From positions 1-39,296 of the IMG/VR virus record IMGVR_UViG_3300011113_000074: a stretch of DNA of 39,296 bases; one strand, given 5' to 3'. The position numbers and the translations under genes were made by a program. This DNA comes from a virus. Below are positions 1 to 39,296 of this stretch, one piece after another. Numbering within the stretch: position 1 is the first letter of the stretch; each line of letters begins with the position of its first letter. A model generated the notes under the pieces. It ran no database searches, was not told the origin of the DNA, and saw only the letters and a list, made by a program, of their open reading frames with translations.

Positions 1-1
1 T

Positions 2-91
2 GAATACGCAACTTTAACCGGCTCAGTAGCAGCACCATTGGCTAAATGGGCAGATAAGACAGAAACAGAGTATGGCATAGGCTCCAAATAA
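2..91 (+). CDS. Partial holin-like protein (C-terminal 29 residues)
   Basis: This is the 3' end of the gene complete at 38891-39103, read from GAA at 2 to the TAA at 89-91. It differs from the complete copy by three substitutions (Ile to Thr twice, Lys to Thr once), all nonsynonymous. It is a by-product of the terminal overlap and not a second gene. Confidence 0.8.
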   Translation, partial: EYATLTGSVAAPLAKWADKTETEYGIGSK

Positions 92-130
92 ATACCCCTA
101 ATTAGCCTTTAAAGGCCCTTTAGAGACACG

Positions 131-178
131 AAAACCCCCCGACCCAGTAGAGATACTAGGAAGGGGGGTCTTTTTTTT
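131..178 (+). terminator. Rho-independent terminator after the structural/lysis arm
   Basis: CCCCCC (135-140) pairs with GGGGGG (163-168). Inside, CC-AGTA pairs with TACT-GG and closes a GAGA (GNRA) tetraloop at 150-153. Eight T follow at 171-178. The A-run before the stem could give some termination in the other orientation. It separates the holin gene from the early promoter at 282. A short palindrome, GCCTTTAAAGGC (105-116), lies just upstream. Confidence 0.88.
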
Positions 179-281
179 GTTTTTCTATGCCCAAAAATGT
201 AGTAGGCGTATGAAGTCGAACACGCTTCCTACAGAGATATATCATCCCACATACCTAGGGTCTATAAACCAATACATACCC

Positions 282-310
282 TTGACTTCGAGACGAATTC
301 TATATATTAT
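282..310 (+). promoter_or_regulatory. Early plus-strand promoter (sigma-70 type)
   Basis: TTGACT at 282-287 and TATTAT at 305-310 are separated by 17 nt. The -35 hexamer and spacer length match the five minus-strand promoters of this phage. It would start transcription near 317, giving a leader of about 140 nt before the first gene at 458. Confidence 0.7.
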
Positions 311-457
311 TATATATATTATAGACCCCTTCGGGGTCTTATATATATTATATTATATATTATATATACAATTATACACTTAATAATTATTATAGGGGGA
401 ACGACTGACTACTATTGCCTACCCACCATAACCTGTGGATAAGTGTAAGATACTCCT
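288..457 (+). other. AT-rich leader with hairpin and DnaA box; candidate replication origin
   Basis: This non-coding stretch has three parts. About 90 bases of almost pure A/T (301-391) are interrupted by a GC hairpin, GACCCC-TTC-GGGGTC (324-338). A perfect DnaA box follows on the minus strand, TTATCCACA (TGTGGATAA at 434-442). An easily melted region beside a DnaA box, directly upstream of the replication genes, is the layout of a DnaA-dependent origin. Only one box is present, and no phage initiator was recognised. The hairpin would also sit at the 5' end of the early transcript and may protect or attenuate it. Confidence 0.5.
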
Positions 458-649
458 ATGACTATACAACTCGACGAATACACTCTGCCTGAACATATAT
501 CTTACTCAGCATTTACTACCTATATCGACTGTGGTTATCAGTACTACCTAGGTCGACTACTTAACTTACCTGAACAACCATCTGTTTGGTCGGTAGGTGG
601 CTCATCATTCCATACTGCTACTGAGATGTGGGACTTGGAGAATCTGTGA
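458..649 (+). CDS. N-terminal piece of split RecB/Cas4-like Fe-S nuclease
   Basis: This 63-residue ORF carries the N-terminal signature of RecB-family (Cas4/AddB-like) exonucleases: a cysteine at C25 that in the family binds the Fe-S cluster, and the GG..FH motif I with H52. The rest of the domain is in the ORF at 851-1456, in the same reading frame but after a stop and an intervening ORF. The TGA stop (647-649) overlaps the GTG start of the next ORF, a translational-coupling arrangement. Start ATG 458 has no clear Shine-Dalgarno. It could be half of a two-chain nuclease, or the result of gene damage or a sequence error. Confidence 0.75.
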   Translation: MTIQLDEYTLPEHISYSAFTTYIDCGYQYYLGRLLNLPEQPSVWSVGGSSFHTATEMWDLENL

Positions 650-879
650 TAACTATTACTAACGGAAAGGGTGAAACCACTATCGAGTGGGAAACCTATA
701 ATCAAATCATGCGTGACCGCTACATCAATGGCCTTGAAGAAACCTGGCATGTTGCTATTGGTTCTGTTGATTCTGCTATAGATAAAACTATGGATGAGAC
801 TGAATTGGTTGGCTTACTTCGTGCTAAAGTATTATTAAAGGAGGCGCTACGTGAGCACCGCTCAAAGTTTATGGGATAA
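646..879 (+). CDS. Small ORF inserted within the split nuclease
   Basis: This 77-residue protein has no recognised family. It is rich in charged residues and probably helical in its C-terminal half. The GTG at 646 is preceded by GGAG with 5-nt spacing and overlaps the previous stop as GTGA. Its 3' end overlaps the next ORF by 29 nt. The flanking ORFs together account for a complete RecB-like domain, so this reads as an insertion between motif I and motif II and not as part of the nuclease. A run of frameshift errors is the alternative, but each of the last two ORFs has its own ribosome-binding site. Confidence 0.55.
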   Translation: MITITNGKGETTIEWETYNQIMRDRYINGLEETWHVAIGSVDSAIDKTMDETELVGLLRAKVLLKEALREHRSKFMG

Positions 880-1456
880 GGCTTGGACTAAAGAGTCAGA
901 AGGCGTTGACTTAACCTTTGCTCGCGTTGGTGGCAGAACATCTAAAGCATTTCCTAATAGGGAGAATGTAGATTTCTGGCAACACACAGGACCTGAATGG
1001 GTTCAAGCATATATTGATTGGCGAAAAGCCAATACCGATTGGAAGATTTGGCACACTCCTGAAGGCGCACCCGCTATAGAGTTGGGGTTAACTCCAGTCT
1101 TTGCTGACGTACCAGTAAAGATGGTTCTCGACAGAGTGTTTGAAGTCAATGGTGAGTTAGTCGTGGTTGACCTCAAGACTTCACAACAAACCCCAACTAG
1201 TACCCTACAACTTGGATTCTACAAGTTAGGACTTAAACAAATCCTAGGTGTAGATGTCAAGTATGGTGCATACTGGATGGCAAGACAAGAGGGTACATCT
1301 GCTATGGTTGACCTTAGCGATTATACTGAGGAGAAACTTGATTACCTAGTGCGTGCCTTTGATAAAGCACGTAAGGCTGGTATATTTATTCCTAATACAA
1401 ACAACTGCAATCGTTGTGGGTTAACAGAGTACTGTCAATTCACATCGAAGAAATGA
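851..1456 (+). CDS. Catalytic piece of split RecB/Cas4-like Fe-S nuclease
   Basis: This 201-residue ORF holds the PD-(D/E)XK core: LDR (93-95), DLK (107-109) and QLGFY (120-124), the Q..Y motif of RecB nucleases. A C-terminal C-x2-C-x5-C (C186, C189, C195) would complete a four-cysteine Fe-S cluster with C25 of the 458-649 product. The start is GTG 851 with a near-perfect AAAGGAGG six or seven bases upstream, so it is translated on its own. Likely role: 5'-end processing or recombination exonuclease during phage DNA replication. It lacks motif I, so it probably needs the N-terminal piece. Confidence 0.8.
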   Translation: MSTAQSLWDKAWTKESEGVDLTFARVGGRTSKAFPNRENVDFWQHTGPEWVQAYIDWRKANTDWKIWHTPEGAPAIELGLTPVFADVPVKMVLDRVFEVNGELVVVDLKTSQQTPTSTLQLGFYKLGLKQILGVDVKYGAYWMARQEGTSAMVDLSDYTEEKLDYLVRAFDKARKAGIFIPNTNNCNRCGLTEYCQFTSKK

Positions 1457-1464
1457 GATAAACA

Positions 1465-1854
1465 ATGGCAAATGAAGACTGGAAACTACAAGTTTCCTAC
1501 AAGACACCATCAGGTGATATGATAAACATACGTGCTAACACTGCTGACGAATTATCGGTATTGTTAGAAGGTATTGGAGATTACTCTCCACAGATTGCGG
1601 CAACACAACAGAAAGTTGTAGGTGCTTATAACTTAATCCCTTTATCGACATCGAGTTCCACTCCAAGCACAAAGCCCTTGAAGTACTCCGCTCCAACCCC
1701 AGTGTCGGCAGCATCAGGTACAGCGTCGCCAGTGTGCAAGCATGGGGCTCGTATTTGGCGAGAAGGTATTAGTAAGGCGAGTGGTAAACCTTATGCATTC
1801 TGGTCTTGCCCATCACCACAGGGAACTCCAGACCAATGCAAACCAGTAAACTAA
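1465..1854 (+). CDS. Small protein with C-terminal zinc-finger motif
   Basis: A 129-residue protein in three parts: an N-terminal folded segment (about 1-58), a Ser/Thr/Pro-rich linker (about 60-88), and a C-terminal C-x-H ... C ... C motif (C91, H93, C115, C125) in the pattern C.HG...GKPY..W.C. Similar small proteins sit beside replication genes in actinophages, where a single-stranded DNA-binding or nuclease-accessory role is plausible. Neither role is shown here. It lies 8 nt after the nuclease stop and 43 nt before the ATPase gene. Confidence 0.7.
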   Translation: MANEDWKLQVSYKTPSGDMINIRANTADELSVLLEGIGDYSPQIAATQQKVVGAYNLIPLSTSSSTPSTKPLKYSAPTPVSAASGTASPVCKHGARIWREGISKASGKPYAFWSCPSPQGTPDQCKPVN

Positions 1855-1897
1855 AAAACTGGCATAAATCTTTTTACGGAACTAGAAAGGAACCTGG

Positions 1898-2680
1898 ATG
1901 CGTACACTTATCCGCTCAGTTGGTCGTGCCAGTATTGGTGGGGAACCATTACCATCTTGCTTTAAAGCATTCGAGTCGAACAAGATTATCATCCGTCGCT
2001 CCGAAGTTTCTATGTTCGCTGCAGCACCAGGAGTTGGAAAATCCACACTCGCATTAGCACTAGCATTAAAGATGAAGGTGCCAACACTTTACATCTCTGC
2101 TGATACTAATGCACATACAATGGCTATGCGATTAGCCTCTATGATTTCTGGAAAGAATCAAACAGATGTAGAAAGTATGTTGCAATCTGATATAGGTTGG
2201 ACTAAGGCTACTCTATCAAAGAGTAATCATATAGTCTGGTCATTTGAATCAGCACCAACATTACAAGATATTGATGAAGAGGTTCAATCTTTTGAAGAAC
2301 TGTGGGGTTGTTCACCCACACTTATTATAGTTGATAACTTAATGGATGTAGCCACTGATGGTGGTGAAGAGTTTGCTTCTATGAGAGCAATTATGAAGGA
2401 GTTGAAATATCTTGCACGTGCTACGAACTCGGCTGTTGTTGTTCTTCATCACACTAGTGAGGCTGTTCTTGGGACACCATGTCAGCCACGCTCTGCTATC
2501 CAGGGTAAGGTTGCTCAACTTCCAGCACTTATATGCACGCTTGGTGTTGTTGGAACGTCGATGGGAGTTGCACCTGTTAAGAACAGATACGGAAGAGCAG
2601 ATGCAGGTGGCGGACTAATGACTTGGATTGCATTTAATCCTGAGTATATGTTCGTTGACGATATACCAGAGAATCACTAA
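1898..2680 (+). CDS. RecA/DnaB-like ATPase (RepA-type helicase candidate)
   Basis: A 260-residue RecA-fold ATPase with Walker A AAAPGVGKST (41-50), Walker B LIIVDN (142-147) and a VVVLHH strand (180-185) typical of DnaB C-terminal and RepA/AAA_25 families. There is no separate N-terminal DnaB domain, so it resembles phage minimal helicases or recombination ATPases. It sits just upstream of the resolvase and primase genes, which fits a replicative helicase. AAGGAA precedes ATG 1898. A RadA/KaiC-like recombination role is the alternative. Confidence 0.85.
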   Translation: MRTLIRSVGRASIGGEPLPSCFKAFESNKIIIRRSEVSMFAAAPGVGKSTLALALALKMKVPTLYISADTNAHTMAMRLASMISGKNQTDVESMLQSDIGWTKATLSKSNHIVWSFESAPTLQDIDEEVQSFEELWGCSPTLIIVDNLMDVATDGGEEFASMRAIMKELKYLARATNSAVVVLHHTSEAVLGTPCQPRSAIQGKVAQLPALICTLGVVGTSMGVAPVKNRYGRADAGGGLMTWIAFNPEYMFVDDIPENH

Positions 2681-2892
2681 TGCAAAAAGATATTAATAAT
2701 TACACTATCACTATTAGTAAAAATACCTTAGACTGCTGGGGTATAGGAATGGAGTACTATGGATTACTTGAGTTTGATGATAATGTTTTTCCAACAGTTA
2801 TCGCTAGAATTGTTAGGTTTGATTTCATATTTTTCTCTATTAATATAACTAAATATCCTAAGGTAAAGTGGCGTGATAATAACCCTAACTAA
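2680..2892 (+). CDS. Hypothetical protein, 70 aa
   Basis: No family recognised. The start shares one base with the preceding stop (TAATG) and the 3' end overlaps the next gene by 20 nt, so it is tightly coupled within the replication operon. The sequence is rich in aromatic residues and Ile, with no membrane segment of convincing length. Confidence 0.6.
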   Translation: MQKDINNYTITISKNTLDCWGIGMEYYGLLEFDDNVFPTVIARIVRFDFIFFSINITKYPKVKWRDNNPN

Positions 2893-3355
2893 AGATGAAG
2901 TGAGAGTCTGCACTATGCTTGCAGTAGAAAGATGGCTGGCTAAGTTTGGTTCTACTGACCAGCCTAACTATGCACAAGGCAAAGCAGATGGCAAGTTAGA
3001 GCCTGAGATTAATGCTAACATACGTGCCAATGTATGTGAGTGGGCTGTTGCTAAACACTATAATCTTGCTTGGAATAATCCTTGGTATCCTAATGTGCTA
3101 CATAAAAAACGTCACTCATTACCAGATGTAGGAAACAATGTAGAGGTCAGGTCTGTTAGAACCCAAGACAGTATACCATTCTGGCGTAAGGATGAGGGTA
3201 AAGTTATTATTGGCACTAAGTGTCTAGACTTAGAATATTTTTCTGAAGTAGAGATATTTGGTGCTGCATATCCCGAAGAGTTTACTAAGCCTGAGTATTA
3301 TGATTCATATATTAATGGCTGGCGTATACCTTTAAGTGGGTTCACTCATGAGTAG
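2873..3355 (+). CDS. Hypothetical phage protein, possible PD-(D/E)XK-like fold
   Basis: A 160-residue protein starting at GTG 2873 with AAGG upstream. The central segment, a conserved-looking DVG-x2-VEVRSVR stretch followed by a hydrophobic strand (KVIIGTKC), resembles the D...E-x-K core of small restriction-endonuclease-like proteins, with Arg in place of Lys. It lies directly before an Hjc-like nuclease. The fold is inference from a short motif, and catalytic activity is uncertain. Confidence 0.6.
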   Translation: MIITLTKDEVRVCTMLAVERWLAKFGSTDQPNYAQGKADGKLEPEINANIRANVCEWAVAKHYNLAWNNPWYPNVLHKKRHSLPDVGNNVEVRSVRTQDSIPFWRKDEGKVIIGTKCLDLEYFSEVEIFGAAYPEEFTKPEYYDSYINGWRIPLSGFTHE

Positions 3356-3701
3356 TTATGGTAAACGTAAAGGTTCAGCCTTTGAAACTGGTGTAGTTAA
3401 GTGGCTTAGGTCTAAAGATATATTAGCCGAGAGATTAACTAAGGCTGGTGCAAAGGATGAAGGTGATGTGGTTGCTTTCTTAGATGGGGAAGCAAACATA
3501 TTAGAATTAAAAGCAACAAAGAAAATAGACTTACCACAGTTCTGGAGGGAAGCAGAAGTAGAAGCAGAGAACTATGCTAAGGCTAGAAAATTAAAAGAAA
3601 TACCATACAAGTTTGTTATAATTAAACGTAGGCAAGCAGGTATAAATAAAGCATGGGTGGTGGAAGACTTTGAACAGTGGATTAAGAGGGCAGGCAAATG
3701 A
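3348..3701 (+). CDS. Hjc-like Holliday junction resolvase
   Basis: A 117-residue PD-(D/E)XK protein with E13 (AFE), D40 (EGDVV) and E-L-K at 53-55, followed by a W-R-EAE-x-E-NYA helix, the usual order of archaeal-type Hjc and phage resolvases. It would cut four-way junctions during replication or before packaging. ATG 3348 is preferred over an upstream in-frame GTG (3336) because the protein family begins with a basic segment and because of the short overlap with the previous gene. The stop overlaps an ATGA at 3698. Confidence 0.8.
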   Translation: MSSYGKRKGSAFETGVVKWLRSKDILAERLTKAGAKDEGDVVAFLDGEANILELKATKKIDLPQFWREAEVEAENYAKARKLKEIPYKFVIIKRRQAGINKAWVVEDFEQWIKRAGK

Positions 3702-4059
3702 CTTACCAGATATTAGAGAAATACTTATACACTACGGAGCACAAGTACGACAAGGACACGGGCAAGTTAATCTCAAGTGTCCATTCCACTCCGACACACA
3801 CCAATCAGGAAGTGTTAATCTCGACAATAACATATACATATGTTTCGCCTGCGGAGTCCAGGGTAACAGTTTACAAATTATTGCACAGCAGGAAGGGGTA
3901 GATATACGTGAAGCAAAGTCAATCGCAGAGAGAATTGTTGGACCAAGCAGCACAGAAATACGCAGCAAACATTTATCAGGCAGAGGACTACCTAAGAAGC
4001 AGAGGTATCTCAATGGAAGCAGCACGTCTGGCACGATTAGGCGTAGTAGGGGAGCCTGA
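3670..4059 (+). CDS. DnaG-type primase zinc-binding (CHC2) ORF
   Basis: This reading frame carries a CHC2 zinc finger (C37, H40, C58, C61 counting from TTG 3670) and the following helix of bacterial and phage primases, which recognise template. The start is unclear. TTG 3670 is in frame and lies inside the resolvase gene. The well-placed ATG 3698 (coupled to the resolvase stop, GAGGG upstream) is in another frame and would need one extra base in the next few codons. After about residue 85 the frame is only a shadow of the Toprim frame, so the useful domain ends near 3940. Confidence 0.7.
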   Translation: MNSGLRGQANDLPDIREILIHYGAQVRQGHGQVNLKCPFHSDTHQSGSVNLDNNIYICFACGVQGNSLQIIAQQEGVDIREAKSIAERIVGPSSTEIRSKHLSGRGLPKKQRYLNGSSTSGTIRRSRGA

Positions 4060-4531
4060 AATTGGACATGAAGCATTCAAAGGAAGATTATCCATACCGT
4101 ATATTACCAAGACTGGTGTTGTCGATATTCGTTTTCGTGCTCTTCATCCTGCTATTGAACCTAAGTACATGGGAATGACTGGTGCAGAAACAAAAATGTT
4201 TAACGTGTTAGATATAGAACGAGCAGGAGATTTCATAGGCGTATGCGAAGGTGAGTTAGATACAATTACTTTATCTAGTTGTGTCGGTATCCCTTGTGTT
4301 GGTGTGCCTGGTGCTAATAGTTGGAAGAAACATTATACTAGATTACTTGCTGACTTTGAAAGAGTATTTGTATTTGCAGATGGTGACCAACCAGGAAAAG
4401 AATTTGCTAATAGTTTAGCAAGAGAACTGCCAGTTACCATTGTGCAATTGTCTGATGGAGAAGATGTTAACAGTGCATATGTTAAGTATGGCGCAGACTA
4501 CATAAGAGAGAAGGCTGGTTTAAATGAGTAA
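3908..4531 (+). CDS. DnaG-type primase Toprim ORF
   Basis: A 207-residue protein with a primase core linker and a Toprim domain: CEGELD (113-118) and ADGDQPG (157-163), the metal-binding acidic residues for primer synthesis. It starts at GTG 3908 with AAGGGG upstream and overlaps the CHC2 ORF by 152 nt in a +1 frame. The two ORFs together equal one short DnaG-like primase. From memory, two-ORF primases are common in actinophages, so either reinitiation or +1 frameshifting is likely. A sequence error is also possible. Confidence 0.8.
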   Translation: MKQSQSQRELLDQAAQKYAANIYQAEDYLRSRGISMEAARLARLGVVGEPEIGHEAFKGRLSIPYITKTGVVDIRFRALHPAIEPKYMGMTGAETKMFNVLDIERAGDFIGVCEGELDTITLSSCVGIPCVGVPGANSWKKHYTRLLADFERVFVFADGDQPGKEFANSLARELPVTIVQLSDGEDVNSAYVKYGADYIREKAGLNE

Positions 4532-4862
4532 AGAAATTCCACCTTGCCCTGACTGTGGTGAGAGATTCGAAAATGTGTTCGAAGCAACTGACCATTTACT
4601 AGAAGACGATGAAGAGTTTGACCCAGCATTGGTACTACCTAATGGTGCTAGGTTAATGATAGGTTCTTTACTTAGATGTCTATTTAAATATGCTAACAAA
4701 CCTGAACAGATAAAGTCAATAACTCAATCTACGTACATGACATTGTTTACTGCTGAGACACAGCCAGAAGCAATTAAAGATATAGTGGAAGAGATGATAG
4801 TCGAATCACAAATGATGGAGATAGATGATGAGATTAAGAAGTTACTTGAAGGGGGAAAGTAA
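4524..4862 (+). CDS. Zinc-finger-like small acidic protein
   Basis: A 112-residue protein with an N-terminal C-x2-C (C8, C11) and H24 in a segment like one half of a C2H2 finger, followed by a mostly helical acidic body. It overlaps the primase stop by 8 nt. It probably works with the replication proteins or as a DNA-binding regulator; no specific function is recognised. Confidence 0.65.
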   Translation: MSKEIPPCPDCGERFENVFEATDHLLEDDEEFDPALVLPNGARLMIGSLLRCLFKYANKPEQIKSITQSTYMTLFTAETQPEAIKDIVEEMIVESQMMEIDDEIKKLLEGGK

Positions 4863-4984
4863 TGTCAAGAATAGAAGAACTTGAGCGACAAGAACAATGG
4901 AACATGTGGTACTACGAAAGATTACAACAGTCAGTGAATAAAGTAATAAGTTCAATACCCAAAGAGGAGGACAGCAATGAGTGA
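4862..4984 (+). CDS. Tiny ORF, 40 aa
   Basis: Starts on the last base of the previous stop (TAATG) and ends 8 nt inside the next gene. GGGGGAAAG lies just upstream. The product is highly charged and probably a single helix (E/Q/R-rich, with W and Y pairs). The coupled overlaps on both sides support it as a real gene of unknown function. Confidence 0.6.
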   Translation: MSRIEELERQEQWNMWYYERLQQSVNKVISSIPKEEDSNE

Positions 4985-5297
4985 TGATTGGAAAGTTAAC
5001 TACCCTGAACCTGCTGATTCATTTGAGGTATCAGTAGGTAATACATTTCAAGAACTATTAGATTTACTTTTATCTAAACATAAAGATTACGGACCAAGAA
5101 ATATATCTGATGCTCCTGGTGGTGCTATCAATGGGCTAAGGGTTCGTATGCACGACAAGTTAGCAAGAATAAATAACTTGTATGATTCAATAAGAGATAT
5201 GGCACCTGAACATGAATCCTTTGAGGATTCTTTCAAAGATATGGCTAACTATGCAATCATAGGGTTGCTAGTTCTTAGGGGAAAGTGGGATAAATGA
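4977..5297 (+). CDS. Nmad1/DUF1599-like protein
   Basis: A 106-residue all-helical protein with the pattern HKDYG....AP.GAINGL..RM.DK..R...L at 35-70 and an EDS-x2-D-x-ANYAIIGL segment near the C terminus. This matches the nucleotide-modification-associated domain 1 (DUF1599) family, a MazG-like fold common in phages. It may act on nucleotides or modified DNA precursors. GAGGAGG six bases before ATG 4977 is a strong ribosome-binding site. Confidence 0.75.
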   Translation: MSDDWKVNYPEPADSFEVSVGNTFQELLDLLLSKHKDYGPRNISDAPGGAINGLRVRMHDKLARINNLYDSIRDMAPEHESFEDSFKDMANYAIIGLLVLRGKWDK

Positions 5298-5464
5298 TTA
5301 GAACAATACTGGCTAAACCATTTGAATGGATAATGCGTGTATCTGGTGCTATCAATATAACAATAGATGGCAACTCTGAATGGTACTGCTTAAACCAAAG
5401 TGATTTAGATACTATAATTGATGACGTTATTAAACTAGAAGGATATGCTAAGGAAACAGTATGA
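5294..5464 (+). CDS. Hypothetical protein, 56 aa
   Basis: This small ORF begins with an ATGA overlap on the DUF1599-like gene and ends with another ATGA overlap on the phosphoesterase gene. The coupling at both ends supports it. The product has a short amphipathic N terminus and an acidic helix; no family recognised. Confidence 0.6.
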   Translation: MIRTILAKPFEWIMRVSGAINITIDGNSEWYCLNQSDLDTIIDDVIKLEGYAKETV

Positions 5465-6201
5465 AAATTATAGTCTGCGTATCTGATTTACAGGTACCGT
5501 ATCATGACAAGAAAGCAGTATCTGTACTGGCTCGATTCATCAAGTCGTATAAACCTGATGAGGTTGTGTCAGTCGGGGATGAAATGGATATGCAGACTAT
5601 CTCACGTTGGAGTAAGGGTACTGAACTTGAACATGAGAAGTCTATTGGTAAAGATAGAGACGAAACATATCGTGTACTAGAATCATTAAAGGTTAAGCAT
5701 ATGATTCGCAGCAATCATACTGATAGATTATTTAATACTATTAAGATGAGAGCGCCTGGACTTGCAGGTCTGCCTGAATTGGAGTTAAAGAACTTCTTGA
5801 AGTTAGATAACTTGGGTATCACTTACCATGAAAAGCCATACGAACTAGCACCTAATTGGTTGTTGCTTCATGGTGATGAGGGTAATGTTCAGCCTACTGC
5901 TGGTGCTACCGCACTTGGATTAGCAAAGCGTGCAGGACTTAGCGTAGTTTGTGGCCATACGCACCGTATGGGTTTGACACATTATACTCAGTCATACTTT
6001 GGTGGTAATCCTAGAACTATATGGGGCATGGAAGTCGGTTGTCTAATGGACTTTAAGTTTGCTAAATATATTAGAGGTGGATTATTTACTTGGCACAAAG
6101 GATTTGGTGTGCTATATGTAGATGGAAATAAAGTTGTACCACATCTTGTTCCAGTTAATATGGATGGCTCATTCGTATTTGATGGGAAGGTATGGAAGTA
6201 G
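5461..6201 (+). CDS. Calcineurin-like metallophosphoesterase
   Basis: A 246-residue protein with the two-metal phosphoesterase motifs in order: SDLQVPYHD (8-16, with Q in the usual His position of D-x-H), GDEMD (39-43), SNHTDR (84-89, in place of GNHD/E), HGD (137-139) and GHTHR (165-169). Phage relatives are thought to act on nucleic acid ends or nucleotides, but the substrate is unknown. The Q-for-H change and the Asp-to-Thr-Asp shift in motif three are shared by some phage members and may alter metal binding. ATG overlaps the previous stop. Confidence 0.85.
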   Translation: MKIIVCVSDLQVPYHDKKAVSVLARFIKSYKPDEVVSVGDEMDMQTISRWSKGTELEHEKSIGKDRDETYRVLESLKVKHMIRSNHTDRLFNTIKMRAPGLAGLPELELKNFLKLDNLGITYHEKPYELAPNWLLLHGDEGNVQPTAGATALGLAKRAGLSVVCGHTHRMGLTHYTQSYFGGNPRTIWGMEVGCLMDFKFAKYIRGGLFTWHKGFGVLYVDGNKVVPHLVPVNMDGSFVFDGKVWK

Positions 6202-6908
6202 TGGATTGGAAGGACATTGAAAAGTGGGACTACATTGTAGTCGCAGTATCATCTGAGTACCATAAGAAATTTCCTATGGTTGAATTGGAAGATATAAAGC
6301 AATCACTTTATCAATGGTTCCCTGAACATCCTAATAAATTAAAAGAGTGGGAAGCAATAGGTGAGAAAGACGCTAAGAATCTTATCTATCGTAGCCTTCG
6401 TAATCAAGCATTAGACTACTGCCAGAAATGGAAAGCCAAGTCTATTGGATACGATATAAGTGATTTATATTATTACGAACCTGAATTAGTAGAAGCAATT
6501 TTACCAGCAGTATTGCGTGGAGAATATGGTGTAACTCACAAGTTAAACTTAGGTCGTCCTGGTCGTCCATCTGCACCAAGCGAGGGTGGTAACCTTACAA
6601 TAATTATGTTAGAGGTGGACGCTGCGTATTGGAAGTTGAGTAAAGACGACAAGAAGATACTCTTCTTCCGACACGCAGAGTCCCTTGACTTCAAAGAGAT
6701 AGCCAATCTCCTTGAGTTGTTTAGCGAGGACACAGCACGCATGAGACATAAGCGTGCTATTAAAAGATTAATAAATAAAATGGGTGGCTTCAAGCCTCAT
6801 AAAGATTTAGATATTGAAGATAAACAAGAAGAAGAAAAGGAAGAAATAGAAACTGAAAACAATCAGACCGATGAGTCCCATTGGGATAATCATGGGGCTG
6901 AAGAATAG
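6192..6908 (+). CDS. Sigma-70 region 4-like transcription factor
   Basis: A 238-residue protein. Residues 151-195 form a helix-turn-helix resembling sigma-70 region 4 (a DDKKILFFRHAE start, a DFKEIANLL helix, then a basic recognition helix). Residues 30-85 could hold a degenerate region 2. The tail (207-238) is very acidic. It would direct RNA polymerase to phage promoters, most usefully the structural arm, which lacks TTGACT-type promoters. Last gene of the plus-strand early block. A DNA-binding non-sigma role is possible. Confidence 0.65.
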   Translation: MEVVDWKDIEKWDYIVVAVSSEYHKKFPMVELEDIKQSLYQWFPEHPNKLKEWEAIGEKDAKNLIYRSLRNQALDYCQKWKAKSIGYDISDLYYYEPELVEAILPAVLRGEYGVTHKLNLGRPGRPSAPSEGGNLTIIMLEVDAAYWKLSKDDKKILFFRHAESLDFKEIANLLELFSEDTARMRHKRAIKRLINKMGGFKPHKDLDIEDKQEEEKEEIETENNQTDESHWDNHGAEE

Positions 6909-6915
6909 TATTGTT

Positions 6916-7044
6916 TTATAAAAAATTCTTTTCATCCCATAACTCTTCCTGTTCTGCTGGGTCTACCCATATGCTCTCGCCATAGTCAGCCCAGAACTTT
7001 GCTAGCATTTCATCTTGTTCATCTTGTTCTGTAATGTCAATCAT
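6916..7044 (-). CDS. Small acidic protein, 42 aa
   Basis: Last gene of the minus arm. A start at 7044 is chosen because GGGGAG lies just upstream, and the N-terminal extension back to GTG 7104 is a shadow of the neighbouring ORF. The product is acidic (net strongly negative) and Trp-rich. Its stop is only 7 bp from the stop of the convergent sigma-like gene, with no visible terminator between. Confidence 0.55.
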   Translation of the reverse strand: MIDITEQDEQDEMLAKFWADYGESIWVDPAEQEELWDEKNFL

Positions 7045-7162
7045 CATCTCCCCACATTCTGTCAGGTTCAAAGCACACACAATCAACCTCATCACATTCA
7101 TCACAGGTTTGGTTGATACCTAGTGCAACATCATCACCCATTAAATACATAGGCTCACTCAT
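7037..7162 (-). CDS. Small Cys-rich protein, 41 aa
   Basis: AGGAGG precedes ATG 7162 by 6 nt. The product contains C-x2-C-x4-C-x-C (C20, C23, C28, C30), a compact zinc-knuckle pattern. It overlaps the next ORF by 8 nt and the previous one by 8 nt. No family recognised. Confidence 0.6.
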   Translation of the reverse strand: MSEPMYLMGDDVALGINQTCDECDEVDCVCFEPDRMWGDDD

Positions 7163-7238
7163 CATCGTCCTCCTCTATACCAAACATGTCAGCAAATAAT
7201 TTGTTTGCTTCTTTTAGTACTTCAACTACATCTTCCAT
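7155..7238 (-). CDS. Tiny acidic ORF, 27 aa
   Basis: Begins at ATG 7238 with AGGAGG five bases upstream and ends in the overlap with the next gene. The product is a short amphipathic helix with an EEDDDE tail. It may be a genuine micro-protein or may serve mainly to couple translation. Confidence 0.5.
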   Translation of the reverse strand: MEDVVEVLKEANKLFADMFGIEEDDDE

Positions 7239-7239
7239 G

Positions 7240-7416
7240 CTAACCTCCTGTTGAATAGAACCCAGTACCTTTGAAGATAACAGGGTTGGCTTGATATTCT
7301 CTCACCATTTCCCTGTTGCACAATGGACATGATACTAAGTCATCTCTGTCATCTACATGACGGCTCAGTTCTATCAATGTCTTATCATCAATACAACGAT
7401 ATGAATATGTAGGCAT
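7240..7416 (-). CDS. FmdB-type zinc ribbon protein
   Basis: A 58-residue protein with the FmdB signature: an MPTYSYRC start, a CPLC pair (C31, C34; with C8 in the first knuckle), and the ending PVIFKGTGFYSTGG. In bacteria these small zinc ribbons are putative regulators. AAGGAG sits five bases before ATG 7416, which overlaps the upstream stop as TAATG. Confidence 0.85.
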   Translation of the reverse strand: MPTYSYRCIDDKTLIELSRHVDDRDDLVSCPLCNREMVREYQANPVIFKGTGFYSTGG

Positions 7417-7670
7417 TACATCTCCTTATCATCTGGTGTTGGTGCTGTTGCAAGAGTGCCGCACAAAGCACACTCCATATCTAGAAAGTACATATCAATC
7501 TCACCTGTCTCCTCATCAAAGACAGTCTTTAAGTTCCATATATTACAACCGCATGGACATATGGTAGTGGCTCTACCTCTTATGTCCATAGCAGAATTGT
7601 AATCAGGCTTAAGTTCTGTAATGTGTTTAGGTTTAATCAGTAGTATCCTTTCTTGGTAAAGAACTTCCAT
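7416..7670 (-). CDS. Zinc ribbon-like protein
   Basis: The product carries CPCGC and, about 30 residues later, CALCGT: two paired cysteines as in a zinc ribbon. Start uncertain. ATG 7670 would overlap the transglycosylase-like gene by 34 nt. A non-ATG start nearer 7646, behind an AAAGGA, would shorten it by about 9 residues and reduce the overlap. Function unknown. Confidence 0.65.
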   Translation of the reverse strand: MEVLYQERILLIKPKHITELKPDYNSAMDIRGRATTICPCGCNIWNLKTVFDEETGEIDMYFLDMECALCGTLATAPTPDDKEM

Positions 7671-8077
7671 GCTTGACAAGGGGTGTGATATCTGTTGTAA
7701 ATATAATCCAACCCCCTGTCAATTTGTTTAGGAGCAGGAGTCTTTGGGTCAAGCCCTAATAACTGTGGAATACCTCCAGCATTTTTGCCCATTACTTTAA
7801 CTTTATTGTATGCATTGGGTCTCCAATTGCTTTCTTTAGTCCATAGTTTATTAAGGCATGACCATTGTTTATATTGCCACTCGTACAACTTATCCTGAGC
7901 ATAAGACTTGCTGTCCATTACTGTCCAACCCTTAGATATTTCTTTCGGGGTTGAAGTAGGCTCGCCAATATGGGCAGCAAACCTGATACCAAGTGTAAGT
8001 AGTATCCCCACACCAAGTAGCAATATAAATACTTTTCTTATATTAAATCTTTTTTTCTTTCGTTTATTCGTACTCAT
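7637..8077 (-). CDS. Membrane-anchored lytic transglycosylase-like protein
   Basis: A 146-residue protein with a basic N terminus, one transmembrane helix (about 14-33) and an SLT-like domain: catalytic Glu candidate E82 in the KESNW motif, GGIPQ (101-105), and a C-terminal YI-x-NRY segment. C74 and C133 may form a disulfide outside the membrane. It would cleave peptidoglycan glycan strands. It sits in the early/regulatory arm, well away from the endolysin and holin, so a role in remodelling the wall or blocking superinfection is as likely as lysis. Confidence 0.75.
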   Translation of the reverse strand: MSTNKRKKKRFNIRKVFILLLGVGILLTLGIRFAAHIGEPTSTPKEISKGWTVMDSKSYAQDKLYEWQYKQWSCLNKLWTKESNWRPNAYNKVKVMGKNAGGIPQLLGLDPKTPAPKQIDRGLDYIYNRYHTPCQAWKFFTKKGYY

Positions 8078-8240
8078 TGTCGAATAGCCCTTCGATATCT
8101 TCTCTATCGCTTGACAATTCTTCGTATGTAATATATACCAAGTCGTCTAGTTCTCTGATAAGTGTACTCACTTTATCAGGAGACCAACCTGCTACCATAT
8201 CGTTAGTAATTATCCCTTGCCAGATTATATTACTATCCAC
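8064..8240 (-). CDS. Hypothetical acidic protein, 58 aa
   Basis: Starts at GTG 8240 with GAGGGG five bases upstream, overlapping the WhiB stop by 8 nt, and ends 14 nt inside the next gene. Acidic and probably helical. No family recognised; the spacing supports it as real. Confidence 0.6.
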   Translation of the reverse strand: MDSNIIWQGIITNDMVAGWSPDKVSTLIRELDDLVYITYEELSSDREDIEGLFDNEYE

Positions 8241-8658
8241 TTATTCCCCTCTCTCTCATAGTTTTTCTTACCTTTCGTGCGAAGTTAACTTTGTTAGCAA
8301 GCGTTGCTTTCTTAACACTTCTACCAAGCATAAGCAATCTTTCGCCAGGCATTGTACCACCATATATACCATAGTACAACTGTGGTCCACGCTTACCTAG
8401 TTCTAAGCAATTAACTTTAGCAGGACAATTACTACATACAGACAGGGCAGCAACAGCCTTCTCTACCTCTGCTTGTGCTCTCTGTCTTTGCTCTCTTGTG
8501 TTGACCCACCTTTCACCAAACTCTTTCTCGGCTTCACCTCCGAACCATAAGTCAGGGTCATCATGCCCCACACATAGTCCATTACTTACATCAAGGTCTA
8601 AGTCATCAAACAGATAGCCAAATACACTATCCTTTATTCCTGAACCCCAACCACCCAT
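8233..8658 (-). CDS. whiB: WhiB-family Fe-S transcriptional regulator
   Basis: A 141-residue WhiB-like protein with the four cluster cysteines C29, C75, C78 and C84 (C ... C-x2-C-x5-C), a D-x-W-F segment after the first cysteine, and the G-[IVL]-[YW]-GG turn (97-101) followed by a basic C terminus. WhiB proteins bind sigma factor region 4 and occur only in Actinobacteria and their phages, which supports the host call. Phage WhiB can repress host WhiB function. Start ATG 8658 overlaps the upstream stop (TAATG). Confidence 0.92.
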   Translation of the reverse strand: MGGWGSGIKDSVFGYLFDDLDLDVSNGLCVGHDDPDLWFGGEAEKEFGERWVNTREQRQRAQAEVEKAVAALSVCSNCPAKVNCLELGKRGPQLYYGIYGGTMPGERLLMLGRSVKKATLANKVNFARKVRKTMRERGISG

Positions 8659-8801
8659 TAGTTATGTATCCCATGAGCGAAGCATACAGAAGCAACTGCC
8701 ATCTGTAATTCTGATGTCATCTCTTTTAACTCATCATCTGATAAGTGTTGAGCGTCAGCCTTTCGTATGAAGCAAGTCCATACATAATCATTGTCTATCA
8801 T
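8658..8801 (-). CDS. Hypothetical protein, 47 aa
   Basis: ATG 8801 is chosen because GAGAGGA lies four bases before it; an upstream in-frame start lacks a ribosome-binding site. The product has an acidic amphipathic helix (about 20-35) and Cys/His near its C terminus. Coupled directly to whiB. Confidence 0.6.
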   Translation of the reverse strand: MIDNDYVWTCFIRKADAQHLSDDELKEMTSELQMAVASVCFAHGIHN

Positions 8802-8861
8802 ACAATCCTCTCTGTGTTTGGGTAGGTGGGGCGATAACCCCACCCACAATTAACTAGTTTA

Positions 8862-9146
8862 TTATGGGCGGAATACAACGGAAGTATATCCGCTAAGGCG
8901 TGAGTGCTTGGCGATTAAGCCCTTCTCACCAGTTAGGTGCTGATACTTACCATTACCTAACGATACCCACATAGACTTAGTCTTGAACCTAGTCTGTGTT
9001 GGTAGTGCTTTTAGAATTGTGCCTCGTGGTTCATAGTCAGTAACAGTATCCTCATCAAAACGAACTGTTGCTAACTCATCTGATAGGTCTGCTAGTGTTA
9101 GCGATATGCTAGCCAAGTAGTCCTCTATCTGTGTCGTGGTTCTCAT
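8862..9146 (-). CDS. Hypothetical protein, 94 aa
   Basis: First full-length gene after the promoter at 9212-9240. The first half looks helical and acidic; the second half looks beta-rich and basic, ending in SVVFRP. AAAGGTAAAG precedes ATG 9146. No family recognised. Confidence 0.65.
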   Translation of the reverse strand: MRTTTQIEDYLASISLTLADLSDELATVRFDEDTVTDYEPRGTILKALPTQTRFKTKSMWVSLGNGKYQHLTGEKGLIAKHSRLSGYTSVVFRP

Positions 9147-9160
9147 ACTTTACCTTTCAT
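9143..9160 (-). CDS. Possible 5-codon leader peptide (MKGKV)
   Basis: ATG 9160 has a GAGGA site six bases upstream, and its TGA overlaps the ATG of the 94-aa gene (ATGA). Its own codons contain the AAAGGT used as ribosome-binding site by that gene. It could be a translational-coupling minigene; chance is possible for so short a reading frame. Confidence 0.3.
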   Translation of the reverse strand: MKGKV

Positions 9161-9211
9161 TAGTTATCCTCTTGGCAATTTACCAAGTGGTGTCTGTCGG
9201 TATCGATAGTG

Positions 9212-9240
9212 ATTATATCACTACCAATTCTAGAAGTCAA
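9212..9240 (-). promoter_or_regulatory. Minus-strand promoter P5
   Basis: Read on the minus strand: TTGACT (9240-9235), 17-nt spacer, TATAAT (9217-9212). The -10 is a perfect consensus. It overlaps the last codons of the amidotransferase gene and would drive the 9146-6916 genes including whiB. The leader contains a small hairpin, CTTGG/CCAAG. Confidence 0.85.
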
Positions 9241-10102
9241 GTGGTTCTTTACTATACCACTTACTAACTGTGTATCCATACTCATCTAATATCATTTTCT
9301 TATTACTAGGGTTATAGCATAAGCAATCTAAGAAGTTAGCCTCGCACTCGAAGCAACTCTCACACATTGGGCAATAGTATTCGTTCTCCCATGTATCTAT
9401 CATTGACTCACAATTAGGACACTCAAACTTACTGTCCTCATATATTGAAGGGTCGAAGTGGCTATCTGTTGCTACAATATCATAGACACTAGGCTCACCA
9501 TAGGTATAGTTATAGGTGGTGGTGCGTGGTGTTGATACGACAGGCTTGTAAGAGTTATTACTCCACCATATACCATTGTCGTCCCAACTACCTAGACTTT
9601 CATTGATAATATAAATCTTATACTGTGCGCTAGGGTCATTGGTCATAACTACTACCTTGTTGCCACTAGCCCATGAACTAATCATATCATATACATAGTC
9701 ATCATCAAGGGCAGACACGCCACCTAATCGTGGCAGTAATTCCTCTGCCATAATCCTAGTGTCGCTACGCTTATCACCTTTAGGTATGTGAATATCTAAC
9801 ACACCATTGTGGGCTAAATAAGTATCATGCTCACCTACTACCTTAAAGGGGTGGCAGTTGAGTTCGTTCTTAACACCATGAGTAGCATACCTAGCGTGCC
9901 ACATAGCGTAGCCACTAGGGTATTGCTCACGCAATTCTAAGAACCTAGCAATAGACTTCTTAGCAGACATACTACGCTCAGATATGATACCTGAACCAGT
10001 ATCTATCGCAAAGCCAAAGCCATGTGGGTTCTTGCACGCACCCATCTTTAGGTCATCTTTACTCGGTGTGGAATTAGGATTACACACCACTAGCAAACAC
10101 AT
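9230..10102 (-). CDS. Class II glutamine amidotransferase-like protein
   Basis: A 290-residue Ntn-hydrolase of the GATase class II type: Cys2 as nucleophile after Met removal, RYATHG (71-76), HNGVL (98-102) and SDT (113-115), the residues that bind glutamine and release ammonia. After a variable middle, the C terminus holds zinc-ribbon pairs (C228, C231, C244, C247, C250, C253). It lies 12 bp after the amidoligase gene. In the amidoligase systems described by Iyer and co-workers, such GATases occur with COOH-NH2 ligases. It could supply ammonia, remove gamma-linked amides, or edit the ligase product. Confidence 0.8.
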   Translation of the reverse strand: MCLLVVCNPNSTPSKDDLKMGACKNPHGFGFAIDTGSGIISERSMSAKKSIARFLELREQYPSGYAMWHARYATHGVKNELNCHPFKVVGEHDTYLAHNGVLDIHIPKGDKRSDTRIMAEELLPRLGGVSALDDDYVYDMISSWASGNKVVVMTNDPSAQYKIYIINESLGSWDDNGIWWSNNSYKPVVSTPRTTTYNYTYGEPSVYDIVATDSHFDPSIYEDSKFECPNCESMIDTWENEYYCPMCESCFECEANFLDCLCYNPSNKKMILDEYGYTVSKWYSKEPLDF

Positions 10103-10114
10103 ACAACTCCTCTC

Positions 10115-11329
10115 TTACGCATTGACTAACTCTTTACTGTTGATACTTAATGAGCGTACTTTGGACATACGCTCATATAAGTCAGGGTAGAAGCCATTGT
10201 TGGCTTCCACATATTCATAGAACCAATCCCAACCTAGCATACCTATCTTTACATCTGATAAGGTAAGGTTGCGAGTATATTCTATACTAGCATGTGCTAA
10301 TTGTATAGCACTACGGACACCGCTTGGCTTAGTAGTCCCTCTAAAGAACCTAAGTTCTAGCGTGTGTTCGTTCTGCGTATTTACCGCAGAATATCTCTCG
10401 GTGTTCACCTGTCTAGGACTAGCCACCTTATCGGCTAGGGTGAAGTATGGTCTGTCGTACTCATCATACTTCCACACATCATTGAACTTGGCGTAATCTG
10501 ACTTACGACCAGCAAACTTCATCATCTCAGGTGCGTTCTTATAGATTAGCGTTAGCCACCTATGAGTATGAGCACCACCCTTGAACCCTGCCCTACTTAC
10601 ATGTATATGTAATCCGCAACTCTTAGCGTCCCACGACCTTGCTTCTTGGTGTTCTCTTAGATAGTCTAAGGTCTTATCGAATAGTGGGAAGTCTGACCAA
10701 CTACTAAAGGATATAGGGTGAGATACTAACTCAAAGCCACGATACCCACCTTGATTTATACTACTATCCTGCTTCATATAAACCCAATTACCTATATTCT
10801 CTGATACATACCTAGCACTATCATCTAGGTCGCCTGACCTAATCTCCATCTCTAATTCTATTCCAAAGTATAGGTTATTCTTATCTTTACCTATAAACTT
10901 AGGGTCAGGCTTGTAAGAGTAGTCGTTGATAAGTCGAGAACCCCTACCGCCATCACCACAATTATTACACCCTCTAGCATAGTATTGGTCGCAATCATCA
11001 CAATAATTGCCATCACTCTCATAGCAACCCTCGCACCAATACTCACCCCTATCCTCGATATTGTACATGCTATCGTTCTCGGCATAGGTACAACTACATC
11101 TCTCGCAATAGTGAGTGTGGTTCTCCCAACAACTCTCACAATAATCACCGACACCCTCGACATAGTGGGTGTTATCATTGTGGCAATACTCCTCACAATA
11201 ATTACACCATGCTCGGCAACTCTCACATAGTAGGTCATCACCTACTATTACGAAGTCGTCCTCGCTAGTCGAACGATAATCACATGTGGCGCAACCATAC
11301 TCGGTGTCCTCATCATCATCTATCGGCAT
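10115..11329 (-). CDS. Zinc-ribbon-fused amidoligase (COOH-NH2 ligase)
   Basis: A 404-residue protein. Residues 1-130 contain a dense series of C-x2-C knuckles, probably several zinc ribbons. The rest matches the glutamine-synthetase-like amidoligase_2 family: FGIELEMEI (155-163), GFELVSHP (198-205), CGLHIHVSR (238-246) and ELRFFRGT (325-332), which build the ATP/metal site. The family forms amide bonds between carboxylates and amines in peptides or proteins. The many zinc ribbons suggest it docks on nucleic acid or a protein partner. GGGG lies upstream of ATG 11329. Substrate unknown. Confidence 0.85.
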   Translation of the reverse strand: MPIDDDEDTEYGCATCDYRSTSEDDFVIVGDDLLCESCRAWCNYCEEYCHNDNTHYVEGVGDYCESCWENHTHYCERCSCTYAENDSMYNIEDRGEYWCEGCYESDGNYCDDCDQYYARGCNNCGDGGRGSRLINDYSYKPDPKFIGKDKNNLYFGIELEMEIRSGDLDDSARYVSENIGNWVYMKQDSSINQGGYRGFELVSHPISFSSWSDFPLFDKTLDYLREHQEARSWDAKSCGLHIHVSRAGFKGGAHTHRWLTLIYKNAPEMMKFAGRKSDYAKFNDVWKYDEYDRPYFTLADKVASPRQVNTERYSAVNTQNEHTLELRFFRGTTKPSGVRSAIQLAHASIEYTRNLTLSDVKIGMLGWDWFYEYVEANNGFYPDLYERMSKVRSLSINSKELVNA

Positions 11330-11340
11330 ATCATCACCCC

Positions 11341-11520
11341 CTATTTTATAGGTAGTTCTAGTTCTATCATTATATCATTGATTTTATTTCTTAGCAAGTT
11401 AGTAGCCATAGCCATACTCTTAAAGTCTGACCTAGTGTACCAACCCTCTTGGGTTCTTAGAGATTTTCTTATGAGTTCTAAGTCATCTCTAGTAATCTCA
11501 ATAACCACATTGTTATCCAT
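11341..11520 (-). CDS. Hypothetical protein, 59 aa
   Basis: The third of three tiny ORFs between promoter P4 and the amidoligase gene. ATG 11520 follows the previous stop by two bases; the TAG is 11 bases before the amidoligase start. The product is helical with a charged, moderately acidic composition, including a DDLELIRKSL segment. A partner or substrate of the amidoligase is possible, with no direct evidence. Confidence 0.6.
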   Translation of the reverse strand: MDNNVVIEITRDDLELIRKSLRTQEGWYTRSDFKSMAMATNLLRNKINDIMIELELPIK

Positions 11521-11522
11521 GA

Positions 11523-11672
11523 TTATCTGCGTTCTCTGAATAGTTTAACCCCTCTTAGGGTGATAACTACTATACCGACTAGAATTATAGTTCTAATTGG
11601 TAGGTATAAATCGCCTAAGTAGGTAGTTAGATAGATAGAATTACTATCTACCTCTAGGTTAATCATCTCCAT
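11523..11672 (-). CDS. Small single-pass membrane protein, 49 aa
   Basis: AAGGAG four bases before ATG 11672. Residues about 27-41 (TIILVGIVVITL core) form one transmembrane helix followed by a basic tail (RGVKLFRERR), predicting an external N terminus and a cytoplasmic C terminus. It overlaps the previous ORF by 14 nt. It may bring the amidoligase cassette to the membrane. Confidence 0.6.
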   Translation of the reverse strand: MEMINLEVDSNSIYLTTYLGDLYLPIRTIILVGIVVITLRGVKLFRERR

Positions 11673-11760
11673 TATTCTCCTTACCCTCGCAATTATGTAG
11701 GATTATCTCATAACTAGAGTGTAGTTTAACTCCACACTCTAAGCAAGTTCTGTCCAACAT
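11659..11760 (-). CDS. Tiny Cys/His protein, 33 aa
   Basis: First ORF after promoter P4. AAGGAG lies close to ATG 11760 (a TTG one codon on has better spacing). The product holds C-x2-C and H-x-C, enough for one zinc site. A short Cys/His peptide opening an amidoligase operon could be a regulator, zinc module or modification substrate. Confidence 0.5.
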   Translation of the reverse strand: MLDRTCLECGVKLHSSYEIILHNCEGKENNGDD

Positions 11761-11779
11761 AACTCCTTAGTAATGCCTA

Positions 11780-11808
11780 AGTATAGCATACTTAGGGCTA
11801 TAAGTCAA
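11780..11808 (-). promoter_or_regulatory. Minus-strand promoter P4 (amidoligase operon)
   Basis: Read on the minus strand: TTGACT (11808-11803), 17-nt spacer, TATACT (11785-11780). Transcription would begin near 11773, leaving a leader of about 13 nt before ATG 11760. The segment around the -10, plus strand CCTAAGTATAGCATACTTAGG, is an inverted repeat (CCTAAGTAT/ATACTTAGG) and could be an operator. Confidence 0.82.
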
Positions 11809-11827
11809 GTATCCTCGACTTACGGCG

Positions 11828-11878
11828 TGTCCTAGTGGGGTATCGAACCCCATAGACACCCGACCTACGGGCTAGGAC
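11828..11878 (-). ncRNA. Minimal tRNA-like fold (51 nt), function unknown
   Basis: On the minus strand, a 7-bp stem GTCCTAG/CTAGGAC encloses two arms. One is a canonical T-arm, TGGGG-TTCGATA-CCCCA, with the conserved TTCRA loop. The other is a short arm, CCCG-TAGGT-CGGG (or CCC with a 7-nt loop). One unpaired A follows as a discriminator; no CCA is encoded. A normal tRNA needs about 20 more bases, so it lacks a D-arm or an anticodon arm. It lies between the stop of the 108-aa gene and promoter P4. It may be a processing signal, a tRNA remnant, an attachment-site core or a tRNA mimic. Confidence 0.45.
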
Positions 11879-11887
11879 TATCGGCTA

Positions 11888-12214
11888 CTAATTGTAATTG
11901 CCGACTAACTTGCGATAATTCTCGGCTTGCTGTGCTTCAAATTGCCTACGGCGTTCATCTAACGCAATAGTACGCAATTCTAACTCGGTTAAGGGTTTAG
12001 GGGTAGTATCTTTAGGCTTGGCGTTCTTAATTGTACGCCTAGCAAGTTTAACCGCTTGGCTATCCTCGATAGCAACGATTATATTGCCCGCCTTATCTCT
12101 CACCACTAGATTACTGAACCGCCTTGAGCGTGAACCTTGCCACGCCTTAGTGGTTCGAACCTTATGCGGTGGAGTGATTATACTACCACTAACCCCGAAG
12201 GGGTTATATGGCAT
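11888..12214 (-). CDS. Basic hypothetical protein, 108 aa
   Basis: ATG 12214 is preferred over GTG 12223, which would overlap its own AAAGGTGAG ribosome-binding site. The N-terminal half is basic and Ser/Arg-rich, with a beta-like segment (NLVVRDKAGNIIVAIED). The C-terminal half is a long charged helix. DNA or RNA binding is plausible. It stands alone behind a long structured leader and is the first gene of the minus arm; no family recognised. Confidence 0.65.
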   Translation of the reverse strand: MPYNPFGVSGSIITPPHKVRTTKAWQGSRSRRFSNLVVRDKAGNIIVAIEDSQAVKLARRTIKNAKPKDTTPKPLTELELRTIALDERRRQFEAQQAENYRKLVGNYN

Positions 12215-12234
12215 TACTCTCACCTTTCGCTAGG

Positions 12235-12334
12235 GGTTAGGCTACTTAGTAGTAGTCTAGTTAGTATCCCTTCAGCGCAACCGCCGAATTGTCGTGGGGC
12301 GTATCTCTCTAGGCTACCGCTAAGTAGTCTAACC
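12235..12334 (-). promoter_or_regulatory. Structured 5' leader RNA element
   Basis: The transcript from promoter P3 begins with a 100-nt segment framed by a long interrupted helix: GGTTAG-CTACTTAG-GTAG-CTAG on one side pairs with CTAG-CTAC-CTAAGTAG-CTAACC on the other, with single mismatches or a 2x2 loop between blocks (arms 12334-12309 and 12260-12235). The enclosed 48 nt can form CGCC/GGCG and GCG/CGC stems. The ribosome-binding site of the 108-aa gene lies about 10 nt after it. This resembles a cis-regulatory leader or a ligand- or protein-binding RNA; no known class was recognised. Confidence 0.55.
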
Positions 12335-12354
12335 TTTATTTAGTTATTAAGAGT

Positions 12355-12383
12355 ATCTTACCATACTAGGCGAACCTAGTCAA
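12355..12383 (-). promoter_or_regulatory. Minus-strand promoter P3
   Basis: Read on the minus strand: TTGACT (12383-12378), 17-nt spacer, TAAGAT (12360-12355). Transcription from about 12348 would make the structured leader and the 108-aa gene. Confidence 0.78.
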
Positions 12384-12453
12384 GTGCGACACGCCTTAAT
12401 CTCTAAAGTTCTTTATTTAGTTCTATCTAGTTATCTCTAACTTGATAAGGATA

Positions 12454-12482
12454 ATACTACCACGCCTAATTCTATAAGTCAA
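12454..12482 (-). promoter_or_regulatory. Minus-strand promoter P2
   Basis: Read on the minus strand: TTGACT (12482-12477), 17-nt spacer ending in GCGTGG, TAGTAT (12459-12454). Its -35 is exactly 70 bp from that of P1, and the CRP-like box at 12493-12508 lies 10 bp upstream of the -35. No gene starts in the 70 bases below it, so it feeds into the P3 transcript. Confidence 0.75.
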
Positions 12483-12492
12483 GTCGTGTCGG

Positions 12493-12508
12493 TGTGATTT
12501 ACCTCACA
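12493..12508. promoter_or_regulatory. CRP-like operator, perfect TGTGA-N6-TCACA
   Basis: TGTGATTTACCTCACA is a perfect match to the consensus used by CRP of enterobacteria and mycobacteria. The centre lies about 53 bp upstream of the P2 start and just downstream of the P1 start, so binding could repress P1 and adjust P2. The binder would be a host CRP/FNR-family protein; none is encoded in the window. Confidence 0.6.
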
Positions 12509-12523
12509 TGGTAGATGGGTGGG

Positions 12524-12552
12524 ATTATACCACGCGCCCCCCAATAAGTCAA
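12524..12552 (-). promoter_or_regulatory. Minus-strand promoter P1
   Basis: Read on the minus strand: TTGACT (12552-12547), 17-nt spacer ending in GCGTGG, TATAAT (12529-12524). It is the strongest consensus match in the region. It shares the GCGTGG end of its spacer and its distance from an upstream CRP-like box with P2. Confidence 0.87.
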
Positions 12553-12562
12553 GTGTTTATAG

Positions 12563-12578
12563 TGTGGTGTCTATCACA
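12563..12578. promoter_or_regulatory. CRP-like operator, TGTGG-N6-TCACA
   Basis: TGTGGTGTCTATCACA differs from the CRP consensus at one base. It is exactly 70 bp from the other box and sits 10 bp upstream of the P1 -35, the same position as the other box at P2. It abuts the LexA-like box at 12579. Confidence 0.5.
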
Positions 12579-12593
12579 CGAACAGATGTTCGA
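12578..12593. promoter_or_regulatory. LexA-like SOS box 1
   Basis: ACGAACAGATGTTCGA contains CGAAC-N4-GTTCG, the Gram-positive and actinobacterial LexA (Cheo) box. It lies directly beside a CRP-like box, upstream of P1, so host LexA could control the minus arm. Confidence 0.6.
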
Positions 12594-12691
12594 TTACTGG
12601 TGAGTAATATATTTATAGGGTAGCCCTAGATAATAAATAGTTAAACTACCCCCCACCCTTAGAACTTATAGTGTCGGGAGATAGTCAGCCA

Positions 12692-12707
12692 TAGAACATT
12701 TGTTCTA
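12692..12707. promoter_or_regulatory. LexA-like SOS box 2
   Basis: TAGAACATTTGTTCTA has perfectly complementary 7-bp arms and holds GAAC-N4-GTTC. It is 114 bp from box 1. No promoter of the TTGACT type overlaps it, so it may act by looping with box 1, or control a promoter not recognised here. Confidence 0.5.
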
Positions 12708-12717
12708 GCGTTAATTG

Positions 12718-12748
12718 TCGATAAATCTATAAGTCGATAAGTCGATAT
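12718..12748. repeat. Iteron-like TCGATA(A) repeats
   Basis: TCGATAA at 12718 and 12734 and TCGATAT at 12742 are direct repeats. On the minus strand they include TTATCGACA and TTATCGACT, each near the DnaA box TTATCCACA. They could bind an initiator or regulator. Confidence 0.4.
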
Positions 12749-12775
12749 TTTGACCCTAGAGTGTTTAATAATGCG

Positions 12776-12832
12776 TGCGGGGGGATGTCATAGTATCCCG
12801 TAAAATATTTCTGTTATATAATACCCCCCGCA
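12776..12832. repeat. Inverted repeat TGCGGGGGG/CCCCCCGCA
   Basis: Perfect 9-bp arms (12776-12784, 12824-12832) enclose 39 bases. A competing hairpin, GGGAT/ATCCC (12782-12798), shares the left arm. No clear T-run follows in either orientation, so this is a structural or regulatory element and not a confident terminator. Confidence 0.5.
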
Positions 12833-12866
12833 TATATACATAAATCGGACATATTATAAGTATTTT

Positions 12867-12883
12867 ACCGAACTTTGTTCGGT
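12867..12883. repeat. Tight hairpin ACCGAAC-TTT-GTTCGGT
   Basis: Perfect 7-bp stem with a 3-nt loop. It resembles the LexA boxes but has N3 instead of N4 between GAAC and GTTC. It is followed by a T-rich stretch on the plus strand, so it might act as a weak terminator or as a repressor half-site pair. Confidence 0.4.
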
Positions 12884-12891
12884 TTCTGTAT

Positions 12892-12919
12892 TTGAACAGG
12901 TTATCTATATATGTAATAA
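12892..12919 (+). promoter_or_regulatory. Possible plus-strand promoter for the structural arm
   Basis: TTGAAC (12892-12897), a 16-nt spacer and TAATAA (12914-12919; AATAAT with 17 nt). It is weaker than the early promoters, as expected of a late promoter that may need the phage sigma-like protein. It lies about 135 bases before the terminase gene. Confidence 0.35.
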
Positions 12920-12932
12920 TAATTCCATATAT

Positions 12933-12964
12933 AGGGAGTTGGCTCCCTTTTATCCCGCCAACTC
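12933..12964. promoter_or_regulatory. Two mutually exclusive hairpins upstream of the terminase gene
   Basis: AGGGAG-TTGG-CTCCCT (12933-12948) followed by TTTAT looks like a short terminator on the plus strand. GAGTTGGC (12936-12943) can instead pair with GCCAACTC (12957-12964). The two structures share the first arm and cannot coexist, as in attenuators. On the plus strand the competing arm is made after the terminator, so the order is unlike a standard antiterminator. Confidence 0.4.
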
Positions 12965-13053
12965 TTATATAATATAATATATATAATATATATATATGGG
13001 TAAGTTCTGTCCGTTTACACTTACCGTTAAATAACCGTTTTATAGGAGGCTTC
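12965..13053 (+). other. AT-rich leader before the terminase gene
   Basis: Bases 12965-12997 are almost only A and T. Next come a GGTAAGT/ACTTACC hairpin (12999-13005, 13019-13025), two ACCGTT repeats and the GGAGG ribosome-binding site. The A/T block resembles that at 301-391 beside the DnaA box. No ORF is seen here. Confidence 0.45.
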
Positions 13054-14922
13054 ATGGGACGAAAGCCTGGCAAGCAGGACATTCCTAAGGAGGCCGCTAA
13101 GAAGCAGGTCCTAGAACTCCTGACCCAGGGTAGCACCATTACCGACGCTATGAATGCTGTAGGTCGTAACGATGTTACCTTCCGCCAATGGTCAATGTCT
13201 GACCCTGAATTTAAGGCTGAGGCCGACAAAGCAAGACTTGCTGGTAAAGGTGTTAAGGCTGACCTTGCCAATCTGAAGGATATCTCGTTTGAGGATTTCT
13301 CCGAGCAATTCCTAGACACCAAGTTGTTCGACCACCACAAAGATTGGGTTGACCTAATCGAGGGGCGGGAACCACGTTGGCTACATCCATCTATGACCTA
13401 TGAGCCTGCGGCCAGCAACCGAGTTCTAATTAACGTACCACCTGAACATGCTAAGTCCACAGTCATCACAATAAACTATGTGACCTACCGCATAGCCATA
13501 GACCCTAACGTCAGAATCATTATTGTCTCTAAGACCCAGGGTATGGCCAGAAAATTTTTAAGTGCAATCAAGACCCGTATGTCCCATCCAAACTGGACTA
13601 AGTTACAGATGTCCTTCGGACCAAACGGCGGATACAAGGCTGACTCACCTACATGGTCAGCAGATATGATTTACCTAGGTACTGGACGTGACTCAGGCGA
13701 AAAAGACCCTACGGTACAAGCATTAGGATTCGGGTCACAGATTTACGGTGCTCGCGCCGACCTGATTATCCTAGACGATGTGGTGATGAACTCAAACTCA
13801 CATGAGTGGGAAAAGCAAATTGAATGGCTTCAAAAAGAAGTCATCACCCGTTTGGGACGGCACGGAAAACTACTTATAGTAGGAACCCGTGTCGCCCCTA
13901 TAGATTTATATAAGATGATTAGAGATGGCGACCAATGGACAGGTGGCAAATCTCCCTTCACCTACTTCGCCCAACCAGCAGTTCTGGAGTTTGATGAGAA
14001 GCCAGACAACTGGAAAACATTATGGCCTTGGACAGATAGGGCTGAAGGGGAACAGGATGAAGCAAATGAAGAAGGATTATTTCCAAAGTGGGATGGACCC
14101 TCGCTCTTTACTAGAAGGTCTGAGGTTGCTCCGTCAGTCTGGGCAATGGTCTACCAACAAGAAGATGTTGTCGAAGACGCAATCTTCCCACCAACAGTTG
14201 TCGCAGGATGCGTTAATGGAATGCGAAAAAGAGGACCACTCAAGGCTGGAACAGCAGGCCATCCAAAGCGCATTGAAGGTACTTACACAGTTATAGGTTT
14301 TGACCCAGCCGTATCAGGCAGGTCTGCTTTCGTAGCGGTTACATTTAACCGAGGTGATGGCAAAGTTTATGTTTTAGATTGCGTAAACATGGTTGACCCT
14401 ACTCCACAAAAAGAGCGTGCTCTAATTGAAGAGTGGGTAGAAAGATACTCTCCTCAAGAGTTTCGAGTTGAAATCAACGCCCATCAAAAGGCGTATCAGA
14501 TGGACACTGACTTAGTTCAGTATTTAGCCCAGTATGGTTGTAAGTTGAATCCACACTTTACTGGTAAAAATAAATGGGACACATCATTCGGTGTGGCCTC
14601 CATGTCTGCCTTATTTGGCAGTCTGAGGGACGGCAGATTTCAAGATAACAACCTGATAGAACTTCCATCCAATGAAGGTTCTGAAGGTTTAAAATCTCTG
14701 GTGCAACAATTAATTACTTGGAAGCCAGATACTAAAAACCCAACTGACTGCGTGATGGCTCTATGGTTTGCTATCATTCGAGTACGTGAACTAATGCAAC
14801 AGACATCCTTTGCTACTAAGTATGCCAACAATAGGTGGGCAACTAGACGTCAAAAGGAAATGCGACACTCAATCAATTTAGATGATGCCTTTGCTGAGCA
14901 ATGGGCTGAAACTTACGGATAA
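13054..14922 (+). CDS. terL: Large terminase subunit
   Basis: A 622-residue packaging motor. The N terminus (about 15-60) is a small-terminase-like helix-turn-helix region, so this protein may recognise DNA itself; no separate small terminase gene was found. The ATPase has a variant Walker A, VPPEHAKST (128-136), and Walker B LIILDD (237-242). The nuclease begins with VIGFDPAVSG (413-422) and ends near a DCVMALW motif. GGAGG precedes ATG 13054. First gene of the structural arm. Confidence 0.95.
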   Translation: MGRKPGKQDIPKEAAKKQVLELLTQGSTITDAMNAVGRNDVTFRQWSMSDPEFKAEADKARLAGKGVKADLANLKDISFEDFSEQFLDTKLFDHHKDWVDLIEGREPRWLHPSMTYEPAASNRVLINVPPEHAKSTVITINYVTYRIAIDPNVRIIIVSKTQGMARKFLSAIKTRMSHPNWTKLQMSFGPNGGYKADSPTWSADMIYLGTGRDSGEKDPTVQALGFGSQIYGARADLIILDDVVMNSNSHEWEKQIEWLQKEVITRLGRHGKLLIVGTRVAPIDLYKMIRDGDQWTGGKSPFTYFAQPAVLEFDEKPDNWKTLWPWTDRAEGEQDEANEEGLFPKWDGPSLFTRRSEVAPSVWAMVYQQEDVVEDAIFPPTVVAGCVNGMRKRGPLKAGTAGHPKRIEGTYTVIGFDPAVSGRSAFVAVTFNRGDGKVYVLDCVNMVDPTPQKERALIEEWVERYSPQEFRVEINAHQKAYQMDTDLVQYLAQYGCKLNPHFTGKNKWDTSFGVASMSALFGSLRDGRFQDNNLIELPSNEGSEGLKSLVQQLITWKPDTKNPTDCVMALWFAIIRVRELMQQTSFATKYANNRWATRRQKEMRHSINLDDAFAEQWAETYG

Positions 14923-14930
14923 GGAAACTA

Positions 14931-16694
14931 ATGGCTCTTACCATTGAACAAATTGCAGCACGGGTTGACTCCCTTAAATACCGTGCATCAGAGCGTGATG
15001 CTCGTGCAGGCGATGTACTATCTGTGCGCCAGGGTAAGATATCAGAAGTCTATCCAGATTTCTTCCCTGAAGGTGTAGATGCTAACGTAGTAGCAAACTT
15101 TATTGATATTGTAGCCCGTGACCTATCTGAGGTTATGGCACCACTTCCTGCAGTTAACTGCTCAAGTGCTTCTCAAACCAATGACCGTGCTCGTCGTTTT
15201 GCTGACAACAGAACACGCATTGCTTCTAATTATTTTAATCACTCTGACCTTCAGGTATCTATGTATACTGGAGCAGATTACTATGTAACATATGGTTTCG
15301 TCCCATTCATTATTGAATTGGATGACGAAGCAAAGATGCCTCGTATACGTGTAGAAAACCCAAGGATGGCTTATCCTGAATTTGACCGCTATGGACGATG
15401 CATTTCTTTTGCAAAGGTATACTCATTAACTCTTGGAGAGTTAGTTGCTCAATTCCCAGAATATGAAGTACAACTACTTGGTCGTTCAGGTTTTAAACAA
15501 GACACTAACACTCTAACAGAAATCGTACGTTATTACGATAAAGACCAATCTGTGGTCTATGTACCTAGCCGTGAAAATTTAGTTTTATCCCGTGCAAAAA
15601 ATCCAATAGGTAAGATGATGGTTGTAGTGGCCAAGCGTCCTACTATTGATGGTGAGATGCGAGGACAGTTTGATGATGTTATTGGTATTCAGTTGCTCCG
15701 CAATCGTTTCGCTATGCTTGCTATGGAGGCTGCAGAAAAATCTGTACAATCTCCTATCGTCGTTCCGATGGATGTCCAGGAACTACAACTTGGTGGAGAC
15801 TCAGTCATCAGAACGAACACTCCAGCAGGAGTTCGCAGAGTCGAACTTACAATTCCGCAAGGTGCGTTCACAGAACAAACGCTGCTCAATCAAGAACTTA
15901 GAATTGGTGCTCGTTATCCAGAAGGACGAACAGGTAACGTCAATGCATCTATTGTCACAGGCCAAGGCGTCCAGGCTCTCATGGGAGCATTCGATACTCA
16001 AGTTAAGTCAGCCCAAGCAATATTTGCGTCAGCACTTAGAGATGTAATTGGACTTTGTTTTGAAGTTGATGAATCAATATTTGATATTCAAAAAACAATT
16101 CGTGGCGTAGACGCTGGTTCACCTTACGCATTAGAGTATAAACCAAGTAAAGACATCAAGGGAGATTACTCCGCAGATGTTCGTTATGGTATGTTGGCTG
16201 GTCTAAATCCAGCACAAGGATTAATATTTATGTTACAGGCTCTTGGAGGCAAGTTAATCTCCAAGGATATGGCGATGAGAGAGTTACCATTTAATGTCAA
16301 TGTTAGCCAAGAGCAAGAGAAGATTGAAATTGAAGATATGCGTAATGCTCTTATCTCTTCACTTCAAGCATACACCCAAGCCATTCCACAGATGGCCACG
16401 CAAGGACAAGACCCTTCTGAAATTGTTACAAAGATTGCTAACGTTATTAAGTCACGACAAAAAGGACAGAGCATCGAAGACGCAATAGAGCAAACCTTTG
16501 CGCCTAAAGAACAAGTTCCTCCTGCTGGTGCTCCAATGGTTGAGCAACCGTCCCCTGCTCCCGCTGCGCCAGTAGGAGGTCTACCTCCAATGGAAGCAGA
16601 AGGTCAAGGAGTTCCAGACGTACAAAGTTTATTATCTAGTTTAACTTCAGGTGGGGCGGCAAACGCAAGCGTAAGAACAATTCGTAGACGATAG
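14931..16694 (+). CDS. Portal protein
   Basis: A 587-residue protein immediately after the terminase, of the length and helical/beta composition of SPP1 gp6-like portals. The N-terminal ring region carries long helices and the C terminus ends in a Pro/Ala-rich tail (about 525-560). It would form the dodecameric channel at the capsid vertex. The call rests on position, length and general pattern more than on a short motif. AAGGAAACTA precedes ATG. Confidence 0.85.
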   Translation: MALTIEQIAARVDSLKYRASERDARAGDVLSVRQGKISEVYPDFFPEGVDANVVANFIDIVARDLSEVMAPLPAVNCSSASQTNDRARRFADNRTRIASNYFNHSDLQVSMYTGADYYVTYGFVPFIIELDDEAKMPRIRVENPRMAYPEFDRYGRCISFAKVYSLTLGELVAQFPEYEVQLLGRSGFKQDTNTLTEIVRYYDKDQSVVYVPSRENLVLSRAKNPIGKMMVVVAKRPTIDGEMRGQFDDVIGIQLLRNRFAMLAMEAAEKSVQSPIVVPMDVQELQLGGDSVIRTNTPAGVRRVELTIPQGAFTEQTLLNQELRIGARYPEGRTGNVNASIVTGQGVQALMGAFDTQVKSAQAIFASALRDVIGLCFEVDESIFDIQKTIRGVDAGSPYALEYKPSKDIKGDYSADVRYGMLAGLNPAQGLIFMLQALGGKLISKDMAMRELPFNVNVSQEQEKIEIEDMRNALISSLQAYTQAIPQMATQGQDPSEIVTKIANVIKSRQKGQSIEDAIEQTFAPKEQVPPAGAPMVEQPSPAPAAPVGGLPPMEAEGQGVPDVQSLLSSLTSGGAANASVRTIRRR

Positions 16695-16712
16695 TAGCAA
16701 AGGGGGGACATC

Positions 16713-17282
16713 ATGACGACACTTGCTGCTATACAAGGTGATGGATGGTGTGTAATCGGAAGCGATTCACGTTCATCTGATGATTCTGGTCGTCCTATTG
16801 AAATGGCAACACACAAGATTGTCGAAAACAATGGCGTGTTAATTGCTGGCTCTGGTTCAGGTAGAGGTTCTAACTTATTACAATTTGGTTGGAAACCACC
16901 TAGACCTAAGTTAAATGAAGACCTAGATATATTCATGACTAAAAAATTTATACCATCTATGAGAAAATTATTTATAGATGCAGGTTATGATATGAAAGAA
17001 GACGGGGATTATGCTTCACATGATTCGCAATTTATTATTGCAATTCGCGGCGTTCTGTATCCTATTTTTGAGGATTACAGTTGGGACCGTGATGTTCGTG
17101 GTATCTATTACTCTGGTTCTGGTAGCGATATTGCCCTTGGTGCTATGGAGGCTTATAGAATACGCAGCACTGATGATGCAGATAAAGCAGAGAAGATTAT
17201 CAGAAAGTCAATCGAAATAGCAACCAATTGGGATATATACTCAAGTGGTCCAATTATTACTAAAATACAATATTCTAAGTAG
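16713..17282 (+). CDS. Proteasome/HslV-like Ntn peptidase, candidate prohead protease
   Basis: A 189-residue protein that begins MTTLAAIQGDG, like proteasome beta subunits and HslV after removal of a short propeptide. With T2 as the nucleophile, Asp18 falls at position 17 and Lys35 near position 33, the places of the catalytic Asp and Lys. An AGSGSGRGSN turn and YYSGSGSDIALGAMEA match the family core. It occupies the slot between portal and capsid genes where tailed phages keep a maturation protease. AAGGGGGG precedes ATG. It could instead process another internal protein. Confidence 0.75.
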   Translation: MTTLAAIQGDGWCVIGSDSRSSDDSGRPIEMATHKIVENNGVLIAGSGSGRGSNLLQFGWKPPRPKLNEDLDIFMTKKFIPSMRKLFIDAGYDMKEDGDYASHDSQFIIAIRGVLYPIFEDYSWDRDVRGIYYSGSGSDIALGAMEAYRIRSTDDADKAEKIIRKSIEIATNWDIYSSGPIITKIQYSK

Positions 17283-17290
17283 GAGGAACA

Positions 17291-17743
17291 ATGGCTGAGA
17301 ATCGTGGAGGGTTTCGCCCAACAGCACCACAGAATAATCCCGCTAATGTTTCTGCAACTGGTGGAGCAGGGCAATCTGGTACACAAGGTGCAAAGTATTA
17401 TTCAGGAATGCCATACGGCCAAGGACAGGCTATGATGGCACAGCAACAAGCGGCACCTATGGCTGCTAATCCTGTTGCACCTATAGCAAATCAAGCAACA
17501 CCACTAGAAGTATTACCAATTACTGCACCAACCGCAGAGCCAGATGTACCAGTAACTGATGGTGCTATGCGTGGCCCAGGAGCAGGAATGGAAGCATTAC
17601 AGTTACCATCTACGTCAGATACAGATACTGACAAAATGAGACTATTATCTTATTTACCAGCACTGGAGGTTGCCGCTCAAAGCCCTAATTCATCACAAGC
17701 GTTTCGCAATTATGTGAGAGTTTTGAGGGCTAATATACGATGA
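17291..17743 (+). CDS. Disordered structural-arm protein, 150 aa
   Basis: Gly/Ala/Pro/Gln-rich and probably unfolded through residue 110, with a short helical C terminus that is basic (VRVLRANIR). It overlaps the following giant gene by 4 nt. AGGAGG lies before ATG 17291. Possibly a scaffold helper or protease substrate; not recognised. Confidence 0.6.
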   Translation: MAENRGGFRPTAPQNNPANVSATGGAGQSGTQGAKYYSGMPYGQGQAMMAQQQAAPMAANPVAPIANQATPLEVLPITAPTAEPDVPVTDGAMRGPGAGMEALQLPSTSDTDTDKMRLLSYLPALEVAAQSPNSSQAFRNYVRVLRANIR

Positions 17744-20700
17744 GCCAAAATCCATCCGCGTTTGACACTATGGGTGAATTCGGTAGATATCATGCTGGCT
17801 GGAACACCTACAATTCTAGTTCTCTTCCATTGGATATGGGTAAATCTATACCCGCCAAAGATAGAGCAGATGCTATAAATGCTTTTAATGACTATTTAAA
17901 AAAACCAACTGCTAAACCACAAGAAGAACAAAAGGGTTTCTGGTCAAGAGCATTTGCTGGTCTTGAAAAGGCATACAATTTTACAACACAAGCAGTATCA
18001 TTTGGACTTACGCTGCCAGAAAAGAATAATCCTATCTGGCAAGGCGACTTTTCTTTAGATAACGTAAAAGAAGCCTGGGATAAATCAAGAGATATCTCTG
18101 CTGGTCGTTCAATTGTCCGTACAGTTTTGGGTAGACCACTAGATGAAATTGAAGGACTGTTTAGCGGTGTAGTAAAAACAGTAAGTTTTGGAAAACTTTC
18201 AGGTTTTGACAAATTCATGCAAGACCATGTACTTTTTGCTGCAAATGATTTTGATATTTTTAATAAAAAACAAGCAGAAAAAGCATTTAGAGAACAAAAT
18301 CTAGGACGGTTTACATCATTTGGTACAGATGTTGTATCAAGATTTGTACTTGACCCAACCATATTTGCTGGTAAAGCAGTTAAAGCATACCGTGCATCAC
18401 AAATTGCGGTAAAGGGTGTTAAAGATTTAGATGCAATTCTGACTGGACAAAAAGTCGGAGGTAAGGCAGAGAAGGTTAAAGCAACCTTTAATGACTTTAT
18501 TACTAAAACTGACGACATGAATCAGACTGAATTGTTTAGAGTTAAAGCAATTAGAGAGTCTTCCAACCCTGCGGCCTTTGCCGATGTAATGGCTACCGCA
18601 AATAAAATTGAAGATGTTGCTATTAGACACCAGGTCAAAGCAGATATTATTAAAACTGCTATGGGTGACATGGGTGCTGCAACTAGATTGCAAAGTCAAG
18701 CAAATGATGTTGCTGTAAAAATTGGACTTTTACAAGATGAGGTTAGTGGCGCTAAGTATTTAGGTGCTGGTGTAGACAAAGAGACTGGACAGGCTACATT
18801 TGACCTATTGAATAATGGTGTTGACTACGAGAAGTCATTAGAAAATGTAAAACTTCTAGAGACTGAACTGGCAGACATACACAAAAAACTAAGTGTTGAA
18901 TCTATTCTAGACCCAAATGTTGTACCTAAATTTGATAACATTATTTCAACAGCAAGAATAACTGGCCAGAATAAGTTTATAGATATAAAAAATGGCTATG
19001 CTCAAAAAGGTGTAAGAGTTCTTACTGGTTTTATGTATAAGCGTCCAAGAGGATGGATTGATTTTACAGATAACCAATCTGCTCAAACCGTAGATAATCT
19101 TTTGAACCGTGTCAGAGGAATAACCTCAAGACAAGAGGCTAAGTACACTTCAAAGATAAATGACTTAAGAAATAACTTAAATACAGGTAAACTAAAACCC
19201 GAGCAGGTTAAATTAGTTAAGGCAGATATTAAAAAACTAGAGGATAAGTTATCTCAGGCTACATTTTCAGCACAGCGCAAAAATGAATTGTTTGAATTGT
19301 ATACCTCTGCAGGCGACGCATCTGCGAGAGCAGTAGCATTTCAAAAAATTGAAAAAGAATTATTTGATACCGTTGCAAAACAATTTGGTTATAATGTTGA
19401 TGAAGTAAATAGTGCTTGGAGATTGTTCTCAGGCGCTAGGGCAAGGACCCATAACCTTATTCGTGAACGTGCTTATACTGGTGCTATAGACCCTAAGACT
19501 GGTGGACCAGTCGGAGGTAAAGTAAAAACAATAACAGGTTCAGATGACATAGATTATGTAATCCCTTTACCATTAAATGAAACTCAGTTGGTAAAACAAC
19601 TGCCAGTTATAGATATCGATAGCATGTATCTTGCATTAAACCGTCACTCAAGAGCAAGAGTTATGGACAAATATGGTATCCTGGGTAAAGTAAATCGCGC
19701 TGGTATTGCCAGTAAAAGAGCAGCCACAGATTTATTAGATGGTTTAGATTCATTAATTAAGTTTGAGGTACTTGCTCGTCTGGGTTATCCTGTTCGAAAT
19801 GTTGCCGAGGGTGTAGGTAGAGTAATCACATCTGTAGGTGCTGGTGCTATGGTGGCTGGTTCCACCGAAAAAGGTATCAGAATGATACAGACCAGATTTA
19901 AAGGGGCGTCGCTTGAAGATGTTTATTCTTGGAGTGATGAGGTAAAACTTACCACACATAGAATGCAATTAAATGCACTTAGAAATTCTGTTGACGACAC
20001 TGATTTAATAGACCAGCAAATAAAAGAAATCGATGACATGCTAGAAGGCAAAGCAAAGATTGTCGATAAGTTTGGTTTAGGATTAAGACAAGTAGATGGT
20101 GTTACGTACGAAGATGCTCTTGGTGCGAGCATGGCAAAAGCCAACTACGTTCAAGAAAGATTTATTGCCAATGCTGGTAAAATTGTAGACGACCATTTAT
20201 ACAATGCCAAGTCTAAATTAAGTAATGCTTTTGAGACAAACGGTGATTTCGTAATCATTAAAGGTACTGATGAAAACTGGGCTGAGGCATATCTAAGAGT
20301 TGTAAATCGTCAAGTGCGTGGTTCTAAGATAACTTCTATACTTCTACAGAATAAACCAAGAGAAGAATTAATTGAAGAGGGTACACGGTTCTTAACAAAA
20401 ACTGAAGAAGGAAGAAAAATTTTCCGTGCTTTAGGACTTGGTCGAGATGCTAGGTCTATCGTAGAAGCCAACATGGATAATATTGATAACTTATTTCCTG
20501 AGTATTTAAGCCGAAGAAAAGAACTTATAGATATAGTATCTGCCAGAAATTTAGATGCGGATGATATTAAAAAGTTTTTTGGTACAGATAACAGTAGATA
20601 TCCAGATGTAAACGGTGCTCAAGTTGGCGCCGCCAATGGAACCAACCCTGTAACTAAGGCTTATTCTTATATTACTAATCATTTCTATAAGAAGTTTGGT

Positions 20701-22368
20701 GAAATTCCAGAAACATATTTAGTCAAACATCCTATGTTTGTTTCTTTATATCGTAGTCGTATGGATGCATTAGTTAGAAATGCAATTGATACTTATCCTG
20801 GCGATACTATTCCACCCGCATATTTGCAAAAACTGGAGAATAGTTCACGCCAATGGGCAAGAGCAGAGTTGCGTAGAACTCTATATGACACATCTGAACG
20901 TGTTGATGCTGCATACACTATGCGATATATGTTCCCATTCTTTGGTGCATTTACAGATGTACTAGAAAAGTGGGGTCGAATCAATATGAATGACCCATCA
21001 GTTTTACAGAAACTTCAAATAGTTTATAACTCACCTGACCGCATGGGGATTACCGAAGAGCGTGATGGTAAAACCTATATAAATGTACCAGGAGAATGGG
21101 TTAAAAGAGGCTCATTGGGTACAATAGATAGACCATTATCTATACCTAAAGCATCGCTAGATTTGTTGTTCCAAGGTAATTCTTGGTGGAATCCAGGTGC
21201 TGGTTGGTTCGTTCAAATAGGAACATCTCAATTACTTAAGGCAATTCCAGACCTAGAAAGACAAAGATTAGTAAAAGAAATACTACCTTATGGTCCAGAA
21301 GGTACAACTGCAAGAGATATATTTCTACAAAGCCCTGCACTAAGAAAAGCACTTGCAGCATTTGATGAGAATGACCCTGCTCGCAAAAGACTTACAGTGC
21401 TTATTGCTATGGAAGAAAACCATAAGTATGATATGGGACTTAGAGATACGCAACCTACATCAAATGAGATTAACGGTAAAGCAATGAAGGTGTTGGCTCT
21501 AGAGGCTGCCGCTAAAATTACCCTACCATTTGCTACAAATACTCGTTCACCATATCAATATTATATAGACGAGTATCACAGAATACGTAGAGATAATCCT
21601 ACTGATGCAACTGATATATTCTATCAAATGTATGGAGACGATTACTTTATTTTTACTACAAGTTTATCAAAGAATAATACTGGTATCGCTGCAACAATAG
21701 AAGCAGATAAAAGAAGCAAAGAGTTATCTGACTTAATTGCTAAAGAACCAGATTATGGATGGTTTATTGTAGGAGAAGTTAATGCTGGCGAGTTCTCTCC
21801 TAGTGTTTACAGGAAACAATTTGAAACCCCTGTAGCCCCAGGCAGTACAAGAACTATGCGTGAATCTCAAGACCCATATGTTGCTGTTGCTGAAACCCAG
21901 GCTGAACAAGGTTGGTTAGAATACAACAAAGGTATGGATTTAATTGAAGCAAAGCGCATAGATATGGGATTACCTAGCCTAAGGGCTAGAGGTGCTGAGG
22001 CTTTACAACAGGCTAAAGAAGAGTTCATTAGGGATTTAAGTATTAAAAATCCTGCTTGGTCAGAGGCTAGAGGCAAGATAGATACTGGCAAAGTAACTAA
22101 CTTTCTTAAGTTTGCAAAAACTCTTACCACCGATAAGAGAACTAAAGATAGGCCAGACATTGTAGCCTTGCGTGAATATCTAGATGGAAGACAATATGTA
22201 ATGGGTATTCTCGCTAATAGGGACAAGAAGAGTATAAATGCAGAAGATAATGCTGATATTAGATATGCATGGGATACATTCATAGGCGAGTTGATTGATA
22301 GTAATATTTACTTCAATAGACTATATACCCGTATGTTAGAAAATGATGACCTTACGAAAGGCTTATAG
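17740..22368 (+). CDS. Giant internal virion/ejection protein candidate, 1542 aa
   Basis: The largest gene in the window. Long predicted helices and coiled-coil-like segments (about 450-560) precede a hydrophobic GAGAMVAG stretch near 700. The C-terminal half includes conserved-looking elements such as RYMFPFFGAF. It lies between portal and capsid genes, not after the capsid where a tape measure would be, and no other tape-measure candidate exists. That fits an internal protein injected with DNA in short-tailed phages. The function is inference from size and place. Confidence 0.6.
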   Translation: MSQNPSAFDTMGEFGRYHAGWNTYNSSSLPLDMGKSIPAKDRADAINAFNDYLKKPTAKPQEEQKGFWSRAFAGLEKAYNFTTQAVSFGLTLPEKNNPIWQGDFSLDNVKEAWDKSRDISAGRSIVRTVLGRPLDEIEGLFSGVVKTVSFGKLSGFDKFMQDHVLFAANDFDIFNKKQAEKAFREQNLGRFTSFGTDVVSRFVLDPTIFAGKAVKAYRASQIAVKGVKDLDAILTGQKVGGKAEKVKATFNDFITKTDDMNQTELFRVKAIRESSNPAAFADVMATANKIEDVAIRHQVKADIIKTAMGDMGAATRLQSQANDVAVKIGLLQDEVSGAKYLGAGVDKETGQATFDLLNNGVDYEKSLENVKLLETELADIHKKLSVESILDPNVVPKFDNIISTARITGQNKFIDIKNGYAQKGVRVLTGFMYKRPRGWIDFTDNQSAQTVDNLLNRVRGITSRQEAKYTSKINDLRNNLNTGKLKPEQVKLVKADIKKLEDKLSQATFSAQRKNELFELYTSAGDASARAVAFQKIEKELFDTVAKQFGYNVDEVNSAWRLFSGARARTHNLIRERAYTGAIDPKTGGPVGGKVKTITGSDDIDYVIPLPLNETQLVKQLPVIDIDSMYLALNRHSRARVMDKYGILGKVNRAGIASKRAATDLLDGLDSLIKFEVLARLGYPVRNVAEGVGRVITSVGAGAMVAGSTEKGIRMIQTRFKGASLEDVYSWSDEVKLTTHRMQLNALRNSVDDTDLIDQQIKEIDDMLEGKAKIVDKFGLGLRQVDGVTYEDALGASMAKANYVQERFIANAGKIVDDHLYNAKSKLSNAFETNGDFVIIKGTDENWAEAYLRVVNRQVRGSKITSILLQNKPREELIEEGTRFLTKTEEGRKIFRALGLGRDARSIVEANMDNIDNLFPEYLSRRKELIDIVSARNLDADDIKKFFGTDNSRYPDVNGAQVGAANGTNPVTKAYSYITNHFYKKFGEIPETYLVKHPMFVSLYRSRMDALVRNAIDTYPGDTIPPAYLQKLENSSRQWARAELRRTLYDTSERVDAAYTMRYMFPFFGAFTDVLEKWGRINMNDPSVLQKLQIVYNSPDRMGITEERDGKTYINVPGEWVKRGSLGTIDRPLSIPKASLDLLFQGNSWWNPGAGWFVQIGTSQLLKAIPDLERQRLVKEILPYGPEGTTARDIFLQSPALRKALAAFDENDPARKRLTVLIAMEENHKYDMGLRDTQPTSNEINGKAMKVLALEAAAKITLPFATNTRSPYQYYIDEYHRIRRDNPTDATDIFYQMYGDDYFIFTTSLSKNNTGIAATIEADKRSKELSDLIAKEPDYGWFIVGEVNAGEFSPSVYRKQFETPVAPGSTRTMRESQDPYVAVAETQAEQGWLEYNKGMDLIEAKRIDMGLPSLRARGAEALQQAKEEFIRDLSIKNPAWSEARGKIDTGKVTNFLKFAKTLTTDKRTKDRPDIVALREYLDGRQYVMGILANRDKKSINAEDNADIRYAWDTFIGELIDSNIYFNRLYTRMLENDDLTKGL

Positions 22369-23207
22369 TGGCTAAAACATTAGACCAGCATCGTGCAGAT
22401 GTAAAAAGACTTCATCCAGAGTGGAACCAGACCCAAATTGACATGGAGGCTTCACGTCTTTATGGTATCGAAAGTGGCGCAACAACTAGTGCTACTGGTA
22501 ATACTCCGCTTGCTGGTTTGTACAATAAATTAGAAGGACCTCAAATGGTTTCAGGCCAAGTATATGTTGGTACTGGCAAGGGTAGAACAAAGTCAGTTAG
22601 TATACCTGGTGGAGGTTCTTATGTTACATATGGCGATACAGAAAGCGAAGCAGACCTAAAGTCAAAATATTATTCAGACCCTAAGTTTGAAAGAAACTGG
22701 ATGAACATTCTCAAGAAGAATGGTTTTGGAGATGCTGCTTCTGACCCAATAAAGGCGGCACAAATGTTTGATATTGCGGTTTCTGGTGCGGCAGATTGGT
22801 ACACATACTCCAATGGTCAAAGGAAAGTTACACCTGAACAGTACATTTCTTGGTGGGCTAAAGGTGAGGGTGTTGGTAAACCGTCTGTATCCGTACAAAA
22901 GTATCTATTCCAACCAGAGCAAATTCAAGAACTCATTGATGATACATTAAAAAATACCCTTAGAAGAAAAGCAACAGAACAAGAAACTAAAGAGTTTTAT
23001 ACTGCTATTAAGAAATTAATGGATGAAGGTACAGTAACGACCACCAAACAAGTAGGCGGTAAAACTGTACAAACAACAACTCCTGGATATACAGCAGAAA
23101 AAGCAAGGGCTTTGATTACAGAAAAGGTTAAGGCCGAATCCCCTCAAGACTACCAAGAGGCGCAAAGTTTAGCCTTTGGTGATTTTTTAGGAAAGTTGAA
23201 GGGTTAA
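22368..23207 (+). CDS. Possible internal/structural protein, 279 aa
   Basis: Starts at GTG 22368 overlapping the previous stop (TAGTG) with AAAGG upstream. The central part (about 110-165) contains a compact Trp-rich segment; the C terminus is helical and charged. It is part of a four-gene block between portal and scaffold. No family recognised. Confidence 0.6.
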   Translation: MAKTLDQHRADVKRLHPEWNQTQIDMEASRLYGIESGATTSATGNTPLAGLYNKLEGPQMVSGQVYVGTGKGRTKSVSIPGGGSYVTYGDTESEADLKSKYYSDPKFERNWMNILKKNGFGDAASDPIKAAQMFDIAVSGAADWYTYSNGQRKVTPEQYISWWAKGEGVGKPSVSVQKYLFQPEQIQELIDDTLKNTLRRKATEQETKEFYTAIKKLMDEGTVTTTKQVGGKTVQTTTPGYTAEKARALITEKVKAESPQDYQEAQSLAFGDFLGKLKG

Positions 23208-23208
23208 T

Positions 23209-24042
23209 ATGGCGGAATCAGTTACAACAGCATACGGTCTTACTGCCGATTTAATTAGAGCATTTCCAGAATTACAAAGAGTATATGACCTATATGTAGC
23301 AGGCGACTTAGCACAGGCTGAATTAGAGTATTACAAAACCAATTATTATAAAAATTTAAATACTACATCTAAGACTAGAGCACAACAAAAGGCTTCTCAA
23401 CCTGGGGTTTATTCACAGGGATTAGATTCATTTAAGATAGAGCAACGAAAGCGTCTAATAGGTAAGGGTATTAATTTAGACGAGGCAACCTTTAATCTTA
23501 TAATTCAAGATGCATATGATAAAGGTTTAGACGATGCTCAGATTGACCTACAGGCATTAAGTAAATCTCAGGGTACTATTGGCGGAACCACCCTAGGTAC
23601 AGTACAGTCTTTAAAAGAATATGCTGATTCATTTGGTATGTCATACGATAATACAGTTTTAGACCAATGGTCAAAAGGTGTGTTCTCTGGAACTAATACA
23701 GTACAAGATATACAGGCTAGAATACGTAGAGATTCAGCAAGTGCATATCCTGTATATTCAAGAGAAATTGATTCAGGAACTACGCTAGATGCTTTAGCGT
23801 CTGCATATAAATCATCAATGGCAAATATACTAGAGATTGATTCTGATTCAATTGGATACAATGACCCAACAATTCGTAAAGCATTACAATATATTGGAAC
23901 AGACGGTAAACCAGCAGTGAAACCTATATGGCAATTTGAAGCAGAATTACGTCAAGACCCACGCTGGGAATTGACAAATAATGCTAGAGCCACTGTCGAT
24001 TCACTATCACTTAAAGTCCTTCGTGACTTTGGATTGGCGTAA
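23209..24042 (+). CDS. Possible internal/structural protein, 277 aa
   Basis: A mostly helical protein with several Asp/Ala-rich segments, one base after the previous stop. It has features in common with the 502-aa neighbour, such as Q-D-A-Y helices, which suggests a shared origin or assembly. Unknown family. Confidence 0.6.
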   Translation: MAESVTTAYGLTADLIRAFPELQRVYDLYVAGDLAQAELEYYKTNYYKNLNTTSKTRAQQKASQPGVYSQGLDSFKIEQRKRLIGKGINLDEATFNLIIQDAYDKGLDDAQIDLQALSKSQGTIGGTTLGTVQSLKEYADSFGMSYDNTVLDQWSKGVFSGTNTVQDIQARIRRDSASAYPVYSREIDSGTTLDALASAYKSSMANILEIDSDSIGYNDPTIRKALQYIGTDGKPAVKPIWQFEAELRQDPRWELTNNARATVDSLSLKVLRDFGLA

Positions 24043-24044
24043 AC

Positions 24045-25553
24045 ATGGCTGACGAAAGAGATAGAATTAGAGCAATGATGGGACTTCCACCATTAACTAC
24101 TAAAGACCCAGTAGTTGTAGGTGGTACACCATTTGGTCAAGCAGCGCCAACACCTAAACCAGTTACACTTGCAGAAGCAAAATCTCTTGGTTTTAGTAGT
24201 ACTACTGGTATTAGTAAAGTGGGCGATACATACGTATTTGATAAGTCACTTGCTCCTGAACGAGGTGGATTTCAATCTGTTGGTGTAGCCAAACCAGGTG
24301 AAGTTCAGATGACTCCATATTATGGAGATGTAACTGGTGCATATCGTTTAACACAAGAACAATATGCGGCAGCGACATCTGGTGGTAGAGTGGATACTGG
24401 TGCTCAGGCAAGAGCAATGCAGGAAAATGAAATTAAAGATTTAATGGCTCAAGGGCTAACCAGAGAACAAGCAATTGCTAGGGTATCTCCTCAATACGGA
24501 CAATATGGAATTCCGATTCCACCTCAAATTCAAAATGCTATTAACCAAGCATCTCAAGCAGTTGTAACAGCACAGGTTTCAGGTAATACACAAGCCCTTT
24601 CAATAGCCCAGGCCGCTCTTGCCTCGGCTCAAAATGCAGCAAATGCCTATACAACTAGCACTACAGAGGCTGCAAAAAATGCAGCAGTTGCAGCGGCAAC
24701 AACTGCGGCGGCAGAGGCTGAAAGAGTTGCAACACAACGTGAGGCTGTAGGTAAAATTGTAGCAGATAGATTTGCTAAATATGGATTAGCAACACTCGGT
24801 ACTAAAATTCTAGACCTTGCACGTCAAGGATATACCGAGTCTACAATTACTTTAGAGTTACAAAATACAGATGAATATAAAACTAGGTTTGCTGCTAATA
24901 TTCAAAGAGAAAAAAAGGGTTTATCCGTTCTCACTCCAGCAGAATATCTCAGCGTAGAAGATGCATACCGTCAAACGTTACGTGCATATGGATTAACTCA
25001 ATTTGACAATGATGCATATGTAAAACAGTTTATTGAAAATGATGTATCTCCATCAGAATTATCTACTCGTGTAGTTACTGCGGTTCAAAGAGTACAGAAT
25101 GCTGACCCAGCAGTTGCTAGAACACTTCGTGATTATTATGGTGTCGGTGATGTTGATATGGTTGCGTATGTACTTGACCCTAATCAACAACTTACTAAGA
25201 TTCAACGTCAAGTTGCAGCAGCAGAAATTGGCACGGCAGCAAGATTACAAGGACTTGAGGCTGGAGTATCTGTATCTGAGCAACTTGCAGCACAGGGTAT
25301 TACACAGGCAGAAGCGCAAAAAGGATATGCGACTATTGCAGATATCCTACCTACCGCAGAAAAATTAAGTTCTATTTACGGAACTCAATTAGAAGGTTAT
25401 GGACAAGCAGAAGCAGAGCAAGAAGTATTTAACACCCTAGCATCAGCACAGCGTAAACGTAGAGCATTAATTGAAAGAGAAATTGGAACATTTGCTGGAA
25501 GGTCTGGCATGTCTAGAACATCTCTAACATCTACAACAGGCGGACAAATATAG
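24045..25553 (+). CDS. Long Ala/Gln-rich helical protein, 502 aa
   Basis: Residues about 160-230 form a low-complexity Ala/Gln/Thr coiled-coil-like rod; the rest is helical with repeating acidic-basic heptads. It sits between the giant protein and the scaffold, so it is a candidate core or ejection protein. Unknown family. Confidence 0.6.
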   Translation: MADERDRIRAMMGLPPLTTKDPVVVGGTPFGQAAPTPKPVTLAEAKSLGFSSTTGISKVGDTYVFDKSLAPERGGFQSVGVAKPGEVQMTPYYGDVTGAYRLTQEQYAAATSGGRVDTGAQARAMQENEIKDLMAQGLTREQAIARVSPQYGQYGIPIPPQIQNAINQASQAVVTAQVSGNTQALSIAQAALASAQNAANAYTTSTTEAAKNAAVAAATTAAAEAERVATQREAVGKIVADRFAKYGLATLGTKILDLARQGYTESTITLELQNTDEYKTRFAANIQREKKGLSVLTPAEYLSVEDAYRQTLRAYGLTQFDNDAYVKQFIENDVSPSELSTRVVTAVQRVQNADPAVARTLRDYYGVGDVDMVAYVLDPNQQLTKIQRQVAAAEIGTAARLQGLEAGVSVSEQLAAQGITQAEAQKGYATIADILPTAEKLSSIYGTQLEGYGQAEAEQEVFNTLASAQRKRRALIEREIGTFAGRSGMSRTSLTSTTGGQI

Positions 25554-25579
25554 AATCCTGACATGGACCTATCGGCCCC

Positions 25580-25657
25580 ATGCAGCGTATAAGACCGAGA
25601 GCAAGAGCCAAACAATTTCCCCGAATTGACTTGAGGCTTGCGACTAACAACGAATAG
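25580..25657 (+). CDS. Possible very small basic ORF, 25 aa
   Basis: In the 121-bp gap before the scaffold gene, one frame encodes a basic Arg-rich peptide (MQRIRPRARAKQFPRIDL start). It looks protein-like, but no ribosome-binding site is visible. It could be a leftover C terminus in a shifted frame or a chance ORF. Confidence 0.25.
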   Translation: MQRIRPRARAKQFPRIDLRLATNNE

Positions 25658-25674
25658 AAGGGTGGATAGTTGCT

Positions 25675-26163
25675 ATGAGCAACAACTACTGGGAAGACGA
25701 AGACGAAGACCTAGATACCGACCAAGGATTTTCTGGTGATGGTAGTGACTTAATTAAGAAACTACGTAAAGCCAAAAGAGCCGACGAGAAACGTATTAAG
25801 GAACTCACTGAGCAACTTGAGGGATTATCCAAGGTGCAGCGTGAGAGAACTGTCAAAGAAGTCCTAGAAAAGAAGGGCGTAAACGCTAAGGCTGCACGCT
25901 TGATTCTTAAGGACATTGAAGATGTTAACGAGGAGACAGTTGCAAACTGGCTCGATGATAACGCAGATTTGTTTGGAATACAAGTGCAGAAAGATGAGCC
26001 TCAGATGGCGGAACAAGACCGTGCTGCTTTAAGACAGCAGGATGTTCTAACACAGGCCGCGTTCACCCCTGACAGAATGGAAGAACTTAACTCAAGAATT
26101 GACAATGCAGATTCTATGGATGCATTGTTAGACGTTCTTCGTTCACAAGAACAATCATCATAG
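25675..26163 (+). CDS. Scaffolding protein candidate
   Basis: A 162-residue, highly charged helical protein: an acidic start (WEDEDEDLDTD), a Lys/Glu-rich coiled coil (about 25-70) and an acidic C terminus. Its place directly before the capsid gene, and its composition, are those of phage scaffolds. Confidence 0.7.
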   Translation: MSNNYWEDEDEDLDTDQGFSGDGSDLIKKLRKAKRADEKRIKELTEQLEGLSKVQRERTVKEVLEKKGVNAKAARLILKDIEDVNEETVANWLDDNADLFGIQVQKDEPQMAEQDRAALRQQDVLTQAAFTPDRMEELNSRIDNADSMDALLDVLRSQEQSS

Positions 26164-26187
26164 TTTCTAGTCACTTGGAGGTGACAA

Positions 26188-27141
26188 ATGCCTAACAGTT
26201 ATGTATCAACTGGTTCTTCCTCATTAGGAGGTACCGCTGGTGCTGCTGGTCTAGTACAGAAGGCGTATGACCGTCTTCTGGAATTTGCTCTCCGTTCTGA
26301 ACCACTAATTCGTTCAGTCGCAGACAAGCGTCCAGTACGCCAAACACAACCAGGTTCAACAGTTGTTCTACAACGTTATGTTGACCTATCTGCTGCAACT
26401 ACAGCCCTCACAGAGGATACTGACCCAGATGCAGTAGCAATGTCAACACCAACCTCAGTAACTATTACTCTTAACGAGTACGGTAACTCAGTGTTGGTAA
26501 CTCGCGCTCTTGAGTTATTCTCATTAGCAGATGTTGACCCTGCAATCGCAAACATCATCGCTTTCAACCTAGCAGATTCTATTGACCGAGTCGCAATGAC
26601 AACATTGCGTGGCGGTTCAAACGTAATCTACTCAGGTTCAACAGCAACTTCAACTGCAACTATCACAGCAGCAGCAACACTATCTTCAGCAAACATCCGT
26701 AGGGCTGTTGCTAAGTTACGTGCTAACAGCGCTGCAGGACGTAAGGGTAACCTATACTGGGCTGGATTACACCCAGAGGTATCCCACGACCTACGTGCTG
26801 AGACAGGTTCAGCAGGATGGTTGCTTCCTAACCAATACGGTGCTTCACAGGACCGCATTTGGGCAGGAGAAATCGGAACATATGAAGGTGCATACTTCGT
26901 AGAGTCTTCACGTCTATACACAGCAACCGACGGTGCTTCATCTGCAAAGGTGTACCGTACAATTGTTGCAGGACAGCAAGCATTGGCCGAGGCAGTTGCC
27001 GAAGAGCCACACGTAGTAATCGGACCAGTAGTTGACAAGTTAATGCGTCACCGCCCAATGGGTTGGTACGGCGTACTTGGCTTTGCACGCTACCGCGAAG
27101 AGGCACTATTCAGAATCGAATCAGGTTCATCAATCGCTTAG
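26188..27141 (+). CDS. Major capsid protein, N4-gp56-like
   Basis: A 317-residue HK97-fold-type capsid protein. Segments STVVLQRYVDLSAATTALT, ITLNEYGNSV and DRVAMTTLRGG, in that order, match the N4-gp56 family. GGAGGTGA sits just before ATG 26188. Codon choice is regular and rich in C-ending codons compared with neighbours, as expected for the most abundant virion protein. Confidence 0.87.
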   Translation: MPNSYVSTGSSSLGGTAGAAGLVQKAYDRLLEFALRSEPLIRSVADKRPVRQTQPGSTVVLQRYVDLSAATTALTEDTDPDAVAMSTPTSVTITLNEYGNSVLVTRALELFSLADVDPAIANIIAFNLADSIDRVAMTTLRGGSNVIYSGSTATSTATITAAATLSSANIRRAVAKLRANSAAGRKGNLYWAGLHPEVSHDLRAETGSAGWLLPNQYGASQDRIWAGEIGTYEGAYFVESSRLYTATDGASSAKVYRTIVAGQQALAEAVAEEPHVVIGPVVDKLMRHRPMGWYGVLGFARYREEALFRIESGSSIA

Positions 27142-27155
27142 TTGATTGACGGTTG

Positions 27156-27179
27156 AGCAGGAAGCACGTGTTTCCTGCT
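27156..27179 (+). terminator. Hairpin after the capsid gene
   Basis: AGCAGGAA (27156-27163) pairs with TTCCTGCT (27172-27179) around an 8-nt loop containing CACGTG. No T-run follows, so it is more likely an mRNA-stabilising or partial termination hairpin that sets capsid mRNA levels. Confidence 0.45.
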
Positions 27180-27205
27180 TAACAGTAAGTTCATTAAGGA
27201 GAACA

Positions 27206-27475
27206 ATGGCAGATTATGTATTTAAAACACCTACGGTTCGAGAAGGACCAGCGGGTAAACACAGATTGTTTTACTTCTATAAACTAGATAGAGGTATCAG
27301 CATTGCTAAAAGTGGTGGAACTTATTCAAAAGTTCGATATGCACTAGACGAAGCAATCGATGATTATCAAGAATTTTATCGTGGTGGTTATAATCATATA
27401 GTTAACGATACAACCAAGGCAGCATTAATAGCATCGGGTTTAGGAATAACTGAGGCAAACTTTACAGCAATATAG
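27206..27475 (+). CDS. Hypothetical virion-arm protein, 89 aa
   Basis: ATG 27206 is chosen because AAGGAG lies four bases before it; an upstream in-frame start would overlap the hairpin after the capsid gene. The product has a beta-rich first half and an Asp/Glu/Tyr-rich helix. It is placed like head-completion proteins. Not recognised. Confidence 0.6.
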   Translation: MADYVFKTPTVREGPAGKHRLFYFYKLDRGISIAKSGGTYSKVRYALDEAIDDYQEFYRGGYNHIVNDTTKAALIASGLGITEANFTAI

Positions 27476-27482
27476 GGGACAT

Positions 27483-27791
27483 ATGAAACATTGGGAGTAT
27501 CATCCAGAGTATGTAGATAATTGTTTTGGATGCAAGGGTTCAACTTTACAGATGAACTCAGGAGACGCCAAGCGAGATATTCCAGACAAGAAATGGAACT
27601 CTGAATTACAGGCTTACCGAGATGCAAGAGCACAAGGTATACAGCCAGCAGGGACAACTATGCATCATGTAGAAGCAGCCCATAAAGCATCAGAGATTTT
27701 AGGCAAAGCGTATAATGCGGACACTATGCCTAAGACGAAAGACATAACACCAAAAACCGCAGCCGTAATGAAAGAGATAGGACAAGTATAA
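27483..27791 (+). CDS. Hypothetical Cys-containing phage protein, 102 aa
   Basis: It has CFGCK near residue 14 and the pattern K.W..EL.AYRDARAQGIQPA, common in actinophage hypothetical proteins. GGGGA lies before ATG. Possibly a small structural or regulatory protein. Confidence 0.6.
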   Translation: MKHWEYHPEYVDNCFGCKGSTLQMNSGDAKRDIPDKKWNSELQAYRDARAQGIQPAGTTMHHVEAAHKASEILGKAYNADTMPKTKDITPKTAAVMKEIGQV

Positions 27792-27940
27792 TGCCAAAAG
27801 TAGGAAAAAAGAAGTTCCCATATACCGCCAAGGGCAAGAAGGCTGCAAAGGCTTATGCTAAAGGTGAGAAGATGGAATCTAAGGCTGAGAAAAAAATGGA
27901 AATGAAAAAGGGCATGAAGAAGATGGGTAAGAAGAAGTAA
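27791..27940 (+). CDS. Lys-rich basic protein 1, 49 aa
   Basis: Starts one base inside the previous stop (TAATG). About 45% Lys, with Met. First of seven consecutive small basic genes. Probably binds DNA or RNA by charge. Confidence 0.65.
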   Translation: MPKVGKKKFPYTAKGKKAAKAYAKGEKMESKAEKKMEMKKGMKKMGKKK

Positions 27941-27941
27941 C

Positions 27942-28124
27942 ATGAATACCCCTAAGCCTAATCCATTAAGAGGCAAAGCAGCCATTAATGAATTCCAAAA
28001 ACAAATATCCCCAAAGGGTATGGCTGCAGCCGAGGCTGCTGCTAGAAAAGCACTTGAGCAAAAATATCCAGGAATGTTTATTCCTGAGAAAAGAATTGCT
28101 CCTGCTCCAAAGAGAGGGCGATAA
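27942..28124 (+). CDS. Basic protein 2, 60 aa
   Basis: Ala-rich helix flanked by basic Pro-rich ends; the C terminus is APAPKRGR. One base after the previous stop. No family recognised. Confidence 0.55.
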   Translation: MNTPKPNPLRGKAAINEFQKQISPKGMAAAEAAARKALEQKYPGMFIPEKRIAPAPKRGR

Positions 28125-28279
28125 TGAAAAAAACTAAAGCCCAAAAGAAAATCTCCAAGGTAATGAAAGAGTTTAAGGCTGGCGAACTTAATGTTGGCAA
28201 GTCTAAAAAGAAAGTAAAGTCTAAGAAGCAGGCAATTGCTATTGCTCTATCTCAGGCTGGTAAGTCAAGGAAAAAGTAA
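28124..28279 (+). CDS. Lys-rich protein 3, DUF6496-like
   Basis: Starts in a TAATG overlap. Its pattern, K.MKEFKAGEL..GKSKK.VKSKKQAIAIAL, resembles the small DUF6496 family of basic phage and bacterial proteins. Ribosome- or DNA-binding is only a guess. Confidence 0.6.
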   Translation: MKKTKAQKKISKVMKEFKAGELNVGKSKKKVKSKKQAIAIALSQAGKSRKK

Positions 28280-28422
28280 TGTCATCGGGTCAACGTAAGC
28301 GTCACGACGGTTGGAATAAATCAATCATGCGAGACGGTGTGGTTGTTATTCTTCGTAAGGATGGGCGTGAAAAGATGCGCCTTGACCCTAAGACAAAAGA
28401 AGTAATTAAGGGGAGCAAATGA
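28279..28422 (+). CDS. Basic protein 4, 47 aa
   Basis: TAATG overlap at the start, ATGA overlap at the end. A basic N terminus is followed by a short beta-hairpin-like region (VVVILRKDGRE). No family recognised. Confidence 0.55.
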   Translation: MSSGQRKRHDGWNKSIMRDGVVVILRKDGREKMRLDPKTKEVIKGSK

Positions 28423-28700
28423 AAGATTCAATTCTAAAGAGAGTCGGAGTATCTGGCTACAACAAGCCAAAGCGTACTCCTAATCACCCTAAGAAATCAC
28501 ACGTAGTTGTGGCTAAGGTAGGGGATAAAGTAAAGACTATCCGATTTGGTGAGCAAGGTGCTAAAACAGCAGGTGCTCCTAAGGCTGGTGAGTCTGAGCG
28601 TATGAAGATGAAGCGTAAATCTTTTAAGGCAAGACACGGTAAGAATATTGCTAAAGGTAAAATGTCTGCAGCATACTGGGCAGATAAAGTAAAATGGTAG
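28419..28700 (+). CDS. Basic protein 5, 93 aa
   Basis: It has a folded-looking core (KSHVVVAKVGDKVKTIRFG) and a conserved-looking end (FKARHGKNIAKGKMSAAYW). Similar proteins occur in many phages and environmental contigs. ATGA overlap with the previous gene. Function unknown. Confidence 0.65.
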   Translation: MKDSILKRVGVSGYNKPKRTPNHPKKSHVVVAKVGDKVKTIRFGEQGAKTAGAPKAGESERMKMKRKSFKARHGKNIAKGKMSAAYWADKVKW

Positions 28701-28882
28701 CCAAGAAGAAGACCAAGTCTAAAGTAAATGCTGCTGGTAATTATACAAAGCCCAGCATGAGAGCAGCCTTATTTAAGAAGATAAAGGCTGGTTCTAAGGG
28801 TGGAGACCCAGGAGAATGGTCTGCTCGTAAAGCACAATTACTTGCTGTGGAATATAAGAAAAAAGGTGGAGGTTACAAGTAA
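28694..28882 (+). CDS. Basic protein 6, 62 aa
   Basis: Overlaps the previous gene by 7 nt. Contains GDPGEWSARKAQLLA, a recurring motif of small phage proteins found beside the next gene. Strongly basic. Confidence 0.6.
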   Translation: MVAKKKTKSKVNAAGNYTKPSMRAALFKKIKAGSKGGDPGEWSARKAQLLAVEYKKKGGGYK

Positions 28883-29118
28883 TGGCACTTGCTAAATCTC
28901 AAAAGTCTTTAAAGGATTGGACCAAGCAGAAGTGGACTACCTCTGATGGTAAACCATCTAAAGGCAAGAAAAGATATTTACCTGAAAAAGCATGGGCTGC
29001 ATTAAGCCCAGCAGAGAAGGCTGCAACCAATAAAGCCAAGGCTGCAGGTAATGCTAAAGGTAAACAGTTTGTAAAGCAACCTAAATCAATAGCCAAAAAA
29101 GCAGCAAAATACAGATAG
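28882..29118 (+). CDS. Basic protein 7, 78 aa
   Basis: It contains SLKDWTKQKWTTSDGKPS and KRYLPEKAWAALS, with a Lys/Ala tail, typical of a widespread small phage/environmental family (possibly DUF5872; not checked). TAATG overlap. It ends the run of basic proteins. Confidence 0.65.
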   Translation: MALAKSQKSLKDWTKQKWTTSDGKPSKGKKRYLPEKAWAALSPAEKAATNKAKAAGNAKGKQFVKQPKSIAKKAAKYR

Positions 29119-29132
29119 GGACACAGGGGACT

Positions 29133-29867
29133 ATGAGTAATAAAGATTCTGTAGCACTAGTATGGTGTGATAATGGAATGGTAGATGGCAAGTTTATGCA
29201 AGGCGTAGCAGATGTAATGCTAAAGTCTGGCGTATCATTTGGCTCTACATTACGAAGTCAAGGCAATCAAATTGCTAGACAAAGACAGACAGTAATTGAT
29301 TATTGGTATGATAAGACTGATTATGAATGGCTACTATGGGTAGACTCAGATGTAGTAATTAGTCCAGAAAAGTTTAAGTTATTATGGGATAACAAAGATG
29401 CTGAGAAGCGCCCTATGGTTACTGGAGTATATTTTACTACAGATAATCCAGAAGAACCATTAATGATTCCGATGCCTACAGTATTTAGTTTTGTTAATGA
29501 TGGAGAAGGTGGCTTTGGATTATCCAGGGTACATCCACTACCAGTTAATGAACTAATCAAGGTAGATGCAGCAGGTATGGGATTCATCCTAATGCACCGC
29601 AGCATAGTTCCTAAAGTCCGTGAAGTAGCACCTGATGGTCAACTCTTTATGGAAATGGGACGAGGCACTAAGTTCATAGGTGAGGATATATTCTTCTTCG
29701 CACTATGTGATAAGGCTGAAGTTCCACTGTATTGTCATACAGGAGCAACTGCACCACATATGAAGCGATTCTCATTTGATGAGCATTACTACAAAGCATT
29801 CTTTGGACAACCTAAAGAAGAATCAAAATTAATTACACCTAAGAAAAAAATCATTACACCTAGATAG
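29133..29867 (+). CDS. Family 2-like glycosyltransferase
   Basis: A 244-residue GT-A-fold protein with the nucleotide-sugar/metal motif WVDSDVV (69-75). An AGMGFILMHR strand and a GEDIFF segment follow, as in phage GT2-like enzymes with the acceptor-side acid. It may decorate capsid, tail or DNA with sugar. It lies between head and tail genes, so a virion protein is a likely target. GGGGACT precedes ATG. Confidence 0.75.
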   Translation: MSNKDSVALVWCDNGMVDGKFMQGVADVMLKSGVSFGSTLRSQGNQIARQRQTVIDYWYDKTDYEWLLWVDSDVVISPEKFKLLWDNKDAEKRPMVTGVYFTTDNPEEPLMIPMPTVFSFVNDGEGGFGLSRVHPLPVNELIKVDAAGMGFILMHRSIVPKVREVAPDGQLFMEMGRGTKFIGEDIFFFALCDKAEVPLYCHTGATAPHMKRFSFDEHYYKAFFGQPKEESKLITPKKKIITPR

Positions 29868-29875
29868 GATAAAAT

Positions 29876-30151
29876 ATGCCAACAGGTATAGCGGGTAGCA
29901 CACTATGTGCTGAACTAAATCGCCTAGCAAATGGTGGTACTTACCCAGCAAGAACAGCATTTAAAGATGAACAAGGTGCTGCTAATGCTTGGGCTGGTAC
30001 ATCAGGGCTTGGTATTATTGCAGCACTAAACATCAAAGCAAGTGCTGGACGTGCTCCGTCTGCCTATAAAGATATTAATGGTATATGTAATGAACTCGCT
30101 GGAACTACTGGCAAATCTGCGGTTGACGCATTAAGGACTATAGCCTCGTGA
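29876..30151 (+). CDS. Small protein with internal tandem repeat, 91 aa
   Basis: Two copies of about 24 residues, AFKDEQGAANAWAGT... (27-50) and AYKDINGICNELAGT... (62-85), suggest an internal duplication of a helical unit. It overlaps the next gene (GTGA). Probably structural; not recognised. Confidence 0.65.
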   Translation: MPTGIAGSTLCAELNRLANGGTYPARTAFKDEQGAANAWAGTSGLGIIAALNIKASAGRAPSAYKDINGICNELAGTTGKSAVDALRTIAS

Positions 30152-31068
30152 CAACTACCCTATCTAATATGATTGATGAGTTATCAACCAATCTATCTGG
30201 TTATACTTATCAACAAGAAAGAACTACATACCTAAGAAGCAGTGTTACTACTACGGTATCAACATCTGCATCTCCTACAATTCTAGCCCTAGGCTCTACT
30301 GAGAATGTTGGTAAGGGTGTTGTAGAAATTGGTGAAGAATTATTATGGATTGATACATTTGATAGAGTTGGTAATACCGCAACAGTATCTCCATATGGAA
30401 GAGGATACCTAGGTACAACTGCTACTACACATGCAGCAGATTCTAAAGTTACCATATCTCCAATTTTCCCACGCTCTACAATTAAAAGAGCAATTAACGA
30501 TACTATCCGTGCTGCTGGTTCTATGATATTTGCTGTAGATAGCACATCATTTACTTTTAATGCAGCCGAAACAACTTATGCTTTTAACAATTTAAATATT
30601 CAAAACATCCTTAGCCTAATGTGGCAAGAAGTCGGACCATCTAAAGAATGGCGACCAGTACGTCGTTGGTCTTGGGATTCTGCAGCCGATGAAACAGAGT
30701 TTGGCGCAGGAGCACAGACAGTAACAATAGGGGACTACATAACACCAGGAAGAACTGTCAAGGTTATATATGCTACTGACCCAGTAGCCTTTACAGCCAA
30801 TGGACAAGACTTTGCAACACAAACTGGATTACCAGAATCTTGCAAAGATGTAATAATTCTTGGTGCATCATATCGTTTGCTAACATATCTAGACCCTGCA
30901 CGTGCTGCTCAAATATCACCACAGGCTGATGAGACTGATAGCAAGCGACCTTACGGAGCATCTCAGAGTGCAACAAAACAACTCTATGCTTTGTATACGC
31001 AACGCCTACAAGAGGAAACTCAAAGGCAGCAAGCGCAATACCCAATCCGTGTCCACTACAGCCGATAG
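30148..31068 (+). CDS. Head-tail connector candidate, 306 aa
   Basis: An N-terminal helix is followed by a beta domain (VVEIGEELLWIDTFD; GRGYLGTTATTHA, about 55-100) and a helical region (RSTIKRAINDTIRAAG). The middle and position fit an adaptor or tail-tube A-type protein between capsid and tail genes. No definite family. GTG start in an overlap with the previous stop. Confidence 0.55.
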   Translation: MTTTLSNMIDELSTNLSGYTYQQERTTYLRSSVTTTVSTSASPTILALGSTENVGKGVVEIGEELLWIDTFDRVGNTATVSPYGRGYLGTTATTHAADSKVTISPIFPRSTIKRAINDTIRAAGSMIFAVDSTSFTFNAAETTYAFNNLNIQNILSLMWQEVGPSKEWRPVRRWSWDSAADETEFGAGAQTVTIGDYITPGRTVKVIYATDPVAFTANGQDFATQTGLPESCKDVIILGASYRLLTYLDPARAAQISPQADETDSKRPYGASQSATKQLYALYTQRLQEETQRQQAQYPIRVHYSR

Positions 31069-31076
31069 GTAAATAA

Positions 31077-33146
31077 ATGACAGTACGCAAATATTCTTCT
31101 CGTTCTCAACAAACGACTCTAGCATCAGCGATTGCAGCAGGCGATACAAGCATGACTGTAGTTTCTGGCTCACAATTAATGGGTGGTAAGACACCATCAT
31201 CTAACGAAACATATACAGTTGTCATCGACCCAGATACAGCACTCGAAGAAATTGTAGATGTAAGTAATTATTCTTCTGGTAATACATTAACTATCACTCG
31301 TGGTAGAGATGGCTCCTCGGCTGTGGGTCACTCTGCTGGTGCGGTAGTACGACATATGATTATTGGTCGAGACCTACAAGAGTCTAATGACCACATTGAA
31401 AATACTACAACTGCACACGGATTAACTCTTGCTAATCTAGTTAAGACTACAGATACAGGTACTGTAACAAGTACTATGATTGCAGACGGCACCATTGTTA
31501 ATGCTGACATCAATGCAAGTGCTGCTATTGCAGATACTAAATTAGCCACCATCTCAACTGCTAGCAAGGTATCTAACTCTGCTACAACTGCTACATCTGC
31601 TAACACAGCATCGGCTATCGTAGCCCGTGATTCTTCTGGTAATTTTTCTGCAGGTACTATTACTGCTAATTTAACAGGTACTGCTAGTACAGCAACTGTT
31701 GCTACCACTGCCAATGCTTTAACTACGGGTCGCAACTTCCAATTAACTGGAGATGTAGAAGCCTCAGCCGTATCCTTTAATGGTAGCGGAGATGTAACTT
31801 TAACTACAGTTATTGGTACTGGTGCAATTGTAAACGCAGATATTAATGCTTCTGCTGCAATTGATAAGACTAAGATTTCAGGAACTGCTATTACTGCAGC
31901 CGATTCTGGCACAGTGACTAGCACAATGATTGCTGATGGTACAATCGTAAATGGTGATATTAGCGCATCTGCTGGTATTGCTTACAGCAAGTTAAGCCTT
32001 AATAGTTCTATTACCTCTGCTGATATAGTAGATGGAACTATCGTCAATGGCGATATTAGTTCTAGTGCTGCTATTGCACTTAGCAAGTTAGCAACTGACC
32101 CACTAGCCCGTGCTAATCACACAGGTACACAGACTGCTTCAACTATCTCTGACTTTGATACACAGGTACGCACATCTCGCTTAGACCAGATGGCAGCACC
32201 TACTGGTAGCGTATCTTTAAATAGCCAAAAGATTACAAGCCTTGGAACACCTACTACATCTACAGATGCAGCAACTAAAGGTTATATTGATACACAGATT
32301 ACTAACCTTGTTAATGGTGCTCCTTCTACTCTTGATACATTAAAAGAAATTTCTGACCAGATTCAGGCTGGCGGTACATTCTACGATTCAGTCTTGTTCA
32401 AGTCTGGTGGAACTATGACTGGCAACTTAACCCTTGCTGGTGCTCCATCCTCTAACCTACACGCTGCTACTAAGTTGTATGTAGATGATGTGGCTGGTTC
32501 TGCTACTGCTGCTGCAGCCTCTGCTGCCGCTGCTGCTGCAACTTATGATAACTTTGACGATAGATATCTAGGTGCTAAATCAACTGCTCCTACATTAGAC
32601 AATGATGGAAATGCTCTTATTACTGGTGCTCTATATTGGAACTCAGTGTCTAATACTATGTTTGCTTGGTCAGGTTCTGCTTGGGGTTCTATTTCCTCAA
32701 CTGCAGAAATCTATCGCTATAAGTTCGTAGCAACTGGTGGAGAGACTTCTGTATCTGGAACAGATGCTAATGGTCTAACTCTTTCATATCTAGCAGGTAA
32801 AGAGCAGGTATACCTAAATGGTGTTCTATTACTTCGTGGTACCGATTACACAGCATCTAATGGAACTAGCATTACATCTTTGGCAGCATTGGCTGCATCT
32901 GATGTATTAGAGGTAATTACCTTTACCGCATTTGATTTGGCTACTGCTATACCTAATACAACCTTTGATGCAAAAGGTGATTTACTAGTAGGTACTGCAG
33001 CAGACACAGTAGGTAAATTAACAGTAGGAACTAATGGATATTATCTAAAGGCTAACTCAGCAACTGCAACTGGTCTTGAATGGGCAGCAGTAGATGTAGC
33101 GGCAATTGAAGATAATTATATACTAGCCCTTATGGGCGCAATCTAA
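31077..33146 (+). CDS. Tail fibre protein, 689 aa
   Basis: The N-terminal virion-binding region includes a GRDGS...H..GA.V motif like those of phage fibres. Then come at least four copies of a DGTIVN[AG]DIxxSAxI...KL repeat (about 135-340), a triple-beta-type shaft, an Ala-rich helix, and the TKGYIDTQI and DAKGDLLVGTAADTV...TGLEWA modules near the C terminus. The last module recurs in the two following fibre genes. It would form the host-binding trimer. Confidence 0.8.
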   Translation: MTVRKYSSRSQQTTLASAIAAGDTSMTVVSGSQLMGGKTPSSNETYTVVIDPDTALEEIVDVSNYSSGNTLTITRGRDGSSAVGHSAGAVVRHMIIGRDLQESNDHIENTTTAHGLTLANLVKTTDTGTVTSTMIADGTIVNADINASAAIADTKLATISTASKVSNSATTATSANTASAIVARDSSGNFSAGTITANLTGTASTATVATTANALTTGRNFQLTGDVEASAVSFNGSGDVTLTTVIGTGAIVNADINASAAIDKTKISGTAITAADSGTVTSTMIADGTIVNGDISASAGIAYSKLSLNSSITSADIVDGTIVNGDISSSAAIALSKLATDPLARANHTGTQTASTISDFDTQVRTSRLDQMAAPTGSVSLNSQKITSLGTPTTSTDAATKGYIDTQITNLVNGAPSTLDTLKEISDQIQAGGTFYDSVLFKSGGTMTGNLTLAGAPSSNLHAATKLYVDDVAGSATAAAASAAAAAATYDNFDDRYLGAKSTAPTLDNDGNALITGALYWNSVSNTMFAWSGSAWGSISSTAEIYRYKFVATGGETSVSGTDANGLTLSYLAGKEQVYLNGVLLLRGTDYTASNGTSITSLAALAASDVLEVITFTAFDLATAIPNTTFDAKGDLLVGTAADTVGKLTVGTNGYYLKANSATATGLEWAAVDVAAIEDNYILALMGAI

Positions 33147-33161
33147 GAAAGGTAGTAACTA

Positions 33162-33476
33162 ATGGCTACAACCAGTAAAACGCTGGCTAGAACAGCAGCG
33201 GCAACAAGCAATACAACGCTATATACAGTGCCTACTACAAGCACAACTACAGTAGTAACTGATATAGTAGTTACAAATACAGCAGCATCCGCAGGAACAT
33301 TTACATTAAATCTTGATGGAACTGCAGTACTAAGCGGTGTAGCAATATCCGCTAACTCATCTGCTTTCTTTAGTTTAAAGCAGGTACTACAAGCAAATGC
33401 AACCCCTAAGACAATTAGTGGTAGTGCATCTGCTGTAACAATCAACTTTCATATTAGCGGAGTGGAGATAGTATAA
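33162..33476 (+). CDS. Fibre-associated beta protein, 104 aa
   Basis: Thr/Ala-rich and entirely beta-like; similar small proteins with a TLYTVP start and a V-V-x-N-T-x segment sit beside phage tail fibres. Overlaps the next start (TAATG). Probably a fibre tip or connector. Confidence 0.65.
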   Translation: MATTSKTLARTAAATSNTTLYTVPTTSTTTVVTDIVVTNTAASAGTFTLNLDGTAVLSGVAISANSSAFFSLKQVLQANATPKTISGSASAVTINFHISGVEIV

Positions 33477-34171
33477 TGTCAGTAAGTATATATCCAGTAC
33501 CTCTATCAGGTATTCAAGAAACTTTAGTAGATGCTAAGGGCGATATTATTGCAGCAACCGCTGCAGATACCGTTGCTAGATTAGCCGTTGGTGCTAATGG
33601 AACAGTCTTAACCGCTGCTTCTGGTCAGGCAACTGGACTAGAGTGGGCTACGCCTGCTTCTGGTGGTATGACTTTATTATCTACGACTACTCTTTCAGGA
33701 ACTGCAACCAATGTTGATTCTATAAGTCAAGATTACAAAGAATTATCAATTTATGTTTTTGGTGTTACAAACAATACAGCCAACGGAGTTTTGTTCGGCA
33801 CTCCAAGAAATTCAACAACTGCATTAGATACTTATGGAATTAGGCCAGAGCAGTTTGCAGGTTCATTTGTAGAAAACACTAATGGTTGGAGAAATGGTGG
33901 GTCAAACAGGTGGTCATCTGATACAACTGATACAGTCAGAGACCGAACTAATGCTAATAATTTTTGGAATTGGCGTATTCCAAATTATTCTTCAACAACA
34001 GCCCATAAAGGTTACCAAGTAATTGGCGGATATTATACAAGTAGCGCAGTTTATGTTGGTTGGACAAATCTTGGAATAATTCAAAGCAATAATGCAGTTA
34101 ATTCAATTCAGATTTCCAATAGTGGTGGCACATTTTCTGCAGGAACAATTCTAGTTTACGGAGTAAAATAA
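33476..34171 (+). CDS. Tail fibre/tip protein A, 231 aa
   Basis: A DAKGDIIAATAADTVARL module (20-65) is followed by a variable beta-sandwich with Asn/Trp/Tyr-rich loops that ends GTILVYGVK. Its partner small gene follows at 34171. The same two-part layout is repeated at 34399-35453. The C-terminal part is the likely receptor-binding head. Confidence 0.75.
   Translation: MSVSIYPVPLSGIQETLVDAKGDIIAATAADTVARLAVGANGTVLTAASGQATGLEWATPASGGMTLLSTTTLSGTATNVDSISQDYKELSIYVFGVTNNTANGVLFGTPRNSTTALDTYGIRPEQFAGSFVENTNGWRNGGSNRWSSDTTDTVRDRTNANNFWNWRIPNYSSTTAHKGYQVIGGYYTSSAVYVGWTNLGIIQSNNAVNSIQISNSGGTFSAGTILVYGVK
33527..33676 (+). repeat. Fibre module repeat, copy 1
   Basis: Encodes the VDAKGDIIAATAADTVARL ... 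TPASGGMTL segment of fibre A. The 50-codon unit is closely similar to 34618-34767 and related to about 32964-33090 in the large fibre. Such repeats allow recombination of fibre tips. Confidence 0.8.
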
Positions 34172-34389
34172 TGAGTAGACCAATAATAAGAATACATAAT
34201 TCAGAAACAAATGAAATCATTGACCGAGAAATGAATGATGCTGAGTTTGCTGAACATAACAAAATGCTTGAAACACTTGCACAAGAAAAAATAGATAGAG
34301 AAGCAAAGGCACAAGCAAAAGCATCTGCACAATCAAAGTTAGCAGCATTAGGTTTGACTGCTGACGAAATCGCAGCACTATCTAAGTAA
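34171..34389 (+). CDS. Fibre-partner small protein A, 72 aa
   Basis: Starts in a TAATG overlap with fibre A. An N-terminal beta strand (IRIHNSETNEIIDREM) is followed by a Lys/Ala helix and a short LAALGLTADEIAALSK end. It is a paralogue of the 35244 product. Likely a fibre assembly chaperone or cap. Confidence 0.65.
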   Translation: MSRPIIRIHNSETNEIIDREMNDAEFAEHNKMLETLAQEKIDREAKAQAKASAQSKLAALGLTADEIAALSK

Positions 34390-34398
34390 GGATAACTA

Positions 34399-35244
34399 AT
34401 GAGTAAAGCAAGAGACCTAGCAAACGCAGGTACCGCATTAACTACCGTATCAGCAACAGAGTTAGGCTACCTAGATGGCGTTACATCTGCTATTCAGACA
34501 CAGATAAATGCTAAACAAGCAGTTGTGGCTGGTGTTAATGATACGGAGATTGGTTACCTTGATGGTGTCACTTCTGCTATCCAAACACAGATTAACGCAC
34601 AGATTCCAAAGTCTATTGTAGATGCTAAGGGTGACATCATTGCTGCTACTGCAGCAGATACAGTTGCCAGATTAGCCGTTGGTTCTAATGACCAAGTACT
34701 TACTGCTGACAGTTCAACAGCCACAGGATTAAAGTGGGCTACACCATCAAGCGGTGGAATGACTTTAATTAACACAGGTGGCACAACATTAACTGGTTCA
34801 TCAGTAACTATTGGCTCAATTCCTGGCACTTATAAAAATTTACAAATAGTAATGAGAAATTACAAACCAAGTGCGGATGGATATAATTTAGGTGTCAGAC
34901 TTAATAACAATTCTACTGCAAGCACTTACAGAGATTTTAACCCAACTCAATGGAATGGTTTTGAAGGTGGATTTAATACTACAAGTTGGGATTTTGGTGG
35001 TGCTCAAGATAATGGAAATGATGATGGTTTTTCTTTAATGGAAATTTTTGATTACACCAATACAACAACTTGGAAATTCGCCAGAAGTTTTTCTGCTGCT
35101 AATCACGAAACAAATACAAGTAATATCAGATATTATGAAATACGCCATTTTTTCAAATCTTTTACTGCAATTACTGAAATTAATTTTTTTGCTTATTCTG
35201 GAACTTTTACTAGTGGAACTGTCTATGTATATGGAGTCAAATAA
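34399..35244 (+). CDS. Tail fibre/tip protein B, 281 aa
   Basis: Two copies of ELGYLDGVTSAIQTQINAK (about 22-69, the second beginning EIGYLDGV), the DAKGDIIAATAADTV module (75-120), then a beta-sandwich head ending GTVYVYGVK as in fibre A. The two heads differ strongly while stem and ending are conserved, pointing to receptor diversification by duplication. Confidence 0.75.
   Translation: MSKARDLANAGTALTTVSATELGYLDGVTSAIQTQINAKQAVVAGVNDTEIGYLDGVTSAIQTQINAQIPKSIVDAKGDIIAATAADTVARLAVGSNDQVLTADSSTATGLKWATPSSGGMTLINTGGTTLTGSSVTIGSIPGTYKNLQIVMRNYKPSADGYNLGVRLNNNSTASTYRDFNPTQWNGFEGGFNTTSWDFGGAQDNGNDDGFSLMEIFDYTNTTTWKFARSFSAANHETNTSNIRYYEIRHFFKSFTAITEINFFAYSGTFTSGTVYVYGVK
34618..34767 (+). repeat. 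Fibre module repeat, copy 2
   Basis: The second copy of the 50-codon fibre module, aligned with 33527-33676 without gaps. Many third-position changes show an old or recombining duplication. Confidence 0.8.
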
Positions 35245-35453
35245 TGAGTAAACCACAGGTCAAAATTGTTGATGTTGAAACTGGCGAGGAAATTGTCAGA
35301 GATGCTACTGCTGAGGAAATTGCTCAAATGGAATTAGATGCCGCTAATGCAGCAGCAAGAAAAGCCAAAGCCGAAGCAAAGGCTCAAGCCAAAGCACAAC
35401 TACTAGCACAACTAGGCATTACCGAAGAGCAAGCAAAACTTTTACTTTCTTAA
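35244..35453 (+). CDS. Fibre-partner small protein B, 69 aa
   Basis: Paralogue of the 34171 product: a V-K-I-V-D-V-E-T-G-E-E-I-V-R strand, a Lys/Ala/Gln helix and an LLAQLGITEEQAKLLLS end. TAATG overlap with fibre B. The pairing of each fibre with its own small protein suggests dedicated assembly factors. Confidence 0.65.
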   Translation: MSKPQVKIVDVETGEEIVRDATAEEIAQMELDAANAAARKAKAEAKAQAKAQLLAQLGITEEQAKLLLS

Positions 35454-35465
35454 TTAAGGAGCACT

Positions 35466-37658
35466 GTGGCAGGTCGTGATATAACCGAAGGTCGTTCTAG
35501 TAGAGCGATTGCGGTTGACTTAGGTATTGTTTCTTCATCTGCCGTATGGCAGAATACTGCTGAAGCATACGATGTAGCAATAGGTGGCTTGCCATTCTTT
35601 TTCGCTATATCAGATAGTAAGCCATACCTACGACAGACTGCACCATTTCGTAAAGACCAATTTGATAATGGGTCTGAACCAGGTGAGCAATCACTTACTG
35701 GTTGGTGGATAAGAAGTCAGTCATCATTTCATGGTGGTACTGGCATTAAGTTCTATGACCCATCTACTGGTGAAACTGTAGCACATAGATTTGCTGATAG
35801 CAAAGGTGTAGATGTCTGGACTAAAGGACAAGCAACTTTACTTAAAGACAGTTCTCAGGCGCATGTAACCACCTATCCGATTGGTTCTGATGGTCGTGCT
35901 CTGCAACAGTTACGCTCTATTAAGTGGGGTACTACTAATGGTGTACTACTGCATGATGGATATGATGTAGATAAGATTGATTCTTCTGGAACTGAAACAC
36001 ATTTTGTTGACTATAATGCTGGAACAGATGATAAGGTCTATGCTATCTGTGATGATGGTAGTAGTGCCTATTGGGTAACCAATGATACTGGTCCTGCTGG
36101 TAAACTAGAAGTTAACAAAAAAGTATTGACAGCAGATTCAAGTACTGCAGCAACCGTTATGTTTACTGCCGTTGGTATTACTGTAACCAATGCGGTTATG
36201 GAATATATCAAAGACCGTATTGTTATGTGTGCTAATAATAAAATATATGAATTTTCTACATCGGCATCATCATTACCTACTGCTTTGTATACTCACTCAG
36301 ATACAGATGTAGTCTTTACATCTATCACGGCATCTGGTCCTGCTATCTACATTGCAGCATACAGTGGTATCCAATCATTTATTTACAAGTTTACTCTTAA
36401 TACTTCTGGCGTTATGCCTACCCTAACTACTGCTATCACTGCAGCAGAAATGCCAGCAGGTGAAATCATTCACAAGATTTACTATTACTTAGGGTATATG
36501 ATGATAGGGACAAATAAAGGAATCCGTGCAGCAGTTGTCTCAGATACCGACGGCTCCATCCAATATGGTCCACTAATTGTGGAAACAACACAGCCTTGCT
36601 ATGACTTTGCTGCACGAGACAAATTCGTCTGGTGTGCAACCAGCGTAGATGGTGAGCCTGGTGTCATACGTATTGACCTAGGCAATGAGATAGAAACATT
36701 ACGCTTTGCGTATGCTAATGACTTATATTATACTGGAGTCACTGGTGTAGAAACTACATCTTGTGCTTTCCTTGGAGAAACAAATAGGTTAGCATTTTGT
36801 ACAGAGGCAGTTAATCAAAAGTCTGTAACTAATAAACAGCGCACTGGAACTACAGCAGTTATTACATCTACTGCTCATGGTCTAGTGGCTGGAGATTCTA
36901 TATATGTTATAGGAGTAGATGCAGCATTAGATGGTAATTGGACTATTACTTCTGTAACTACAGATACAATTACCTTTACAACTACCTCATCAGGAACTAT
37001 TGCATCAACTGCAGTTACCAATGGTTTCGTAGGAAAGCCTGGTTACTCTTATATAGAGTCTGCTTCTACATTGATATCAAGTGGTTACATTACCACTGGT
37101 AACATTAGATACGGAACTCTAGAGCCAAAGAACTTTAAGCGTCTACTTGGTCGTGGAGACTTTACATATGGTACACTTACTCTTGAAACCGTAGATAAAG
37201 GTGGAACAGAGTACGACCACATATCATACTCTAACACAGTACCTGCTGTAGAGGTTACAACATCTCAACCTGAGACGGCACAAGAGTATGTAGCATTTAA
37301 GTTTTTATTTACAAGAGATACTACTGATACAACACAAGGTCCAATATTCAAGGGCTATCAATCTAAGGCTACCATTGCTACACCTCGTCAACAGGTTATG
37401 AGATTTCCAGTATATTGCTTTGATGTTGAAACAGATAAGTACAATGTCCAAACAGGATATGAAGGCAGAGCCTTTGCTAGAATTCAAGCGTTGGAAAACA
37501 TAGAGGAGGATGGTGACGTTGTCACTATGCAAGACTTTACAACGGGAGAACAGCGTCAAGTTGTTATAGAACAATTGGCGTTTACAAGAGCAACCCCACC
37601 CGACAGAGGATTCTCTGGCTTTGGTGGCACCATTGACATCACTATAAGAACGGTATAA
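35466..37658 (+). CDS. Tail tube/nozzle protein candidate (T7 gp12-like), 730 aa
   Basis: A large beta-rich protein with propeller-like repeats (YWVTNDTG, IVMCANNKIYEF, IYIAAYSGIQSF, MIGTNKGIRA) in the first 420 residues. A small HGLVAGDSIYVIGVDA beta domain (about 465-510) and a beta C-terminal domain follow. Length and layout resemble tail tubular protein B of short-tailed phages. GTG 35466 has AAGGAG four bases upstream. Confidence 0.65.
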   Translation: MAGRDITEGRSSRAIAVDLGIVSSSAVWQNTAEAYDVAIGGLPFFFAISDSKPYLRQTAPFRKDQFDNGSEPGEQSLTGWWIRSQSSFHGGTGIKFYDPSTGETVAHRFADSKGVDVWTKGQATLLKDSSQAHVTTYPIGSDGRALQQLRSIKWGTTNGVLLHDGYDVDKIDSSGTETHFVDYNAGTDDKVYAICDDGSSAYWVTNDTGPAGKLEVNKKVLTADSSTAATVMFTAVGITVTNAVMEYIKDRIVMCANNKIYEFSTSASSLPTALYTHSDTDVVFTSITASGPAIYIAAYSGIQSFIYKFTLNTSGVMPTLTTAITAAEMPAGEIIHKIYYYLGYMMIGTNKGIRAAVVSDTDGSIQYGPLIVETTQPCYDFAARDKFVWCATSVDGEPGVIRIDLGNEIETLRFAYANDLYYTGVTGVETTSCAFLGETNRLAFCTEAVNQKSVTNKQRTGTTAVITSTAHGLVAGDSIYVIGVDAALDGNWTITSVTTDTITFTTTSSGTIASTAVTNGFVGKPGYSYIESASTLISSGYITTGNIRYGTLEPKNFKRLLGRGDFTYGTLTLETVDKGGTEYDHISYSNTVPAVEVTTSQPETAQEYVAFKFLFTRDTTDTTQGPIFKGYQSKATIATPRQQVMRFPVYCFDVETDKYNVQTGYEGRAFARIQALENIEEDGDVVTMQDFTTGEQRQVVIEQLAFTRATPPDRGFSGFGGTIDITIRTV

Positions 37659-37662
37659 TACT

Positions 37663-37866
37663 ATGACGCCTAATGATTGGGCTGCACTTGCAGTAGCCAT
37701 AACCACTTTATTCGGAACGCTAGCGATAAGCATAAGACATTTAGTTAAACACTATTTATCTGAACTTAAACCTAACGGTGGCTCAAGTGTAAAAGACCAA
37801 GTCAATAGGCTAGAGGAAAAAGTAGAATTCTTAACTGAGTTTGTATTGCAAGCATTTAAGAAATGA
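37663..37866 (+). CDS. Small membrane protein with coiled coil, 67 aa
   Basis: A transmembrane helix (about 7-27) is followed by a Lys/Pro/Gly linker and a coiled-coil-like NRLEEKVEFLTEFVL segment. It is near the lysis genes, so it may be a second holin or a lysis regulator. It overlaps the methyltransferase gene by 4 nt. Confidence 0.6.
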   Translation: MTPNDWAALAVAITTLFGTLAISIRHLVKHYLSELKPNGGSSVKDQVNRLEEKVEFLTEFVLQAFKK

Positions 37867-38441
37867 AGGCTGAGAACTTCCCTAAATGGTTCTATGATAA
37901 CAATACAGTCTCTGACTTTGAGTCGGGACTAGCAGAATTCAAAGGTAAAAAGAATCTCAAGTTCTTACAGATAGGTGTCTTTACTGGCAACGCATCTGCT
38001 TGGTTATTAAAGAATATACTTACTGACCCATCATCATTGCTGGTAGATATAGACCCTTGGTGTGGTAACCTACCTCATGAGTCAGTCTACGACTGGAATG
38101 ATATACAGGCAGCCTATAAAGAACAAACAGAACCATATGGTAAAAAAGTACAGGCACACAAAGCATTCAGTGGTGACTGGTTAAAAGAACACCGTGAACT
38201 TAAGTACGATTTTATCTACATTGATGGGGACCACTTACCTGAATCGGTAACATTAGATGCTGACCTATCCTGGGACTTATTAAAATCAGGTGGCATTATG
38301 GCATTCGATGATTATGAATGGGACCATCCAGATGGTACAGATAAGAATCCTAAGCCAGCAATAGATGCCTGGTTAACAAAACATAAAGATGAATTTGAAG
38401 TAATCCGTAAGGGATGGCAAGTATGGATAAGAAAGAAGTGA
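37863..38441 (+). CDS. Class I SAM-dependent methyltransferase
   Basis: A 192-residue Rossmann-fold enzyme: SAM-binding QIGVFTGNAS (36-45), acidic VDIDP (61-65), YIDGDH (119-124) and FDDYEW (148-153), in the pattern of Methyltransf_24. Such enzymes act on sugars or small molecules and are often with glycosyltransferases, so it may cap a virion glycan made by the 29133 product. It has no DNA-methyltransferase DPPY motif. Confidence 0.8.
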   Translation: MKAENFPKWFYDNNTVSDFESGLAEFKGKKNLKFLQIGVFTGNASAWLLKNILTDPSSLLVDIDPWCGNLPHESVYDWNDIQAAYKEQTEPYGKKVQAHKAFSGDWLKEHRELKYDFIYIDGDHLPESVTLDADLSWDLLKSGGIMAFDDYEWDHPDGTDKNPKPAIDAWLTKHKDEFEVIRKGWQVWIRKK

Positions 38442-38444
38442 ACA

Positions 38445-38894
38445 ATGGCAACTGTTGTCAAGAGAGCCACACCTGCTGCAATTGCTGTGTTGCGCCAAGC
38501 GACGGCATTAAGACCGAAACGCAAGAAAGCCAGCGATGGTCTGCTACCATCTGCTGCTCACCTAGCACAGAGTCCTAACTCAGACCACAATACTGGGTTT
38601 GCAGTAGACTTAACTCATGACCCTAAAAATGGTATTGATTGCTTTGAGATATATGAAAAGTTGCAATCGGATTCTAGAGTTAAGTATTTAATATTCCAGG
38701 GTAAAATCTGGTCAGTTAAAAATGGCGAAGCCAGATATACTGGCAGTAACCCACACAATAAACATCTACATATTTCCATTAAAGATAACTGCGGTAATGA
38801 CACATCACCTTGGTTTTCTTGGATGGGAAAAGTAACAACACTCAACAAGGTAAAGGCCTCGATAAAGCCTCTACCAAAGAAGGAGAATCAATGA
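38445..38894 (+). CDS. M15-family-like peptidase (endolysin)
   Basis: A 149-residue zinc D-Ala-D-Ala peptidase-like protein: SDHNTGFAVD (46-55) contains the H-x6-D metal ligands (H48, D55), and HLH (107-109) supplies the third ligand. The fold is like VanY/L-Ala-D-Glu endolysins. It would cut cell-wall peptides at lysis, with the holin gene overlapping its stop by 4 nt. Confidence 0.82.
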   Translation: MATVVKRATPAAIAVLRQATALRPKRKKASDGLLPSAAHLAQSPNSDHNTGFAVDLTHDPKNGIDCFEIYEKLQSDSRVKYLIFQGKIWSVKNGEARYTGSNPHNKHLHISIKDNCGNDTSPWFSWMGKVTTLNKVKASIKPLPKKENQ

Positions 38895-39103
38895 AAGATT
38901 TAATCGCTAAGTTAAAGAGCAAGAAGACTAAGGCTGCAGTCAAGTCTTACCTTCGTGCAGTATTAGCATCAGCAGTAACTATGGGACTAGCACTTGCTGC
39001 TGACCTTACTCCTGAATACGCAATTTTAATCGGCTCAGTAGCAGCACCATTGGCTAAATGGGCAGATAAGACAGAAAAAGAGTATGGCATAGGCTCCAAA
39101 TAA
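38891..39103 (+). CDS. Holin-like membrane protein, 70 aa
   Basis: ATG 38891 has AAGGAG five bases upstream. A basic N terminus (1-20) precedes one or two hydrophobic helices (about 22-38 and 43-58) and a charged tail, as in actinophage holins next to an endolysin. The 3' part is repeated at 2-91. Confidence 0.75.
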   Translation: MKDLIAKLKSKKTKAAVKSYLRAVLASAVTMGLALAADLTPEYAILIGSVAAPLAKWADKTEKEYGIGSK

Positions 39104-39296
39104 ATACCCCTAATTAGCCTTTAAAGGCCCTTTAGAGACACGAAAACCCCCCGACCCAGTAGAGATACTAGGAAGGGGGGTCTTTTTTGTTTTTCTATGC
39201 CCAAAAATGTAGTAGGCGTATGAAGTCGAACACGCTTCCTACAGAGATATATCGTCCCACATACCTAGGGTCTATAAACCAATACATACCCTTGAC
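39013..39296. repeat. Right copy of imperfect terminal direct repeat
   Basis: Matches bases 1-286 with four substitutions and two fewer T in the terminator T-run. It ends at TTGAC of the -35 hexamer of the early promoter, so the promoter is complete only at the left end or in a circular molecule. Confidence 0.9.
39143..39188 (+). terminator. Rho-independent terminator, right copy
   Basis: The same hairpin as at 131-178 (CCCCCC/GGGGGG, inner AGTA-GAGA-TACT), here with six T after TC. It ends transcription of the structural and lysis genes. Confidence 0.88.

Follow-up and report, generated by a model that had tools for sequence, protein, structure and literature searches.

Two genes as the very probable chains of a Cas4/AddB-type phage exonuclease, with a probable guest gene at their seam

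Introduction

How should three short overlapping genes be read when the motifs of a single exonuclease are shared between the outer two? This is the situation at positions 458 to 1456 of the window, by which we mean the whole stretch of DNA analysed, the 39,296 bases of virus record IMGVR_UViG_3300011113_000074. The first-pass annotation of this DNA took the locus for an Fe-S RecB/Cas4-like nuclease gene that had been split by the insertion of a small gene. Annotation pipelines easily misread such ORFs as errors, and merge or discard them. Our searches of the open-licence literature turned up no earlier description of a Cas4-like phage exonuclease made in two parts. In this work we have compared the locus with its viral relatives, asking whether the three ORFs are real genes, whether the outer two belong to one enzyme, and whether the middle one caused the split.

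Results

The locus consists of the following features, all on the plus strand.

446..451, +, TAAGAT, a probable -10 box, 6 nt upstream of the start codon of ORF1 (ATG)
458..649, +, ORF1, predicted N-terminal exonuclease chain, 63 aa, with cluster Cys25 and motif-I His52
637..640, +, GGAG, ORF2 ribosome-binding site, encoded inside ORF1 (..DLEN..)
646..879, +, ORF2, probable guest gene, 77 aa, whose GTG start overlaps the ORF1 stop
837..844, +, AAAGGAGG, ORF3 ribosome-binding site, inside ORF2
851..1456, +, ORF3, predicted C-terminal exonuclease chain, 201 aa, with catalytic and cluster residues

The coordinates, sizes and motifs given to these ORFs in the first-pass annotation were borne out. 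ORF1 (...YIDCGYQYYL...GGSSFHTATE...) does hold the motif-I His (His52) and the first cysteine (Cys25), and the catalytic D, the D-x-K, the Q..Y and three further cysteines all lie in the separate ORF3 (D94, D107-x-K109, Q120..Y124 and C186/C189/C195; motifs LDRVF, VDLKTS, QLGFY and CNRCGLTEYC), with the 77-aa ORF2 between them. The GTGA overlap reported for the first two ORFs is formed by the ORF2 start GTG (646-648) over the ORF1 stop TGA (647-649), which places ORF2 in the -1 frame, and the ribosome-binding sites credited to the second and third ORFs are likewise present. ORF2 ends at TAA 877-879 and ORF3 starts at GTG 851, after AAAGGAGG. A feature missed in that reading is that ORF1 and ORF3 share one frame in the window. 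Most of the window clade conserves the ORF2 start, the 29-nt ORF2/ORF3 overlap and AAGGAGG; in one subgroup the overlap is shorter and the ribosome-binding site weaker. In two relatives that do not carry ORF2 (L042 and L070), GGAG stands before ORF3. ORF1 itself has no Shine-Dalgarno. Among 41 distinct clade sequences upstream of ORF1, none had an SD-like motif and 40 had TANNNT 5-9 nt upstream, against a background frequency of 0.093 (9%) for this pattern, and the two counts together suggest that the ORF1 message may be leaderless. Upstream of the operon, at 290-390, there is a very AT-rich palindromic stretch in which GACCCCTTCGGGGTC forms a terminator-like hairpin.

Both outer ORFs matched the same Pfam family, PDDEXK_1, above its cut-off of 22 bits, ORF1 over profile positions 1-47 (28.0 bits) and ORF3 over positions 81-247 (41.5 bits). 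ORF3 also matched Cas_Cas4 (33 bits, cut-off 22.7) and phrog_1870. The alignment to intact phage homologues that had been proposed as a check was carried out, and ORF1 plus ORF3 aligned end to end with the single-chain proteins of Phlei, Kykar, Eyeball, JSwag, RGL3 and CA1NRNZ, the seam lying past the helix of the motif-I His, in a segment that varies; the middle segment was found in frame in none of the homologues. The two chains together hold the complete motif set (motif-I His, D, (D/E)-x-K and Q..Y) and four cysteines, of which one is N-terminal and three are C-terminal. The ORF1 cysteine is kept in 270 of 270 loci, and the D-R, D-x-K, QL and Cys-triad patterns are all present in 275 of 279 ORF3 loci, each of the other four being without one pattern only. 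By these matches ORF1 is, at the level of sequence, the N-terminal part and ORF3 the C-terminal part of a single Cas4/AddB-like Fe-S PD-(D/E)XK exonuclease, in agreement with the family first proposed, and we infer from the same matches nuclease activity and a bound Fe-S cluster. As had been anticipated, such a cluster could be assembled only from two chains, with Cys25 in ORF1 and the Cys triad in ORF3. Another single-chain relative, the Cas4 exonuclease of Mycobacterium phage Dexes (L109, 1-1737), is interrupted by a long intein-like insertion, which falls at the catalytic D-x-K motif and not at the ORF1/ORF3 seam.

Many independent viral contigs show the three-ORF arrangement again. Median dN/dS values, taken over 42 representatives, were 0.05 for ORF1, 0.23 for ORF2 and 0.09-0.10 for ORF3. 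All three ORFs are thus under purifying selection at the codon level. Because of this selection and of the recurrence in independent contigs, the arrangement is not a sequencing error, and the earlier preference for real genes holds.

The split extends well beyond the window clade. When loci were pooled from several searches, with some contigs counted more than once, 280 were split and 22 fused, and the split loci comprise 175 distinct junction sequences; of the relatives found in a distant search, 63 were split and 15 fused. The phages with a split exonuclease form a large, mostly freshwater group; no relatives were confirmed in bacterial genomes. Both halves are kept in every split locus whose contig reaches far enough upstream, and in the 13 loci where the C half stands alone the C-domain match always starts at most 476 nt from the contig edge. 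Many split relatives do not carry ORF2 (L042, L070-L081, L001/L110-L189, L242, L255, L267 and others). Two cistrons meet at ATGA in L042 and at TAATG in L070-L081, and in the clade of Planktophila phage LanE43AprE7 (L001/L110-L189) they overlap, by alignment, by 14-17 nt. LanE43AprE7 itself, a cultivated isolate that lyses its host (PMC10202952), has the split exonuclease and no ORF2. The frame relation of the two halves differs between lineages. The inserted gene, to which the split had been attributed, is therefore not needed for it: because relatives without ORF2 are equally split, the split is, as read from these comparisons, independent of ORF2 and, on parsimony, would be the older of the two. 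In all 175 distinct junctions the next start codon lies between -17 and +2 nt from the ORF1 stop, implying that the next gene would be translationally coupled to ORF1. Experiments elsewhere have established that reinitiation needs such proximity of start and stop, and that among overlapping gene pairs the subunits of heteromeric complexes are over-represented (PMC10666635).

On a 58-tip tree in which many branches are weak, the fused or split state changes at least 4 times. Some fused sequences are placed close to split groups or inside them, so that the split may have had more than one origin. One of these sequences, L273:2203-2961, is nested among split relatives; a deletion of 16 nt at its seam leaves a single open frame through both halves. 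It is an apparent natural re-fusion, provided that the assembly is right; L273 is one metagenome contig, and the fusion could be an assembly error.

ORF2 had no Pfam match and no significant PHROG match. Its AlphaFold2 model is a beta-hairpin followed by a two-helix hairpin (mean pLDDT 88.3), and a fold search with it returned nothing significant (best E 0.84 in PDB and 0.37 in BFVD). With no family or fold match of this kind, we rejected a homing endonuclease as its identity. The ORF2 family was found only at this seam (128 of 128 loci); it also occupies the seam of the more distant L288-L290, and ORF2 had no match in phage isolates. It is absent from L042 and from the L070 group, and since both are nested among ORF2 carriers of the window clade, this suggests that ORF2 was lost there.

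Other genes occupy the seam elsewhere. The seam protein of L174, L180 and L275 is basic, coiled-coil-like and some 93-114 aa long, L146 has one related to it plus a second gene of 218 aa, and unrelated seam proteins occur in L240, L244, L252, L261/L280/L295 (Cys-containing), L263 and L303 (DUF7695). In ten seam proteins other than ORF2 we recognised no nuclease family. Guest presence or absence changes at least 13 times on the 58-tip tree, again with many weak branches, and near pairs with and without a guest are L252/L255, L275/L267, L244/L242 and the window/L042. By these comparisons the seam is a hotspot at which small unrelated genes appear to arrive and leave repeatedly.

Besides the exonuclease locus, the window carries WhiB, sigma-like, DnaB-like and primase genes. 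It resembles the 'Ca. Nanopelagicales' phages of PMC10202952. The named neighbours scanned near the exonuclease are replication genes, not cas genes, and no CRISPR context was seen. The primase, too, lies in two overlapping frames, a CHC2 zinc ribbon ORF (3670-4059) and then a Toprim ORF (3908-4531) in the +1 frame relative to it. These ORFs were scored as separate in 183 of the 185 loci tested, all with the common frame relation; the remaining two were scored 'same ORF' though their frames differ too, which may come from a first frame that continues past the contig end. The overlap may mark another replication protein made in two parts, or a site of frameshifting. On the minus strand, at 9230-11329, a class-II glutamine amidotransferase-like gene adjoins an Amidoligase_2 gene, possibly forming with it a peptide- or wall-modifying pair.

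Discussion

We consider it very probable that ORF1 and ORF3 pair as the subunits of a heterodimeric Cas4/AddB-type exonuclease with an Fe-S PD-(D/E)XK fold, each encoding one chain, and that ORF2 is a separate guest. The heterodimer would probably serve the replication and recombination module of the phage. We propose that ORF1 would be translated from a leaderless message, and that the ribosome would reinitiate at the start overlapping the ORF1 stop, which is that of ORF2 here and that of ORF3 in guest-less relatives; the strong Shine-Dalgarno that lies within ORF2 would serve ORF3 as well. The chains are then predicted to assemble, with the ORF1 His and first Cys completing the active site and the cluster. 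The other cluster ligands would come from ORF3, so that the cluster may act as an inter-chain staple. Both this assembly and the chain-bridging cluster are what we infer from the conserved residues. ORF2 would be a protein of its own, tolerated at the seam.

ORF2 and the other seam proteins could be subunits or regulators of the nuclease, a reading compatible with two chains, and co-translation of the seam proteins with both halves and the confinement of the ORF2 family to this seam speak for it; we nevertheless hold it to be improbable, as close relatives lose ORF2 or replace it by unrelated proteins and its constraint is weaker than that of the nuclease halves. Since ORF2 is lost and replaced, we prefer cargo to subunit, and ORF2 is most likely a dispensable guest. 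A more far-reaching version, in which the nuclease is obligately two-chain, the bridging Fe-S cluster controls assembly and the lineage-specific seam proteins are exchangeable third subunits that tune it, is speculative and improbable as well.

It is unlikely that ORF2 broke an intact exonuclease gene, the history first proposed: in the window ORF2 lies exactly between the halves, and these are in the same frame, but the relatives that are split without it have the halves in different relative frames, and the other, unrelated genes at the same seam argue against its insertion as the cause. Less probable again is a programmed frameshift or other recoding event that joins ORF1 and ORF3, or all three ORFs, in one chain. 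The overlap in the LanE43AprE7 clade is a place where +1 frameshifting could fuse the chains, and some low-level fused product may be made in lineages with direct overlaps; however, we rejected frameshift fusion as a general rule, because the frame relation varies by lineage and, with a guest between, no single shift gives a fusion. Start codons are also conserved, and so, for most members of the window clade, is the strong ORF3 Shine-Dalgarno. A group I intron or an intein that holds ORF2 and is spliced out to restore one chain would suit an insert whose length is a multiple of 3 and that leaves the flanking ORFs in one frame, yet its probability is close to nil: no Rfam match was found in window positions 1-2000 and no intein domain, the insert of about 200 nt is coding and under protein-level selection, and relatives without it are still split. 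We give as little weight to pseudogene decay, or to a frameshift that came from sequencing or assembly. Neighbouring ORF pairs that cover one family often arise from indels, and most of our loci are metagenome assemblies, but the same kind of arrangement in 175 distinct junctions and in an isolate phage genome, with dN/dS far below 1 and intact catalytic residues, argues against both.

The two-chain reading with a guest predicts an Fe-S cluster and an active site built from two gene products across a broad phage group, which includes isolates infecting an abundant freshwater bacterium. The natural near pairs, fused, split and split with a guest, offer a test of why enzymes divide and why genes settle at their seams.

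The closest known enzymes are the single-chain phage Cas4-family exonucleases (phrog_1870) of mycobacteriophages and of Rhodococcus, Gordonia and Cutibacterium phages. They share the motifs and the four cysteines, and the gene from Kykar, Eyeball, JSwag and CA1NRNZ stands upstream of one for a DnaB-like helicase, as in the window. These enzymes are one polypeptide, whereas the present one has two cistrons, which in many relatives flank a guest. In Cas4 (Sso0001) and AddB, one N-terminal and three C-terminal cysteines bind a cluster called a staple (PMC3466216), and the same one-plus-three cysteines surround the RecB-type active site in Cas4 and in AddB/AdnAB-type domains. The nearest solved sequences are those of bacterial UvrD/Rep-type helicase-nucleases, e.g. 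6ppu. In Cas4, AddB and AdnAB, however, the nuclease is a single chain or a domain of a helicase-nuclease, in contrast to the two chains proposed here. Other phage enzymes are coded in pieces that reassemble, namely Aeh1 NrdA with mobE, T4 topoisomerase 60/39 and the Aeromonas phage gp43A/gp43B, and gp43 may be a case in which the split came first and another gene moved in afterwards (PMC2988022). Unlike in these systems, the guests at our seam are not recognisable homing endonucleases, and insert-less relatives do not have the intact gene that marks homing-endonuclease genes in pieces. The present enzyme would further differ from them in that its active-site and its cluster ligands are both divided between the chains, and its split is conserved over a wide group in which many genes have reused the seam.
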